From positions 1 to 52,831 of IMG/VR virus record IMGVR_UViG_3300025668_000001: a stretch of DNA of 52,831 nucleotides; one strand, given 5' to 3'. Within the stretch, counting starts at the first letter, position 1; each line of letters begins with the position of its first letter. This DNA comes from a virus. The notes beneath the pieces are model-generated. The model saw only the letters and a program-made list of their open reading frames with translations, was not told the origin of the DNA and did not search any database. Of this stretch, positions 1 through 52,831 are shown piece by piece. A program made the position numbers and the translations under genes.

Positions 1-99
1 AACTGCTTCATAATTGAAGCGGTCTTTCATCTCATCAGTGACACCTGTCATGGCCCACTTCAGTGCTTTATTGACTGCATCCAGTTCGTCTGGGTGTAT
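1..99. repeat. Terminal direct repeat, left copy
   Basis: These 99 bases are identical to 52733-52831. The polymerase reading frame runs without a break from position 1 into the sequence left of the other copy, so the overlap closes the molecule into a 52,732 bp circle. A 99-base overlap is a typical assembler k-mer length. It therefore probably reports a circular or circularly permuted genome and not a biological terminal repeat. Confidence 0.9.
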
Positions 100-2049
100 G
101 TCCACAACGATGCTGTCATGGACTGTCAGGACTAACTTAGACTTGAGTTCTAGCTCCCGAAATTTCCGAAGCGCACGAACACATGCCAGTGGTACTTGAT
201 CCGCCGTCGCAAAGCTCTGAACCGGAAAGTTAACCAACTGCGTATGGTTAGTGACTCTTCCTGACCGAGTCCGTTTAGCTCCGGGGAATGCAAACTGGCG
301 GCCAGACGGCGTTTGTACAAAGCCTCGTCTGAGTACTTGATCCCCAAGTTCTGTGTGCCATTTTTTGAGTCCTTTGTAGACATGGAAATACTCCTTGAAA
401 TATGCCTGTACATGCTCCGGCTCACCAGCGCCCATCCCTCCGTAGAGGGGGCTGAACGTCACACTCTTGGCCGCAGACCTTTGATCTTTAGTAACTTTTT
501 CGGGTTCTATCTGGTGTATGATAGCCGCAGTCTGGCTGTGTACATCCTTACCATTCAGAATATCCTCGATGATCTGAGGATCTCGAGACAACTCCCCAGC
601 AACACGAAATTCTAATCCGCTGAAATCCCATTCCCCAACGCTACCGCCGGGGAACCGGCTCACAATCGCCTTACGAACCTCGAACTTGTTGCCCTTGGGT
701 AGGTTCTGGAAGTTTGGGTTAGTGGACGACAGACGGCCTGTGGCGGTCACTGTCTGATTAAAGCTCGAGTGCAGTAGGCCAGAGGGTCTAGTCCACAGTC
801 TGATGCCCTTAACGAAGCTGTCGAGGTATGTGCTTATGGCATTAAGTCGACTGGTCTTCTCAAGGAATTCTACAGCAATCAGGTTGTCTTTGAACTTGGC
901 CTGTTGGATCAGCTTCTTTACTGTGACCTTGTCGGTCTTGAAGCCGTTGATAGAGGCATCCGCTGCGGACGTAGGGTTTAGTTTCAGACCTGCCACTCGG
1001 CTAGTAGGCACATATAGAGCGCCTTCACCCTGACACACAGGGCACTTGGTTAGCTGCTTAAACGGGTGCCCATCCTTACGGATCTTCTGGATCTTACCCT
1101 TGCCATCACACTCGATGCAGTGATGGGCTACGGTACGATATATCTTCTGGGTGGTCTCACGGACCCGGCGACTAAACTGTGAGGCATTGAGGCGAGGTGG
1201 GTACAAGGGCTTACCTCTGTGATCCACGCCGATGTTCCAAGCCTGACGATGTTCTTCACGGTCTTTAACCTGACGGCTATAAACCACCCGAGACATATCT
1301 ATCCCTGAGTTGAGGTTGATTGGGCTGTCACCCATCACCTCTACAACTATCTCATCCAGACGCTTCTCTAATTGATCCTTCTCTGTCTGATATAGTAGGC
1401 CCACCTCATCCAGAGTATCGAGATCTATCTTGATGCCATTGCCTTCGATCTCCAGAAGGAACTCCAACATATCCATCGTAAGATCCATGACCTTACCTAG
1501 AGAGGACAGTTCTTCGGTGGCAAGCTCGGACTGTTGTTGGGAGTATATCTCCGCACAGGCGATAACATCCGCCTCGGCATACTCGTGTACAGTGGCTAGT
1601 GGCATAGCCTCGAAGCCGGTACCGGACTTGAATAACTCATCAACTAGGTCAGACTTCTTGCGAGTTACATCCCGTCTTTCGGCTGTAGCTTTAAGCGACA
1701 ATTCGGTACGTTGGCCACGGGCTAATAGATACTCGGCTACCATAGTACAGTATATACGATCTGGTATACGGAAGCCCATCTCGAGCAGCCAGAAGGCATC
1801 GAACTTAGCGTTGTGGCACACCAGTACGTCAGCCCAATCCAGAGCCTCTTGCATATCGTGCCGGGAGTTAGGGATCTCACACTCGTTATGGAAGAAGACT
1901 GAATACTCTACATTCAGAGGAGTGACGCCACCCTTGGCCCAGTAACCTGATACCAGCTTATTCTCTGGGTGCTTGGGTGAGTTGTCTTTCTTATCGCCAA
2001 TCTTCTTTACTGTAGTCTCGAGATCGAGGAACAGAACATTATTCGACAT
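1..2049 (-). CDS. DNA polymerase I (family A) with DnaJ-like zinc insert; 3' end lies at the other end of the window
   Basis: Replicative phage DNA polymerase. Read across the circle (stop at 52664) it is 705 aa. The N-terminal 3'-5' exonuclease domain shows LFLDLETT (DxE, residues about 6-13) and YAEADV (Exo III). At about residues 307-342 there are two CxxCxGxG motifs (CIECDGKG and CPVCQGEG), a partial DnaJ-type zinc domain placed before the polymerase palm. Motif A reads DFSGLEFR (about 467), the O-helix RSAAKSVTF keeps the R, K and F positions, and motif C is HDS (about 643). This exonuclease-DnaJ-polymerase order is the known signature of HMO-2011-type phages. The start overlaps the upstream helicase stop by 11 bases, suggesting translational coupling. 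It is the downstream partner of helicase and primase in the leftward block. Confidence 0.93.
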   Translation of the reverse strand, partial: MSNNVLFLDLETTVKKIGDKKDNSPKHPENKLVSGYWAKGGVTPLNVEYSVFFHNECEIPNSRHDMQEALDWADVLVCHNAKFDAFWLLEMGFRIPDRIYCTMVAEYLLARGQRTELSLKATAERRDVTRKKSDLVDELFKSGTGFEAMPLATVHEYAEADVIACAEIYSQQQSELATEELSSLGKVMDLTMDMLEFLLEIEGNGIKIDLDTLDEVGLLYQTEKDQLEKRLDEIVVEVMGDSPINLNSGIDMSRVVYSRQVKDREEHRQAWNIGVDHRGKPLYPPRLNASQFSRRVRETTQKIYRTVAHHCIECDGKGKIQKIRKDGHPFKQLTKCPVCQGEGALYVPTSRVAGLKLNPTSAADASINGFKTDKVTVKKLIQQAKFKDNLIAVEFLEKTSRLNAISTYLDSFVKGIRLWTRPSGLLHSSFNQTVTATGRLSSTNPNFQNLPKGNKFEVRKAIVSRFPGGSVGEWDFSGLEFRVAGELSRDPQIIEDILNGKDVHSQTAAIIHQIEPEKVTKDQRSAAKSVTFSPLYGGMGAGEPEHVQAYFKEYFHVYKGLKKWHTELGDQVLRRGFVQTPSGRQFAFPGAKRTRSGRVTNHTQLVNFPVQSFATADQVPLACVRALRKFRELELKSKLVLTVHDSIVVDIHPDELDAVNKALKWAMTGVTDEMKDRFNYEAV

Positions 2050-3259
2050 AGCGGGACACCTCTGGCTCGATGTTGCAGATGATTGTTCCATGCCAGCCGG
2101 ACAGCTTGTTCTTAGAGATGGTAACAAACCGGGTATGGTCTGGCTCGTTAGTCTCCATCTCTGCGTTGTGCCTACCCAGACCGAGAATGAGATCGCTTTC
2201 TGCGGCCTTCCCGATCTTCGAACCTTCCATCATTGTGAATGATAGACGAGACTTCTTCTCGGCGTCCGCCGAGGCTTGGGACACCGCAATCACTGCACAG
2301 TCGTGCCGCTTGGCCACCTCTCTCAGGCGACGATACAACTCCCTCAGACGCTCGTGTCCGGCATTATACTGGCCCTCGATCTGGATCTTGTCCGCTTGAT
2401 CTAAGATCAGGACATCGACGGCCTCGGTCTCACACTTGGCCTCAATTTGGGCCAGCGTCCAATCCTGTACATCGAACATCTCAATCTGGTTTTCGATGTC
2501 AGTGAACTTCTGGCGGCAGAGGTTGGGGTTCTCTTTAATCTGGTGCTTGTCCATTCCTGAGTAGGCTTGCATAGCCCGGTACATTGTACGGCTGGTCCGC
2601 TCCTCGTTACCGAGGTAAAGAACCTTGGCCCCTTGCGAACAGAAGCCCCCGGGGGCGCAGCACAGACTGATCACAAAGGCAGTCTTACCAGTGTTTGGGG
2701 TAGCGAATACAATCCCAAACTCCGCTGGGCCTATGCCATAGCATACCTCTTTGATCGTAGAGATGTTAAATGCCCAGCGAGACTCATCACCCGACTCGGC
2801 CATAAGCTCGAAGATATCTTTAGTGGTTGGGGTACCGAAGTCATCTGGCGTGAAGCCATCCTTGTTGTTCTCCATCTTATTACGAAGAACATCGAACAGA
2901 TCGAAGTTACCTTCATTGATCTGTACCCCAAGGTTGGCTATTTCCAAGCCTTCTGACTTGCGCCACATATCTGCTATGATGTCTGAGGCTATATCGTCTG
3001 ACATAGGGTCAGTGTTAGCCACAGCCGTGACCATATCCTTTATTATAGCTTTGTCAGAGGATGTAGCTACTGGGTGGTGGACATCATACAGAGCCATTAG
3101 CTCTCTGGGTGTGATGTCATGGTCATACTTTTCATGTGCTGATGTGAGGATCTTATATAGTTCTCTGGCATCATCTCCAAATAACTCGGCCTTCAAACGG
3201 CTCTTGTTCTCTCTGTAAAACTGGCTCGATAGTAAGTTTCTTATCACTGCGTGGTCCAA
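2039..3259 (-). CDS. Replicative DNA helicase, DnaB/RecA-fold
   Basis: 406 aa. The RecA-like ATPase core has Walker A ATPNTGKT (residues 186-193), a GNEE acidic motif (217-220), Walker B VLILDQ (283-288) and a sensor-like AVSQAS further on. The N-terminal 160 residues are helical, as in DnaB-family proteins. It should unwind the fork for the polymerase encoded just downstream. In T7-like phages primase and helicase are one protein; here the primase is a separate gene at 3838-4608. The start is a TTG preceded by AAAGGA about 10 bases upstream, since no better in-frame ATG exists near it; the GTG four codons later is an alternative. Confidence 0.88.
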   Translation of the reverse strand: MDHAVIRNLLSSQFYRENKSRLKAELFGDDARELYKILTSAHEKYDHDITPRELMALYDVHHPVATSSDKAIIKDMVTAVANTDPMSDDIASDIIADMWRKSEGLEIANLGVQINEGNFDLFDVLRNKMENNKDGFTPDDFGTPTTKDIFELMAESGDESRWAFNISTIKEVCYGIGPAEFGIVFATPNTGKTAFVISLCCAPGGFCSQGAKVLYLGNEERTSRTMYRAMQAYSGMDKHQIKENPNLCRQKFTDIENQIEMFDVQDWTLAQIEAKCETEAVDVLILDQADKIQIEGQYNAGHERLRELYRRLREVAKRHDCAVIAVSQASADAEKKSRLSFTMMEGSKIGKAAESDLILGLGRHNAEMETNEPDHTRFVTISKNKLSGWHGTIICNIEPEVSRYVE

Positions 3260-3333
3260 AGCGCACTCATCCTTTCAAGTTAGTGTGCTTAACTAAGTGC
3301 CACGAGCGACACTGTGGTGTCAACAGAAGACAC

Positions 3334-3360
3334 AAAAAAAGCCCCGCTAAAAAGCGAGGC
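3334..3360 (-). terminator. Rho-independent terminator (leftward)
   Basis: Read leftward, the stem GCCTCGCT / AGCGGGGC (one mismatch) closes a TTTT loop and is followed by seven T. It lies after the 65-aa gene and before the helicase start, so helicase-polymerase probably needs its own promoter or readthrough. Confidence 0.8.
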
Positions 3361-3391
3361 CTTCTAAGTCCTACCAGTATGGGGAAGGTGG

Positions 3392-3589
3392 TTAGCTGTT
3401 ACGGAACTTCATCTTCTTAATATCCAGTGAGTCTCCACGGCGTTCCTTCATATCCATCGCATAGTTGAAGACGTGCTTGTTACCTGTCACAATATTCTTC
3501 AAGGCTTCGGCCAGCTTTTCCTCTTGCTCTCCGGCTTCCTTGAATCCATCAAAATTAAAATCGATGACTAATACGGCTCGTGCTTTCAT
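3392..3589 (-). CDS. Small hypothetical protein (65 aa)
   Basis: Not recognised. It has an AAAGGA ribosome binding site upstream of ATG and a terminator just downstream. The protein starts with a hydrophobic strand (RAVLVIDFNF), then a charged helix, and ends in a basic stretch. A TATAAT box lies about 50 bases upstream at 3636-3641 on the minus strand, but without a convincing -35. It sits between primase and helicase, so a replication accessory role is possible but unproven. Confidence 0.6.
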   Translation of the reverse strand: MKARAVLVIDFNFDGFKEAGEQEEKLAEALKNIVTGNKHVFNYAMDMKERRGDSLDIKKMKFRNS

Positions 3590-3670
3590 AGGTCCATTTC
3601 CTTTAGTTTAACGTCGGTACATGGGACTTCGACGATTATATACACTTACACCCTAGTGGGTAGAATCAGG

Positions 3671-3877
3671 CTATATAACTAAAATTGGAGGGCCGACAGG
3701 GGGAGTAGAAGATAGGGAGCAGAAAAAACCACCATTAGGTTTTCCATGCTTATCGGAAAGAGCTTCACCAGAGATTATATTCCTTGCAGCACGAGACTTA
3801 ACACAAGACATCAGGTAGGACCAAGTATACCGGCCCCTTACTGTATCACGTTCAATATCTGTTTTACTGTAAGCCAC
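3671..3877 (-). CDS. Small hypothetical protein overlapping the primase 3' end
   Basis: 68 aa from a GTG codon inside the end of the primase gene (40-base overlap), with GAGG 6-7 bases upstream. It is rich in charged and aromatic residues in the first half (YTWSYLMSC) and has a Pro-rich tail. No family is recognised. The good ribosome binding site and the tight overlap support a real gene, but the tail composition is odd. Confidence 0.45.
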   Translation of the reverse strand: MAYSKTDIERDTVRGRYTWSYLMSCVKSRAARNIISGEALSDKHGKPNGGFFCSLSSTPPVGPPILVI

Positions 3878-4608
3878 TTCAAATCCTCTACTGTGAACCT
3901 CACAGCCACCTTGGTAATGGACTGTATTGATCTCGACATCGAGACTGCTTTAGAACTAGCATCCTTGTCAAGAATAATTATGACCTCATCAAAGTGCTGT
4001 AGTTGTGCTTTAATAGAGTGGTTCATCCGTGTACCAAGTAAAGCATAGCCAGAATAACCTTCAACTCGAGCTACAGAACAGGCGCTGGGAGCGTCCTCTA
4101 CCAATATTGGAATGCCTTGGCCCACCTGTATTCCTTTGGATGTATCTCCATAAGTATACCATTTGGGTGTACGGCCATCTAAGGCTCGGCCTACCGCTCC
4201 TTTACCGTCGTCAGTATAGAAGAGAACTCTATTGTCTCGAGGAGCATACTTAACCTTGATCAGACCGTCCCTATAAGCCTCGAGGCTATTAACTGACTCG
4301 ACATAGGCCAGAGCCTCTTTGTGATGGTCTATAGAGCTTACGATTGATGGTAGTGAATTGTAGTAGACAGCCTTAGTCTCTTTACCTCGAAGGTAGTCCT
4401 TAACCCCTGAAGCACCTCTACCGGCATTGTAAGATCCTTTGACCCCACACGATGATCTAAAGCAATTCCATAAGAGCTTACCATCCTGCTTCAATATACC
4501 AAACTTCTTACGGCCCCCGCAGAACGGACAGTCTAAAGACTTCTTCTCACCATCATTGATTCGTATTGATGATAGGATGTCTATTTGATCCCTGTATGAA
4601 TACTTCAT
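3838..4608 (-). CDS. DNA primase, zinc-finger plus Toprim
   Basis: 256 aa, single-domain-set primase of the T7 gp4 N-terminal type. The zinc motif uses C27, C30, C49 and C54 (CPFCGGRKKF...NCFRSSC). The Toprim fold follows, with the catalytic E171 in ILVEDAPSA and the metal-binding DKD at 214-216 (IILDKDAS). It would make RNA primers for the polymerase, working with the separately encoded helicase. The ATG start has AGAGG 7 bases upstream. There is no helicase domain on this polypeptide, so this is a split primase/helicase arrangement. Confidence 0.88.
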   Translation of the reverse strand: MKYSYRDQIDILSSIRINDGEKKSLDCPFCGGRKKFGILKQDGKLLWNCFRSSCGVKGSYNAGRGASGVKDYLRGKETKAVYYNSLPSIVSSIDHHKEALAYVESVNSLEAYRDGLIKVKYAPRDNRVLFYTDDGKGAVGRALDGRTPKWYTYGDTSKGIQVGQGIPILVEDAPSACSVARVEGYSGYALLGTRMNHSIKAQLQHFDEVIIILDKDASSKAVSMSRSIQSITKVAVRFTVEDLKWLTVKQILNVIQ

Positions 4609-4634
4609 CTAAACCTCTATGATGGGGATAGTTC

Positions 4635-4650
4635 GGGGCCAAACGGCCCC
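4635..4650. other. Perfect GC hairpin upstream of primase
   Basis: GGGGCC, AAAC, GGCCCC forms a perfect 6-bp stem 27 bases upstream of the primase start, between that gene and the tRNA-like sequence. There is no T run on either side, so it is not a classic terminator. It may be an RNA leader structure for the primase message. Confidence 0.4.
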
Positions 4651-4760
4651 TCACTTATACACCTAAAAAACCATTTGTATAGAGCCAAAATGCACACTTT
4701 AGTAACGGCCCAGCCACGGGTACACATTGTAAGTACCTGATATATATACTGGGTCGTATA

Positions 4761-4799
4761 CCCTGAAGGTCGCCAGTTCAAATCTGGCTCCCGCAACCA
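4761..4799 (+). other. Candidate attP core: 3' half of an initiator tRNA (tRNA-fMet)
   Basis: CCTGAAGGTCG is followed by a 5-bp T stem GCCAG/CTGGC around the loop TTCAAAT, then TCCCGCA, A and CCA. The A72-A73-CCA ending (GCAACCA) and the AAGGTCG variable region are characteristic of bacterial initiator tRNA. No matching 5' half lies upstream (no TGCGGGA or CGCGGGA within 80 bases), so this is not a functional tRNA gene. A tRNA 3' half in an integrase-bearing phage is the usual attP core, which rebuilds the host tRNA after insertion. It lies about 2 kb downstream of the integrase. Confidence 0.65.
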
Positions 4800-4849
4800 T
4801 TTCTAACAATTTCAATGGCTTACTCCCCCCTAGTGGGGTGGAGTGGGTT

Positions 4850-5407
4850 TTAGTGGTCTGAGATAGCATTTTTATCAGTCTCAAACATCTGGCAGACCGA
4901 ATCAAAGTCTAGCTTTGTAGATAACGCTACAGCAATCCTATCCTTCTCAGAACCTGAGTGTACACTGTGCAGCTTCGTAACATCTAGAATGTATGCGTCA
5001 CCATCCTCTGCCACAAACGAGGCGATAGTGTCTACATCCTCGAAATGATAGGCGCAGCCTGTGGTCTGGTTAGGCAGCTTGAAGGGCTTGGTACCATCCT
5101 TGGGTTTGTTGAAGTCAGTCGTGTATCCTCCTGACTTGAGGTACAGGTTAATGACCGTACACACGTCGCTGTCGATGTGTGGGATGATGTCTCGGTTGAT
5201 GTGCATGTGAAGAGGCACGAACTTATGCCTCATTGCTACAGGAATATGGCTGAGTAGTTGGGCGGTCATCTTGTGGCTGATGATGCAGTTCTTGTATGCA
5301 ATGCCTTCGAACTTACCATCCTTCTCTATGCCATACTTAACCACATCTATGGGACCGGCAGACACCTCTTGGGCATCAAAGCCAATGTCGATCTTCTTAT
5401 AGTGCAT
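4850..5407 (-). CDS. Putative 2-oxoglutarate/Fe(II)-dependent oxygenase
   Basis: 185 aa. The pattern HID (H77, D79), a distal histidine in LHSVHSG (147/150) and R157 about seven residues later in DRIAVAL matches the iron and 2-oxoglutarate ligands of a double-stranded beta-helix oxygenase. Strands such as [14 protein letters not shown] and RIAVALS fit that fold. The substrate is unknown; such enzymes in marine phages are often assigned to protein or nucleic-acid hydroxylation. It overlaps the next upstream gene by 11 bases in the same leftward operon as ThyX. Confidence is moderate because only the ligand pattern is visible. Confidence 0.5.
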
Positions 5408-5618
5408 TGCGTTGCTCCTTAATTACCAATTCGTACTTGCTGAACAATTGCTCGAACTTCCACTGATACAGTTGCTGCATCCCCATTAAGGTGTTCATCA
5501 TTTCATCTTGGGTAGGCTCACGCTCACCATCACCTATCTGCCTGAAGACAACTTGAAGGTCATCGCAAACATGCCAACAGTCCATAATCATTGGTTCTAG
5601 GTCATGTATCTTAGTCAT
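5397..5618 (-). CDS. Small hypothetical protein (73 aa)
   Basis: Not recognised. Acidic first half and a helical second half ([20 protein letters not shown]), with no zinc or membrane motif. It overlaps ThyX by 8 bases and the oxygenase-like gene by 11, so it is translated within the same nucleotide-metabolism operon. Confidence 0.65.
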
Positions 5619-6315
5619 CTCTAAGCGCCGCCCATGATACAGGAAACAGTTCTTCCATTTTAAGATTAATGTCTGATGCTACCTTCTGTGTCTCTTCCTG
5701 TGTATCGGACGCACAACGTAGGCGGCACATATCAGCGAAGGCATCGAGTGACCCGCTCCACATCCACTCGGTGATAGTATTCTGAGGTAATACCATCCGG
5801 GCCTGTTCTGGACACACCCCAGCCTTTAATTTGGATTTGTATATCTCTAAGCACCCCGAGTTGTTTTCGTCTAACAACCAATCCGCAGAAGTTTTCCTGC
5901 TACTGTCTGAACCTAAAATATTACCGGAAGTATCAAATTGGGTTAGGTCTACCACACCCTCACTGCCTTGCTTCTTGTCGGCACTGCGCCCACGCCATAC
6001 TTCAGGCTCATAGAACTCTGGTTCATAATCAACATACCGGCGGCTGATCTCATTCCAACGTAGGAACTTATGTTTCACTAGCTGCCGTGCTACAAAAATT
6101 GGAGCCTTGACGTGGAAACTGGCAAAGCAGTGACCAAACGGGCTGATATGGCGTTCTCTTGCGAGATACCGGATCAGTGTGCGGTCTTTTTCTTTGAGGA
6201 AAGGCGGACCCCAAGGATCGTGTTCCATCTTACTTGTCTTATTAAATGAAACACGGGCTGCGTTAGCCACTGTGAGGTCTGTACCCATGTGGTCAATGTA
6301 TGTTGCTTCAATCAT
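5611..6315 (-). CDS. thyX: Flavin-dependent thymidylate synthase ThyX
   Basis: 234 aa. Makes dTMP from dUMP using FAD and methylene-tetrahydrofolate. The ThyX signature is seen as [18 protein letters not shown] at residues 78-94; the usual RHR of the RHRxxSxxxxSR motif is KHK here, a variant common in marine phage ThyX proteins. Flanking family blocks include [18 protein letters not shown] and [18 protein letters not shown]. It supplies thymidine for phage DNA together with the class II RNR and MazG encoded further along the leftward block. Its start overlaps the stop of the upstream 46-aa gene. Confidence 0.93.
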
Positions 6316-6452
6316 CTGGTTTTCCTCAATTCATCACGGACAGCGACGATCAGATCGATCAGTCTTTCGGTTGTTTGTTGGGCTGGCTTGCCTGTCAGCC
6401 TTTGCAGATCCTGTTCGAAGGCCTTCCGGGCCTCATTTACGTCTTTACTCAT
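6312..6452 (-). CDS. Small hypothetical protein (46 aa) between ThyX and the next gene
   Basis: MSKDVNEARKAFEQDLQRLTG at the N-terminus, then a helical, charged C-terminal half ending RDELRKTR. Its stop TGA overlaps the ThyX ATG, and its ATG overlaps the TAA of the upstream gene (TAATG), so it is positioned for translational coupling on both sides. AGCGGAGG lies upstream. No family is recognised; probably a single or paired helix. Confidence 0.6.
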   Translation of the reverse strand: MSKDVNEARKAFEQDLQRLTGKPAQQTTERLIDLIVAVRDELRKTR

Positions 6453-6754
6453 TAATACCTCCGCTTGCAGTTCGGGCAGCATAGCTCTGTTAAAGCAGTT
6501 ACCTTGCGCTCTGCGTCTTCGATAAACTCAAAAACGCAGACGTAAGAATATCCTTTGACCACATCCGTCTCGAAGTCCCTGTCGTCTGTATCAGTCATGG
6601 GGACGATCTCATTGTGCGGGGTGTACAGCGTACACATAAACTTCTCATCTTCCGTGTTGCAGTGTTTGCGCAGCACATAGACGTAATAGCCGTCTTTTAT
6701 CGGGAAGTTCATTTCTTCTATGAGGCAGTCAGGGAAGTTGTCTTCATCATACAT
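6452..6754 (-). CDS. Hypothetical protein with C-terminal CxxC (100 aa)
   Basis: Strongly acidic overall. It contains beta-like segments (YYVYVLRKHC, YSYVCVFEF) and ends CCPNCKRRY, half of a zinc-ribbon or rubredoxin-knuckle pattern. Further cysteines at HCNTED and FMCTL could complete a metal site. No family is recognised. First gene after the integrase in the leftward operon. Confidence 0.6.
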   Translation of the reverse strand: MYDEDNFPDCLIEEMNFPIKDGYYVYVLRKHCNTEDEKFMCTLYTPHNEIVPMTDTDDRDFETDVVKGYSYVCVFEFIEDAERKVTALTELCCPNCKRRY

Positions 6755-6817
6755 TGGTCATTTCCTATTCAGTTATAAGTAGATGTCTTTGATGACAGGC
6801 GGTGTTAACGTCTGTGT

Positions 6818-7891
6818 TCATCCAAATCTCTTGCTCATGGCGCTTGCGGCCAGTTTCTTGGTGGGGCGAACATATACATTCAATACATTCCGGCTCATGT
6901 GACCCGTGACTGACCGTAGTTCGTCCTCTGTGCATCCGGCTTCCGCCAGTTCTGTTGCGCCCGTGCGCCGGAGATCTCTAAGTTGTAGTTCTTCGGGCAA
7001 ACCGGCGGCTTGGCGGATCTTTGCAGCGTACTTGCTGTACAGACGCATGTCGTAAGGTCTTCCAGTGGTCTCTGATATGATGATAGGCCCGTCTTTGGTC
7101 TGTTTCATGCCTGAGAGGCGCTGTATTAGCTGCGGAGAGGCCTCTAGCTTCACTTCCGCCTTGGTTTTCTCTTGCACGAAGGTAAAGACACCATTTTTAT
7201 ACTGATCCCATGTGATCTGACGCATGTCTCCGGGCCGCTGACACAGGTGATAGCACAACAGAGCCAGTGTACCGACACTAGACAACCCTTGTTTGTCTGA
7301 TTGGGCTATAAACTCATCCACTTGCTCGGGTTCCCACAGTATCACACGAGGTGGTGTCTCACTAAGACCCATCTGGGCGAATGGATTGACTGCATTAGGC
7401 GATAGGAAGCCTCGACGGCCTGTGAACCATATGCGGCGGAGTATCTTACACACACCATTGGCTCTGTGGACACTGAATTGCTCACGAACTGCATCGTATA
7501 CCTTGTCGGCCATAGCTGCGTCCACGCTTCGAGCCAGCACCTGACCGAAAACTGCATTGGCACCACCGATGCGAAGGCTGGCGACAGTCTTGTACAAGAA
7601 CCTGTACGTCCGCTTTGTGTTTGGCGTCTTGTGCTTGAATGCTTTGTGTTGTGTGTAGAAGTGAAAGAGGGCATCTACGGTCTCTCTATCGATCTTAGAT
7701 TGCTTCTCTCGGGTTCTTTCGAACTCTTCGATGGCCCTCATAATCATTTTACAGTGTGTGGCAGCCTCTTCACGGCTTTCAAACTGTTCGTAGGTGGCTC
7801 CTACATGCTCTCGAGCGTAGTCTGAGGGGTTACATACCCACACATAATGGCCCTTACGGCTCCGGCGCTCCAAATATTTGATCTTCTCCAT
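6818..7891 (-). CDS. int: Tyrosine-recombinase integrase
   Basis: About 357 aa from the ATG at 7891; an in-frame ATG at 7924 would give 368 aa. The catalytic domain shows the first Arg in LCQRPGDMRQITW, then LRDLRRTGATELAEAG (second Arg of the HxxR box, with D in place of H), GHMSRNVLNVYV with the GH and the nucleophilic Tyr. The N-terminus (RRSRKGHYVWV) resembles an arm-binding AP2-like domain, followed by a helical SAM-like core-binding domain. It should insert the phage by recombination at the tRNA-fMet-like site at 4761-4799. I prefer the shorter start because a -10 box at 7930-7935 would place the transcript start at about 7923, and only the ATG at 7891 has an AAGG upstream. Confidence 0.92.
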   Translation of the reverse strand: MEKIKYLERRSRKGHYVWVCNPSDYAREHVGATYEQFESREEAATHCKMIMRAIEEFERTREKQSKIDRETVDALFHFYTQHKAFKHKTPNTKRTYRFLYKTVASLRIGGANAVFGQVLARSVDAAMADKVYDAVREQFSVHRANGVCKILRRIWFTGRRGFLSPNAVNPFAQMGLSETPPRVILWEPEQVDEFIAQSDKQGLSSVGTLALLCYHLCQRPGDMRQITWDQYKNGVFTFVQEKTKAEVKLEASPQLIQRLSGMKQTKDGPIIISETTGRPYDMRLYSKYAAKIRQAAGLPEELQLRDLRRTGATELAEAGCTEDELRSVTGHMSRNVLNVYVRPTKKLAASAMSKRFG

Positions 7892-7929
7892 GTTCCGATA
7901 CCTTAAATAGTTATACGCTCTCATTGGCT

Positions 7930-7958
7930 ACAGTACGCCATTAGTTAAGGTCAAGCAA
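7930..7958 (-). promoter_or_regulatory. Candidate leftward promoter for int
   Basis: Minus-strand TTGCTT (7958-7953), 17-base spacer, TACTGT (7935-7930). It is back to back with the rightward promoter at 7970-7997, leaving 11 bases between them. Confidence 0.4.
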
Positions 7959-7969
7959 AAAAATAATTG

Positions 7970-7997
7970 TTGACGTATATTGGTCCTCTGCTAGTAT
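7970..7997 (+). promoter_or_regulatory. Sigma70-like promoter for a short RNA
   Basis: TTGACG (7970-7975), 16-base spacer, TAGTAT (7992-7997). The predicted start is at about 8003-8005, directly at the first hairpin of the short RNA. It is divergent from the int promoter. Confidence 0.55.
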
Positions 7998-8003
7998 CAT
8001 AGG

Positions 8004-8082
8004 TGCGAAAGTGTTTTCGCATCCTCCCTGTGAGTATTTATACTCTAACTCTAGCCCCTAGACTTCGGTCTGGGGGTTTTTT
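8004..8082 (+). ncRNA. Candidate small RNA (about 80 nt)
   Basis: A promoter at 7970-7997 is followed by a perfect 5' hairpin TGCGAAA/TTTCGCA (8004-8021), a linker without a plausible reading frame, and a strong terminator (8055-8082). Nothing else fits between promoter and terminator, so the unit is about 80 nt. A small RNA beside int could act in the lysis/lysogeny choice or against a host mRNA; this is inference. No known RNA family is recognised. Confidence 0.5.
8055..8082 (+). terminator. Rho-independent terminator of the small RNA
   Basis: CCCCTAGAC, TTCG loop, GTCTGGGG (nine pairs including one wobble), then six T. Confidence 0.85.
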
Positions 8083-8096
8083 AGTGGATGGGCCAT

Positions 8097-8120
8097 AAAA
8101 AAAGGCCTCCGAAGAGGCCT
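8097..8120 (-). terminator. Rho-independent terminator (leftward)
   Basis: Perfect 7-bp stem AGGCCTC/GAGGCCT with a four-base loop; on the minus strand it is followed by seven T. It ends transcription of the 63-aa gene at 8149-8340 and isolates it from the small RNA. Confidence 0.8.
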
Positions 8121-8131
8121 CAATTCAATCT

Positions 8132-8160
8132 GACTGGCACGTCAAACATTAACTGCTACT
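8132..8160. repeat. 29-bp direct repeat, copy 1
   Basis: Matches 8396-8424 with a single A/G difference, offset 264 bp. This copy covers the last codons and stop of the 63-aa gene. Confidence 0.8.
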
Positions 8161-8340
8161 AGTGACTCTAGCTATAGTAGGGAATCCTTCGTCATATCCA
8201 TCATCTACTGCCTTTGTGGTGAATATTGTGTCCGAATCTAATTGCAGGACTACTTGATCTGTTCCTGTTTCGTTTGCTGCCTCTGAAGCACTTATCAGCG
8301 CATTGCCTAACTCTTGCGCCATATTCTTTTGTAGTATCAT
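8149..8340 (-). CDS. Small hypothetical protein (63 aa)
   Basis: ATG start with AGAGG 8 bases upstream and its own leftward terminator, so a single-gene unit. The protein begins with an amphipathic helix (MAQELGNALISASEAANETG) and continues with a beta-like region (VVLQLDSDTIFTT). No family is recognised. It is bracketed by 29-bp direct repeats, which suggests it was inserted or duplicated as a cassette. Confidence 0.55.
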   Translation of the reverse strand: MILQKNMAQELGNALISASEAANETGTDQVVLQLDSDTIFTTKAVDDGYDEGFPTIARVTSSS

Positions 8341-8395
8341 ACTTCATTACCTCTTGCTCTTGGTGACTATCGTATTGATACTTTAATTCTCAAAA

Positions 8396-8424
8396 GACTG
8401 GCACGTCAAGCATTAACTGCTACT
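8396..8424. repeat. 29-bp direct repeat, copy 2
   Basis: Second copy, upstream of the 63-aa gene. It carries the codons for the C-terminal serines and the stop of that gene although no gene ends here, so it looks like the remnant of a duplication or a recombination junction. Confidence 0.8.
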
Positions 8425-8461
8425 CATAAAATGGCATAGCCAAATTTTGCTCAGTGCATAG

Positions 8462-8470
8462 TTATCCACA
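8462..8470 (+). promoter_or_regulatory. DnaA-box-like site
   Basis: TTATCCACA is a perfect DnaA 9-mer. A weaker CCATCCACA lies about 25 bases downstream. It sits in the gene-free stretch before the plasmid-like operon. One perfect box alone can occur by chance. Confidence 0.35.
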
Positions 8471-8550
8471 TCCTCGGCTCCCGGCCATCCACAATCAGAT
8501 CGACGCCGCACCGCCGCACGAAATCGTTTTATAAGATGACGAACAAATAA

Positions 8551-8584
8551 TTCGACACCCTATCGACACTTTGTTATGTGTCGA
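8551..8584 (+). promoter_or_regulatory. Promoter with overlapping operator-like inverted repeat
   Basis: TTCGAC (8551-8556), 17-base spacer, TTATGT (8574-8579). An inverted repeat TCGACAC-8-GTGTCGA (8563-8584) covers the -10, and another TCGACAC lies at 8552-8558 as a direct repeat. A protein dimer bound here would block RNA polymerase, so this looks like a repressor-controlled promoter for the accessory operon starting at 8634. Confidence 0.55.
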
Positions 8585-8611
8585 GCCGGGGCCGAGTGGC
8601 TCTGCTTAAAT

Positions 8612-8632
8612 CTAACTCATGGAGACTGACCA
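8612..8632 (+). repeat. Shared gene leader, copy 1
   Basis: CTAACTCATGGAGACTGACCA, a variant of the 19-base leader CTAACTTGGAGACTGACCA that precedes three other genes of this operon. The GGAG inside it is the ribosome binding site for the ATG at 8634. Confidence 0.8.
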
Positions 8633-8633
8633 A

Positions 8634-8948
8634 ATGAACACCGAAAAAATCGACATTGGCGAACTGGCCAACAATCTGAGCAACAACCAAATCTGTGATT
8701 TGCTGGGACGAGTAGGGGATCGCATCAACATTTTTTATGGGCTGCACAATATGTGCTGCCTGTCATCTGATTTTGCTAACGCATCGATGAACGGCCCGGT
8801 CATCCAGATAAATTGCGAGACCGCATATTTGGATGATCTGAGTGAGCATGAGTTTTTCGCTTATGCTGTGGCCAAGGGTGGCGGGAATACAGAAGGCCAG
8901 CACGAAGGCTGCAACCACGAAAACGAGGGGGACGCATCCGATGGCTGA
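8634..8948 (+). CDS. Hypothetical protein, first gene of the accessory operon (104 aa)
   Basis: Starts MNTEKIDIGELANNL. The ATG at 8634 is chosen over an in-frame ATG at 8619, because 8619 lies inside the shared leader and the leader's GGAG sits 9 bases before 8634. The protein has helical segments, a cysteine pair (MCC), and a His/Glu/Asn-rich tail (EGQHEGCNHENEG). No family is recognised. It is the first gene behind the operator-bearing promoter, so it is probably expressed when that promoter is derepressed. Confidence 0.6.
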   Translation: MNTEKIDIGELANNLSNNQICDLLGRVGDRINIFYGLHNMCCLSSDFANASMNGPVIQINCETAYLDDLSEHEFFAYAVAKGGGNTEGQHEGCNHENEGDASDG

Positions 8949-9228
8949 TAATTCCCTACCTGATGAAATGGCAATTTTGCTCATCCATGCCGCCACCAAA
9001 TCGGACGGCTGCCCGGTTCCCTTCCCTACTATCTCGAGGCCACAGGCCGGGGATCGAAAGCAGCGCACCCCTGCCGAGCTAGACAAGGCCGCCGAGGGGC
9101 TTCTGCGCCGGGGCTATTTATCCCGCCGGGTGACCACTAACCGGCAGAAGGTGTGGCGCACCGTCCGAGGGGTGGGTGATTGCACCCTCGAGATCACCGA
9201 GTTGGGCCGAGCGGCCATCCGCTGGTGA
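8941..9228 (+). CDS. Small winged-helix-like protein (95 aa)
   Basis: ATG at 8941 overlaps the stop of the preceding gene by 8 bases. The C-terminal half reads LLRRGYLSRRVTTNR...VWRTVRGVG..LEITELGRAAIRW, the pattern of a wing and recognition region in MarR/PadR-like winged helices (the 'ITELG' element is typical). It could be the regulator that binds the operator-like repeat at 8563-8584, but this is inference. A terminator follows at 9309-9330. Confidence 0.55.
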   Translation: MADNSLPDEMAILLIHAATKSDGCPVPFPTISRPQAGDRKQRTPAELDKAAEGLLRRGYLSRRVTTNRQKVWRTVRGVGDCTLEITELGRAAIRW

Positions 9229-9308
9229 TGGGGCCGGTCTACTCCCTTCTTGGGTTTTTCACATTCTGGGGTCTGCTTTTCTATTGGCTGGCCAGTTAAA
9301 AATAAGAG

Positions 9309-9330
9309 CCGCCCTCCGGGGCGGTTTTTT
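9309..9330 (+). terminator. Rho-independent terminator
   Basis: CCGCCC, TCCG, GGGCGG perfect stem followed by six T. It closes the first two-gene unit (8634-9228), so the DUF932 gene needs another promoter. Confidence 0.85.
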
Positions 9331-9411
9331 CTTGACACCCCTCAGAGCCATTTTCCGGCCCTCTGAGTGGGGGGTTATCGGCCCGGGCACTACATATCAA
9401 AAAAACCCGTT

Positions 9412-9459
9412 CCCTGTATTCAGGGCCAATAATGTCTTTTTAGAGGTGTATTATGGCCC
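9412..9459. other. Two adjacent inverted repeats upstream of the DUF932 gene
   Basis: The gene-free stretch 9331-9606 holds CCCTG-4-CAGGG (9412-9425) next to a long dyad GGGCCAATAAT / ATTATGGCCC with one bulge (9423-9459). They lie just before the candidate promoter at 9463-9490 and may be an operator. Nothing else is recognised in this stretch. Confidence 0.5.
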
Positions 9460-9462
9460 GTT

Positions 9463-9490
9463 TTGTACTGTATTTTTTCAGCCCTATATA
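9463..9490 (+). promoter_or_regulatory. Candidate promoter for the DUF932 unit
   Basis: TTGTAC (9463-9468), 16-base spacer, TATATA (9485-9490). It would give a leader of about 130 nt before the ATG at 9626. It follows the two inverted repeats. Confidence 0.4.
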
Positions 9491-9606
9491 TAGTGACCAT
9501 TTAAGTTCCCAAGATGGGGAATTCTTTGTCACCTGATAAAGGGCTTGCAAATCACATTAGTTGAATGCTAAGGGTGGGCATGGCCGGAGGCCTGTCAAAT
9601 TTTTAT

Positions 9607-9625
9607 CTAACTTGGAGACTGACCA
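9607..9625 (+). repeat. Shared gene leader, copy 2
   Basis: CTAACTTGGAGACTGACCA immediately before the ATG of the DUF932 gene; it carries the ribosome binding site. No hammerhead motif precedes this copy. Confidence 0.85.
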
Positions 9626-10612
9626 ATGAACACTTACACAAACCTTTCGCACCTCTCACCTGAAATCATTTCTCTTGCACAGCGTTTGCATGAGCGCCAA
9701 CAGGCCGAGCAGCCCAGCCCAGCAATGAAGCGCCTGTTTCCTGCTCTGGATAAAACCGGGTTCACCGCCGAGGCTGTCGAGCTATTCCATGAAATGAACG
9801 GCACAGAAAACAACTACGGCGAATTCGCCGGGGTTCCTGAGAACGTGGGCCGCCTGATCCGCCGCACCGATACCAACCAGCCTTTGGGTGTGGTGGGTGA
9901 ACGCTACGCAATCGCACAGAATGGTGATCTGGCCGCTAAACTGGCCGAGGGCTGCGAGGCTGCACTTCCTACCCGGGCGCTGCAAAACATCGAACTGCGG
10001 GAAAGCATCAGCCGCAACGGGCGGTTCAGCCGCTTCGAATATTCTTTTCCTGAACTGGGCGCAGACATCCGCCAGCTAACAGGCCGCAGCACTTCCCTCA
10101 AATTCCGGGTTGCGGTGGTCAATGGATTTTCAGGCACGAGTATCCGTGCGACGGCAGGCGCAATCGATTGGTATTGCGACAATGGCATGACGTTTGGAGA
10201 GTTCGAAACCTCTGTTTTCCGCCATACGTCCGGCTTTAACCCAAACAAGGTAAAGCAGTTTGTGACGCTCGAGGCCGAGCGGTTCAAAGAGCGTGTGAGC
10301 ATCTGGCAGCGTTGGGCCTTGAATGAGATCAACCCATCCGAGGCCGAGCTTTGCTTAGAGGAAGCCGGGATGGCTGGCCGCACAATCAAGCGTGTAATGG
10401 AGCAGCTAGACCTCGAGGCGCAAGAACGTGGAATGACAACGTGGGCCGTATATTCAGCGTTGACCTACCGCTCGAGCCACAACAGCGAACGGTTTGGCGT
10501 CCGCAATTCCAACAATATAGACAATGTGGCCGAGGTGTTGGATCGCCGTGAGCGTGAGGTGGGCCAGATCATAAGTCATCCGGCAATGGCACGGATCGGC
10601 ATGGCCGCCTAA
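9626..10612 (+). CDS. DUF932 protein (phage/plasmid-like)
   Basis: 328 aa. The sequence has DUF932 (TIGR03299-like) character: GVVGERYAIAQNGDLA near residue 92, RFSRFEYSFPEL, LKFRVAVVNGFSGTSIRATAGAIDWYCDNGMTF in the middle, and a helical C-terminal third with TYRSSHNSERFGVRNSNN. The family is common on plasmids and mobile elements of Proteobacteria; its molecular role is not established. G+C and codon use differ visibly from the phage's structural genes, suggesting transfer. It is followed at once by hammerhead ribozyme 1, whose first base pair begins two bases after the stop. Confidence 0.8.
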   Translation: MNTYTNLSHLSPEIISLAQRLHERQQAEQPSPAMKRLFPALDKTGFTAEAVELFHEMNGTENNYGEFAGVPENVGRLIRRTDTNQPLGVVGERYAIAQNGDLAAKLAEGCEAALPTRALQNIELRESISRNGRFSRFEYSFPELGADIRQLTGRSTSLKFRVAVVNGFSGTSIRATAGAIDWYCDNGMTFGEFETSVFRHTSGFNPNKVKQFVTLEAERFKERVSIWQRWALNEINPSEAELCLEEAGMAGRTIKRVMEQLDLEAQERGMTTWAVYSALTYRSSHNSERFGVRNSNNIDNVAEVLDRREREVGQIISHPAMARIGMAA

Positions 10613-10613
10613 A

Positions 10614-10686
10614 GTCGAAACGCCCGGTTCATCGCCGGGCGTCTGCCGGGAAGGCTCCACACAATGTGGCCCGGTACTGATGAGAC
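10614..10686 (+). ncRNA. Type II hammerhead ribozyme 1
   Basis: Complete self-cleaving fold. Helix II is GTC (10614-10616) with GAC (10684-10686), open-ended, hence type II. The core GAAA is at 10617-10620. Helix III is A+CGCCCGG with CCGGGCG+T (10620-10627/10635-10642). The cleavage nucleotide is C10643. Helix I is TGCCGGG with CCCGGTA (10644-10650/10670-10676), with a bulge AAGGCT and an inner stem CCACA/TGTGG. The core CTGATGA is at 10677-10683. All invariant positions match the hammerhead consensus. It lies between the DUF932 stop and the leader of the next gene and would cut the operon mRNA after 10643. Confidence 0.9.
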
Positions 10687-10693
10687 AAGCCCC

Positions 10694-10712
10694 CTAACTT
10701 GGAGACTGACCA
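10694..10712 (+). repeat. Shared gene leader, copy 3
   Basis: CTAACTTGGAGACTGACCA, 7 bases after hammerhead 1. Its GGAG serves the ATG at 10714. Confidence 0.85.
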
Positions 10713-10713
10713 A

Positions 10714-11259
10714 ATGAACACTCAAACCAAAATCACCCTGACAGGTTCAACACCCGCCGAGACTGTTTCCGGCCCTAAGTGGGTTGCCACTAAGACCCGC
10801 ACCGCTTGGGCGCATGGTGCTGTGATCGCAGAGAGCCGCCGACAGGGCCGCACCTTGCAGACGCTGGCTGAGGAGTATGGTGTGAGCATTGGCACAATTG
10901 ATCGGATCGCCGAGGCGCAGCCGCAGCCGCTGGCCCATGATCGGAGGGCATTGTTGAACGCCAAGACATTGCTGGACGCTGTACAGGCTGCCCGTGATGC
11001 CCGGAATGATATGGCCGCCCAGTTGCTCGAGGCGCAGCACGATTTGGCCAATGCGAAGCTGGGCGAGGCGTCCGCCATTGCACGGCTCAACGATCCGAGC
11101 GTGGCTAACAAGTGGAAGGCCGAGGCGCACCAAGAATATTTGCGCCGGGATGAGGCCGAGCGTGACCGGGCGGCAGCGGAGGCACAGATCGAAATGATGG
11201 CCGAGCGGCTGGCAGAATGTCGGGGCCGGGGTTTCTGGGCACGGGTATTCAATCGCTAA
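10714..11259 (+). CDS. HTH and coiled-coil protein (181 aa)
   Basis: An HTH near the N-terminus (GRTLQTLAEEYGVSIGTIDRI) of the homeodomain/resolvase type is followed by long Ala/Glu/Arg-rich heptads (EAQHDLANAKLGEAS... RDRAAAEAQIEMMAERLAE), a coiled coil. It is probably a DNA-binding, self-associating protein, possibly a regulator or partition-like factor (inference). The ATG at 10714 is chosen over an in-frame TTG at 10699, which lies in the shared leader. It is flanked on both sides by hammerhead ribozymes. Confidence 0.65.
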   Translation: MNTQTKITLTGSTPAETVSGPKWVATKTRTAWAHGAVIAESRRQGRTLQTLAEEYGVSIGTIDRIAEAQPQPLAHDRRALLNAKTLLDAVQAARDARNDMAAQLLEAQHDLANAKLGEASAIARLNDPSVANKWKAEAHQEYLRRDEAERDRAAAEAQIEMMAERLAECRGRGFWARVFNR

Positions 11260-11328
11260 GTCGAAACCGGGGCGCTGCCCCGGTCTGCGGGATAGGCTGC
11301 ACACAACGTGCTCCCGTACTGATGAGAC
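11260..11328 (+). ncRNA. Type II hammerhead ribozyme 2
   Basis: Same architecture as copy 1 with different helix sequences. Helix II is GTC (11260-11262) with GAC (11326-11328). GAAA is at 11263-11266. Helix III is A+CCGGGG with CCCCGG+T (11266-11272/11278-11284). The cleavage nucleotide is C11285. Helix I is TGCGGGA with TCCCGTA (11286-11292/11312-11318), bulge TAGGCT, inner stem GCAC/GTGC. CTGATGA is at 11319-11325. The compensatory changes in helices I and III against copy 1 preserve pairing. It begins on the base after the upstream stop codon. Confidence 0.9.
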
Positions 11329-11334
11329 AAGCCG

Positions 11335-11353
11335 CTAACTTGGAGACTGACCA
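11335..11353 (+). repeat. Shared gene leader, copy 4
   Basis: CTAACTTGGAGACTGACCA, 6 bases after hammerhead 2. Ribosome binding site for the ATG at 11356. Confidence 0.85.
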
Positions 11354-11355
11354 CA

Positions 11356-11691
11356 ATGAAACTTTTGACCAAAGCAAACCGCACGAAGCTCGAGGCAAAC
11401 GCCCGGAAGACTGAGATCGAAGGCGAAGACGATCACCGCCCGGTGGTTAAACTGTTTGACCCCTGCGGCGCTGCCACTTGGCTGTTGACCGAGATTGAGG
11501 GCGACATTGCCTTTGGCCTCTGTGATCTGGGCATGGGTTCGCCGGAGCTTGGCAGCGTATCGATCACCGAGCTTGAGGCCATCAAGGGGCCGCTGGGGAT
11601 CGGTATTGAGCGGGACCAATACTTTGAGGCTGAGATGACGATCTCAGAATATGCCGAGGCCGCCCGTGCCTCTGGCTCGATTGCAGCGTAA
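11356..11691 (+). CDS. DUF2958 protein
   Basis: 111 aa, matching the DUF2958 family over its length: MKLLTKANRTKLEANAR, then DHRPVVKLFDPCGAATWLLTE, IAFGLCDLGMGSPELGSVSITELE and IKGPLGIGIERDQYF. The family is typical of plasmids and integrative elements of Alphaproteobacteria, often close to DUF932 genes; the function is unknown. It is the third gene with the shared leader and HHR-type intergenic spacing, and the next genes follow closely without leaders. Confidence 0.8.
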   Translation: MKLLTKANRTKLEANARKTEIEGEDDHRPVVKLFDPCGAATWLLTEIEGDIAFGLCDLGMGSPELGSVSITELEAIKGPLGIGIERDQYFEAEMTISEYAEAARASGSIAA

Positions 11692-11704
11692 GGGGGGCGA
11701 GATC

Positions 11705-12199
11705 ATGGGATTGGATATGTACCTATCAGGCGATAAATACTTCGTGCCAGATCATAAAACCCTACAGGCTGAGTATGAGGCCGGGAAAGAACGCCCCGGC
11801 CCTTCAGAGGCCCGGACACTGGGCAAGCCTGTCGATGCGGATGGTGAGCACATCAGTAGCAGCCAGCACGATCTGGGGTATTGGCGCAAGTTCGCACCGC
11901 TGCACAATTACATCGTCCAGAACTTCGCCAATGGTGTGGATGAATGCCAGCAGATCGAACTAACAGAGGACGATTTGGAAAAGATCGCTGTGGCCCTGAC
12001 AGATGGTGCCCTGCCATCTAATGACGACTGCGGCGGGTTCTTTTTTGGCTCGAGTGATGTGTGGGATGAATACCGGGCCGAGGCTGCACAGCATGCCGCA
12101 AAGATCCGGGCAGCCGCCCAGTGGATCAACAGCTCCCCACTTCACCCCAGCGGATCTTGTGCACAGTGGCGCAGCGTCCACTATCAGGCGAGTTGGTGA
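11705..12199 (+). CDS. MGLDMYL-family phage/plasmid protein (164 aa)
   Basis: Begins MGLDMYLSGDKYF, the hallmark of a conserved family of unknown function in phages and mobile elements, with LGYWRKFAPLHNYIVQNFANG and an acidic LTEDDLEKIAVALTDGALP segment. The ATG at 11705 has GGGGCGAG upstream, and an upstream in-frame ATG would overlap DUF2958. The spacing of 13 bases indicates the same operon. Confidence 0.7.
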   Translation: MGLDMYLSGDKYFVPDHKTLQAEYEAGKERPGPSEARTLGKPVDADGEHISSSQHDLGYWRKFAPLHNYIVQNFANGVDECQQIELTEDDLEKIAVALTDGALPSNDDCGGFFFGSSDVWDEYRAEAAQHAAKIRAAAQWINSSPLHPSGSCAQWRSVHYQASW

Positions 12200-12200
12200 G

Positions 12201-12431
12201 ATGACCTACCAGCAACTGAGCCAATACGTTTGCAGCAAGTGCGGGTCTGATCACCTTGGCTGGGATGCTTGGGCTGATGAAAACGGCCAAGTGATCGGCG
12301 TAATGGATTTCAACCAGTGTCTAGATGCAGAGTGCGGTGCGGAAAGTACAGCCGTCTTGCGCATCGATCTGGAGACACAGGGCACCGCCGAGGCCTTGGA
12401 GCGAGTGAACGAGCAGGAGGGCGCAGCATGA
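12201..12431 (+). CDS. Small putative zinc-binding protein (76 aa)
   Basis: MTYQQLSQYVCSKCGSDHLG carries a CxxC knuckle, and CLDAECGAES gives a second cysteine pair, a zinc-ribbon-like arrangement. It starts 1 base after the preceding stop. No family beyond that is recognised. Probably a co-translated accessory gene of the plasmid-like operon. Confidence 0.6.
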   Translation: MTYQQLSQYVCSKCGSDHLGWDAWADENGQVIGVMDFNQCLDAECGAESTAVLRIDLETQGTAEALERVNEQEGAA

Positions 12432-12622
12432 GCGAGGTTCCCCTAACAGAGGCGCAGCGCCTATCGATTAAACAGGTTCACGCCCGGTTCGAAATCCTGC
12501 AACCGCTCGATCAGTTCACCGCATCCGCAAAGCCTCAACTGGGCTGGGATGATGGCTCGATCCTGATCAACGCCAAAGGGATGTGGATTGGCATTGAGGC
12601 GGACGGCAGCCGCCACAGCTAA
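12428..12622 (+). CDS. Small hypothetical protein (64 aa)
   Basis: ATGA overlap with the preceding stop. Sequence features are LTEAQRLSIKQVHARFEILQ (helix) and GWDDGSILINAKGMWIGIEADG (beta-like). Not recognised. Last gene of the operon; a terminator follows at 12650. Confidence 0.55.
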   Translation: MSEVPLTEAQRLSIKQVHARFEILQPLDQFTASAKPQLGWDDGSILINAKGMWIGIEADGSRHS

Positions 12623-12649
12623 CAGCCACCACCACAGAACAACATCAGA

Positions 12650-12674
12650 GGCCCGGTTAACCCCCGGGCCTTTT
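12650..12674 (+). terminator. Rho-independent terminator of the accessory operon
   Basis: GGCCCGG / CCGGGCC stem with a seven-base loop followed by TTTT. Closes the DUF932-DUF2958 operon. Confidence 0.75.
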
Positions 12675-13455
12675 CTTATGCCTGAGAGCCACACAGAGCC
12701 ACGCACAGGGCCGTTAACAGTTACGGCATGAGGTGACACCTACCAGAGGGGCGACAAGGGCACTCAGACGGGCGCACAGAGGCTCTCAGAGATGGGCCGC
12801 CTGAGATGGCTGCACCGGGCGCAGGATCGGGACGCTGGCCGGGATCGATCACCCGGGCGATGTCGTGACGGGATGCAGCAAGGCGGACACCCGGGCGATG
12901 TCGTGACGGGATGCAGCAAGGCGGACACCCGGGCGGACACCCGGGCCAGAGGTGACGGGATATCGTACACCCGGCGGCCCCTCCCGCTTTCGCCTGTGAT
13001 ACGGCAACGGCTAGAGATCGGAGGCTATTTCCCCAGCCCACGAACAAACCACGGCAATCCGCCCGGGCTATATGGGGTAGGGGTCTCGCAATCCCGGGGC
13101 CGATACCTAAGAGGTAACAGGCCGAGGCCTCGAAACACTGGCCCGAGCCTCAAAGCCCAATGAAATAAGGGGCTTCCGGCCACGATCAAGCCGCTCAGAC
13201 CCCTGCCGCACCCCCCATGCGAGTGCCACCGGGGGGGTACCCGGTAGCGTATACCACTCTGACCAAATCTGGGGATTTTAGCACCGTAAATGACCCGGGT
13301 GCGGACCCGAGGAATTGGTTATGTCAAAGCACAAAGCGGTATTTCGGGGAAGATATCCGGTAAAGTGTCAATAACTCGGTTCTCTAAACGCTACTAGTAT
13401 GGGGAAATAGGGTAGGCTGACCGTCTGAGCCTTAGTTAGGGGTCAATATATGCAC
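12675..13455. other. Gene-free G+C-rich stretch
   Basis: About 780 bases without a convincing gene. Open frames here (for example 12792-13163) are Arg/Gly-rich, lack ribosome binding sites and run through the tandem repeat. Visible structure: tandem repeats at 12850-12948, a dyad around 13225-13250 (ACCGGG-6-CCCGGT), and several CCCGGG palindromes. G+C falls back towards the phage average after about 13300. It marks the end of the acquired segment and may hold a replication or recombination site. Confidence 0.5.
12850..12948. repeat. Tandem repeat, two 38-bp units plus two short partial units
   Basis: Two identical 38-bp units (12850-12887 and 12888-12925), each beginning CACCCGGGCGATGTCGTGAC, are followed by CACCCGGGCGGA (12926-12937) and CACCCGGGCCA (12938-12948). 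There are thus four in-line CACCCGGGC cores. Iteron-like layout; the units abut, so it is not a CRISPR. Confidence 0.9.
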
Positions 13456-13462
13456 CTAACTG

Positions 13463-13491
13463 TTGACCTACACCCTAGACTTAGTTATTGT
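13463..13491 (+). promoter_or_regulatory. Rightward promoter at the start of the late block
   Basis: TTGACC (13463-13468), 17-base spacer, TATTGT (13486-13491). Immediately upstream is GCACCTAACT (13452-13461), a motif that recurs at other intergenic promoters of this genome. Confidence 0.5.
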
Positions 13492-13542
13492 ACCTCTATC
13501 TGGGGTAATATCCCGGGTATGCGCCAGCTAAGAGGATCTGAT

Positions 13543-13878
13543 ATGTCGGATTATGGCGTCAGCTTAGACTTAGAGGTGCCAGTTTACCTCGAACATGACC
13601 TTGAGGTGGACGATGATGGGACGCTGTACCTTAATTCGTTCCTCTACATCGGAGATAACGACGACTCGACGGAGGTTCGGATAGAATTCCAGCCTTTGGT
13701 GGAGTCGGTGGTCGATGTAGCCCGGGATTTCAACGACGGCTATAAGCAGTTGTACGGTATTGCCCATGAATTTGATCGCCACGCCGCTCGTATGCGTGAG
13801 TTAGCCGAGAAGATGGAGGATTCGGTAGTTAATATCGGAGATCTATTCGAAGTCGGAGATCTCGACGATGTGGAGTGA
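13543..13878 (+). CDS. Hypothetical acidic protein (111 aa)
   Basis: ATG at 13543 with AGAGGA 6 bases upstream; an upstream in-frame ATG at 13450 lies in the promoter. The protein is acidic, with beta-like strands (VSLDLEVPVYLEHDLEVDDDG, LYLNSFLYIGD) and a C-terminal helix (FDRHAARMRELAEKMEDS). Not recognised. It overlaps the following nuclease gene by 11 bases. Confidence 0.6.
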   Translation: MSDYGVSLDLEVPVYLEHDLEVDDDGTLYLNSFLYIGDNDDSTEVRIEFQPLVESVVDVARDFNDGYKQLYGIAHEFDRHAARMRELAEKMEDSVVNIGDLFEVGDLDDVE

Positions 13879-14257
13879 CTCAGAGCTAGTAGATTTCTCC
13901 AAAGCAGAGATGCTTGAGGCTCATGTACGCAAGAAGCTGGCTAATAACCTAGCGGTGGCCGCTAACAAGTGCAGAGAACAAGGCCTACCGTTTAATATTA
14001 CGGCGGATGACCTCATGCCAGCGCCTCTGAAGTGTCCTGTCTTCGGATTTAAGCTCGACTGGTACAAGGATGGACGAGGCGGGGCCGACGATAGCCCTAG
14101 TATAGACCGTCTCATCCCTGAAGAGGGATATGTGCCCGGTAATGTCACGCTAATATCTCTCAAGGCCAACCGTATTAAGAACGACAGTGATCTGTCAGAG
14201 CTTCGTATGGTAGCAGACTGGGTAGAGGCCCAGATAACGGAAAAGGCCCGAGCATAA
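13868..14257 (+). CDS. HNH-like endonuclease
   Basis: 129 aa. LKCPVFGFKL, then DDSPSIDRLIPEEGYVPGNVTLISLKANRIKND is the conserved pattern of a phage HNH/endonuclease VII-like family (CPxxG...SPSxDRIxPxxGYxxGNVxxxSxxANRxK). Such nucleases may act in packaging or homing. It is free-standing here, upstream of the terminase region by about 2.4 kb, so homing or a packaging aid are both possible. Confidence 0.7.
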   Translation: MWSDSELVDFSKAEMLEAHVRKKLANNLAVAANKCREQGLPFNITADDLMPAPLKCPVFGFKLDWYKDGRGGADDSPSIDRLIPEEGYVPGNVTLISLKANRIKNDSDLSELRMVADWVEAQITEKARA

Positions 14258-14399
14258 AGCTCGAGCCTCTCAGATACACTATCACCACCTTGTAGATGTA
14301 ACCAAGGCTAGGGTATATTTAGCCCCCCCTAACCACAATTAGGATTGTAGCACGGATTTCGTGTTTTGGCAATACTAAATCCAATACCTACACTTACCG

Positions 14400-14429
14400 T
14401 TGACCTTGTTGTGCCATTTGAGGTATAAT
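14400..14429 (+). promoter_or_regulatory. Strong sigma70-like promoter for the late block
   Basis: TTGACC (14400-14405), 18-base spacer, perfect TATAAT (14424-14429). Drives the small-gene cluster and probably the terminase operon. A T/A-rich gene-free stretch of about 210 bases precedes it. Confidence 0.65.
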
Positions 14430-14467
14430 TATTGGGTGGCGGATACTCCATACAGTGAGTAACTTAC

Positions 14468-14725
14468 TTGTCCATCAACTTACATTACATTCGTGCAGCC
14501 ATTGAGGCTAATACAGGGGTCCGTCTCACTCTCGAGCGCACCCGGGAGTATTTAGTCGAAGAGGGTCTTATTACCCAGCGGCAAGCGGATAAAGAAGCAA
14601 TGATCTTTCGAGGCTATGGCGAGTTCTTCCAAGAAGACAACCCCTCCACCCTTATCAAGGAAGATCCTCAAGACGTTAGAGACGATCTCCGTAGAGAGAT
14701 TCGTAATTTGGAGAATTCACGATGA
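14468..14725 (+). CDS. Small hypothetical protein (85 aa, TTG start)
   Basis: The only in-frame start after an upstream stop is TTG at 14468, with GTGAG 8 bases before it. The protein has HYIRAAIEANTGVRLTLERT and LVEEGLITQRQADKEAMIFRGYGEFF, a helical, charged fold without a recognised family. Its stop overlaps the next ATG (ATGA). It is placed directly behind the strong promoter. Confidence 0.55.
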   Translation: MSINLHYIRAAIEANTGVRLTLERTREYLVEEGLITQRQADKEAMIFRGYGEFFQEDNPSTLIKEDPQDVRDDLRREIRNLENSR

Positions 14726-14922
14726 AAGTGACTAAGGCTAACTGTGGTGCGTCTGTTAAGGCAGCTATGGGCGGATATATGGAAGTAGGTAAGGGTAAGG
14801 GGTTCTCCTCCGGCGGTATGGCCGAGAAGAAGCGTACCTCCAAGGCCAAAGAGGCCGGTACCTACAAAAAGGGTGAAATGGTTGAAGCCAGCTACGGCGG
14901 CATGGCTAAGAAGAAGAAGTAA
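14722..14922 (+). CDS. Small Lys/Gly-rich basic protein (66 aa)
   Basis: Repeats of GGM followed by lysines (FSSGGMAEKKR and YGGMAKKKK) and a very basic composition suggest nucleic-acid binding. ATGA overlap with the preceding gene. Similar short GGM/KKK proteins are common near the terminase in marine podoviruses; the role is unknown. Confidence 0.6.
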   Translation: MKVTKANCGASVKAAMGGYMEVGKGKGFSSGGMAEKKRTSKAKEAGTYKKGEMVEASYGGMAKKKK

Positions 14923-15116
14923 TGGCTGCGTGGGTGGCCTTGGTGTATATGTGCAGCCCATTAGGGGCTTCATGTAACATGATAGGATCACCCAACCTGT
15001 TCCTCCAAAAAGAGGACTGCCGACGAGAAATGATCTCTGTAGCCAAATATTACGAGGCACAGCAATTTCTAGTACACGGCTTCTGCCACGAAGTTAAGTT
15101 AGATCATACCGCATAG
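14922..15116 (+). CDS. Small Cys-containing, secreted-like protein (64 aa)
   Basis: TAATG overlap with the preceding stop. Hydrophobic N-terminus (WVALVYMCSPLGASC) followed by paired cysteines in a short soluble domain (KEDCRREM, HGFCHEV). The pattern suggests a short exported, disulfide-bonded protein. No named family is recognised. Confidence 0.5.
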   Translation: MAAWVALVYMCSPLGASCNMIGSPNLFLQKEDCRREMISVAKYYEAQQFLVHGFCHEVKLDHTA

Positions 15117-15132
15117 CGGGTATTCCAATTAT

Positions 15133-15167
15133 GCACCTACTACGCACTTAACTAGGTGCGATATAAT
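15133..15167 (+). promoter_or_regulatory. Promoter/operator of the DUF1127 gene
   Basis: Perfect TATAAT at 15162-15167 with no good -35. In its place lie nested dyads: GCACCTA-13-TAGGTGC (15133-15159) and CGCAC-8-GTGCG (15143-15160). A poor -35 plus a dyad suggests activation or repression by a phage or host factor. Confidence 0.5.
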
Positions 15168-15196
15168 TATCTCTGGACCAAGCAAAGGAGATAATT

Positions 15197-15346
15197 ATGG
15201 GCTGGTTAAAATCAATACACAAAGCAATTTCTGAAGCACAGATGCGCCGGGTGGCGTACTGGCAGCTACAGAACTTAACAGACAAAGATCTCAAGGACAT
15301 CGGGATAACCCGAGGCGAGATCAGAGAAGCCGCAAGAGGTATCTAA
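15197..15346 (+). CDS. DUF1127 protein (49 aa)
   Basis: Ends in YWQLQNLTDKDLKDIGITRG followed by EIREAARGI, the DUF1127 (YjiS-like) signature of a short Arg-rich helix with LxxLxDxxLxDIGxxRxxI. AAAGGAGAT precedes ATG by 5 bases. DUF1127 proteins are abundant in Alphaproteobacteria, where some take part in stress responses and RNA or phosphate regulation. In a phage it may mimic or interfere with the host copies. It stands alone behind its own TATAAT/operator. Confidence 0.8.
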   Translation: MGWLKSIHKAISEAQMRRVAYWQLQNLTDKDLKDIGITRGEIREAARGI

Positions 15347-15376
15347 TACCCGGGCTTCCACTCACGGGGCGGGAAC

Positions 15377-15838
15377 ATGATAGCAGAGCTTGCGGCGTTT
15401 AACGCTGCGTTTGGCGTCGTTAAGACAGCTATTACACACGGAAGAGATATAGCATCCTGCGCCAAGTCTATCGGGGACATGATAGGGGCGCAGGAATCTC
15501 TTAGGGCACGAGGCGAAAAGAAGAAGAACAGTATTTGGTACTCTCTAGCGGGTAAGGATACCAACGACTTTGAAGAGTTTATGGCCCTCGAGCAAATTAA
15601 GGAGCAACGCAAAGAACTCCTACAGGCTCTCCAGCTACTAGGCCGCCCGGGCCTTAAAGACGACTACCTTAGGTTTGAGGCGGAAGCCAGACGGCAGCGA
15701 CGGACAGACGCCGCAGAGGCGGAGGCCCGAGCCTCTAAGATAATAGAGTGGGGCGTTGGTATACTGGCAGTCCTCACAGCTATTGGTCTTATGGGGTATG
15801 GTCTATTCATCCTCGGTAGGTCTCAAGGTAAATGGTGA
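15377..15838 (+). CDS. Membrane-anchored hypothetical protein (153 aa)
   Basis: Long helical N-terminal region (AAFNAAFGVVKTAITHGRDI), a charged coiled-coil-like middle (EARRQRRTDAAEAEARASK), and one C-terminal membrane segment (WGVGILAVLTAIGLMGYGLF) with a short basic tail. Such a layout occurs in small phage inner-membrane proteins near lysis or packaging genes; no function is assigned. The next gene starts inside its stop (GTGA). Confidence 0.6.
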   Translation: MIAELAAFNAAFGVVKTAITHGRDIASCAKSIGDMIGAQESLRARGEKKKNSIWYSLAGKDTNDFEEFMALEQIKEQRKELLQALQLLGRPGLKDDYLRFEAEARRQRRTDAAEAEARASKIIEWGVGILAVLTAIGLMGYGLFILGRSQGKW

Positions 15839-16002
15839 TCTGGCCTTTAGTGGCAGTGGGATACGCAATGGTATTCTTCAACGCCCAGCCTCCTTCCACA
15901 TTCGTGAAGGTCTGCAAATACCAAAACCCCAACAATCAGTTTGCGACGGAGACCCATTGGGTTTGGCCAGAGCAACACTGCCCACCCGGAATAAAGAGAT
16001 AG
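15835..16002 (+). CDS. Small hydrophobic-start protein (55 aa, GTG start)
   Basis: GTG overlaps the preceding stop. The N-terminus WPLVAVGYAMVFFNAQPP resembles a signal sequence; the rest is a short domain with CKY and HCPP cysteines. Possibly exported. Too short for family recognition. Confidence 0.45.
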   Translation: MIWPLVAVGYAMVFFNAQPPSTFVKVCKYQNPNNQFATETHWVWPEQHCPPGIKR

Positions 16003-16007
16003 ATTGA

Positions 16008-16247
16008 ATGGCTGTCGATAAATCCAAGATGAAGTGCAACAAACCACGACGGACGCCAGACGGCTCTAAGAAGTTTGTGGTTAAGGCTTGCAAGGACGGC
16101 AAAGAGAAGATTGTCCGATACGGCGATTCCAACATGACTATCAAGAAATCTAACCCTAAACGGCGCAAGTCCTTTCGGTCTCGCCATAACTGCGACACAG
16201 CCACGGACAAATTTACTGCCCGTTACTGGTCGTGTAAGAATTGGTGA
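16008..16247 (+). CDS. Conserved small basic phage protein (79 aa)
   Basis: KFVVKACKDGKEKIVRYGDSNM followed by KRRKSFRSRHNCD and ARYWSCKNW is a pattern I know from many marine phage genomes near the terminase. The three cysteines and high charge suggest a metal site or nucleic-acid binding. I believe it belongs to a DUF5872-like family but cannot verify the number. Downstream genes overlap in a tight cluster. Confidence 0.65.
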   Translation: MAVDKSKMKCNKPRRTPDGSKKFVVKACKDGKEKIVRYGDSNMTIKKSNPKRRKSFRSRHNCDTATDKFTARYWSCKNW

Positions 16248-16251
16248 TAGT

Positions 16252-16389
16252 ATGTCCCTAGTTAAGAACATCAGAAATGCCCAGAAGAAGGGCACAGCTA
16301 AGTCTAAGAAGAACAGCACAGTGAGTGCGAAGGCATATAAAGACATGCAAAAAGGCTGGCCTAAAAAAGGGAAGAAAAAGAAGCGATGA
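16252..16389 (+). CDS. Small Lys-rich protein (45 aa)
   Basis: MSLVKNIRNAQKKGTAKSKK at the start and KDMQKGWPKKGKKKKR at the end. Very basic, probably nucleic-acid binding. Starts 5 bases after the preceding stop; its stop overlaps the next ATG (ATGA). Confidence 0.55.
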   Translation: MSLVKNIRNAQKKGTAKSKKNSTVSAKAYKDMQKGWPKKGKKKKR

Positions 16390-16652
16390 CGGATGATAGG
16401 CTAAGTCGCATGGAAGAGAAGATTGATAGATTATCGGATGCAGTGGTTGCTATGGCTCGTATGGAAGAGCGTATGATCAGTGTGTTTAAGCGTCTTGAGG
16501 CCTTCGATTCCTCCTACAGAAAAATAGACGAACGAATGGATGATATGGAAAGACAAGCAATAGCTCGTGGCCAGAAGATAGCTTTTGCTGAGAGGTTCTT
16601 CTGGATGATATGCACAGGCGCAGTCGGCCTTGCATTTATATATTTGAGGTAA
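16386..16652 (+). CDS. Coiled-coil protein with C-terminal membrane segment (XhlA/holin-like)
   Basis: 88 aa. About 60 residues of amphipathic heptads (MEEKIDRLSDAVVAMARMEE... FKRLEAFDSSYRKIDERMDD) are followed by one transmembrane helix (RFFWMICTGAVGLAFIYLR). This is the layout of haemolysin XhlA-type accessory holins. No other clear holin is seen next to the endolysin at 36828, so this may be the holin or a membrane adaptor. It ends 3 bases before the small terminase ATG. Confidence 0.5.
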   Translation: MTDDRLSRMEEKIDRLSDAVVAMARMEERMISVFKRLEAFDSSYRKIDERMDDMERQAIARGQKIAFAERFFWMICTGAVGLAFIYLR

Positions 16653-16654
16653 TT

Positions 16655-17041
16655 ATGGACGGTCCTAAAAAATTATCAGACAGACAGGAAGCATTCCTAG
16701 ACGCTCTCTTAGGAGACGCCCGGGGTAATGTACGTCAGGCCATGCGAACCGCTGGCTATTCTGACTCCACCCGTACCTCTGAGGCTATTGCGCCAATCAA
16801 AGACGAGATTGTTGATCGAGCGTCCATGCTATTGGCGTCTAATGCGCCAAAGGCTGCATTTGGTATCTTAGGGGTATTGGATGACCCGAGCGCAATGGGC
16901 GCACGGAATGCTGTGGCTGCTGCCCGTGAGGTGCTGGACCGTTCTGGTTTGGTGAAGAAGGAACAGGTTGAGGTCAAAGGGGTAGAGGGTGGTATTTTCA
17001 TCCTTCCGCCGAAGAAGACTGAAGAAGATGGCTTGGGATAA
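16655..17041 (+). CDS. terS: Terminase small subunit
   Basis: 128 aa from ATG 16655 (TTGAGG upstream). LSDRQEAFLDALLGDARGNVRQAMRTAGYS is the HTH of DNA-packaging small subunits, followed by a helical oligomerisation region and a KEQVEVKGVEGG tail. It recognises the packaging site and loads the large subunit, whose gene overlaps its 3' end by 14 bases. Confidence 0.8.
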   Translation: MDGPKKLSDRQEAFLDALLGDARGNVRQAMRTAGYSDSTRTSEAIAPIKDEIVDRASMLLASNAPKAAFGILGVLDDPSAMGARNAVAAAREVLDRSGLVKKEQVEVKGVEGGIFILPPKKTEEDGLG

Positions 17042-18887
17042 CAGAACACGAAGTAACGCCAAACAGGCTATACCTTATGCCTACAAGCCGGACGAAGAAG
17101 ATCCGCTAATTGTAGTACCTGACATGGACATGGTCCCTCTAGTTGAAGAGGCTATGGACTACCTAGACAAGGGTCATTCGCTTAGAGAGACCGCACACTG
17201 GCTGTCCGAGAAGACTGGTAAGAAGATCTCTCATCAAGGCTTGAGTAACATCTGGCGTAGGCACCGTAACAGTGACCGTCAGAAGACATTAGCTAAAACA
17301 GCTAAAAAGCGGAAACCCAAGACACCCAAGGATAAGTACGAGGCCCGTCTCAAGCGCAAGATCTCTGACTCCAAGCGTGTGAAGACAATGGCGGAGAAGA
17401 AACTCTCTGAGATGAAAGAGCCAGAAGAACGGCTCGGAATGCCATCTCGGGGGATTAGCGAGGGACTAGACTTTGAGGCCATACCCGAAGAACGGGAAGT
17501 TATATTCAAACCAAACGCCGGTCCACAAACAGAGTTTTTGGCGGCACCAGAAAGAGAAGTCCTTTATGGCGGCGCAGCCGGTGGCGGAAAAAGTTTTGGA
17601 CTACTCGCAGACCCCATGCGATACTTTTCTGTCCCTGAATTCAATGGACTTATCCTACGACGCACAAACGACGAACTCAGAGAGCTTGTCTGGAAAAGTC
17701 AGGAATTATATCCGAAAGCGTACCCGGGAGCGAAATGGCAGGAGAAGAAGAGCCAGTGGGTCTTCCCATCAGGAGCCAAGCTATGGATGACCTACCTTGA
17801 GCGAGACGAAGATGTTTTGCGGTATCAGGGCCAAGCGTTCAGCTACATAGCCTTCGACGAACTAACTCAACACCCCACGCCATTTGCGTGGACTTACATG
17901 CGCTCACGCTTGCGTACAACAAACCCAGACCTCCCTGTGTTTATGAGAGGCACTACAAACCCCGGCGGCCCCGGTCACCAATGGGTTAAGTCGATGTTTA
18001 TTGATCCAGCCCCAGCGGGTCGTCCGTTTGTGGCTACCGACATCGAGACTGGCGATCCACTCTTATACCCGGAGAACCACGACAAAGCGGGTCAACCTTT
18101 ATTCTACCGGCGGTTCATTCCTGCCACACTGAGAGATAACCCCTACCTATTTGATGAGGGTACATACGAAGCCAATCTCTTATCTCTACCAGAGATGCAG
18201 AGGCGGCAGTTGCTAGAGGGCGACTGGGCTATTGCCGAAGGCGCTGCCTTCTCCGAGTTTAAGCAGTCTGTCCATGTAACCGAGCCATTTGAAATCCCAA
18301 GTGAGTGGCGTAAGTTCCGCTCGTGCGATTACGGTTATAGCTCTTATAGTGCGGTTCATTGGTTTGCTATTGACCCCTCCTATGAAACACTCTATTGTTA
18401 CCGTGAACTGTACGTTAGTAAGCACACTGGTAGGGACTTAGCAAAGGCTGTTCTTGACGCAGAGCGTGGTGAAAGTGTACAATATGGTATACTCGATAGT
18501 TCTTGCTGGCATAATCGAGGGCAAATCGGACCAAGCATTGCAGAAGAAATGATCTCTATCGGCTGTAGATGGAGACCGTCTGATCGAAGTGCTGGTGCCC
18601 GTGTAGCTGGTAAAAACAGATTTCACGAAGTTTTGAAGGTAGACGAAGACACCGGAATTCCCGGTATAGTCTTCTTTAACAACTGCCGACAGATAATAGC
18701 AGACCTCCCCGTAATCCCCTCTGACCCAAAGGGTACGGATGATATCGATCCTCGATACAAAAATGACCACGCATACGACTCGGTAAGATACGCAATCATG
18801 TCTAGGCCGAAGGCGTTCTCTCCCTTCGATATGGGCGGAAAACCTATCACTGCGTGGCAACCTTCTGATTCAGTATTTGGATACTAA
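17028..18887 (+). CDS. terL: Terminase large subunit
   Basis: About 619 aa from ATG 17028. An N-terminal extension of about 160 residues contains a HTH-like segment (GHSLRETAHWLSEKTGKK) and basic coiled stretches. The ATPase has Walker A YGGAAGGGKS and Walker B YIAFDELTQ with the adjacent coupling region. The C-terminal RNase H-like nuclease shows CDYGYSS, a central GILDSS and DPRYKNDHAYDSVRY acidic residues. It packages DNA through the portal encoded 4 bases downstream. An earlier in-frame ATG (16989) lies deep in terS without a ribosome binding site. Confidence 0.93.
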   Translation: MAWDNRTRSNAKQAIPYAYKPDEEDPLIVVPDMDMVPLVEEAMDYLDKGHSLRETAHWLSEKTGKKISHQGLSNIWRRHRNSDRQKTLAKTAKKRKPKTPKDKYEARLKRKISDSKRVKTMAEKKLSEMKEPEERLGMPSRGISEGLDFEAIPEEREVIFKPNAGPQTEFLAAPEREVLYGGAAGGGKSFGLLADPMRYFSVPEFNGLILRRTNDELRELVWKSQELYPKAYPGAKWQEKKSQWVFPSGAKLWMTYLERDEDVLRYQGQAFSYIAFDELTQHPTPFAWTYMRSRLRTTNPDLPVFMRGTTNPGGPGHQWVKSMFIDPAPAGRPFVATDIETGDPLLYPENHDKAGQPLFYRRFIPATLRDNPYLFDEGTYEANLLSLPEMQRRQLLEGDWAIAEGAAFSEFKQSVHVTEPFEIPSEWRKFRSCDYGYSSYSAVHWFAIDPSYETLYCYRELYVSKHTGRDLAKAVLDAERGESVQYGILDSSCWHNRGQIGPSIAEEMISIGCRWRPSDRSAGARVAGKNRFHEVLKVDEDTGIPGIVFFNNCRQIIADLPVIPSDPKGTDDIDPRYKNDHAYDSVRYAIMSRPKAFSPFDMGGKPITAWQPSDSVFGY

Positions 18888-18890
18888 CAC

Positions 18891-21026
18891 ATGGCTTTAA
18901 TGGACCGCCCCGAAGATCTCTCTACCGACGCAAAGGCAGACGACACTAACGTCATTGCCTTAGAAGAGGATGGAGATGTACCTCAAGAGAACCTCGAGTT
19001 CTCTGGCCTAGTGGCCTACATCAACTCCCAGTATCAGCGGTCTAAGACCCGCCGGGAGATGGATGAAGAGCGGTGGCTACAAGGATATCGCAACTATCGT
19101 GGCTTGTATGGCCCCGAGGTTCAATTTACGGACACAGAGAAGTCTCAAGCATTTATCAAGATCACCAAGACTAAAGTCCTAGCCAGCTATGCACAGATCG
19201 TAGATGTTCTTTTTGCAGGGTCTAAGTTCCCAATCGGCATTGAACCACGGAAGTATCCTAACAACGTGGCCGACTCTGTGTCTTTTGATCCTAAGAAGAT
19301 CACTCCAGAGAAGATCGAAGAGAAGCTCGGTAAACAAATTGGCACAAAGAACAACATCACCCGCCCAGACTTGGAGCGGGATGCAGGTCTATACAACAAA
19401 AAACTACAGGACGTTGAGAATGATCTTGAGATGGGTCCGGGGACTACCCCGTCTGCGGTTACTTGGGAGCCAGCTAAAAAGGCGGCTGCTAACATGGAGA
19501 CCCGCATCCATGACCAGTTGGATGAGACAAATGCAGACAAACACCTACGCTCAGTCGCTTTCGAGACAGCTTTGTTTGGTACTGGCATACTCAAAGGACC
19601 GTTTGCTTACGATAAGGAATACCCTCGCTGGAACGAAGATGGTGAGTATGATCCTATCATCCAGACTATTCCAAAAGTAGAGGCAGTAAGTATCTGGGAC
19701 TTCTACCCAGATCCAGACGCACGTTCTATGTCAGACGCAGAATACACAGTAGAGCGTCACCGCATGAGCCGTACACAGGTACGGGCACTAAAGAACCGTC
19801 CATTCTTCCGTGAGGAAAGCATCGAACTCGCTCTTGAGTTTGGTACGAACTACACCCAGCACTATTGGGAAGACATCCTCGAAGACAATAACGTGGACTC
19901 AGATATAGATCGTTTTGAGGTTCTGGAATATTGGGGCATCATCGACACCGAGACAGCTATGGCTGCCGACATAGAGATCCCTGAAGAATTCGAAGACAGA
20001 GACGAAGTACAAATTAATGCTTGGGTGTGTAACGGCCAGATCCTCCGTTTGGTTATGAACCCGTTTACCCCAACCCGTATTCCATATGCAGCGGTTCCTT
20101 ACGAATTGAACCCGTACAGCTTCTTTGGCATTGGTGTGGCAGAGAATATGGAAGACACGCAGTTGCTGATGAATGGCTTCATGCGTATGGCTGTCGATAA
20201 CGCAGCATTGTCTGGTAACCTACTGATCGAGGTGGACGAAACTAACCTTGTACCCGGCCAGGATATGAAGGTTTTCCCGGGCAAAATTTTCCGGCGTCAG
20301 GCGGGTGCCCCGGGTCAAGCGATTTTTGGCACCAAGTTCCCCAACGTAAGCCAAGAGCTAATTATGATGTTCGACAAGGCCCGTCAGTTGGCGGATGAAA
20401 GCACTGGTATGCCTTCCTTTGCACACGGCTCCACTGGAGTTATGGGTGTAGGTCGTACTGCTTCCGGTATGTCTATGTTAATGGGTGCCGCTGCACAGAA
20501 CATTAAGGCCGTAGTCCGTAACATCGACGACTACCTTCTTAACCCTCTAGGCCGAGCTTTGTTCGCATTCAATATGCAATTCAACTTCGACAAAGACACT
20601 GTAGGTGATCTTGAGGTCGTGGCCCGAGGTACCGAGAGCTTGATGCGGAATGAGATCCGCTCACAGCGACTTATGCAGTTTATGAACATGACGGCTAACC
20701 CAGCCATGATGCCTTTCGTGAAGTATGATTATATCCTTCGTGAGATTGCGGCGTCTATGGATCTGGATGAAGCGAAGGTCTTAAACGATCCTCGTGAAGC
20801 AGCACTACAGGCAAAACTAATGGCTGAGTTACAAGCCATGATGCCACCACCACCTCCACAGGCACAACAGCCTCAGGGTGGTCCACCTTCACCACAAGAT
20901 CCTACGGGAACTGGCGGAGGTAATATTGCGCCCGGAAACGCACCAGAACCCGGCTCTCCCGGCTTCACAGGCGGCGGCGGTGGCGCAAATGGTGGCAACC
21001 CGCCACCCCAACCCCCACAAGGATAA
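18891..21026 (+). CDS. Portal (head-tail connector) protein
   Basis: 711 aa. N-terminal alpha-rich part (YRNYRGLYGP...FIKITKTKVLASYAQIVDVLF), central FEVLEYWGI and PYAAVPYELNPYSFFGIGVAENMEDTQLLMNGFMRM typical of podoviral portals, FGHG-like SMLMGAAAQNIKAVVRNID, and a Pro/Gly-rich C-terminus (from about residue 645) that is unusually long and repetitive. Forms the dodecameric ring for DNA entry and tail attachment. Positioned after terL, as expected. Confidence 0.92.
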   Translation: MALMDRPEDLSTDAKADDTNVIALEEDGDVPQENLEFSGLVAYINSQYQRSKTRREMDEERWLQGYRNYRGLYGPEVQFTDTEKSQAFIKITKTKVLASYAQIVDVLFAGSKFPIGIEPRKYPNNVADSVSFDPKKITPEKIEEKLGKQIGTKNNITRPDLERDAGLYNKKLQDVENDLEMGPGTTPSAVTWEPAKKAAANMETRIHDQLDETNADKHLRSVAFETALFGTGILKGPFAYDKEYPRWNEDGEYDPIIQTIPKVEAVSIWDFYPDPDARSMSDAEYTVERHRMSRTQVRALKNRPFFREESIELALEFGTNYTQHYWEDILEDNNVDSDIDRFEVLEYWGIIDTETAMAADIEIPEEFEDRDEVQINAWVCNGQILRLVMNPFTPTRIPYAAVPYELNPYSFFGIGVAENMEDTQLLMNGFMRMAVDNAALSGNLLIEVDETNLVPGQDMKVFPGKIFRRQAGAPGQAIFGTKFPNVSQELIMMFDKARQLADESTGMPSFAHGSTGVMGVGRTASGMSMLMGAAAQNIKAVVRNIDDYLLNPLGRALFAFNMQFNFDKDTVGDLEVVARGTESLMRNEIRSQRLMQFMNMTANPAMMPFVKYDYILREIAASMDLDEAKVLNDPREAALQAKLMAELQAMMPPPPPQAQQPQGGPPSPQDPTGTGGGNIAPGNAPEPGSPGFTGGGGGANGGNPPPQPPQG

Positions 21027-21028
21027 GT

Positions 21029-21169
21029 ATGGAAGATACAGTAATATATAACCCCGTATTTGAAGATGATGAATCTTGCTGCCCTACTTGTGAAGATCAC
21101 GAGTATTGCATGCAAGTGTCGTGTGCGTGTGAAAGGCAACACTCATCGGATAATGTTGTAACAGAATAA
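21029..21169 (+). CDS. Small acidic Cys-rich protein (46 aa)
   Basis: Starts 2 bases after the portal stop. Six cysteines in 46 residues (ESCCPTCEDHEYCMQVSCAC) with His interspersed suggest a zinc-bound mini-domain. Acidic ends. No family is recognised. Sits between portal and a small coiled-coil gene in the structural operon. Confidence 0.5.
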   Translation: MEDTVIYNPVFEDDESCCPTCEDHEYCMQVSCACERQHSSDNVVTE

Positions 21170-21172
21170 TCA

Positions 21173-21388
21173 ATGGACAAACAGTTTTATCGCCAGCTTC
21201 TGTTGCTGGTTAACAACGAGGATCAGTACCAGCGTCTCATTACATACGTTGATGCCCGTATCCAGCAAATCAGACAATTCATGGACACAGAGAAGGACCA
21301 CCACCGCATCCTAGAGATGCAGGGAGCCATCTCCGAATTGAAGCGATTTAAAACCCTCAGAGACGAAGTCATTAAGGGCGCAGAATAA
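21173..21388 (+). CDS. Small helical protein (71 aa)
   Basis: Almost wholly helical: YRQLLLLVNNEDQYQRLITY, then IRQFMDTEKDHHRILEMQGAISELKRF. Such short coiled-coil genes after the portal occur in several podoviruses; function unknown. The following gene begins on the next base. Confidence 0.6.
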   Translation: MDKQFYRQLLLLVNNEDQYQRLITYVDARIQQIRQFMDTEKDHHRILEMQGAISELKRFKTLRDEVIKGAE

Positions 21389-24300
21389 ATGAGCGAGAAT
21401 CCTAACGAGCAAGGTTTGATGGCAGACGTTAATCCAGACGCCATAGCTCCCCCGGACCCCAACGATCCAGACATCACCTCAATTACTGAAGACGAAATCG
21501 ATATGATCGAGCGTCTGGTGTTTGCGGAAGCTGGAACTGAGGGTGAAGAGGGTCGTGACGCTGTTCGTGGTGTGATATTCAATCGACTATCGTCGGACAG
21601 GTTTCCCAACTCTGTACAAGAAGTTATTGAGCAACGAGGCCAATTTGAGCCTATTGGCAAGCATGGGAATGTATTTAACATCCCTGTCCCAGAAGATAAG
21701 CTCGAGAGCCAGAAGTACGAGATGGATGCCTATCTCAACACCGGCGTAGATGCGTCTGGTGGCCGTACCTTCTTCCTGAACAAAGACATTGCGAAGCGTC
21801 GGGGCACAGACTTCTCGGGTGATAAGCCTCTCACGATAGGTAAGCATACATTCTACTCTGGGTTCCCGGGGCAAGAGCCTGTACGGGTATCACCTACATC
21901 TCACAACATTACTGTGGTGGACAGCCGTCCGGGTACTATTGAACAACTTATGGACGGAACTATGGCTCCGGTTATTTCCGAAGACGCCGTGGCTCCCGCT
22001 TCTGATCAGGAAGCCCTAGTGGCAGACACTGGATCTCAGTTCGCCAGCCTAGCTCCTACTAACGACACAGCATCTACTCCCAGTCCTCGCTTATCAACAG
22101 CCACTGACGATGTTCTGTCTAATTTTACTACTCGTGATCGTTCTGATGTGGGTAACCAGACCCGCTCTATGTTTAACCTCGATGCTCCGGGCACGATGGA
22201 AGACTATGATGCAGATACTGGCCGAGTAAACACAGGTATCCTGCAATCTATCCGTGAAGCACTAGGCTTTGCAGAAGGCGGTATGGCTGTATCTCCTAAC
22301 CAAGACATTGAGCCGCCTCAGGGTGATGGCTCTGTCTTACTTCCCTATGAGCCTACTCTCCAAGAGAAGGCCAAGTACGCAATATCAGGCTTCCTACAAG
22401 ACAAGTTTGGTATGGGTAACTACGAAGCTAACGATCTATCGGAAAAGTTTACGGGGAATCCAAATGCGACTGACGGAAGTTATGGTATTGGCATTGCTGA
22501 TTTTACTCCTGCCGGTCTTGTTTTTGGTGCTGATAACGCAAAAGACAGCTTCCAAAGAGCAAGAAACACAGATGACCGACTTGGAATGGGACTTGCGGTG
22601 GTCGAAGGTGGACTCGCAGCCGCAGAAGCCTTCCCCCTCACAAAAGGACTAGCGAAGGCGGGTAAGCGTGGTCTAGAGAAGCTATCCGACGTAGCAGCCA
22701 ATATGGACCCTAATACTGTAGGTTCCCTTGGCGGGAATATCTTCTCTGACATTCCCCCGGCAGCAAACGCACAAAAAACACAGATTGCAGGTACTCTTCC
22801 TACTTACCGCAAAGCAGACGTGATTTTAAACGAGAATGCACCAGAAGGTGATACTTTAGACTTTGGTGCGGGACTAGGTCTCTCTCAAAAGGAATTGGGG
22901 TACGATACATACGAACCCTTTCCTCGAGAGGGATTTGATCCGACATTTCAGTCTGCGGGAGATATTCCTGACAACTCCTACTCTCGGGTAACAAACTTTA
23001 ACGTACTGAATGTTGTACCTCCCGAGATGCGTGATGAAATTGTACAGGACATTGGTAGGGTTCTATCTCCAGACGGCGTGGCCCTCATTACTACCCGTGG
23101 TCGGGATGTTATGTCTGCTAAAGGAACCCCGGGTGATGAGCCTATGTCTTTAGTAACCTCTATTGGAACCTATCAGAAGGGTTTCACGCAGAAGGAGCTA
23201 CAGGAATACATCACTACAACGCTAGGCGAAGGCTTTGAGGTTACTCGCCTGAAGTTAGGTCCAGCCGGTGTGCAGGTCCGTAAGATTGCAGATACTACAC
23301 AGACAGCCGACTCAACCCCTGCACAGGCCGTATTAGACATCCGTGCGGCTCAAATGGATCTGGCGGTTAAGGATAGAATCCAACCCAGTGGTGAGAACCC
23401 TCTGTTTGATCTCTCCCCGGAGAGCTACACGAACACCCTACCAGAACAAAAGCCTACATATGTACCTCGCCAAGACGTAGGTACCAATAAACCTCTTCCC
23501 GGCAATGACCGGGGCCGTCCTGTCAGTGCCGCTATGGACAAGATAGCGGACCGTCTAGCAGAGCGTATGAAGCCTTGGCTGGGTACAGAAGCACAATATT
23601 TCTATCACACCGGACCTATCGTAGACAAAGCCTTAGACATGGGTTTCTCTAAAGAAGAGATATACGACTGGATGAAGGAGTTTGCCGAGGCATATGCTGC
23701 CACAAGCCCTCGTACAGAGACGGCACAGAACATTCGTAATGCAACCTTGGTAATGACCAAGCGCCAGCTAGGCATCGATCTAGATGAGATGATTGGTCCG
23801 GGTGGTACTGGCATTAACGAAAGAGGCTATCCTATGATGATTGGCCGTAAGGGCGATCTTGCACCGGATAAGGATGGCAATCTAAAACCCCTAAAAGCAG
23901 ACGGTATCCATAGGAAGCTACGGGATGATGTAGACGCAGGGGGCATCAATCCAGACACTAATCCCAAGCCAGCTACCTTTGCTGAAAACGTATACGGAAA
24001 CCTAGATGGCGTTACTGTAGACACTCACGCTGTCCGTGGTGCCTTAGATGCTATGAATGAGATAGATCCGGGTAGCATTCCGATTGACTTCATCAAGCCT
24101 AAGTACAGAGACAAGTATCTTGCAGACCCGTCTTCTCTAAACCCTGCCACAATGATTGATGACTCGATTAAATCTCAGACAAATAAAGGTCAGAGTAAGC
24201 AAGTAGAGTATGCAGTATTCTCTGACATATATCGCTTGGCCGCTGAAAAGCTCGGGGTATCCCCGGCGGAAGCACAGTCTATGGGCTGGTTTGGTTCCGG

Positions 24301-25267
24301 TGACAGCACAGGCCTTGCATCTGAACTGAAGTCCGTAGCACGTCTTCTCGATGAACGTATCGACGTAACTGCACAGGCTATGGGTGAGGACAAGGAAACA
24401 GTCTTCCGCAAGCTACTAAACCGAGACATCCCAGTTCTACAGATATTTGGTACCGCTGGAGCGGGGGCCGCAGCCCTCGGATCTATGGATGAACAGATGC
24501 AGCAATTCTCCAAAGGCGGTCTCACGCAAGGGGAATCCGAAAAAGGTATCCGCACCCAAGAGGGCAAGGACATGGCCGATAAAGTCTTCAAGCTGGACTT
24601 TAGTAAGGCCGATATAAATGACGATGGCAAACTATCCGAGTACGAGAAAGCTCGAGGCGAAGCTATCCAGAAGGCAACAAATGAAGAGGATGGCATTATG
24701 ATGGCTGCTCACGGCGGAATGCCTTGTGGTTGTGGTGGAGATTGTGACGGATCGTGTGGTGATGACGGGTCTATGCCCGGAATGATCGTAGGCACTGACC
24801 CCGTATCAGGTAACGAGATCCCTCTAGGGTCAGAGGCAGAGAATGTTCGGGACGATATCCCAGCGATGCTGTCTGAAGGCGAATACGTCTTACCGGCAGA
24901 TGTGGTCAAATGGCATGGCCTCAAGCACATCTCGAGCATGATGATGGAAGCCAAGGCCGGTCTTATGTCGCTCCAAGCGATGGGACAGATCCACGAAGTA
25001 GAAGAGGTCTTCTATGATGAGGAAGAAGAATACAGCGATGATATGGTGGAGTGCCCTGAGTGTGGCGGCGAAGGTTGTGAACACTGCGACGGCATGGGCT
25101 ACCATTCTGAAGCTGAAGAAAGTTATGAGACACCTGAAGGTAATGAAGTAGACATTGCCGAGGTGATTACCGAGGAGGAAACTCCCGAGTACGACGAAGA
25201 AGAAGATACCGTCGAGACTATCAGTTATGCGATGAAAAGCACCCCAAAGATTGCTTTCATTCGATAA
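21389..25267 (+). CDS. Multidomain virion protein: SleB-like hydrolase, methyltransferase-like, EF-hand and zinc motifs
   Basis: 1292 aa. Residues about 35-165 match a cell-wall hydrolase of the SleB type (ERLVFAEAGTEGEEGRDAVRG, GVIFNRLSSDRFPNSVQEVIEQRGQF), a peptidoglycan-cleaving domain. Around 485-590, LDFGAGLG, NFNVLNVVPPE and LSPDGVALITTRG resemble a class I SAM methyltransferase. About 725-830 is a helical domain (YFYHTGPIVDKALDMGFSKE). At about 1076-1087 DINDDGKLSEYE is a canonical EF-hand loop. Cys-rich CGCGGDCDGSCG (about 1112) and a DnaJ-like CPECGGEGCEHCDGMG (about 1220) follow, with a conserved AMLSEGEYVLPADVVKWHG between. Likely ejected with DNA or acting in wall penetration; the methyltransferase-like part may be structural. 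It lies between portal and scaffold. Confidence 0.65.
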   Translation: MSENPNEQGLMADVNPDAIAPPDPNDPDITSITEDEIDMIERLVFAEAGTEGEEGRDAVRGVIFNRLSSDRFPNSVQEVIEQRGQFEPIGKHGNVFNIPVPEDKLESQKYEMDAYLNTGVDASGGRTFFLNKDIAKRRGTDFSGDKPLTIGKHTFYSGFPGQEPVRVSPTSHNITVVDSRPGTIEQLMDGTMAPVISEDAVAPASDQEALVADTGSQFASLAPTNDTASTPSPRLSTATDDVLSNFTTRDRSDVGNQTRSMFNLDAPGTMEDYDADTGRVNTGILQSIREALGFAEGGMAVSPNQDIEPPQGDGSVLLPYEPTLQEKAKYAISGFLQDKFGMGNYEANDLSEKFTGNPNATDGSYGIGIADFTPAGLVFGADNAKDSFQRARNTDDRLGMGLAVVEGGLAAAEAFPLTKGLAKAGKRGLEKLSDVAANMDPNTVGSLGGNIFSDIPPAANAQKTQIAGTLPTYRKADVILNENAPEGDTLDFGAGLGLSQKELGYDTYEPFPREGFDPTFQSAGDIPDNSYSRVTNFNVLNVVPPEMRDEIVQDIGRVLSPDGVALITTRGRDVMSAKGTPGDEPMSLVTSIGTYQKGFTQKELQEYITTTLGEGFEVTRLKLGPAGVQVRKIADTTQTADSTPAQAVLDIRAAQMDLAVKDRIQPSGENPLFDLSPESYTNTLPEQKPTYVPRQDVGTNKPLPGNDRGRPVSAAMDKIADRLAERMKPWLGTEAQYFYHTGPIVDKALDMGFSKEEIYDWMKEFAEAYAATSPRTETAQNIRNATLVMTKRQLGIDLDEMIGPGGTGINERGYPMMIGRKGDLAPDKDGNLKPLKADGIHRKLRDDVDAGGINPDTNPKPATFAENVYGNLDGVTVDTHAVRGALDAMNEIDPGSIPIDFIKPKYRDKYLADPSSLNPATMIDDSIKSQTNKGQSKQVEYAVFSDIYRLAAEKLGVSPAEAQSMGWFGSGDSTGLASELKSVARLLDERIDVTAQAMGEDKETVFRKLLNRDIPVLQIFGTAGAGAAALGSMDEQMQQFSKGGLTQGESEKGIRTQEGKDMADKVFKLDFSKADINDDGKLSEYEKARGEAIQKATNEEDGIMMAAHGGMPCGCGGDCDGSCGDDGSMPGMIVGTDPVSGNEIPLGSEAENVRDDIPAMLSEGEYVLPADVVKWHGLKHISSMMMEAKAGLMSLQAMGQIHEVEEVFYDEEEEYSDDMVECPECGGEGCEHCDGMGYHSEAEESYETPEGNEVDIAEVITEEETPEYDEEEDTVETISYAMKSTPKIAFIR

Positions 25268-25339
25268 TTTGCGTGGCATGGGCTACCCGCAAAACCCCGG
25301 TTAATTCCGGCTACTTTTCGGCCCCCCAAGGAGAAAATC

Positions 25340-26119
25340 ATGGCTAAGTACCGTGGTGGGTATCGGGATGACCTCGATACCGCAGAGAAACCATACTCGG
25401 AAGAGATGGTTCAAGAGGCGCAACCCGCACCTACTGATAATGATGAAGCATCGTTCAAGAAGCGTTACGGTGACCTTCGTCGTCATATGCAAAACCAGAT
25501 GTCCACGAAAGATCGTGAACTTCAGGAGATGAAAGCACAGCTAGAGTCGGCTACCAAACAACAGATCCGGTTTCCAAAGTCGGAAAAAGAAGTAGCGGAC
25601 TGGATGAAGAAGTATCCTGACGTAGCCTCAATCATCGACACGATTGCACAGAAGCGTTCCTTAGAGGCGCTGGCGATGGGTGAGAAGAAGATGGAGAGCC
25701 TAAAAAAGCTCGAAACCAGCATCACCCGTGAGAAAGCAGAGATGTCCCTAAAGCGGCTACATCCAGACTTTGATCGAATTCGCCAAGATCCTAACTTCCA
25801 TGCATGGGCTGGTAAGCAGCCTAAATGGATTCAAGACGCTCTGTATAAGAATGCTAACGATCCTATATCTGCCGCACGGGCAATTGACCTGTACAAGGCG
25901 GACAAAGGTATCAAACGAACTCGAGCCACCAGCAACGACGCAGCTAAGTCTGTAGGCCGCACAAGCGGATCAGCCCCGGCGTCAGGTGGACGTGCCCGTT
26001 TCACAGAAAGCCAAGTCAGCAAAATGTCTTCGGCAGAATATGAAAAGAACGAGGCAGCTATTCTGGAATCCATCAAGCGTGGTGACTTCCAGTATGATAT
26101 GTCGGGCGGTGCCCGATAA
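25340..26119 (+). CDS. Capsid scaffolding protein
   Basis: 259 aa, highly helical and charged (KKRYGDLRRHMQNQMSTKDR, LQEMKAQLESATKQQ), acidic/Pro-rich near the N-terminus, and a Gly/Ser-rich linker before a basic-acidic tail. Composition and position directly before the capsid gene are those of podoviral scaffolds. AAGGAG precedes the start. Confidence 0.8.
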   Translation: MAKYRGGYRDDLDTAEKPYSEEMVQEAQPAPTDNDEASFKKRYGDLRRHMQNQMSTKDRELQEMKAQLESATKQQIRFPKSEKEVADWMKKYPDVASIIDTIAQKRSLEALAMGEKKMESLKKLETSITREKAEMSLKRLHPDFDRIRQDPNFHAWAGKQPKWIQDALYKNANDPISAARAIDLYKADKGIKRTRATSNDAAKSVGRTSGSAPASGGRARFTESQVSKMSSAEYEKNEAAILESIKRGDFQYDMSGGAR

Positions 26120-26128
26120 ACAGACCCC

Positions 26129-26158
26129 TTGATTATACGCACCTAAGGGTGGTATAAT
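26129..26158 (+). promoter_or_regulatory. Promoter for the major capsid gene
   Basis: TTGATT (26129-26134), 18-base spacer containing GCACCTAAGG (26139-26148), perfect TATAAT (26153-26158). It gives the capsid gene its own transcript with a leader of about 245 nt. Confidence 0.6.
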
Positions 26159-26411
26159 ACTAGGGCATAAGAATTGCATAAGTAGCAATCTATAAGGCAA
26201 CGTAGAGCCACTGAGTTAAGTCTACCTCTACAAAACCAAACCCCAATACAGAAGCAAGAACCTCGAAGACTACCAGAGCCTGTAGGCCCGTGGATGGTTA
26301 GCGCCTGAAACGCACCCTAGAGCAAGTTCTGCCCTTACTTCGTTCTTCTATCTGACCTTAGCAAGTCACTCTTAGTGACTTTTGTTATCGCCATTAGAAG
26401 GAGAACAAACA
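26159..26411 (+). promoter_or_regulatory. Long capsid mRNA leader
   Basis: About 250 bases without a gene between promoter and capsid ATG. It ends with a hairpin GTCACT-CTT-AGTGAC (26364-26378), a short T run, then GAAGGAGAACAAACA before the ATG. It may stabilise the abundant capsid message or attenuate it. No known riboswitch is recognised. Confidence 0.4.
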
Positions 26412-27467
26412 ATGGCATTCGCAAAAGCATCAGGTTATTCCAACCTGCCCAACGGAAACTTTTCGCCCGTCATCTACTCGCAGAAGGTCCAGAAGGAATT
26501 CCGCAAGACTTCCGTCTGTGAAGACATCACGAATACTGATTACACAGGTGAGATTAGCCAATACGGGGACTCGGTCCGCATTATAAAAGAGCCTGAGATC
26601 ACTGTGAGCAACTATGCTCGTGGTACAACTTTGGCTACACAAGATATTGCCGACGCAGACTTTACAATGGTTGTCGATCAAGCCAACTACTTCCAGTTTG
26701 CAATCGACGACATCGAGGCCGCACATTCTCACATAAATTTCATGGACTTAGCTACAGATCGTGCAGCATATCGTCTAGCCGACACATTTGACTCAGAAGT
26801 TCTGGGTTATCTGTCCGGTTGGTCCGGGGGCGCTGGCTCTTGGGCACGTCGTACCGCAGCTAACGGCACAAAAGCCAATACAGCGGCAGACGCAGACGAA
26901 CTCTTGGCAGCAAACAAGCTGGACATCACTGACTTTGGTGGTTCTGACTTGGGCGGCGGCGCAGAAGTCACGTCTATCCCAGTAGCAGCCGGTGGCGGCG
27001 CTGGTGGTATCACATCTCCTCTGGCCTTGCTTAACCGCATTGCCCGTAAGATGGATCAAGCCAACGTAGACCAAGATGGTCGCTGGGTCGTCCTTGACCC
27101 GGTAATGATCGAACTCTTGATGGACGAAGATTCAAAATTCGTAGATCGGGACTTTGGTGGTACAGACGAGATCCGTAATGGTCGCATGGGTGGTAACTTG
27201 GTTCGTGGGCTTCGTGTCTACAAATCCAACAACCTTCCATACATCGGTACAGGTCCAGACACGACAGCGGCAGGCGGCTCAGAGACTGCTTTCGGCGTTA
27301 TTGTCGCTGGTCACGATTCTGCTATCGCATCTGCACAACAGCTTGCGAAAACAGAGAGCTTCCGCTCACCAGAAACCTTCTCGGACATCGTCCGTGGGAT
27401 GCAGCTTTATGGCCGGAAAGTTCTCCGCCCAGAAGCTATTTTCACAGCTAACTACAACACAGCTTAA
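26412..27467 (+). CDS. Major capsid protein
   Basis: 351 aa, HK97-like fold expected. The start ATG 26412 has GGAG 9 bases upstream. Typical segments: YSQKVQKEFRKTSVCEDITN, GDSVRIIKEPEITVSNYARGT, DQANYFQFAIDDIEAAHS, RWVVLDPVMIELLMDED and RGMQLYGRKVLRPEAIFTAN at the C-terminus. It builds the icosahedral head on the scaffold. A strong promoter upstream and a hairpin downstream fit its high expected expression. Confidence 0.9.
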   Translation: MAFAKASGYSNLPNGNFSPVIYSQKVQKEFRKTSVCEDITNTDYTGEISQYGDSVRIIKEPEITVSNYARGTTLATQDIADADFTMVVDQANYFQFAIDDIEAAHSHINFMDLATDRAAYRLADTFDSEVLGYLSGWSGGAGSWARRTAANGTKANTAADADELLAANKLDITDFGGSDLGGGAEVTSIPVAAGGGAGGITSPLALLNRIARKMDQANVDQDGRWVVLDPVMIELLMDEDSKFVDRDFGGTDEIRNGRMGGNLVRGLRVYKSNNLPYIGTGPDTTAAGGSETAFGVIVAGHDSAIASAQQLAKTESFRSPETFSDIVRGMQLYGRKVLRPEAIFTANYNTA

Positions 27468-27474
27468 AACTTTA

Positions 27475-27496
27475 GGGGAGGCCTTCGGGCCTCTCC
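27475..27496 (+). terminator. Hairpin after the capsid gene (partial terminator)
   Basis: GGGGAGGCC-TTCG-GGCCTCTCC, a very stable UUCG-capped stem with one wobble, followed by only a weak T tract (ATCCCTTATT). It may partly terminate or protect the capsid mRNA 3' end. Confidence 0.65.
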
Positions 27497-27517
27497 ATCC
27501 CTTATTGAGAGCTAAAC

Positions 27518-28207
27518 ATGCCATCCACTTTCATCAGTCTTACAAATGCCTTACTCCGCCGCTTGAATGAGGTGGAGATTGAAGAAGCTGACTTTGCTAG
27601 TGTCCGTGGTGTACAGGCGTTAGCCAAAGACGCAGTTCGTGCGTCGATTGCGAAGATAAACGCCGCAGAATTTGAGTGGCCGTTTAACTCAGCGGAACAC
27701 TCTCAGTCCCTCACAGTAGGCCAAGAAGATTATAGCTGGCCACAGTATTTCAAGTCGGTTGAATGGAACAGCTTCTACATCGTCAATGATGGAGTTAACA
27801 CCAACACAACCACTTCTCTAGATTTTGTCTCTCGTGATTACTACTACGACAGACTCCGTAATGCAGATTTAGATGCCGGGGCATCCGGTCTAGGTTTACC
27901 TAACTATGTGTTTCCGTTGCATGGCAATGGCTATGGTATCTCTGCATCACCTGATAAGGCCTACACCGTTAGGTTCCGTTACTTCCTGAATTACGCAGAG
28001 TTGATCAATAACGTAGATCAAACCCGTGTACCTACTACCTATGATCACGTCTTAATCGCCGGTGCCATGTATCATATGTACCTGTTCCGAGATAACTCGG
28101 AGATGGCAGGTATTGCTGACCAAGAGTTCCGGGGCGGTATCAAGGAGATGCAGACCCTCCTATTGAACAAATATGCTTCAATAGAAGACACTCGGATTAG
28201 CTTCTAA
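27518..28207 (+). CDS. Tail tube / head-tail adaptor protein A (gp11-like)
   Basis: 229 aa. ALLRRLNEVEIEEADFASVRG, an N-terminal helical region, and YDHVLIAGAMYHMYLFRDNSEMAGIADQEF with a C-terminal helix match podoviral gp11-type adaptors that bind the portal. It is directly followed by a larger tail tube partner whose ATG overlaps its stop. Confidence 0.75.
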   Translation: MPSTFISLTNALLRRLNEVEIEEADFASVRGVQALAKDAVRASIAKINAAEFEWPFNSAEHSQSLTVGQEDYSWPQYFKSVEWNSFYIVNDGVNTNTTTSLDFVSRDYYYDRLRNADLDAGASGLGLPNYVFPLHGNGYGISASPDKAYTVRFRYFLNYAELINNVDQTRVPTTYDHVLIAGAMYHMYLFRDNSEMAGIADQEFRGGIKEMQTLLLNKYASIEDTRISF

Positions 28208-30063
28208 TGCCTGATAAAATCCAGTCGTTTAAGGTCGTCTCCCAAGGCGGCCTAGACGCCAGTCAAAACCACCTATTGCTGTCTGAAGAAGATCCCGGTG
28301 TAGCCATTCGATTGGTGAACTATGAGGTGTCTCTCTTCGGCGGCTATCGTCGTATTAACGGCTTCTCACCTTATGGTGGTGATAGCATTGCTACGGTGGG
28401 TGGTACTGAGTCAGACGGACGAGTGTTCAACCTATCCATATACTACGACGACAACTTGCTTCGAGAAGACTTACTTGCATCCCGCAAAGACCGTCCATTT
28501 GAATATAGGATGAGTACAACTAGGTCTGTATTCAGTGGAGCGGACTTTAATGGCAGAACTCTATCCGTCACTAACTCTGTTTCGTTGGGAGTATATCTCA
28601 ATGGCAGTGAGTTGGCTCGATCCCAATACACTATCGATATCAGTAACAATGCTATTACCCTAAACACGGCAGCGGAAGCAGACGACACCGTAGTTATTGA
28701 TAACCACGAGTATAAATTTTACCGCTTCGTGACTTTAGTTGGGTGGCAGGAATACACAACAGGGCTAAACCATTACACTCGATCTCAGCCTTTTGCGACT
28801 GAAGTATTCAGGATTAGGTCTGCACAGTTTAACTTCGGTGATGGTAACAAGATATGTTTCGTCGATGGGGTTAACAACGCCGTAGTCTTTGACGGAATAA
28901 ACTGGAAAGCCATTTCCCCATCTGGTGCAGGTACCTCTGTCAGTCCCGGTGGAGTTATGTGTTTTGGCGCACCCGAGGTAGTAGAGGTATACGAGAACCA
29001 TCTGTGGCTTGGTGGAGATAAGACAGACGCATCTAATATTGCGTATTCCACTCCCCGGGATGAGAATAATTGGACAGCGGCGGGAGGTGCGGGTCAGCTT
29101 CCTATTGGCTATGACTTAGTGCAGTTTAAGCCCTTCCGAGACAACCTGTTTATCTTCGGTGAAAATGCCATCAAGAAGGCTATAACTAACTCAGACGTTA
29201 ATGTGCCCTTCATCCTCGAACAGGTTACAGCCAACGTGGGGTGTGTAGCTAGAGACAGCGTACTAGAACTTGGCGGTGACCTAGTCTTCTTAGCCCCAGA
29301 TGGCCTACGTCCTGTGGCAGGTACTTCCCGTATTGGTGACGTTGAACTGGAGACAATCTCAAAGCGTATACAGACTACAATCTCTCAGTTGCCTTCCGAG
29401 TATAACTTGAAGAACTTGTGTGGTTGTGTGATCCGAAACAAGTCTCAACTCCGCTACTTCATCTCTGAACCCACTACCTCATTAGCAGATGCTTTTGGTA
29501 TCATCGGTGGCTTGCGTACATCTGACCAACGTCTTGGATGGGAGTTTGGTGAGTTACTAGGTATTAGGGCGTCCTGTACTACATCAGGTTACATTGATGG
29601 ATCTGAGTTCGTCTTTCATGGAGACTATGACGGTAAAGTATATCAGCAAGAGAGCGGAAATACATTTGCTGGAGAGCCAATCCTAGCGGTTTATTCTACA
29701 CCATTCTTTGATTTTGGGGACACTGAAGTCCGTAAGATCATGCGGAAGGTTAACACATTCATTCGGGCTGAAGGCCCACTAGAAATGAACATTGCGGTTA
29801 TATATGATTGGTATTCTCCAGACGTATCCAACCCGTCCTCTTACACCGAGGAAAGCCGAGGACAGCCGGTACAGTACCGTGTCCCGGGCATCGACTATAA
29901 CGCAGCCCTAGTTACTTACGGTGGGTCTGAGAAGCCTATTCTCAACACTCCCATCGAAGGTAGCGGGAACTCCGTACAAATAACTTATGTAACCTCAGGC
30001 GACTTTGCACCTTATTCCATCCAAGGCATTGTCTTTGAGTTCAGTATCGCAGGGAGACGATAA
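28207..30063 (+). CDS. Tail tube protein B / large tail structural protein
   Basis: 618 aa, beta-rich with propeller-like repeats (VNYEVSLFGGYRRINGF, NLFIFGENAIKKAI, LVFLAPDGLRPVAG). The sequence follows the gp12-like tubular proteins of marine podoviruses (SQGGLDASQNHLLLSEEDPG near the start). It probably forms the tail nozzle with the preceding adaptor. One-base overlap with the fibre gene downstream (TAATG). Confidence 0.75.
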   Translation: MPDKIQSFKVVSQGGLDASQNHLLLSEEDPGVAIRLVNYEVSLFGGYRRINGFSPYGGDSIATVGGTESDGRVFNLSIYYDDNLLREDLLASRKDRPFEYRMSTTRSVFSGADFNGRTLSVTNSVSLGVYLNGSELARSQYTIDISNNAITLNTAAEADDTVVIDNHEYKFYRFVTLVGWQEYTTGLNHYTRSQPFATEVFRIRSAQFNFGDGNKICFVDGVNNAVVFDGINWKAISPSGAGTSVSPGGVMCFGAPEVVEVYENHLWLGGDKTDASNIAYSTPRDENNWTAAGGAGQLPIGYDLVQFKPFRDNLFIFGENAIKKAITNSDVNVPFILEQVTANVGCVARDSVLELGGDLVFLAPDGLRPVAGTSRIGDVELETISKRIQTTISQLPSEYNLKNLCGCVIRNKSQLRYFISEPTTSLADAFGIIGGLRTSDQRLGWEFGELLGIRASCTTSGYIDGSEFVFHGDYDGKVYQQESGNTFAGEPILAVYSTPFFDFGDTEVRKIMRKVNTFIRAEGPLEMNIAVIYDWYSPDVSNPSSYTEESRGQPVQYRVPGIDYNAALVTYGGSEKPILNTPIEGSGNSVQITYVTSGDFAPYSIQGIVFEFSIAGRR

Positions 30064-32786
30064 TGGCTGGCTATACCCGGCAATCTACCTCACAGATTAT
30101 TAACGGCGCAAACATCACTGCGCCTCCGTTGAACGCTGAGTTTAACCAGTTGGCAAGCTCTTTTGGAGTAACTGGACACACGCACGACGGTACGTCAGGT
30201 AATGCCCCTAAAATTGATCTAGCTACCTCTGTGACGGGATATCTCCCGGCTACAAACGGCGGTACAGGCGGAAAGAATAACTTAGCGGCTACTACCAATC
30301 CCGGTAATGGTGACGACGCAGATGACGGCTATAGCCGGGGTTCTTACTGGTATAACTATACTGGTGACCGCTGGTATATTTGTATCAACAACACTGTAGG
30401 CTCCGCCGTATGGCGTGAGATGCTTATGGTTGAGACCGGGTCTGTAATTGAACCCGGTATCACTGGTGCAGTAGATCTTGGCTCCACAACCTTCAAGTTC
30501 AAAGACACCCATCTATCGGGGTCCATGAATTCCGTATCCGCAGCTATATCTGGCAACATGACGGTAGGGGGTACGCAGACTAATACTGGTGCCGCCACTT
30601 TTAATGGCTCGGCTACATTCAACAACATCACAAACTTTAACGGCGCATCAAATACTATTGCCAATGCGGCTATCACATCTGGTACCATTAATGGGACTAC
30701 AATTGGTGGAGCCACTGCCGCTGCGGGTACATTCACGGCGTTGACTGCTAACAACTCAGCTAACCTGACTAATGCTACTATATCCGGCGGTACAATCAAC
30801 AACAGCGTGATTGGTGGTACTACGCCACTAAACATCACAGGACTTACTGTAGCGGCCTCTACAGGCTTCTCAGGAGACCTCACTGGTAATGTCTCAGGCA
30901 ATGTTACAGGTAATCTCACAGGCGCTGTGACGGGCGCTGTGACCGGGGATGTAACAGGTAACGTAACCGCTTCCAGTGGATCTTCTACATTCAACAATGT
31001 GGTGATCAATGGTAGCTTGGACATGGATGCTACAACAGCGTCCACCATTACGGGTCTGTCTACTCCTCTGAACCCTACTGATGCTTCGACAAAAGCGTAT
31101 GTGGACCAACAAGTAGCACTCGTTTTATCCTCTGCACCGGCTGCATTAGATACACTCAATGAGTTAGCCGCAGCAATCAATGACGACGCTAACTTTGCTA
31201 CAACAGTCAACAATAGCATTGCCACTAAGCTCTCTTTGAGCGGCGGCACGATGTCTGGTAATATTGATCTCGATAGCACCAACAAGATCACAAACATGCC
31301 GACGCCGTCAGCCAACTCTGACGGATCAAACAAAGGCTACGTTGATACGCAGAGAGACACTCGTCTAGCTACCACTGGCGGCACGATGTCTGGCGCTATC
31401 AATATGAACTCTCAGGCTATCACTAGCCTAGCCAACCCGGCTAACAATGGTGACGCAGCCAACAAATTATATGTGGATTCGATCTTAGGCTCTGCTACTT
31501 CGGCTGCGGCCAGTGCCTCTACTGCATCTGCATTGGCGGCTCAAGCCTCTGGATCTGCGGCTAACGCACAGGCATCAGAGGATGAGGCACAAGAGTGGGC
31601 CACAAAGACCACAGGCACCGTCACAGGCGAGAGTGAATACTCGGCCAAGGAATATGCCATCGGTACTGTTATTCGAGGCAACATTGGTTCAGCGAAGGAC
31701 TGGGCAACCTACACCGGCGGCACAGTAGACGGGACTAATTACTCAGCTAAATACTGGGCAACAGACGCTAATATTGGTACTATCGCTACGAACATCGACG
31801 ATCTGGTCAACGTAGCCAATGACCTTAGTTCAGGTAATTTCGTAGCCGGTCAGATATATGACTTCGGGGCCATTACAGACGCTGCCACAGGCACCAGTGG
31901 TGCGCCAGATGGCTTCATTGTCACTGTGGCTAACAATCTAGCAGACATACAGACCGTATCTAATGTTATAACGAATGTTAATACGGTGGCCGGAATAAGC
32001 GCCAATGTCACTACAGTGGCTGGGGTAAGTAGCGCAGTATCAACATTGGCGGCTATAAGCTCAGATGTATCGGCAGTAGCCCCTATTGCAGCAAATGTGA
32101 CTACTGTGGCTGGTGTCTCGTCCGACGTTACGGCAGTGGCTAATAACAATGCGAATATCAACACAGTGGTCGGTCAGATCACACCTAACAATAACATTAG
32201 TACATTGGCGTCTATTGCCGGAAATATTTCCACAGTTGCGTCAGTAAGTGTTGACGTTACTACTGTAGCTGGTATATCATCTAATGTAACCGCAGTGGCG
32301 AATAATAACGCCAATGTCACCTCAGTAGCAAACATCGATAGTGACGTAACCGCAGTGGCGGGTATCGCAAGTGATGTAACTACAGCGGCTACTAACGTCA
32401 CTGACATCACAAACTTCGCTGATGTATACCAAGGCCCAAAGGCCACCGCACCCACACAGCGTAATAACAACAGTTCTCTAGTGGCGGGTGACCTGTACTT
32501 CGACACTACCTCAGGATTCATGCGGTACTACAGCGGAAGTTCTTGGGTCAACATTACCGCACCCACCGGGGATATGGGTAACCAGAACTCCACTAGCGTG
32601 GCGATCACAGGCGGCTCTATCACAGGTATCACAGACCTAGAGATTGCAGACGGCGGTACTGGAGCTTCTAGCGCACCAGCGGCTCGTACAAACCTCGGAC
32701 TAGATACAATGGCTACGCAAGCCGCAAACAATGTCGCCATCACGGGCGGAACAATATCAGTCGATTTTGACTTCGGGAGTATTTAA
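30063..32786 (+). CDS. Tail fibre protein with repeat stalk
   Basis: 907 aa. N-terminal anchor (PPLNAEFNQLASSFGVTGHT HDGTSG region), then a low-complexity stalk: Val/Asn/Thr repeats of VSGNVTGNLTGAVTG type, KAYVDQQV and NKLYVD trimer motifs, and later many units of NVTTVAGVSSDVTAVANN type. The C-terminus carries GDLYFDTTSGFMRYYSG and GGTGASSAPAARTNLGL, typical of fibre tips. Trimeric host-recognition fibre. Shares a block (about 30 residues) with the next fibre gene. Confidence 0.85.
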   Translation: MAGYTRQSTSQIINGANITAPPLNAEFNQLASSFGVTGHTHDGTSGNAPKIDLATSVTGYLPATNGGTGGKNNLAATTNPGNGDDADDGYSRGSYWYNYTGDRWYICINNTVGSAVWREMLMVETGSVIEPGITGAVDLGSTTFKFKDTHLSGSMNSVSAAISGNMTVGGTQTNTGAATFNGSATFNNITNFNGASNTIANAAITSGTINGTTIGGATAAAGTFTALTANNSANLTNATISGGTINNSVIGGTTPLNITGLTVAASTGFSGDLTGNVSGNVTGNLTGAVTGAVTGDVTGNVTASSGSSTFNNVVINGSLDMDATTASTITGLSTPLNPTDASTKAYVDQQVALVLSSAPAALDTLNELAAAINDDANFATTVNNSIATKLSLSGGTMSGNIDLDSTNKITNMPTPSANSDGSNKGYVDTQRDTRLATTGGTMSGAINMNSQAITSLANPANNGDAANKLYVDSILGSATSAAASASTASALAAQASGSAANAQASEDEAQEWATKTTGTVTGESEYSAKEYAIGTVIRGNIGSAKDWATYTGGTVDGTNYSAKYWATDANIGTIATNIDDLVNVANDLSSGNFVAGQIYDFGAITDAATGTSGAPDGFIVTVANNLADIQTVSNVITNVNTVAGISANVTTVAGVSSAVSTLAAISSDVSAVAPIAANVTTVAGVSSDVTAVANNNANINTVVGQITPNNNISTLASIAGNISTVASVSVDVTTVAGISSNVTAVANNNANVTSVANIDSDVTAVAGIASDVTTAATNVTDITNFADVYQGPKATAPTQRNNNSSLVAGDLYFDTTSGFMRYYSGSSWVNITAPTGDMGNQNSTSVAITGGSITGITDLEIADGGTGASSAPAARTNLGLDTMATQAANNVAITGGTISVDFDFGSI

Positions 32787-32789
32787 ACA

Positions 32790-33980
32790 ATGGCAAACGC
32801 ACTTCAGCTACGCCGTGGCACCACCACTCAGCACAATTCCTTCACGGGTCTAGCTGGCGAAGTCACGGTTGATACAGACAAAGAAACAGTAGTCGTACAT
32901 GACGGCTCTACGGCTGGGGGTTTTCCTCTTGCCCGGGCCTCTGACCTAACTAACTTCGACGCAGATACCCTAGACGGTAAGCAACTTGCTACCATCGAGA
33001 GCGAGTATCAGGCATTCGCAAACACAGCGGCAGCTAACGTAGTAGACAGCGCACCGGGTACACTGGACACGCTGAACGAATTGGCAGCGGCTCTGGGCGA
33101 TGACGCCAACTTTGCTACTACAGTTACGAACAGTATTGCGACTAAGCTAAATTCGAGTGCCTACACGGCAGCGGATGTTCTAACGAAAATCAAGACGGTT
33201 GATGGCTCTGGTTCAGGACTAGATGCCGACACCTTAGATGGCGTTCATCTTTCTAATATTGCGAGAACCGACACCCACGAAGACTTCCAATCGAGTGTAA
33301 CTTTTGCCAACATTAACATTGACCCAGATGGTTATAGCTCTGGTAAATCTGGCGGTTTTGGTACTGTCTATGACGGTAGTGGCTGGCAAGCTCCGGGCTT
33401 ATTTATTTCTGGGGGTACGGGTAAAGCGGCGGCATTTGCAGCGGCGGGTGGTAATATATACTTCGGTACCCAAGACGGCACAAATACCAATTCAATGTCA
33501 TCTTGGCTAACTGTTACACAGTCTTCAAAAACAGCATCCTTCGATGGGAAGATTATTGCAAACAGCAATATTATTGCAAACAGCACGCTGGAAATTGAGG
33601 AAGTTGTTGAGAAGGTGCAAACATCGACATCAACAAGTGGTACCATCACATGGTATTCAAACTCTCAGGCAATCGTTTATTATACTGCGAACCAGACAGC
33701 CAATCGCACAATCAATTTTGTAGGCGATGGTTCTACGACGATGAACAGCTTTTTAGATGTAGGCAAATCTTACACTGCTTCAGTCGTAATGACCCAAGGC
33801 TCCACAGCCTACTACCTCAACGCCTACCAAGTAGATGGTTCAACGGTCACACCAAAGTGGTCTGGCGGCTCGGCTCCAACCGAGGGCAACGCCGACAGTC
33901 TTGACGTATACACATTCACGATCATCAAGACGGCGGATGCTACTTACACTGTGCTGGCTTCCCAGACGCAGTTTGCTTAA
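32790..33980 (+). CDS. Tail fibre / tip protein
   Basis: 396 aa. Begins LQLRRGTTTQHNSFTGLAGE followed by VTVDTDKETVVVHDGSTAGG, the well known phage tail-collar-like repeat. TLDTLNELAAALGDDANFAT followed by TVTNSIATKL repeats almost exactly in the preceding fibre, showing exchange of modules. The distal half is beta-rich and AT-richer, the likely receptor-facing part. Confidence 0.8.
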   Translation: MANALQLRRGTTTQHNSFTGLAGEVTVDTDKETVVVHDGSTAGGFPLARASDLTNFDADTLDGKQLATIESEYQAFANTAAANVVDSAPGTLDTLNELAAALGDDANFATTVTNSIATKLNSSAYTAADVLTKIKTVDGSGSGLDADTLDGVHLSNIARTDTHEDFQSSVTFANINIDPDGYSSGKSGGFGTVYDGSGWQAPGLFISGGTGKAAAFAAAGGNIYFGTQDGTNTNSMSSWLTVTQSSKTASFDGKIIANSNIIANSTLEIEEVVEKVQTSTSTSGTITWYSNSQAIVYYTANQTANRTINFVGDGSTTMNSFLDVGKSYTASVVMTQGSTAYYLNAYQVDGSTVTPKWSGGSAPTEGNADSLDVYTFTIIKTADATYTVLASQTQFA

Positions 33981-33995
33981 TTAGAGGGCCGAGCC

Positions 33996-34952
33996 ATGAA
34001 CTCATTCTGGATGCCTAAAAAACAGCCTTTGTATGCTCCTATGCTCTCTACCTTTGGGGGCGGGTCGGCTCGTGGTTTTAACCCCGGTGGTGGTGGTGGT
34101 GGTATGTCCTTCACTTCAAAGTCTATATTCGATGGAAACTATTCTAGTTATATCAAACTTAGTGGCGCAACAGCCTACAGGGGCATGATGTTTGTGTATG
34201 AGGACTATTTTGATACGGGTGATGATCATCTTATGGTATTCAAAGAGCAAGCCTCTACTTGGTTTAATTCAGGGGAATATCGTAGGCGGACGGCTGGCAC
34301 AACACTGGCACTGCAAAGCACTCCGACTACCTTTACTGGTAGTAATGCCAACATTGGCGGGGCTAGGGATGTTGCCTACTATGTAGATACGAATGGAAAT
34401 TACAACGTATATGTTTCGTCTTATGCCAGCCCAAACGGTGTCCTTCATTATACGCTTCCGGGCGGCCTGTCAGATTTGAGAAGTGACTGGTCTAACGCAA
34501 CACATGTAGCGGACTTTACCCCCAGTTCTGGGAGTTCTTGGGGAGTTGCAGTCGATTTTACTCGTCATTATCTCTATCTGGGCACCCACTCTAATAATCT
34601 TCTGTGGCGATGGGATATTGACCCAGCAGACGGATCACTTGATTTTAACAGCAGGGCCAGTACACAAGTTAATGGGGCGAATGGTCAGGCCGCTGGTATG
34701 GCCGTGGCTTATGATCCGTGGGCAGACGCCATTTATACCGGCACTACTTATAGCCAATCGCCACTAGAGATAGTAGTGCTTGACGCAGCAAATTGGACGC
34801 AATCCCCCATAGGTCGGATAACCGTGTCCAACCTTAATAGTTGGGTTAGTTCTATAGGGTGTATTGAAGTGTCTGAAGACACTCTCTATTTCCAAGGGGA
34901 CGAAAATAGTGCCAGCTCCGTTTCTAAACCTATCACAGCCCTGTCCCGGTGA
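33996..34952 (+). CDS. Tail tip protein with beta-propeller-like repeats
   Basis: 318 aa. N-terminus QPLYAPMLSTFGGGSARGF followed by NPGGGGGG is a conserved attachment sequence of marine podovirus tail proteins. The rest has repeated strands WGVAVDFTRHYLYLGTHSNN, GMAVAYDPWADAIYTGTTYS and IGCIEVSEDTLYFQG, each like a blade of a propeller. A receptor-binding role is likely. Confidence 0.65.
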   Translation: MNSFWMPKKQPLYAPMLSTFGGGSARGFNPGGGGGGMSFTSKSIFDGNYSSYIKLSGATAYRGMMFVYEDYFDTGDDHLMVFKEQASTWFNSGEYRRRTAGTTLALQSTPTTFTGSNANIGGARDVAYYVDTNGNYNVYVSSYASPNGVLHYTLPGGLSDLRSDWSNATHVADFTPSSGSSWGVAVDFTRHYLYLGTHSNNLLWRWDIDPADGSLDFNSRASTQVNGANGQAAGMAVAYDPWADAIYTGTTYSQSPLEIVVLDAANWTQSPIGRITVSNLNSWVSSIGCIEVSEDTLYFQGDENSASSVSKPITALSR

Positions 34953-35383
34953 TCTCATCCCTCCTAGCACCGCCCCAAGTCCTCAAACTATGGCCTCTAC
35001 TTGAACCACATATAGAGTCCGCCCTTCACCACTCAATAGGTGAATATGATCCTTTCTCAATCTGCCTCATGGCCCTGTCTGAACAGGCACACATCTGGCT
35101 AACCCGAGACGAAGACGGTCAAGTGATAACCGTAATAGTCACTAGGTTCACCTCCAGCGCACACAGCAAGTCTCTGCTTATTATGACCTGCGCTGGGCAA
35201 GTCCCTGACTGGGACACTTGGACCGCTCATCATACAACACTCGAAAAATTCGCAAAGAATAACGGGTGCAATTCAATGCAAGTGTGGGGTCGTCGAGGCT
35301 GGGAAAGAAGGCTTCGTCATCTAGAGAGCAACAAAGGTAAGCCCTACCAGCTTCTCTACCACGTCTACAACATGGAGATATAA
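34949..35383 (+). CDS. GNAT-like virion protein (144 aa)
   Basis: LKLWPLLEPHIESALHHSIGE, AHIWLTRDEDGQVITVIVTRF and KFAKNNGCNSMQVWGRRGWERRLRHL fit the GNAT-like small proteins found between fibres and internal proteins in T7-like marine phages. Catalytic residues are not obvious, so it may be a structural descendant. ATGA-type overlap with the preceding gene. Confidence 0.6.
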   Translation: MISSLLAPPQVLKLWPLLEPHIESALHHSIGEYDPFSICLMALSEQAHIWLTRDEDGQVITVIVTRFTSSAHSKSLLIMTCAGQVPDWDTWTAHHTTLEKFAKNNGCNSMQVWGRRGWERRLRHLESNKGKPYQLLYHVYNMEI

Positions 35384-35384
35384 T

Positions 35385-36824
35385 ATGGGAAATCCTTTCC
35401 TTACAATGTTCGGCCCCGGGCGGTACCTTAACCCTCGTGCTTCTGGTATGATTGTTTTTAAAGGTTCTAGCGGCCCGTCGCTGGCTGAAATTAAGTCCGC
35501 TGTTAAAGAATACGCTGACCCCGAGTTCAAAGACGTATTTAGTGGCCAAGACGACATCAGCGGTGACATCACCGATATGAACTACGACATGAAAACATAT
35601 TACTCAGACCTAGATGATGCCGTCGATGACGTGTATACAGGCATGACAACCGGCTTTGGTGACCAAGAGACCAACTTCGACAATCTGTCCGACGACGTTG
35701 AGGGTGTTGGCGACAAAGTAACTGACGGGTTTAGTGACCAAGAAGACTATATGGACGATGCCTTCGAGGGCCAAGAGGACTTCATCACGGATGAGTTTGG
35801 TGATCAACGAGAATACATCGGCGATGAATTTAAGGATCAAGGCGAGGATATTACTGAGGGATTCAAAGATACCAAGGGGGATATCGCTGGATCTCGCCAA
35901 GACATTCTAGACCAGCTTGGGGTTAACAAGACAGACCTTGAAGGCTTCCTGAATGACAAGTTTGGAAGTGTCTCTGATATGACAGGCGGTCGTTTCGACA
36001 GCATAGACGGCCTTCTAGGCACACTACAGACCGGACAGACCTCTGGCTTCGGTGATCTCACCCGTGATATGACCGCTGGCCAAAGTGATATTCAAACCGC
36101 CGTAGATGGTATGAGTGGAAACCTCGACACTTACTACGGTGACCTGTCACAGGGTCAGACAGATATATCCGGTACCTTAGGCGGACTAACCTCCGACTTC
36201 TCAACCTTCACCGATCAGTATGGCGATGATACTACGCTGGCTAACCGTGCCCGTAATGACCTACAGACAGGCCTACAGAACGCCGTATCCGGTATTCAGG
36301 GCAGCTTGTCAGAAAATGCTGCGTCCACTACGGATCAGATCCAAGCCGCCGCTGATAATAACGCCCGAGCCACAGAAGATGCAGCGGCTCAACTTGATAC
36401 AAACTTTGCTGATGTAGCTCGGTCTTTGACTATGGGTGTAGAGGCTTCCACCGCAGAAGGCCAAGCAGCGCAAGACGAATACCTCAACAAGCTGAATGAC
36501 GTGCGTAGCCTCGTAACTAACCAAGGCGATCAGTTAGACGCCAGTGTCCGTGACAGCTACTCCAACCTAGCCAATTCGTTTGATACCCAAGGCCGCCTTA
36601 TCGCCAACAGCGTAAATGCCCAAGGTCAGGAAACAAAACGAGCCATCGACAAGAATGGTAATCTAATGATCTCACAATTTGATCAACAGGGAAATCGTAT
36701 TAGCCAGTTTGGCTACGACATGAACCAGATGTTTAGCACCTTGGATAGCATCCAGAATAGCACAATTTATCGCACTGGTATGATGTCACCGGCTACTCAG
36801 CCGTATGCTTCTACTCGAGGATAA
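35385..36824 (+). CDS. Repeat-rich coiled-coil virion protein (479 aa)
   Basis: Residues about 80-165 carry a short degenerate repeat of the type GF.DQEDYMDDAFEGQEDFIT / DEFGDQREYIGDEFKDQGED, acidic with aromatic anchors, then long heptads (LQTGLQNAVSGIQGSLSENA, DQIQAAADNNARATEDAAAQ). The N-terminus MGNPFLTMFGPGRYLNPRA is hydrophobic. Probably an internal or tail-associated elongated protein. Not named. Confidence 0.55.
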   Translation: MGNPFLTMFGPGRYLNPRASGMIVFKGSSGPSLAEIKSAVKEYADPEFKDVFSGQDDISGDITDMNYDMKTYYSDLDDAVDDVYTGMTTGFGDQETNFDNLSDDVEGVGDKVTDGFSDQEDYMDDAFEGQEDFITDEFGDQREYIGDEFKDQGEDITEGFKDTKGDIAGSRQDILDQLGVNKTDLEGFLNDKFGSVSDMTGGRFDSIDGLLGTLQTGQTSGFGDLTRDMTAGQSDIQTAVDGMSGNLDTYYGDLSQGQTDISGTLGGLTSDFSTFTDQYGDDTTLANRARNDLQTGLQNAVSGIQGSLSENAASTTDQIQAAADNNARATEDAAAQLDTNFADVARSLTMGVEASTAEGQAAQDEYLNKLNDVRSLVTNQGDQLDASVRDSYSNLANSFDTQGRLIANSVNAQGQETKRAIDKNGNLMISQFDQQGNRISQFGYDMNQMFSTLDSIQNSTIYRTGMMSPATQPYASTRG

Positions 36825-36827
36825 GTT

Positions 36828-37556
36828 ATGATCCCTGATAATATCAGCGAGGCGGGTGTTCGCCTCGTTAAAAAGTTCGAAGGACTACACAAGGAAGGTA
36901 AGGATGGTCTAATCCATTCGTATCGATGCCCCGCCGGAAAGTACACGATTGGCTGGGGTTCGTGCAAAGGCGTCCGCTCTGGTATGCGTATTACCGTAGA
37001 GGAAGCCGAGGCTCGTCTCGTAACTGATCTAGAAGATCACGCAAAGGCGATCCACCGCTATGTGGAAGTCCCTCTCAGCCAAAACCAGTATGATGCTCTG
37101 ACCTCGTTCATTTTCAACGTCGGTGCAGCCAACTTCAAGTCCAGCACCCTTCTTAAAAAGTTAAACAAGGGTGAATACCACGACGTACCTAACCAGCTAA
37201 TGCGCTGGAATAAGGCTCGGGTAGACGGCAAGCTAACACCTCTGCGTGGCCTCACACGTCGTCGTGCAGCCGAAGCGGCTCTGTTCTCAATGGATGCTAA
37301 ACTGGCCGGTGATGGTGGGGATAAGATGCCCCAGAAGATCGAGGAAGCAAAACCCAAGCCACTAGCTAAGTCTAAGACAATGGCTGGTGCGGGTGTAGCC
37401 GGTGCCGCTACGGCATTGAGCGAGATTGCTCCACAGATCGAGGCCTTAGTTCCATACAGCGATAGCATGAAGACAATCTTCCTGTTGTGTGCTGTCGGAG
37501 GTATCGCCCTAGTAGCCTATTCCCGCTGGAAAGACAGTAAGGAAGGCACCCGATAA
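36828..37556 (+). CDS. Endolysin, lysozyme (GH24-like) with C-terminal membrane segment
   Basis: 242 aa. The E-C-T triad of GH24 lysozymes is seen as E18 (KKFEGLH), C34 (YRCPAGK) and T40 (YTIGWG), with LSQNQYDALTSFIFNVGAAN and GLTRRRAAEAALF downstream in the family order. A linker of about 40 residues leads to a C-terminal transmembrane helix (KTIFLLCAVGGIALVAYSRW), so the enzyme is likely membrane-tethered. Followed by the spanin pair. Confidence 0.9.
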   Translation: MIPDNISEAGVRLVKKFEGLHKEGKDGLIHSYRCPAGKYTIGWGSCKGVRSGMRITVEEAEARLVTDLEDHAKAIHRYVEVPLSQNQYDALTSFIFNVGAANFKSSTLLKKLNKGEYHDVPNQLMRWNKARVDGKLTPLRGLTRRRAAEAALFSMDAKLAGDGGDKMPQKIEEAKPKPLAKSKTMAGAGVAGAATALSEIAPQIEALVPYSDSMKTIFLLCAVGGIALVAYSRWKDSKEGTR

Positions 37557-37813
37557 TGTTCGGATTTATCACAGGCAAGATTAAGACCGCTATCATCATA
37601 GCCTTCTCTGTAGCCTTGCCTGTGATCTACGTCTTAGGCCGCCTCGGTGGTGGCCGCAGGGTTAAGAACGCAGTCCTGAAAGACGAATTAGAGGCCGCAA
37701 ATAAGCGGTCTGACTTTTATAAGGCGATGCAGGGCCATGAATCAGATGTTCAAGCTAACGCTCCTCGTAATCGGACTGAGCTTGTTGAGCGGGTGCGCCG
37801 AGACGGTCTTTAG
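37556..37813 (+). CDS. Putative i-spanin (Rz-like)
   Basis: 85 aa. N-terminal membrane anchor (TAIIIAFSVALPVIYVLG) then a charged helical periplasmic domain (AVLKDELEAANKRSDFYKAM). With the overlapping lipoprotein it forms a classical inner/outer spanin pair that fuses membranes at lysis. One-base overlap with the endolysin stop. Confidence 0.7.
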   Translation: MFGFITGKIKTAIIIAFSVALPVIYVLGRLGGGRRVKNAVLKDELEAANKRSDFYKAMQGHESDVQANAPRNRTELVERVRRDGL

Positions 37814-37997
37814 AACAAAACTAGAGATCTACTGCCCACCAATTAACGATTACTCAGACCAGTTCAATGAACAACTAGCCGACGAATTGGATGCTTTGCC
37901 CGAAGATAGCTGGGCCATCCCAGAGGCTATGTTTGGATACATAAAGTTACGGGATCGAGTGAAATCCTGCCAAGAGGAAAAGAAAAATTATGGCTGA
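37737..37997 (+). CDS. Putative o-spanin (Rz1-like lipoprotein)
   Basis: 86 aa in the +1 frame relative to the i-spanin, overlapping it by 77 bases. Signal peptide with lipobox LSLLSGC (Cys20). Mature part short and acidic with two further cysteines. Overlapping rather than fully embedded arrangement. Outer-membrane partner of the i-spanin. Confidence 0.75.
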   Translation: MNQMFKLTLLVIGLSLLSGCAETVFRTKLEIYCPPINDYSDQFNEQLADELDALPEDSWAIPEAMFGYIKLRDRVKSCQEEKKNYG

Positions 37998-39825
37998 TGT
38001 ATTATCTACACAGGGGCTGATTGGCGATCCCAGCGCATTGCCAAATAGCGTGAACATGGTCGGTAACACAGACGTTACCAATGTGTCTGAAGACATCATC
38101 GGAGACCCCGGTGCATTCCTTGAGCGCAAAGACATGAAGCTGAGTGACGAAGTCCCTACTATCGACGCAGATACATCAGGGACCAACATCGACGGTAAAG
38201 ATCCTCGCTTCAGTTCGGACACTAACGCACTAAGCAAAGACGCCGATACTGTAGGCTACACAAACACAGCCGTGGATCAGGTCAAGAAAGATGCCGAGAC
38301 ATTCGAGGCCGAGACTACATTTGATCGTGTAACCCGTGATGAGAACGACGTAGACGCCGCTACAGGCGAAGTTAGAGACGAAGCAATCATAGACGCAGAA
38401 GATATGACTGTGGACATGACAGGGGCTGGTACAGGGCGCAACGAGGATGGTACAGTTAACCAACTCGGCGTGGCTGTTAACGACTTTGCCTCTCAGGACA
38501 TTTCAAACGTAATCGACACCTCCACAGTAGCCGGTAAGATACTGGCCCAGACGCTGGGGGAAGGTAATTACACCGACTCGAAGCAGACCGTAATGGGTCA
38601 GCTAGAACTTATATCACAACAGTTCACAGGCCCAGACGGACAGCCTAAGATCCCTACATGGGCAGCGGGTATTGCTCGTAACGTGAACCGTACATTTGCC
38701 TTTACTAATGCCGGTACTGCCGGACAAGCCGCCATAGCCCAAGCTATGATCGAGGCCACGCTACCTATTGCCCAGCAAGACGCCCAGATCTTTAGCAGCA
38801 TTGCTATGAAGAACTTGGACAACAAGCAGCAAGCCACAATCAACAAGGCGATGATCCTATCCAAGCTCGAGTTAGCCAACCTAGACGCCCGGATGAATGC
38901 GGCTCTGAACAACTCTAAGAACTTCATGCAGATGGATCTGGCTAATATGTCCAACATCCAGCAAGCTCGAGTAATCAACAGTCAGTCCCGGGTACAGTCT
39001 CTATTAGAAGACGCTAAGATGACTAACGCCGCTCGTATGTTCTCAGCGGAACAGACCAACGACATGAATAAGTTCTACGATCAGCTTGATACGAACATCA
39101 GCATTTTTAATGCCGAGCAACTAAACGGGATGAAGAAGTTTAATACCGGAGAGGTGAATGACCGATCTGAGTTTAACTCCTCGCTCGAGAATGCCCGTGA
39201 ACAGTTTTACCAAAACATGCAGTACAACATCGATCTGTCCAACGCCAAGTGGCGTCAGTCGGTAACCCTGCAAAATAACCAGAACAAATTTGATGCCGCA
39301 GCCACCGACGTGAAGAACATGGTAGGCCTTACATCCGAGCAACTAAATCAGATGTGGGATCGTTCAGACGCACAGCTAGACTGGACGTGGAAGTCTTCTG
39401 AGAACCAAGCAGACCGGGACATGAAGATGTTCCAGATGAAGATGGAAATGCAGATGGCCGCAATGAAGGCCAAGGCTGACAAGAAGAAGGGTCTATTTGG
39501 TGCTATTGGATCTGTAATGGGTTCAGTGGCTGGGGGTATGTTTGGAAACGGCGGTATGTTTGGTGGAACTACAGGTCTTAGTACATTACTAAGTCTTTGG
39601 CCCTCAGACGAACAACTCAAAGAGAACATCACCCGCATCGGAACACACAAGTCCGGTCTCCCTCTCTATAAGTGGGATTGGTCAGAGACTGCTAAATCCA
39701 TCGGCGCTGAGAAGTTCCACAACGTAGGTGTGATGGCCCAAGAGGCTATGAAGACACACCCACACGCCGTGTCACGTCACCCGATACACGGATATCTTAC
39801 AGTTAAGTATGAGAGGCTCCAATGA
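37990..39825 (+). CDS. Internal/tail virion protein with C-terminal S74 chaperone domain
   Basis: 611 aa. Acidic disordered N-terminal 130 residues, a long helical core with Met/Asn-rich heptads (about 200-500), a Gly/Met-rich hydrophobic stretch (GAIGSVMGSVAGGMFGNGGM), and a peptidase S74-type intramolecular chaperone at about 538-611 (SDEQLKENI, LPLYKWDWSE, NVGVMAQEAM, PHAVSRHPIHGYLTVKYERL). S74 domains normally trimerise fibres and cut themselves off, so this protein is likely trimeric. Confidence 0.75.
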   Translation: MADVLSTQGLIGDPSALPNSVNMVGNTDVTNVSEDIIGDPGAFLERKDMKLSDEVPTIDADTSGTNIDGKDPRFSSDTNALSKDADTVGYTNTAVDQVKKDAETFEAETTFDRVTRDENDVDAATGEVRDEAIIDAEDMTVDMTGAGTGRNEDGTVNQLGVAVNDFASQDISNVIDTSTVAGKILAQTLGEGNYTDSKQTVMGQLELISQQFTGPDGQPKIPTWAAGIARNVNRTFAFTNAGTAGQAAIAQAMIEATLPIAQQDAQIFSSIAMKNLDNKQQATINKAMILSKLELANLDARMNAALNNSKNFMQMDLANMSNIQQARVINSQSRVQSLLEDAKMTNAARMFSAEQTNDMNKFYDQLDTNISIFNAEQLNGMKKFNTGEVNDRSEFNSSLENAREQFYQNMQYNIDLSNAKWRQSVTLQNNQNKFDAAATDVKNMVGLTSEQLNQMWDRSDAQLDWTWKSSENQADRDMKMFQMKMEMQMAAMKAKADKKKGLFGAIGSVMGSVAGGMFGNGGMFGGTTGLSTLLSLWPSDEQLKENITRIGTHKSGLPLYKWDWSETAKSIGAEKFHNVGVMAQEAMKTHPHAVSRHPIHGYLTVKYERLQ

Positions 39826-40028
39826 GATTTGAAGAAGCCGTAATCAAGGCCATTCGCTCCTATTACCGGGGCGAGGTTCCTGAGAAGACCTTCGAGGTTT
39901 TCCCCGACATGAAGTACACCCCACAATATTTTGCAGACTTCGAGAAGACCTTGATCGAGGACTTGGGCGATGAAGCCGGAGAGCGCATCGACGACTCAGA
40001 AGAAGAGGAGATCGAAGATGAGGACTGA
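39822..40028 (+). CDS. Small acidic hypothetical protein (68 aa)
   Basis: MRFEEAVIKAIRSYYRGEVP, a helical N-terminus, and a strongly acidic C-terminus (IDDSEEEEIEDED). Overlaps both neighbours (4 and 11 bases). Not recognised; virion-module accessory. Confidence 0.6.
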   Translation: MRFEEAVIKAIRSYYRGEVPEKTFEVFPDMKYTPQYFADFEKTLIEDLGDEAGERIDDSEEEEIEDED

Positions 40029-40596
40029 ACCTGAATTTGATGGGCCAATCCCCGGCGAGAACTTCACCTCTGATACTAAGAACTACCCGTGGCACCGTCC
40101 GCCTGAAATTACAGACTACGACGAGGCACTAGAGTTTGCCGCTAAAGAGTTTAAGAAGCCCAATGCTCTAATCGGGCTTGAGACCATGCTGGCCAACGGA
40201 ATTACAGTAGCAACTATGACCGACTTCTACCTTACCCGAAACGTGGGGCTAGGTAAGTGGACGCTAGACTTTGCCCTCGTGATTGCTGGCCCTGTGGCCA
40301 AGACCATCGAGCTTATCGCCGTTCAGGCGGGATACGACTACGAGATGGGTATTGATGAAGAGATTACCGTAGCTACCAAAGAAATGGTGGCCGACATGGT
40401 GGAACTCATAGGGGAAGACGAAGAGGAAGAAGAAGGCCTCGACGACACCCCGGGAGAAGTTATGCCGGAAGAAGATCCCGTAGAAGGCGGTGGTCTTATG
40501 TCCGCTATGTCAGGTCTGGATGATGGTCCTGCCGACAAAGATACCCAAGACGAGATGCTTGGATACTCCGAAGAAGAGGAGCCAGAAGTAGTATGA
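40018..40596 (+). CDS. Acidic structural-module protein (192 aa)
   Basis: ATG 40018 is preferred to an upstream in-frame ATG that lies inside the preceding gene. The core (DYDEALEFAAKEFKKPNALIG, TDFYLTRNVGLGKWTLDFALVIAGPVAK) is helical; the C-terminus is a long Glu/Asp-rich tail. Conserved at this place in related phages as far as I recall; role unknown, possibly assembly of the internal core. Confidence 0.6.
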   Translation: MRTEPEFDGPIPGENFTSDTKNYPWHRPPEITDYDEALEFAAKEFKKPNALIGLETMLANGITVATMTDFYLTRNVGLGKWTLDFALVIAGPVAKTIELIAVQAGYDYEMGIDEEITVATKEMVADMVELIGEDEEEEEGLDDTPGEVMPEEDPVEGGGLMSAMSGLDDGPADKDTQDEMLGYSEEEEPEVV

Positions 40597-43382
40597 GTTA
40601 TGGTGAATACAAATTCGGAGACTTTATGAAGAACTACGACGTAGGCGGTCCAAGTGACGGCCTTGTGGGGTTCGCAGAAGGTTTTGCGGCTGGTTTTGTA
40701 CCTGCATATGCGGCGTCTAATAAGGCGGCTGCCGACAAAGAACTGGCTCTAGCTAAACTAGATAAACAAGCTGAGATTGATGCCGCCAAGGCGAAGGCCG
40801 AAACAACCAGCGAATATAATGAGATGATGAAAAAGGCTAAAAACATCGTCTCTACGCTGACGTTGCCTCCCGGGGTAAATCCTAATGATGCGGTGATGAC
40901 CGCCTACACGATGCTTAATGGCGGTATATCAGACAACACGGTGTTCACTCAGTTAAGTAAGGCGATTGAGGATAAGACATTGGTGTATTCTGATGAATCT
41001 CCTACTGAGACAGCCCCCCCGACTGCCGCAGAACCCGTCCCAGAGGCTGCCCCGGTAACATCACCTCTAGATGATGAAATGAACAAGGCCTTCGGTAAAC
41101 AATCCGCTGTACAGCCAGCCCCAGAGCCAGCACCTACAGTCGTATCACAAGATGAAACACCGGCTGAGACGGACGGAGAGCCTGTACAAGAGGCCTCTCT
41201 CGGAAGTGAATGGGCGCAGAGATTTGTAGACCGGCAAGAAGCCCGTATCAATGCTGCGTCAGAGACACAGGTAGCATCCCTAGAGACAAAGACTGACGTA
41301 ACCAACCCGGATGGTCTGGGTGGTGGCTCTGATAGTGCCGCTGATATTGTTCTAGCAGACGCAGATGGTGTTGCCACTCCGTCAGAGCGTACCGCAGCGA
41401 CTGTGCGAACACTGAAGATTAACCCTCTGGCTAAAACTGCCGCCGCAGAAGAGATCGAAATTAATAAGATCGATGACTACGAGAAAGCTATGGCCGCTGT
41501 TGTAGCACTAACGGGTGTGGCTGGTCAGGAGGAAAAGCTGAAACGTGCCAGATTCCTTCTAAAGCAATACACCGCCACCCCAAAGATTGGTGACATGAAC
41601 GAACAGCAACTTGATGCGTTTATAAGACTGACAAGCTCCATAGGTACTATGCCTCCTGAATATAAGGCAATTGACGCTCAAGTAATGAACTCACTTCGGG
41701 TACAGGCTGCCGACTTCCTCAAGGATACTCGGAATAAGTCTCTACCGTCACTGTCCTCTACAAACCCAGATGAACTCCGGGGTGTTCAGAGAGACATCAC
41801 GACAGGTCGTATAACCAACGTATCTACAGTGTATAGGGACCAACTGGCTGAACGTATAAAGGCTCTAGACATAAAGGCAGAAGCGGAGCGGGTAGCTGGC
41901 CTTACGCCAGAAAAGGTAGTCCAAGAGGCACAACGTGCATTTATAGCTGGACTATCCCCCGATTTGTCTTTCGAAGACAGGAAAGCCGCTATTCAGAATT
42001 GGCAGTCTACTGAGGGACAATTACTTCTCAGCGTCATGCGGTTCACCGATAAGCCAGATAAGCCTCAAGAGATCAGTAACTTCGAGGAGGCGCTGGTAAA
42101 TGAAGTCATGCGCACACCCGAATATGAGAACGCAGATAGTGCCGGTAGAGAGGCTCTACTTGTCCGTGCTAAAGGCCTACTCACTAGCCGAGGAAATGAC
42201 ACTCTAACCTCAGGTGAATTGGCACAGAATCTGGCACAAGCTCGTCTTGATCTTACCTCAAAAGACCCCAAAGTCGTGGCGGATGCACAGCTATATATAG
42301 ATGTAGTTTACCCCACCCAGAGACAAGCACTAGCGGACGTAAGCTCTATTGGGAAAACGCCAAATAGAGACACGGTAGCCATCTTAACTGATGGTAGACG
42401 TATTGCGGTAATGTCAGACGGAAATAATGGGTATACTGATCTTCAAGGCAAACCCGTAACAGATATCCAATCTATTACTACAGAGAAAATGTCTGATAAC
42501 ACTAGGGCCGCTGTGACGGCCATTAGTGGTCCTCTAGACGAACAAGCCGCTAAGATGGCTGCGGCAGTTAACGTCGCTACCCTTGGATATGAACTCGAGA
42601 AGATGGCCACTGAGTATGAAGGTGTTCTAACCCGAGTAGGCGGGGCACAGGCCTTCCTATCAAGCGTAAAAGTGGAGATAGGTGCCGCCTTGAATATCAT
42701 TGGTGAAGCCAGCGACGATCAAGAGCTAAACCAAGAAACTGTCCTACAGAAAGTTAATGATTACCTATCCAACAGCGCACTGAGCGAAGAAGAAGCCGCA
42801 ATGGTTAAAGAATTCATGGCTGCGTCTACTCGTTACATCTTTGCAGCGGGTAAGGCTCTCGGCCAAGAAGGTAATGGCTTCTCTAACCAAGACTATAACA
42901 ATATCAGGTCCGCCCTACTCAACAGCAATAACCTGAAGAGCTTTGGTGGAAACATGCGTACCTTTGCTCGTGAGAGACTTACGGATGCCACGAGGACTGC
43001 TAAACAACTAGCTGGTCGTACTGGAGTTCGTCAGGCACAGGACTACGGTGGTACTATTGGTAACGAAATATTTACTGCGGACCAATACTTCACAATGTTG
43101 GCCGACGGTGTACCAGATGCCGTAGATTACATGGCTTGGGCCTATAAAGGGGCACCTATTGAAGTAAATCTTGCATCCGGTCCTGATACACCCGCAGGGC
43201 AGATATCTGGAAACCTGTTTAACAAATATGTAGGTATATACAAAAATACCGACACCGACGAGGGGAAACAGGAATTTGGGAATAACCTGCTAATAGCACT
43301 GACCTCATTGCTGGGTAGTCCAGAGAAGGCTCAGGATGAGTTAGACAGGATTATAGCCGAATCGAATAAAGGGGGTGAATGA
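40593..43382 (+). CDS. Large internal virion protein (929 aa)
   Basis: Starts FGDFMKNYDVGGPSDGLVGF and AEGFAAGFVPAYAASNKAAA, the sort of hydrophobic, Gly-rich N-terminus seen in ejected internal proteins, followed by Ala/Pro/Glu-rich linkers and long helices. It lies just upstream of the second giant internal protein, as T7 gp15/gp16-like cores do. No enzymatic motif seen. Four-base overlaps on both sides. Confidence 0.65.
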   Translation: MSYGEYKFGDFMKNYDVGGPSDGLVGFAEGFAAGFVPAYAASNKAAADKELALAKLDKQAEIDAAKAKAETTSEYNEMMKKAKNIVSTLTLPPGVNPNDAVMTAYTMLNGGISDNTVFTQLSKAIEDKTLVYSDESPTETAPPTAAEPVPEAAPVTSPLDDEMNKAFGKQSAVQPAPEPAPTVVSQDETPAETDGEPVQEASLGSEWAQRFVDRQEARINAASETQVASLETKTDVTNPDGLGGGSDSAADIVLADADGVATPSERTAATVRTLKINPLAKTAAAEEIEINKIDDYEKAMAAVVALTGVAGQEEKLKRARFLLKQYTATPKIGDMNEQQLDAFIRLTSSIGTMPPEYKAIDAQVMNSLRVQAADFLKDTRNKSLPSLSSTNPDELRGVQRDITTGRITNVSTVYRDQLAERIKALDIKAEAERVAGLTPEKVVQEAQRAFIAGLSPDLSFEDRKAAIQNWQSTEGQLLLSVMRFTDKPDKPQEISNFEEALVNEVMRTPEYENADSAGREALLVRAKGLLTSRGNDTLTSGELAQNLAQARLDLTSKDPKVVADAQLYIDVVYPTQRQALADVSSIGKTPNRDTVAILTDGRRIAVMSDGNNGYTDLQGKPVTDIQSITTEKMSDNTRAAVTAISGPLDEQAAKMAAAVNVATLGYELEKMATEYEGVLTRVGGAQAFLSSVKVEIGAALNIIGEASDDQELNQETVLQKVNDYLSNSALSEEEAAMVKEFMAASTRYIFAAGKALGQEGNGFSNQDYNNIRSALLNSNNLKSFGGNMRTFARERLTDATRTAKQLAGRTGVRQAQDYGGTIGNEIFTADQYFTMLADGVPDAVDYMAWAYKGAPIEVNLASGPDTPAGQISGNLFNKYVGIYKNTDTDEGKQEFGNNLLIALTSLLGSPEKAQDELDRIIAESNKGGE

Positions 43383-46300
43383 TGGAGCCTGAAGTAACCG
43401 TAGAATCCCTTTTGAAAATGGCGGAAGAGACAGGAGATCTATCTACAGGTGGCGAAAGCCCCTCAATAGAAGATCTCTTAGAAATGGCCAGAAAATCTGG
43501 GGACATGGAGAAGCCAGACGAAAACCCACTCTTTACCGCAGACCAATACTACGCCCCGCCCAGCCTACTTCAGACTATGGGCATCACTAGCATTGACGAA
43601 GATGACCCTATCTATCGAAACCTGATGACTAACCCGGACTTCCGTGAGGCGGAGCCGTCAGAACGTCGTCGGATGTTCAGGATAGCAGTAGATGATGCTA
43701 ACCAAGCCTTATACGAAAGGCAGGGGACAGAGGCTGACGTTGGGCCTATTGCAGATGTACTGGGTGATGGTACAAACCCAAGGTTTCAAATGGGTGTGGA
43801 TGCAGATGGACAGGAACAGAAGTATGTAGTCCCGGCACCCAGCTCCCGTGGCGCAGATATGATCTTTGGTGAGACTGGTGGCAACGTGCTTCGGTCTATC
43901 ACCGGAGGGGTAATGCAAGCCGGTAGAATGATTGCAGGTCTACCAGAGGCAATTGCCGATCAGGTAGGTGATGATGAAGAAGACAACGCCGTAAATACTA
44001 CCCGACAGAATTTTCCTCTAGCCCCACCAGAAAATCAGTATGATGCGATGGGACAAGAGATCACCTCCATGATCGTAGGCGGTATAGGTGGCGCTGGGCT
44101 AGTCTCTAATTTGTCTAAGGTTCTTGGCCTTACTCCAAAAATGGCAGAGTGGACATCTAAAGCGTTAGCCAAATTAAAAGGCAAATCCCCCGCAGAGATA
44201 GCAGACGCTGCCCGTGTAATGTCACAGATACTTATTGCGGGTACGGGCGCAAACTTAGGGGCTTCAGCTACAACACCAGAAGAAACTAAGCCTCTCTTTG
44301 GAGACGAAATAGTATCTAGTTTGGGTATATCCCCAGAGGACAACCGATTTCTGGCTAACTTTTCAGACAACGTAGCCTTCTCAACTGGACTAACCATACT
44401 GGGAAGGTTGGCTGTAGCGGGTGGCAGAGCAATCAAGAAGGTAAGTCAGGGCGCATTAGCCGCCAATAAAAACTTCAGAGACCGTGATATAGGCCTCGTT
44501 ATCCTGTCTGGACTAGACCCCAACCTAGTAGGCGCACCCGCAGAAATTATCGCCCAACGGGCTAGAATTATGGGTGAGGTACTTATCAAAAACAAAGAAT
44601 TTACCTCAGAGCTACTTTCGAACAAAACCATACCATTAGACAGCCTGACCGCCTTACGGGCGGGTGTGGATGAGTATGTAGACCGAGCTTACAGTTTCCA
44701 GAAAAGTCTCATGGGCACAAAGGAGTGGGATAAATTTCGTTCTGATCTAGCAATAAACATAGTGTCAGAGATGAATAGTCTCCGTGTATCTAGGGCTTCC
44801 GCCCGTGAAATTATAACTAAAGAAGGTGATATGGCGGCAGGTATGGCCGACGCTTTCACTGGGACAGCGGATGAACTTGCTGGCGCAGCCTCAGATGGAT
44901 TAACTCGCCCGGGTGTAGACCTAGCCGCAGAGCAACTTGGTAGGCCTGTAATTGACGCTGTCGAAGACGCCACAGAAAAACTATCAGGTGCCACTGCTAC
45001 CCGAGACTTAGTAGGACAGCAGCTTGAGGTTGCCGCCAGCCGAAATGCTGTGACGGACGCTCTCCTTGATGCCCGTAGAGGTAATGCACTAGGTTCTGAT
45101 CAAACTATGAGGGCACTCCTAGAGAAATTATCTGGTCCAGACCTATATAACTCATGGCAACGCTCCTCGTCTGCGTACAAAGATGCGTTTAAAAATCTAC
45201 CAGACGACATACCTCTGCCAGTTGAAGAGTTTGTGTCTCTAGTAGAAGCATCGTTCCCTGATCCTAAGATGTGGCCCAACCTCATCGATCAAGTAACGCT
45301 GACAGAGACTGTCGAAGACCCGCTAAAGACCCTTCTAGCTTTGGTGACCCCAAAGGCTGATGTAGGTACCGCTGGCATGAAGTCTTCGGCTTCCCCCGGC
45401 ACTTTAACGGTAGAGACCTATGAGGAGATGGTTCAGAGGCTGACGGACCAAGGTACAAGTTTTAAACAAGTATATACTGAACTGCGTCCGGCATTGGAAC
45501 TCCGTATCAGAGCCTTACGGGCACAGAAGCTAGATACTAACGCTGCGCCCCTTATAGCATTGAAGAGGGGTATTGATGCTATTGCGGAAGGAATTGGAGA
45601 CCCCGCCTTTATAGACGCTAAAACCAAGTATATGGAGCATGCAGAAACATTCCTCAACACGCAGCCTCTCCGTGCATACGACACGGCGGTCAAGGATATT
45701 GTGGAAAATGCCCCGGGTCCAAGAACCGGAATACCTAAAGGGCAACCAGATGCCTATAAGGCTGGGCTAGATGCTCTAAAGCAGTCTGTAGACGAAGACT
45801 TCACTCCCTATGCAGAGGCCTTTATTCGTGCCTTAAACCAAGGCGCTGACCAAAGCCTGAACCCAGAGTTGTCTGAGGCTTACATCGGACTGGCTATGAA
45901 TGCCCTTAGTAGGTCTCTAGAAGCGGGTCAGACTGTTACCTCCCGTAGCATACGGAACGCCACCCAGCCGTTTGTAGATCAACTAAAGCGCATCCGTGGC
46001 GGTGTATATGAAAGGTGGGCCTCCGTAGTACAAGACTTAGAGGCACTAGAGGCTGGCCTAATTACCGCAGATCAAGCGGTAGCTAACCTAGCTAGGGAGA
46101 AAGCCGGAGTTCTGTCTAATGCTACTAAGGACGTAGCCGGAAAGTTTGTATTTGATCTGCCGGGAGTACCTAAGATTAAGGATAACCCGCAGTCTGTCTT
46201 CAAACAAATCTATAGGTCTGCGGACTCACCTGACATTACTCGTAGGCTACTAGAGGCTGCCGACAGCCAAGGTAACCCAATGGTGCGTCAGGGCATGCAA

Positions 46301-46918
46301 GCGGCATTTATTGATGACTTAGCCAGCCGGTTATTTACCAACAAGCCAATGGCAATCTCCACCAAGGACACTTCAAAAAATTCTATGCAAGTTTCGCAGT
46401 CACAGCTTGTTGGGATTCTAAGTGACAGATCAAGCCCAACCCTAAAGACACTAAATATACTTTTCGCAGATGACCCCGACAGGGCAGCGCAGATCGTAAG
46501 TATGCTGGAGATCCAAGAGTTAATTGCTGGATCTAAGAATTTAAGAGGTGACCTAAAGGGTTCAAGCACGGCAATAGACAGCAAGATTACCTATGACAAA
46601 GATCTTACTAAACTTATGGACCGTATTATCACGCTTCGATTTGGCGTTCTAAATACAACCGCCACGGTTACACGAAACTTAGTTGGGGCACTAACTGCCG
46701 GTTACAAGGGTTCCGTACAGGAAGCAGCGGAACAGACAATCAGATTCATAGCGGCTGAACCTCTAGAATTTGATCGTGTCTTGAAGTTAGTAGCTGAAGG
46801 TAAGGACGCTGATGCAATGCAGATTATGACTTACTGGGCCTCTCGAGGGGCGCTAGGTGGGGCCAAAGTTCGTGGATCTACAGACGAACAAACCCGGGAA
46901 GCACTACCCGTAGAATAG
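43379..46918 (+). CDS. Giant internal virion protein (1179 aa)
   Basis: N-terminus contains a duplicated motif (VESLLKMAEETGD and IEDLLEMARKSGD). A Gly/Ala-rich hydrophobic region (ITSMIVGGIGGAGLVSNLSK) around 225 could be membrane-interacting, and the rest is a long helical rod (ALDARRGNALGSDQTMRALL and similar). Size, position and composition fit the T7 gp16-type DNA-ejection protein, though no transglycosylase triad is visible here (the SleB-like domain is in the protein at 21389). Last gene of the late block. Confidence 0.65.
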   Translation: MMEPEVTVESLLKMAEETGDLSTGGESPSIEDLLEMARKSGDMEKPDENPLFTADQYYAPPSLLQTMGITSIDEDDPIYRNLMTNPDFREAEPSERRRMFRIAVDDANQALYERQGTEADVGPIADVLGDGTNPRFQMGVDADGQEQKYVVPAPSSRGADMIFGETGGNVLRSITGGVMQAGRMIAGLPEAIADQVGDDEEDNAVNTTRQNFPLAPPENQYDAMGQEITSMIVGGIGGAGLVSNLSKVLGLTPKMAEWTSKALAKLKGKSPAEIADAARVMSQILIAGTGANLGASATTPEETKPLFGDEIVSSLGISPEDNRFLANFSDNVAFSTGLTILGRLAVAGGRAIKKVSQGALAANKNFRDRDIGLVILSGLDPNLVGAPAEIIAQRARIMGEVLIKNKEFTSELLSNKTIPLDSLTALRAGVDEYVDRAYSFQKSLMGTKEWDKFRSDLAINIVSEMNSLRVSRASAREIITKEGDMAAGMADAFTGTADELAGAASDGLTRPGVDLAAEQLGRPVIDAVEDATEKLSGATATRDLVGQQLEVAASRNAVTDALLDARRGNALGSDQTMRALLEKLSGPDLYNSWQRSSSAYKDAFKNLPDDIPLPVEEFVSLVEASFPDPKMWPNLIDQVTLTETVEDPLKTLLALVTPKADVGTAGMKSSASPGTLTVETYEEMVQRLTDQGTSFKQVYTELRPALELRIRALRAQKLDTNAAPLIALKRGIDAIAEGIGDPAFIDAKTKYMEHAETFLNTQPLRAYDTAVKDIVENAPGPRTGIPKGQPDAYKAGLDALKQSVDEDFTPYAEAFIRALNQGADQSLNPELSEAYIGLAMNALSRSLEAGQTVTSRSIRNATQPFVDQLKRIRGGVYERWASVVQDLEALEAGLITADQAVANLAREKAGVLSNATKDVAGKFVFDLPGVPKIKDNPQSVFKQIYRSADSPDITRRLLEAADSQGNPMVRQGMQAAFIDDLASRLFTNKPMAISTKDTSKNSMQVSQSQLVGILSDRSSPTLKTLNILFADDPDRAAQIVSMLEIQELIAGSKNLRGDLKGSSTAIDSKITYDKDLTKLMDRIITLRFGVLNTTATVTRNLVGALTAGYKGSVQEAAEQTIRFIAAEPLEFDRVLKLVAEGKDADAMQIMTYWASRGALGGAKVRGSTDEQTREALPVE

Positions 46919-46924
46919 AAACAA

Positions 46925-46950
46925 CCCCTCCGGGCTTTCGCTCGAAGGGG
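46925..46950 (-). terminator. Hairpin at the convergence point (leftward terminator)
   Basis: CCCCT-C-CGGGC-TTTC-GCTCG-A-AGGGG, ten pairs. On the minus strand it is followed by TTGTTTCTATT, so it should stop the leftward block running into the late block. Confidence 0.55.
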
Positions 46951-47007
46951 CTGCTATCTAACTTGAAAAGTGACCAAACCTTTCAAGTATTGTTATACCT
47001 ATACAAG

Positions 47008-47039
47008 GCTCTGAGGTCAACTGTCCTCAGGGCTTTTTT
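47008..47039 (+). terminator. Rightward late terminator
   Basis: GCTCTGAGG, eight-base loop, CCTCAGGGC and six T. It ends the late block. The hairpin overlaps the last codons of the convergent gene at 47017. Confidence 0.85.
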
Positions 47040-47241
47040 CTTGTTCTACCTCGGGTTCTGGTCGATTTTTCTCGAACAGAGACACCTCGAACAAAGACCG
47101 ATTTAAGAGCCAGTGCATATACGGAAGGCTGTTGATCGAGCTATTCATGTATACTTGACCGTTGTTATCAAAGCCACAAACCAAGACGGACTGTAGCTTC
47201 TGTTTCTTGGCCTCTTTAAAGACCTGATTGATTTCTTCCAT
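47017..47241 (-). CDS. Small hypothetical protein (74 aa)
   Basis: MEEINQVFKEAKKQKLQSVL then VCGFDNNGQVYMNSS and an acidic, Pro-rich tail. The two-strand, helix-start pattern recalls a small phage protein family at the end of early operons; not named. Last gene of the leftward block. Confidence 0.6.
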   Translation of the reverse strand: MEEINQVFKEAKKQKLQSVLVCGFDNNGQVYMNSSINSLPYMHWLLNRSLFEVSLFEKNRPEPEVEQEKSPEDS

Positions 47242-47250
47242 GATAATCTC

Positions 47251-47679
47251 CTAATTCACGGAGCCAAGGGTGTAGAATGATACTTCCTCGGCGGGGATGT
47301 CGTAAAACCGCTCTCCAAAGGGCGATTTATAGTTGGGTACTTCTACGCAAGGCGCAGCGGCCACTGTCTTACGTCCTACCCTAGCCACTGCATGCAATCC
47401 GGCGTTGAAAACGAGGAACTGCGTGGGTTTAGTTAGGAACTTGGCCTTTCGAACGGGTATATGCAGCGTGGAGTAGCTAAACTGCACCCCATGCCAGCTT
47501 TTCTTGACCTCTACCTCACAATAGAAGGTCTTACCCTTGCCTCTGACCACAAGATCGACGCCAAATTGATCCTCGTGGTCCTCACAGTGGTATCCTGCGT
47601 GTTCCCAGAAGGCTTTAGCCCTATCTCTGGCCGGGGCATCATACACATCAAATTCATGCTGCTCGAATTCTTTGTACAT
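47251..47679 (-). CDS. PD-(D/E)XK-like nuclease (142 aa)
   Basis: FGVDLVVRGKGKTFYCEVEVKKSW has the order GxDxxV ... xExEVK of a PD-(D/E)XK fold. The ATG at 47679 is chosen because the only earlier in-frame start (47706) is a TTG inside the upstream gene without a ribosome binding site, while AAGGGG lies before 47679. Probably a small endonuclease for recombination or host DNA breakdown. Confidence 0.55.
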   Translation of the reverse strand: MYKEFEQHEFDVYDAPARDRAKAFWEHAGYHCEDHEDQFGVDLVVRGKGKTFYCEVEVKKSWHGVQFSYSTLHIPVRKAKFLTKPTQFLVFNAGLHAVARVGRKTVAAAPCVEVPNYKSPFGERFYDIPAEEVSFYTLGSVN

Positions 47680-47839
47680 CAGACATATACCCCTTTTGGT
47701 TTTCAACGTAGGCTACATCGAAGCCACGTTGCCATTCCTTGTGGTTCAGAGATCCACTAGAGAACGGTGAGTTAAAAACGCCTTTGTGGAATGCTTCGAT
47801 CCCTTTGTTAAAGGCTCTTGTTAATGTTGGGTTGCTCAT
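47654..47839 (-). CDS. Rmf/CrpP-like small protein (61 aa)
   Basis: AFNKGIEAFHKGVFNSPFSS and HKEWQRGFDVAYVEN resemble the ribosome modulation factor / CrpP-like family (G-x-x-A ... NPF ... EWQRGFD). The family includes ribosome-hibernation and small mobile-element proteins. GAGG precedes the ATG. It overlaps the nuclease gene. Confidence 0.5.
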   Translation of the reverse strand: MSNPTLTRAFNKGIEAFHKGVFNSPFSSGSLNHKEWQRGFDVAYVENQKGYMSDVQRIRAA

Positions 47840-47905
47840 AACCTACCTCGTTTTTAGTAAGTCCCTGCGTATTTGATCCAACTCTCCATAAGTGGTACGG
47901 GGTAA

Positions 47906-49591
47906 TTAAACCCCGCACGAACCTCCTGTTCCTGAGATGTCGCATATGTCGTGTGTCTCAACATGCTCGTCAAACTCTTCGCCTAGCTTTTCAACGGCCT
48001 CTGAATAGGGGACAGAGGTAAGAGGCTGACCGCCTCGGCTGCCGTCTGGATAACAGGTGAACCCTCGAAGGCGTGGAGCATACTTCGCTAGTGTCTGTGC
48101 GAACCTATCCACCGTACCCTCATTGTTGAGTTTAGACCCCCATGCAGGAAGGTTGATGGTGGATGAGATGGACATATCAACATAGTCTTGTACATCTGCT
48201 TGGAATGCCATTCGACGCTCGTAGTCGTCTGCTAAATCCAAAGCACTCTCAACATTATCAGGATGTGCGCCATATCTGTCGATTAGTTCCTGTGCAGCGG
48301 AGTCTACTACATACTGATATACCCAACGAGTGTTACCTTTGAGATAACGTCGCTTATACGCCACAGCAAAGATTGGCTCTACGCCTGTAGAAGTACCGGC
48401 AAGGATGCCAATAGATCCTGTTGGTGCAATAGCACGATTGGCCACTGGACGGCTGATACCAAACTCGTCCGCAGTTTCTCTAGATACTTTATCGCTGACG
48501 CCTTTATAGACCTGCAACCACGAGTGTAGTTCTGGAGTTACCTCGTACTTGGACCCACGCTGGATCAACCACTCGTGCATACCCATCAGGCCTAGACCCA
48601 AACGACGGTTCTTCTCACGAGTTTCGTATACCTTGTCGTAAGGCAGCTTGGCTTTAAGTGTGCCGCAGATAAGGAACTTAGTACCCAACGCAACGATGTC
48701 TGCCATCTCATCGATGTTCTCGATGCGGCCCATATTGATAGAGCCGAGGTTGCACACGTCACTATCATCTGCCGAGGTTACCTCAGTACAGGCGTTGCGC
48801 AGTGTGTCGTTCTCTTTATCAAAGAAGTTAAAGGAGAAACCCGGCTCGGCAGACTGCATAGCCTGACGGACGTTCTTCATAAACACTTCACCTACTTCAC
48901 CTGTCTTGTAATAGTTAAGCAGCCATTCAGTGTCGTAGTTCACAGAGATGTTGGTCATGTCCAACGGGGCAGGGAAATTAAAGTCTTCCTGCTTAATATC
49001 CCATAATGTCTTTCCTGTGCTACCCACAGGCATGTTGGCCCAATCTTTAGCACCTAGAAACTCGTGAATATCGCCGTGCTTCCAGTTGAGGCTGGCATAG
49101 ATAGCACTACGGCGTGATCCACCCTGCATCACACGGCGGCCAATCTCATTCAGCATATTCATTTTGGGGATAGGTCCGCTTGCCTGACCACCTGTTTTAG
49201 CGATAGGAGATCCGCTGGCACGGTAAACAGAATAGTCTACACCAATGCCGCCGCCTGTCATCAAGGCGCTCTCGGCTTTCCACGATAGGTTGGCCCAATC
49301 CTCACGGGTGTCTTCTTCCGCCTTCAGAAGATAACAGTTGTTGAAGAATTTGTTGGGCCGTCCTGCATAATAGAGATAACGGCCACCGGGAATGAATTTC
49401 ATCTCACGCACATACTGTGTGAGTTGATCAATTTCTTCTTGAGATAGAAACTCTCCGCAGACATCGTCAATCAATGTCTTAGCTAGTGCATCCCACGTTT
49501 CTGCACCTTCGTGCTTATACTTGTGGTTAAAGATGTCTTCACTAAATTTGGATCGAAACGCTGGATTAAGGTTGGATTTAAAACTGCTCAT
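47906..49591 (-). CDS. nrdJ: Ribonucleotide reductase, class II (B12-dependent)
   Basis: 561 aa. Reduces ribonucleotides to deoxyribonucleotides. The active-site triad NACTE (N266, C268, E270) and the redox cysteines C86 (NNCYLL) and C280 (VCNLGSIN) are visible. The C-terminal cysteines C550 and C559 (DICDISGTGGSCGV) can shuttle electrons. No NrdB radical subunit or NrdD/G partner occurs in this closed genome, so class II (adenosylcobalamin) is the best fit. Compact size as in phage NrdJ. Feeds dNTPs together with ThyX and MazG. Confidence 0.85.
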   Translation of the reverse strand: MSSFKSNLNPAFRSKFSEDIFNHKYKHEGAETWDALAKTLIDDVCGEFLSQEEIDQLTQYVREMKFIPGGRYLYYAGRPNKFFNNCYLLKAEEDTREDWANLSWKAESALMTGGGIGVDYSVYRASGSPIAKTGGQASGPIPKMNMLNEIGRRVMQGGSRRSAIYASLNWKHGDIHEFLGAKDWANMPVGSTGKTLWDIKQEDFNFPAPLDMTNISVNYDTEWLLNYYKTGEVGEVFMKNVRQAMQSAEPGFSFNFFDKENDTLRNACTEVTSADDSDVCNLGSINMGRIENIDEMADIVALGTKFLICGTLKAKLPYDKVYETREKNRRLGLGLMGMHEWLIQRGSKYEVTPELHSWLQVYKGVSDKVSRETADEFGISRPVANRAIAPTGSIGILAGTSTGVEPIFAVAYKRRYLKGNTRWVYQYVVDSAAQELIDRYGAHPDNVESALDLADDYERRMAFQADVQDYVDMSISSTINLPAWGSKLNNEGTVDRFAQTLAKYAPRLRGFTCYPDGSRGGQPLTSVPYSEAVEKLGEEFDEHVETHDICDISGTGGSCGV

Positions 49592-49601
49592 TTGAAGTGC
49601 C

Positions 49602-49928
49602 TCACCGATTATCGCCTGATCCTTGGATTACTCCACGGGCCAGTCTGCTATTTAATTTGTCTAGATTTTGTTGGGCTATTGTTTCCATACCGATGCCCAA
49701 GTCGGTACATAGGGCGGCTATATACCAAAGAACGTCACCTACTTCGTGGGAGATGGCTTCACGCTGCGTGGGGTCGAAGTGTCCGTTATTGTCACGCAAG
49801 ACCTTCTTGACCTTGCCAGCTACCTCACCTGCCTCTGAGAACAGCCCAAGTGCGGGGTACACGATTACATCTGCGTCGTTGTAGATGGCGGTCTTAGAGG
49901 CCTGTGTCTGATAGTCTTCAAACCTCAT
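49602..49928 (-). CDS. mazG: MazG-like nucleotide pyrophosphohydrolase
   Basis: 108 aa from ATG 49928; a longer frame upstream lies inside the DUF3310 gene and has no start signal. GLFSEAGEVAGKVKKVLRDN and AISHEVGDVLWYIAALCTDL show the two acidic helices of the MazG fold (SExxE-like and EVGDxxxY). Phage MazG may lower ppGpp or cleanse nucleotides. The 11-base overlap with DUF3310 suggests coupling. Confidence 0.8.
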   Translation of the reverse strand: MRFEDYQTQASKTAIYNDADVIVYPALGLFSEAGEVAGKVKKVLRDNNGHFDPTQREAISHEVGDVLWYIAALCTDLGIGMETIAQQNLDKLNSRLARGVIQGSGDNR

Positions 49929-50208
49929 TAGAATTCTCCCCAATAGCCTCAATGATTTGATTGATGTACCATTTGGCCTTCTTGAGATCCTCGACTGCAT
50001 TGCCTTTGTAAGCATGACGCCACAAGTATTTCTGGGCATTGCCGTGGCAGTAGGATTTGAATCCCTCTTCGCCCAGTGCGTGATAGATTGCCTCAATGCA
50101 CTCGATGCCACTCTGGTTATAGTGGGGTGGATGATTGACCATATCTGACTGAGTTTCCCCGGTCAGAGTAAGTCCCGATAAATTTAATGTATGCCCATTG
50201 GTTTGCAT
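49918..50208 (-). CDS. DUF3310 protein
   Basis: 96 aa. VNHPPHYNQSGIECIEAIYH and GNAQKYLWRHAYKGNAVEDL, then KKAKWYINQII are the DUF3310 signature (HYxxxxIEcIdai ... N..KYlwR...K). Widespread in phages next to nucleotide-metabolism genes. Function uncertain (nucleotide-kinase-like labels exist but are unproven). Confidence 0.8.
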   Translation of the reverse strand: MQTNGHTLNLSGLTLTGETQSDMVNHPPHYNQSGIECIEAIYHALGEEGFKSYCHGNAQKYLWRHAYKGNAVEDLKKAKWYINQIIEAIGENSNEV

Positions 50209-50217
50209 ATCTTCGCC

Positions 50218-50541
50218 TCAGTTTAGTTTGTTCTTGTTGAATGGGATGATCTTTTTGTTTGCCCGTGCCTCAAGCAGTTCTTCGTCTGGCTCGAATACCC
50301 ACTCTTCCTCTTCTTCACTCTCTTGGAGATCTCGAAGCATCCTTCCAATGACAGAAAAGTGGTCCATTGAAGTGTTGAGAGACAGGTTCAGGCCGTTCAG
50401 TAGGTCGATGAAGTACAGTGCCTTGTCTTCATCAAAGTCTTCAGAGAGGCTGTGCCCGTAGGCTACCTCTATTTCATCATCGTCCAATATTTTTAGACGT
50501 AGGAGTAAGGTGTTTTCCTCTAGGTCCGGGAAATTATCCAT
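50218..50541 (-). CDS. Acidic hypothetical protein (107 aa)
   Basis: Not recognised. Helix-rich with a poly-Glu stretch (LQESEEEEEWVFEPDEE) and a basic tail (NKKIIPFNKNKLN). Overlaps the nuclease gene upstream by 8 bases. DNA-mimic-like acidity is possible, unproven. Confidence 0.6.
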   Translation of the reverse strand: MDNFPDLEENTLLLRLKILDDDEIEVAYGHSLSEDFDEDKALYFIDLLNGLNLSLNTSMDHFSVIGRMLRDLQESEEEEEWVFEPDEELLEARANKKIIPFNKNKLN

Positions 50542-50887
50542 GTTGGCCCTTCATCATCTTAAAGAAATATTCTGCATCAATTACGGCTAGGGGCTTCTTC
50601 CTATCACCTTTGATAATTGCTACGGGTTCTGCCCCTTTGGGTGCGTTTACCTCGGCCTGTTCCATCACCTTGTAGACAGCGAAACTCTTGAAGGACTTGC
50701 ACTCGATGGAGAGCGGTAGAAGGCGTCTGGCAGCGGGACTAAGGACTATGTCTTCACCGCCAGCGCCCATTGATGTGGAGATAACATCCAGCGGCTCGAG
50801 TTTGGGAAAGGTCTCGTAGATCTTATCCCGCACCCACTGTTGGTGCTTTCTCCCTTTGGCCTTTGCAGAGCTAGTCTTGATTGCCAT
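50534..50887 (-). CDS. Phage PD-(D/E)XK endonuclease (resolvase-like)
   Basis: 117 aa from ATG 50887; a GTG four codons earlier is less likely. KAKGRKHQQWVRDKI, STSMGAGGEDIVLSPAARR and LPLSIECKSF give the GED...xECK catalytic order of a small phage nuclease family, probably Holliday-junction or branched-DNA cutting. It overlaps the exonuclease gene by 17 bases. Confidence 0.7.
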   Translation of the reverse strand: MAIKTSSAKAKGRKHQQWVRDKIYETFPKLEPLDVISTSMGAGGEDIVLSPAARRLLPLSIECKSFKSFAVYKVMEQAEVNAPKGAEPVAIIKGDRKKPLAVIDAEYFFKMMKGQHG

Positions 50888-51767
50888 CGAGGACTTCACC
50901 TTCGTACTCAGTGTACCAGTAGTGTCTGGGGTTTTTGGCCTGAGACAGGGTCTGGGGAAGATGCTTGGCGTGTGGCCAGCATGACCCTAGATACGAACAG
51001 AACCCACACTGAGAAGGCAGACGCTTTGATCCAGTAGGTTGCTTACGGAACGTCTCGTCCTCTGGCTCGAAGCAACGCTTGAACTCACCGTCGATGTTCT
51101 CAATCTTGTCTTTGATTGAGTCTACGACTTGCTCTTGCCTTTCCTCACTCTGAGGACACTCGACGAACTTCACATGGCCGGACGATTTATCCACCACTAT
51201 CCATCCACCGGGCTGCTTCTGTTGGGCCATAGAGTAGACGTACAACTGGTTCACATAACCAAAGTCGTCACTCTTATCTAAACCCTCAAAGCCGTTGCTC
51301 CACTTGTGAGAGAAGGCCCACGGGCTGGCTGACTTTGTGTCCCAGACCTTATCGTCAATATCGATATCGGACTCGCCCTTAATGGACGTGCCTTCGATCT
51401 CTAACGTGACCTTGTCCTTACCGCCTGTGATGTTGAACTTGGCGGCACGAAGTAACACTTCGATGATACATTCAATAGCATCACCGTGCATCATCCGTAT
51501 TATGTGGTTGTAAGGCATCCGTGTCTTAGGCTTACCCATCTTCTCCATCTGTAACTGACAGAGAGGGCGGCCAGTGTTAGAACCACGAATGCGAAATGAT
51601 GGCTCTGGCTCACGCAATAGCTGCTTTGCCATAGCCTCTTTCCACATTTCACCAGCGTCATCGATGATCTTGAGGATCTCCGCCTTATTTTGGCGAAGAT
51701 CTTCGTTGTCATTGTTCGATAGGCGCTCGGTAAATTGCTGGAACTTAACCTCGTGCGGATGTTCCAT
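50871..51767 (-). CDS. RecB/Cas4-like exonuclease with Fe-S-type cysteines
   Basis: 298 aa. IKGESDIDIDDKVWDTKSAS is the PD-(D/E)XK active site (D and K). A C-terminal CGFCSYLGSCW cluster, with a further upstream Cys (RPLCQL at about residue 69), recalls the iron-sulphur cluster of Cas4/AddB nucleases. It should process DNA ends in recombination-dependent replication. Its start overlaps the upstream gene's stop by one base. Confidence 0.8.
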   Translation of the reverse strand: MEHPHEVKFQQFTERLSNNDNEDLRQNKAEILKIIDDAGEMWKEAMAKQLLREPEPSFRIRGSNTGRPLCQLQMEKMGKPKTRMPYNHIIRMMHGDAIECIIEVLLRAAKFNITGGKDKVTLEIEGTSIKGESDIDIDDKVWDTKSASPWAFSHKWSNGFEGLDKSDDFGYVNQLYVYSMAQQKQPGGWIVVDKSSGHVKFVECPQSEERQEQVVDSIKDKIENIDGEFKRCFEPEDETFRKQPTGSKRLPSQCGFCSYLGSCWPHAKHLPQTLSQAKNPRHYWYTEYEGEVLDGNQD

Positions 51768-52615
51768 TAGTCGTGATCGTCTTCGAGATCAGCGTCCAAG
51801 GCATTCATGGCTTCCATATCGATAGCATCAATACCACCTAGTGCAGCATTGTACTTCTGTTTGATCCTGTCGTTGTCTGACGAAATCATTTCAGCGAAGC
51901 GAAGCATGGTCTGGTAGGTGTCGTCGTCCAGAGGCACAGGATTTAGTAGGTCTGGCTCATAGTCGAAGGTATAGTATACCACAGATCCCATCTCTTGTTC
52001 AATTGATTTCACCGTCACCCAGAAGTCTTTAAAGTCACGGCCAGAGATTTTCTTGATCACCTGATCCTCGAAGGTCATGTAGTTGCCACGCTTGTTCATC
52101 AGGATCATAGGCTGGTTCTCAATGACCACCTCTTCACCCTCTGCGGTGACACCCTTGTAGGATACTAAACCACGAAGCTGGCGGAACAGATTGATGGTAG
52201 AGAACTTGGCCTTCTCTTCCTTACCCCAGTCTTCCATCTGCTTTGACGTAGGCTTACCACACCGAATGGTACCTAGTTCATCGATAGGCTCCATAGAGAA
52301 CCGTGGGATCATAATGGTACGGTTCCGAGGCTTCATCTCCTCTTCATCGAAGTCGATCCACTGAAAGACTTGGGACAGAACCCGGATCTTCACCTCTTCA
52401 GCGTAGACCTCTTTCTCCAAACCTTTGACGTAGAACATACCGATCTTGTCTTTGATCGAGCGGCCTTCTTTGTCCTTGCGTTGATAGTTGATTTTCAACT
52501 CAGGTAGACGGTTGGACGGCGCACGATCACCGCCGCCGATTGGGGCATCATTTAGGCCCAGAATTGCGTTAAGTTTTGCCATCTCTGCGGCGTTTGCTAC
52601 TGCTAAATCACCCAT
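51767..52615 (-). CDS. Conserved hypothetical protein; possible single-strand DNA-binding protein
   Basis: 282 aa. Beta-rich central part (KIGMFYVKGLEKEVYAEEVK, RTIMIPRFSM, MILMNKRGNYMTFEDQVIKK) and a strongly acidic C-terminus (MNALDADLEDDHD), as in single-strand binding proteins that recruit partners with an acidic tail. Position between exonuclease and DNA polymerase also fits. No OB-fold motif can be proven by eye, so the function is a guess. AGGAG precedes ATG by 9 bases. Confidence 0.4.
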   Translation of the reverse strand: MGDLAVANAAEMAKLNAILGLNDAPIGGGDRAPSNRLPELKINYQRKDKEGRSIKDKIGMFYVKGLEKEVYAEEVKIRVLSQVFQWIDFDEEEMKPRNRTIMIPRFSMEPIDELGTIRCGKPTSKQMEDWGKEEKAKFSTINLFRQLRGLVSYKGVTAEGEEVVIENQPMILMNKRGNYMTFEDQVIKKISGRDFKDFWVTVKSIEQEMGSVVYYTFDYEPDLLNPVPLDDDTYQTMLRFAEMISSDNDRIKQKYNAALGGIDAIDMEAMNALDADLEDDHD

Positions 52616-52644
52616 TGTGATCTCCTCTTCATTGGTGCGGCTAG

Positions 52645-52671
52645 GGTATAATAGTTAAGTGCGTCAGTCAA
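52645..52671 (-). promoter_or_regulatory. Weak candidate leftward promoter with GCACTTAACT motif
   Basis: Minus-strand TTGACT (52671-52666) and TATACC (52650-52645) with only 15 bases between. The recurring motif GCACTTAACT (52662-52653) lies in the spacer. It would drive the block from 52615 leftward and overlaps the polymerase stop. Confidence 0.3.
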
Positions 52672-52831
52672 CACTTAGTTCGGTCTGATCCATCCAATTT
52701 GGTCCGACAGAACCCTCTATATCCAGAGGTAGAACTGCTTCATAATTGAAGCGGTCTTTCATCTCATCAGTGACACCTGTCATGGCCCACTTCAGTGCTT
52801 TATTGACTGCATCCAGTTCGTCTGGGTGTAT
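52664..52831 (-). CDS. DNA polymerase 3' end (joins the gene at 1-2049)
   Basis: Reads from within the duplicated 99 bases through PLDIEGSVGPNWMDQTELSV to the stop TGA at 52664-52666. Together with 2049-1 it makes a single 705-aa frame over the closure point. It carries the last residues after motif C of the family A polymerase. Confidence 0.9.
   Translation of the reverse strand: MHPDELDAVNKALKWAMTGVTDEMKDRFNYEAVLPLDIEGSVGPNWMDQTELSVD
52733..52831. repeat. Terminal direct repeat, right copy
   Basis: Exact copy of positions 1-99. Remove one copy when circularising. Confidence 0.9.

Follow-up and report, generated by a model that had tools for sequence, protein, structure and literature searches.

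Judged by sequence, the two gaps that separate three co-directional genes of the window (the whole stretch of viral DNA analysed, 52,831 nucleotides, IMG/VR record IMGVR_UViG_3300025668_000001) are each occupied by a genuine and complete type II hammerhead ribozyme, here called A and B. We consider it highly probable that both are active and stabilised by a pseudoknot, and that they cut the co-transcribed DUF932-gene A-DUF2958 mRNA at C10643 and C11285 during transcription. The features on which this reading is built are as follows.

9626..10612, + strand: DUF932 gene, 328 aa, upstream of ribozyme A (Pfam PF06067, 35.3 bits; homologue of CRP-3 gp57, 94.8%)
10614..10691, + strand: type II hammerhead ribozyme A, in the gap between the DUF932 gene and gene A (RF02276 match at 10613-10695)
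10614-10616 / 10684-10686, + strand: helix II of ribozyme A, GUC / GAC, read from the sequence
10617-10620 and 10677-10683, + strand: GAAA and CUGAUGA of ribozyme A
10620-10628 / 10634-10642, + strand: helix III of ribozyme A
10644-10650 / 10670-10676, + strand: helix I of ribozyme A
10643..10644, + strand: predicted cleavage site A, after C17 = C10643 (GUC^U), the GUC lying between helix III and helix I; expected from hammerhead chemistry
10653..10656, + strand: loop I pseudoknot strand GGCU of ribozyme A, partner AGCC at 10688-10691 (covariation of the equivalent pseudoknot in 27 other phage ribozymes)
10695..10711, + strand: translation leader TAACTTGGAGACTGACC, containing GGAG, after ribozyme A
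10714..11259, + strand: gene A, 181 aa, between ribozymes A and B (no family at E<=0.001)
11260..11333, + strand: type II hammerhead ribozyme B, in the gap between gene A and the DUF2958 gene (RF02276 match at 11259-11337)
11260-11262 / 11326-11328, + strand: helix II of ribozyme B, read from the sequence
11263-11266 and 11319-11325, + strand: GAAA and CUGAUGA of ribozyme B
11266-11273 / 11277-11284, + strand: helix III of ribozyme B
11286-11292 / 11312-11318, + strand: helix I of ribozyme B
11285..11286, + strand: predicted cleavage site B, after C11285, with the GUC again between helix III and helix I and the same chemistry assumed
11295..11298, + strand: loop I pseudoknot strand GGCU of ribozyme B, partner AGCC at 11330-11333 (covariation of the equivalent pseudoknot in the same 27 ribozymes)
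11336..11352, + strand: the same translation leader, after ribozyme B
11356..11691, + strand: DUF2958 gene downstream of ribozyme B (Pfam PF11171, 142 bits)

Both copies contain the core elements CUGAUGA and GAAA and an NUH cleavage triplet in the type II permutation, as seen by direct reading and in the models, with helices I and III closed by loops and helix II open, as seen in the sequence and in its alignment to the Rfam consensus. A preliminary description had put a pair of type II hammerheads between genes of a phage operon, and the core order, the coordinates and helices I to III that it gave are all as we read them directly in the sequence; the identification itself is backed by matches of both copies to RF02276 and to an independent model. 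The Rfam model, the check proposed there, divides the pair at its gathering score of 37 bits: A exceeds it with 38.8 bits, while B falls just below, at 35.1 bits (E 1e-4 over 3 kb searched). By the covariance model R1, which was built from 27 hammerheads of other phages with the window excluded, A scores 51.2 bits (E 8e-11) and B 47.0 bits (E 1e-9) in 572 kb searched. Searches with RF02276 and R1 found no third hammerhead in the window, and a structural descriptor of the core and stems gave 0 matches in the 3 Mb set after dinucleotide shuffling.

Fold prediction recovers all three helices of A, and helices I and III alone of B. Helix II is just 3 bp long, and in the minimum-energy fold of B with its flanks AGUC pairs with GACU of the leader, so that helix II is left unformed. 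This, like the score of B below the Rfam gathering threshold, counts against the proposed cutting of the mRNA, although the GACU is not kept in CRP-3. The same pairing, between the 5' strand of helix II and the leader, might suggest a riboswitch-like switch; we rejected this idea because the leader also precedes genes without a ribozyme (at 9609 and 8616) and the GACU is absent from the CRP-3 leaders. Helices I and III are predicted to form strong, GC-rich hairpins, and one could therefore speculate that the hairpins alone matter, as mRNA-stabilising or terminator-like elements, and that the hammerhead core is a coincidence. We give this next to no credence, since the CUGAUGA...GAAA core, the cleavage triplet and the pseudoknot are kept where the stems change, and no T-run follows the hairpins.

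The six-base bulge ending in GGCT that the preliminary description had noted is indeed there, but it more plausibly forms one side of a pseudoknot that had been missed: in both copies GGCU lies in the helix I bulge and AGCC in the tail downstream of helix II. Most type II hammerheads have been found to make such a contact between loop I and the tail (Perreault et al. 2011, PMC3088659). The pairs vary in relatives (GGGC/GCCC, GGCC/GGCC, GTGGC/GCCAC), and of 239 phage ribozymes among the matches listed, 82% can form four or more Watson-Crick pairs between loop I and tail, compared with 17% (largest 24%) in a control in which the tails were swapped between ribozymes. It had also been argued that covariation between A and B implies selection on RNA structure; two copies alone are statistically weak grounds for this, but the comparison across phages settles the point. 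In a gap-free alignment of 27 phage ribozymes from outside the window, 96.1% of the pair cells are paired and two-sided changes are seen in 16 of 20 pairs, a result that none of 500 shuffles equalled. Within the pseudoknot, 4 of the 5 pairs show two-sided changes, and whereas the helices of this alignment had served in selecting the sequences, the pseudoknot had not.

The terminase and portal of the window phage are 99.7-99.8% identical to those of Roseobacter phage CRP-3 (terminase 99.8%), and by this measure the phage is a close relative of that cultured, marine, HMO-2011-type roseophage, the type to which it had already been assigned. CRP-3 is described as an HMO-2011-type phage with host integration shown (HMO-2011/RCA phage genome papers). 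Both ribozymes are present in CRP-3 at the same junctions as in the window, CRP-212 has two type II hammerheads, and the metagenomic relatives G002-G005 have one to three each, all of them at junctions of one small gene set consisting of DUF932, gene A and DUF2958. Single genes are delimited by at least two same-strand ribozymes in the window, CRP-3, CRP-212 and G002-G004. When relatives were searched with R1, no type II hammerhead was found in HMO-2011, CRP-1, CRP-235 or CRP-738, and among the relatives searched the rhizobial phages phiM6 and RHph_N3_19 likewise gave none. The host of CRP-3 is FZCC0040, which is also that of the related CRP-212 and of the ribozyme-free CRP-235. Since CRP-235, CRP-738, HMO-2011 and CRP-1 manage without them, the ribozymes are dispensable, which again speaks against the cutting proposal. 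In the relative L123, the DUF932 protein is 86% identical, and gene A, DUF2958 and the ribozymes are all missing together.

The ribozymes have diverged far more than their surroundings. When the window is compared with CRP-3, identity is 87-91% in the flanks (87-89% in their coding parts; 75.8% when the stretch following A is aligned globally), and the leader region is almost unchanged, whereas the ribozyme stems share only 53-57% of their bases; even so, every helix can still form, as can the pseudoknot, and the core is intact. Because this contrast between stems and flanks is too sharp for gradual drift, it suggests that the ribozyme segments were replaced by recombination. Copies A and B of the window have a helix I block in common (51 nt, 84%) but no common helix III, and one helix I block (TGACCACCTTGGGCAAGGGTCA) is joined to different helix III halves in CRP-3, L132 and L124. 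The shared block within the window, the exchange of halves between CRP-3 and L124, the replacement of stems between closely related phages and the patchy presence among close relatives would all fit selfish or neutral passengers, that is, cassettes spreading between gene junctions by recombination with no benefit to the phage. We find this improbable in view of the strict orientation, the strict stop-to-start placement and the intact cores across gene A homologues that are only 32-57% identical between subclades, all of which point to selection. In G004 and G005 gene A precedes DUF932, the reverse of the window order, and wherever the contig covers the 3' end of either gene, a ribozyme is present there, its helix III resembling the one found with this gene in the window or CRP-3. 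As these gene-matched 3' ribozymes are kept despite the swapped order, the ribozyme seems, in this handful of sequences, to travel with its upstream gene. No remnant of a ribozyme was found upstream of the DUF932 gene in the window, where L124, G004 and G005 carry one.

Phage type II hammerheads typically begin right at the stop codon of the preceding gene. In the window, the TAA of the DUF932 gene (10610-10612) lies 1 nt before helix II of ribozyme A, and the TAA of gene A (11257-11259) abuts helix II of ribozyme B. Our survey set consisted of 239 non-redundant phage hammerheads among the matches listed, found mainly via two exact patterns that favour the helix II form NNC and of which neither includes the bases 5' of helix II; two of the 239 are from bacterial genome contigs, where the pattern scan gave 2 descriptor matches among 119 stretches and otherwise almost all chance. 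With stop codons counted for same-strand ORFs of at least 60 codons, 79% of the 239 listed start within -3 to +10 nt of the upstream stop (antisense 2.9%, random same-strand 4.3%) and 66% within -1 to +3 nt (antisense 0.8%, random 1.3%), and in at least 62 surveyed ribozymes the stop is a TAG that shares one base with helix II. With each locus counted once, the figure is 120 of 158 among the matches listed. The median distance from the stop is 1 nt for the ribozymes and 20 nt for terminator-like hairpins of these contigs, of which 1% fall within -1 to +3. On the other side, a start codon is found 12-40 nt past helix II in 180 of 239 among the matches listed, and no locus among these matches has ribozymes on both strands. 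A tie to one gene family is ruled out by the diverse flanking genes, which among the matches listed include anti-restriction ArdC, superinfection exclusion, DUF932, DUF2958, AAA ATPase, amidoligase and HNH. We did not meet the stop-codon rule in the openly licensed literature, and the main text of Perreault et al. is silent on stop codons (PMC3088659). The phage contigs L114, L073, L007 and L089 have at least five type II hammerheads per locus, on one strand and many of them delimiting single small genes, and up to ten occur in one locus among the matches listed.

Because the stop codon abuts helix II, a terminating ribosome would cover the 5' strand of helix II and the GAAA, and it could in this way block folding and restrict cutting to gaps between ribosomes, an argument that rests on the ribosome footprint. 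Cleavage would in that case serve as a readout of upstream-gene translation, or take its timing from it. In its favour are the 66% of 239 listed with a stop within -1 to +3 of helix II, compared with 1% of terminator-like hairpins, and the apparent movement of the ribozyme with its upstream gene; compaction of phage gaps, or removal of a single-stranded 3' tail, would equally favour a flush stop. We regard such gating by translation as rather unlikely, and are equally doubtful that phage type II hammerheads in general serve the upstream gene as a 3'-end device coupled to its translation, set flush against its stop codon and kept with it through changes of gene order, in which the terminating ribosome times the cutting of the operon mRNA. 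The stop-codon rule nevertheless offers a specific, falsifiable hint of a link to translation of the upstream gene.

Under the preferred reading, the polycistronic mRNA would be cut at each junction during transcription. The upstream product would be left with a very short 3' end made up of the stop codon, the GAAA and the GC-rich helix III hairpin and ending in a 2',3'-cyclic phosphate, and the downstream product with a 5'-OH and a 70-nt leader that opens with the helix I hairpin and bears the gene's own ribosome-binding leader. The start codons of gene A and of the DUF2958 gene are each 70 nt past the predicted cut, and the piece carrying gene A between the two predicted cuts is 642 nt, so that gene A would be freed as a monocistronic RNA of this length with structured ends. 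Cleavage and its end chemistry are assumed here by analogy with established hammerhead chemistry. RNases that recognise a 5' phosphate or require an accessible 3' terminus would be expected to degrade such products more slowly. The gain would likely be that the stability and translation of each message are set apart from those of its neighbours, although we only infer this effect of cutting on message stability and expression; it would amount to a compact, naturally evolved scheme by which an operon is divided into messages of one gene each. The glmS ribozyme also sits in a bacterial mRNA leader and leaves a 5'-OH on the downstream mRNA, as is predicted here, but it is ligand-dependent, and the window ribozymes have another fold and no sign of a ligand. 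Pairs of ribozymes on the same strand moreover leave end chemistry used by RtcB-type ligases, and consecutive pairs enclosing exactly one ORF are common (67 of 119 among the matches listed). One could thus imagine that both ribozymes excise the gene A RNA and that a ligase then joins its 5'-OH to its 2',3'-cyclic phosphate, giving a circular mRNA. This seems to us very improbable: many surveyed loci carry a single ribozyme, the Pfam scan, which covered part of the ORFs, showed no RNA ligase among the window proteins, and circular or spliced products of tandem hammerheads have been sought and none found (Perreault et al., PMC3088659).

The novelty implied by the preliminary description was overstated. 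A 2011 paper already describes type II hammerheads on either side of single prophage genes, their cleavage in vitro and in vivo, and the pseudoknot (PMC3088659), and hundreds of such ribozymes are found in viral contigs among the matches listed; the window pair thus belongs to a known kind. It resembles the bacterial and prophage type II hammerheads (PMC3088659, RF02276) in its permutation, core, pseudoknot, short helix II and closed helices I and III, and in forming clusters that flank single genes in phage genomes. It differs in that helix I of the window copies has an extra inner stem beyond the pseudoknot strand, in the position of copy B just under the family cut-off, and in the host group, HMO-2011-type roseophages, not previously noted. 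The tandem prophage hammerheads were cleaved in vitro, and the A. tumefaciens triple also in E. coli (PMC3088659). As in that triple, which flanks ardA, successive hammerheads of the window separate single phage genes; unlike the triple, for which cleavage was shown, the window arrangement, where cleavage is predicted, involves DUF932, gene A and DUF2958 in another phage. Nothing closer than PMC3088659 was found in the openly licensed literature, and ribozymes go unmentioned in the main texts of the two HMO-2011/RCA phage genome papers; hammerheads in HMO-2011-type phages have apparently not been reported before. What is new here is their occurrence in a new, culturable phage group. The role of phage hammerheads has been a standing question since 2011, and it becomes directly testable because there is a cultured phage-host pair (CRP-3/FZCC0040), with ribozyme-free relatives as natural controls.

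The 16-nt leader AACTTGGAGACTGACC is found at 9609-9624, where there is no ribozyme, at 10696-10711 and 11337-11352, and with 3 mismatches at 8616-8631. This ribosome-binding leader precedes at least four window genes whether a ribozyme is present or not, and the repeat was therefore ruled out as a part of the ribozyme. The start ATGAACAC also recurs, at three of the four leader sites (8616, 9609, 10696, 11337). Just ahead of the stretch leading into the DUF932 operon, at 9309-9330 on the + strand, lies a GC hairpin with a run of six T behind it (CCGCCCTCCGGGGCGGTTTTTT), which CRP-3 has as well and which looks like a terminator closing the previous unit. Further downstream, 12850-12925 is an exact tandem duplication of a 38-nt unit (CACCCGGGCGATGTCGTGACGGGATGCAGCAAGGCGGA) inside a predicted ORF at 12792-13163.
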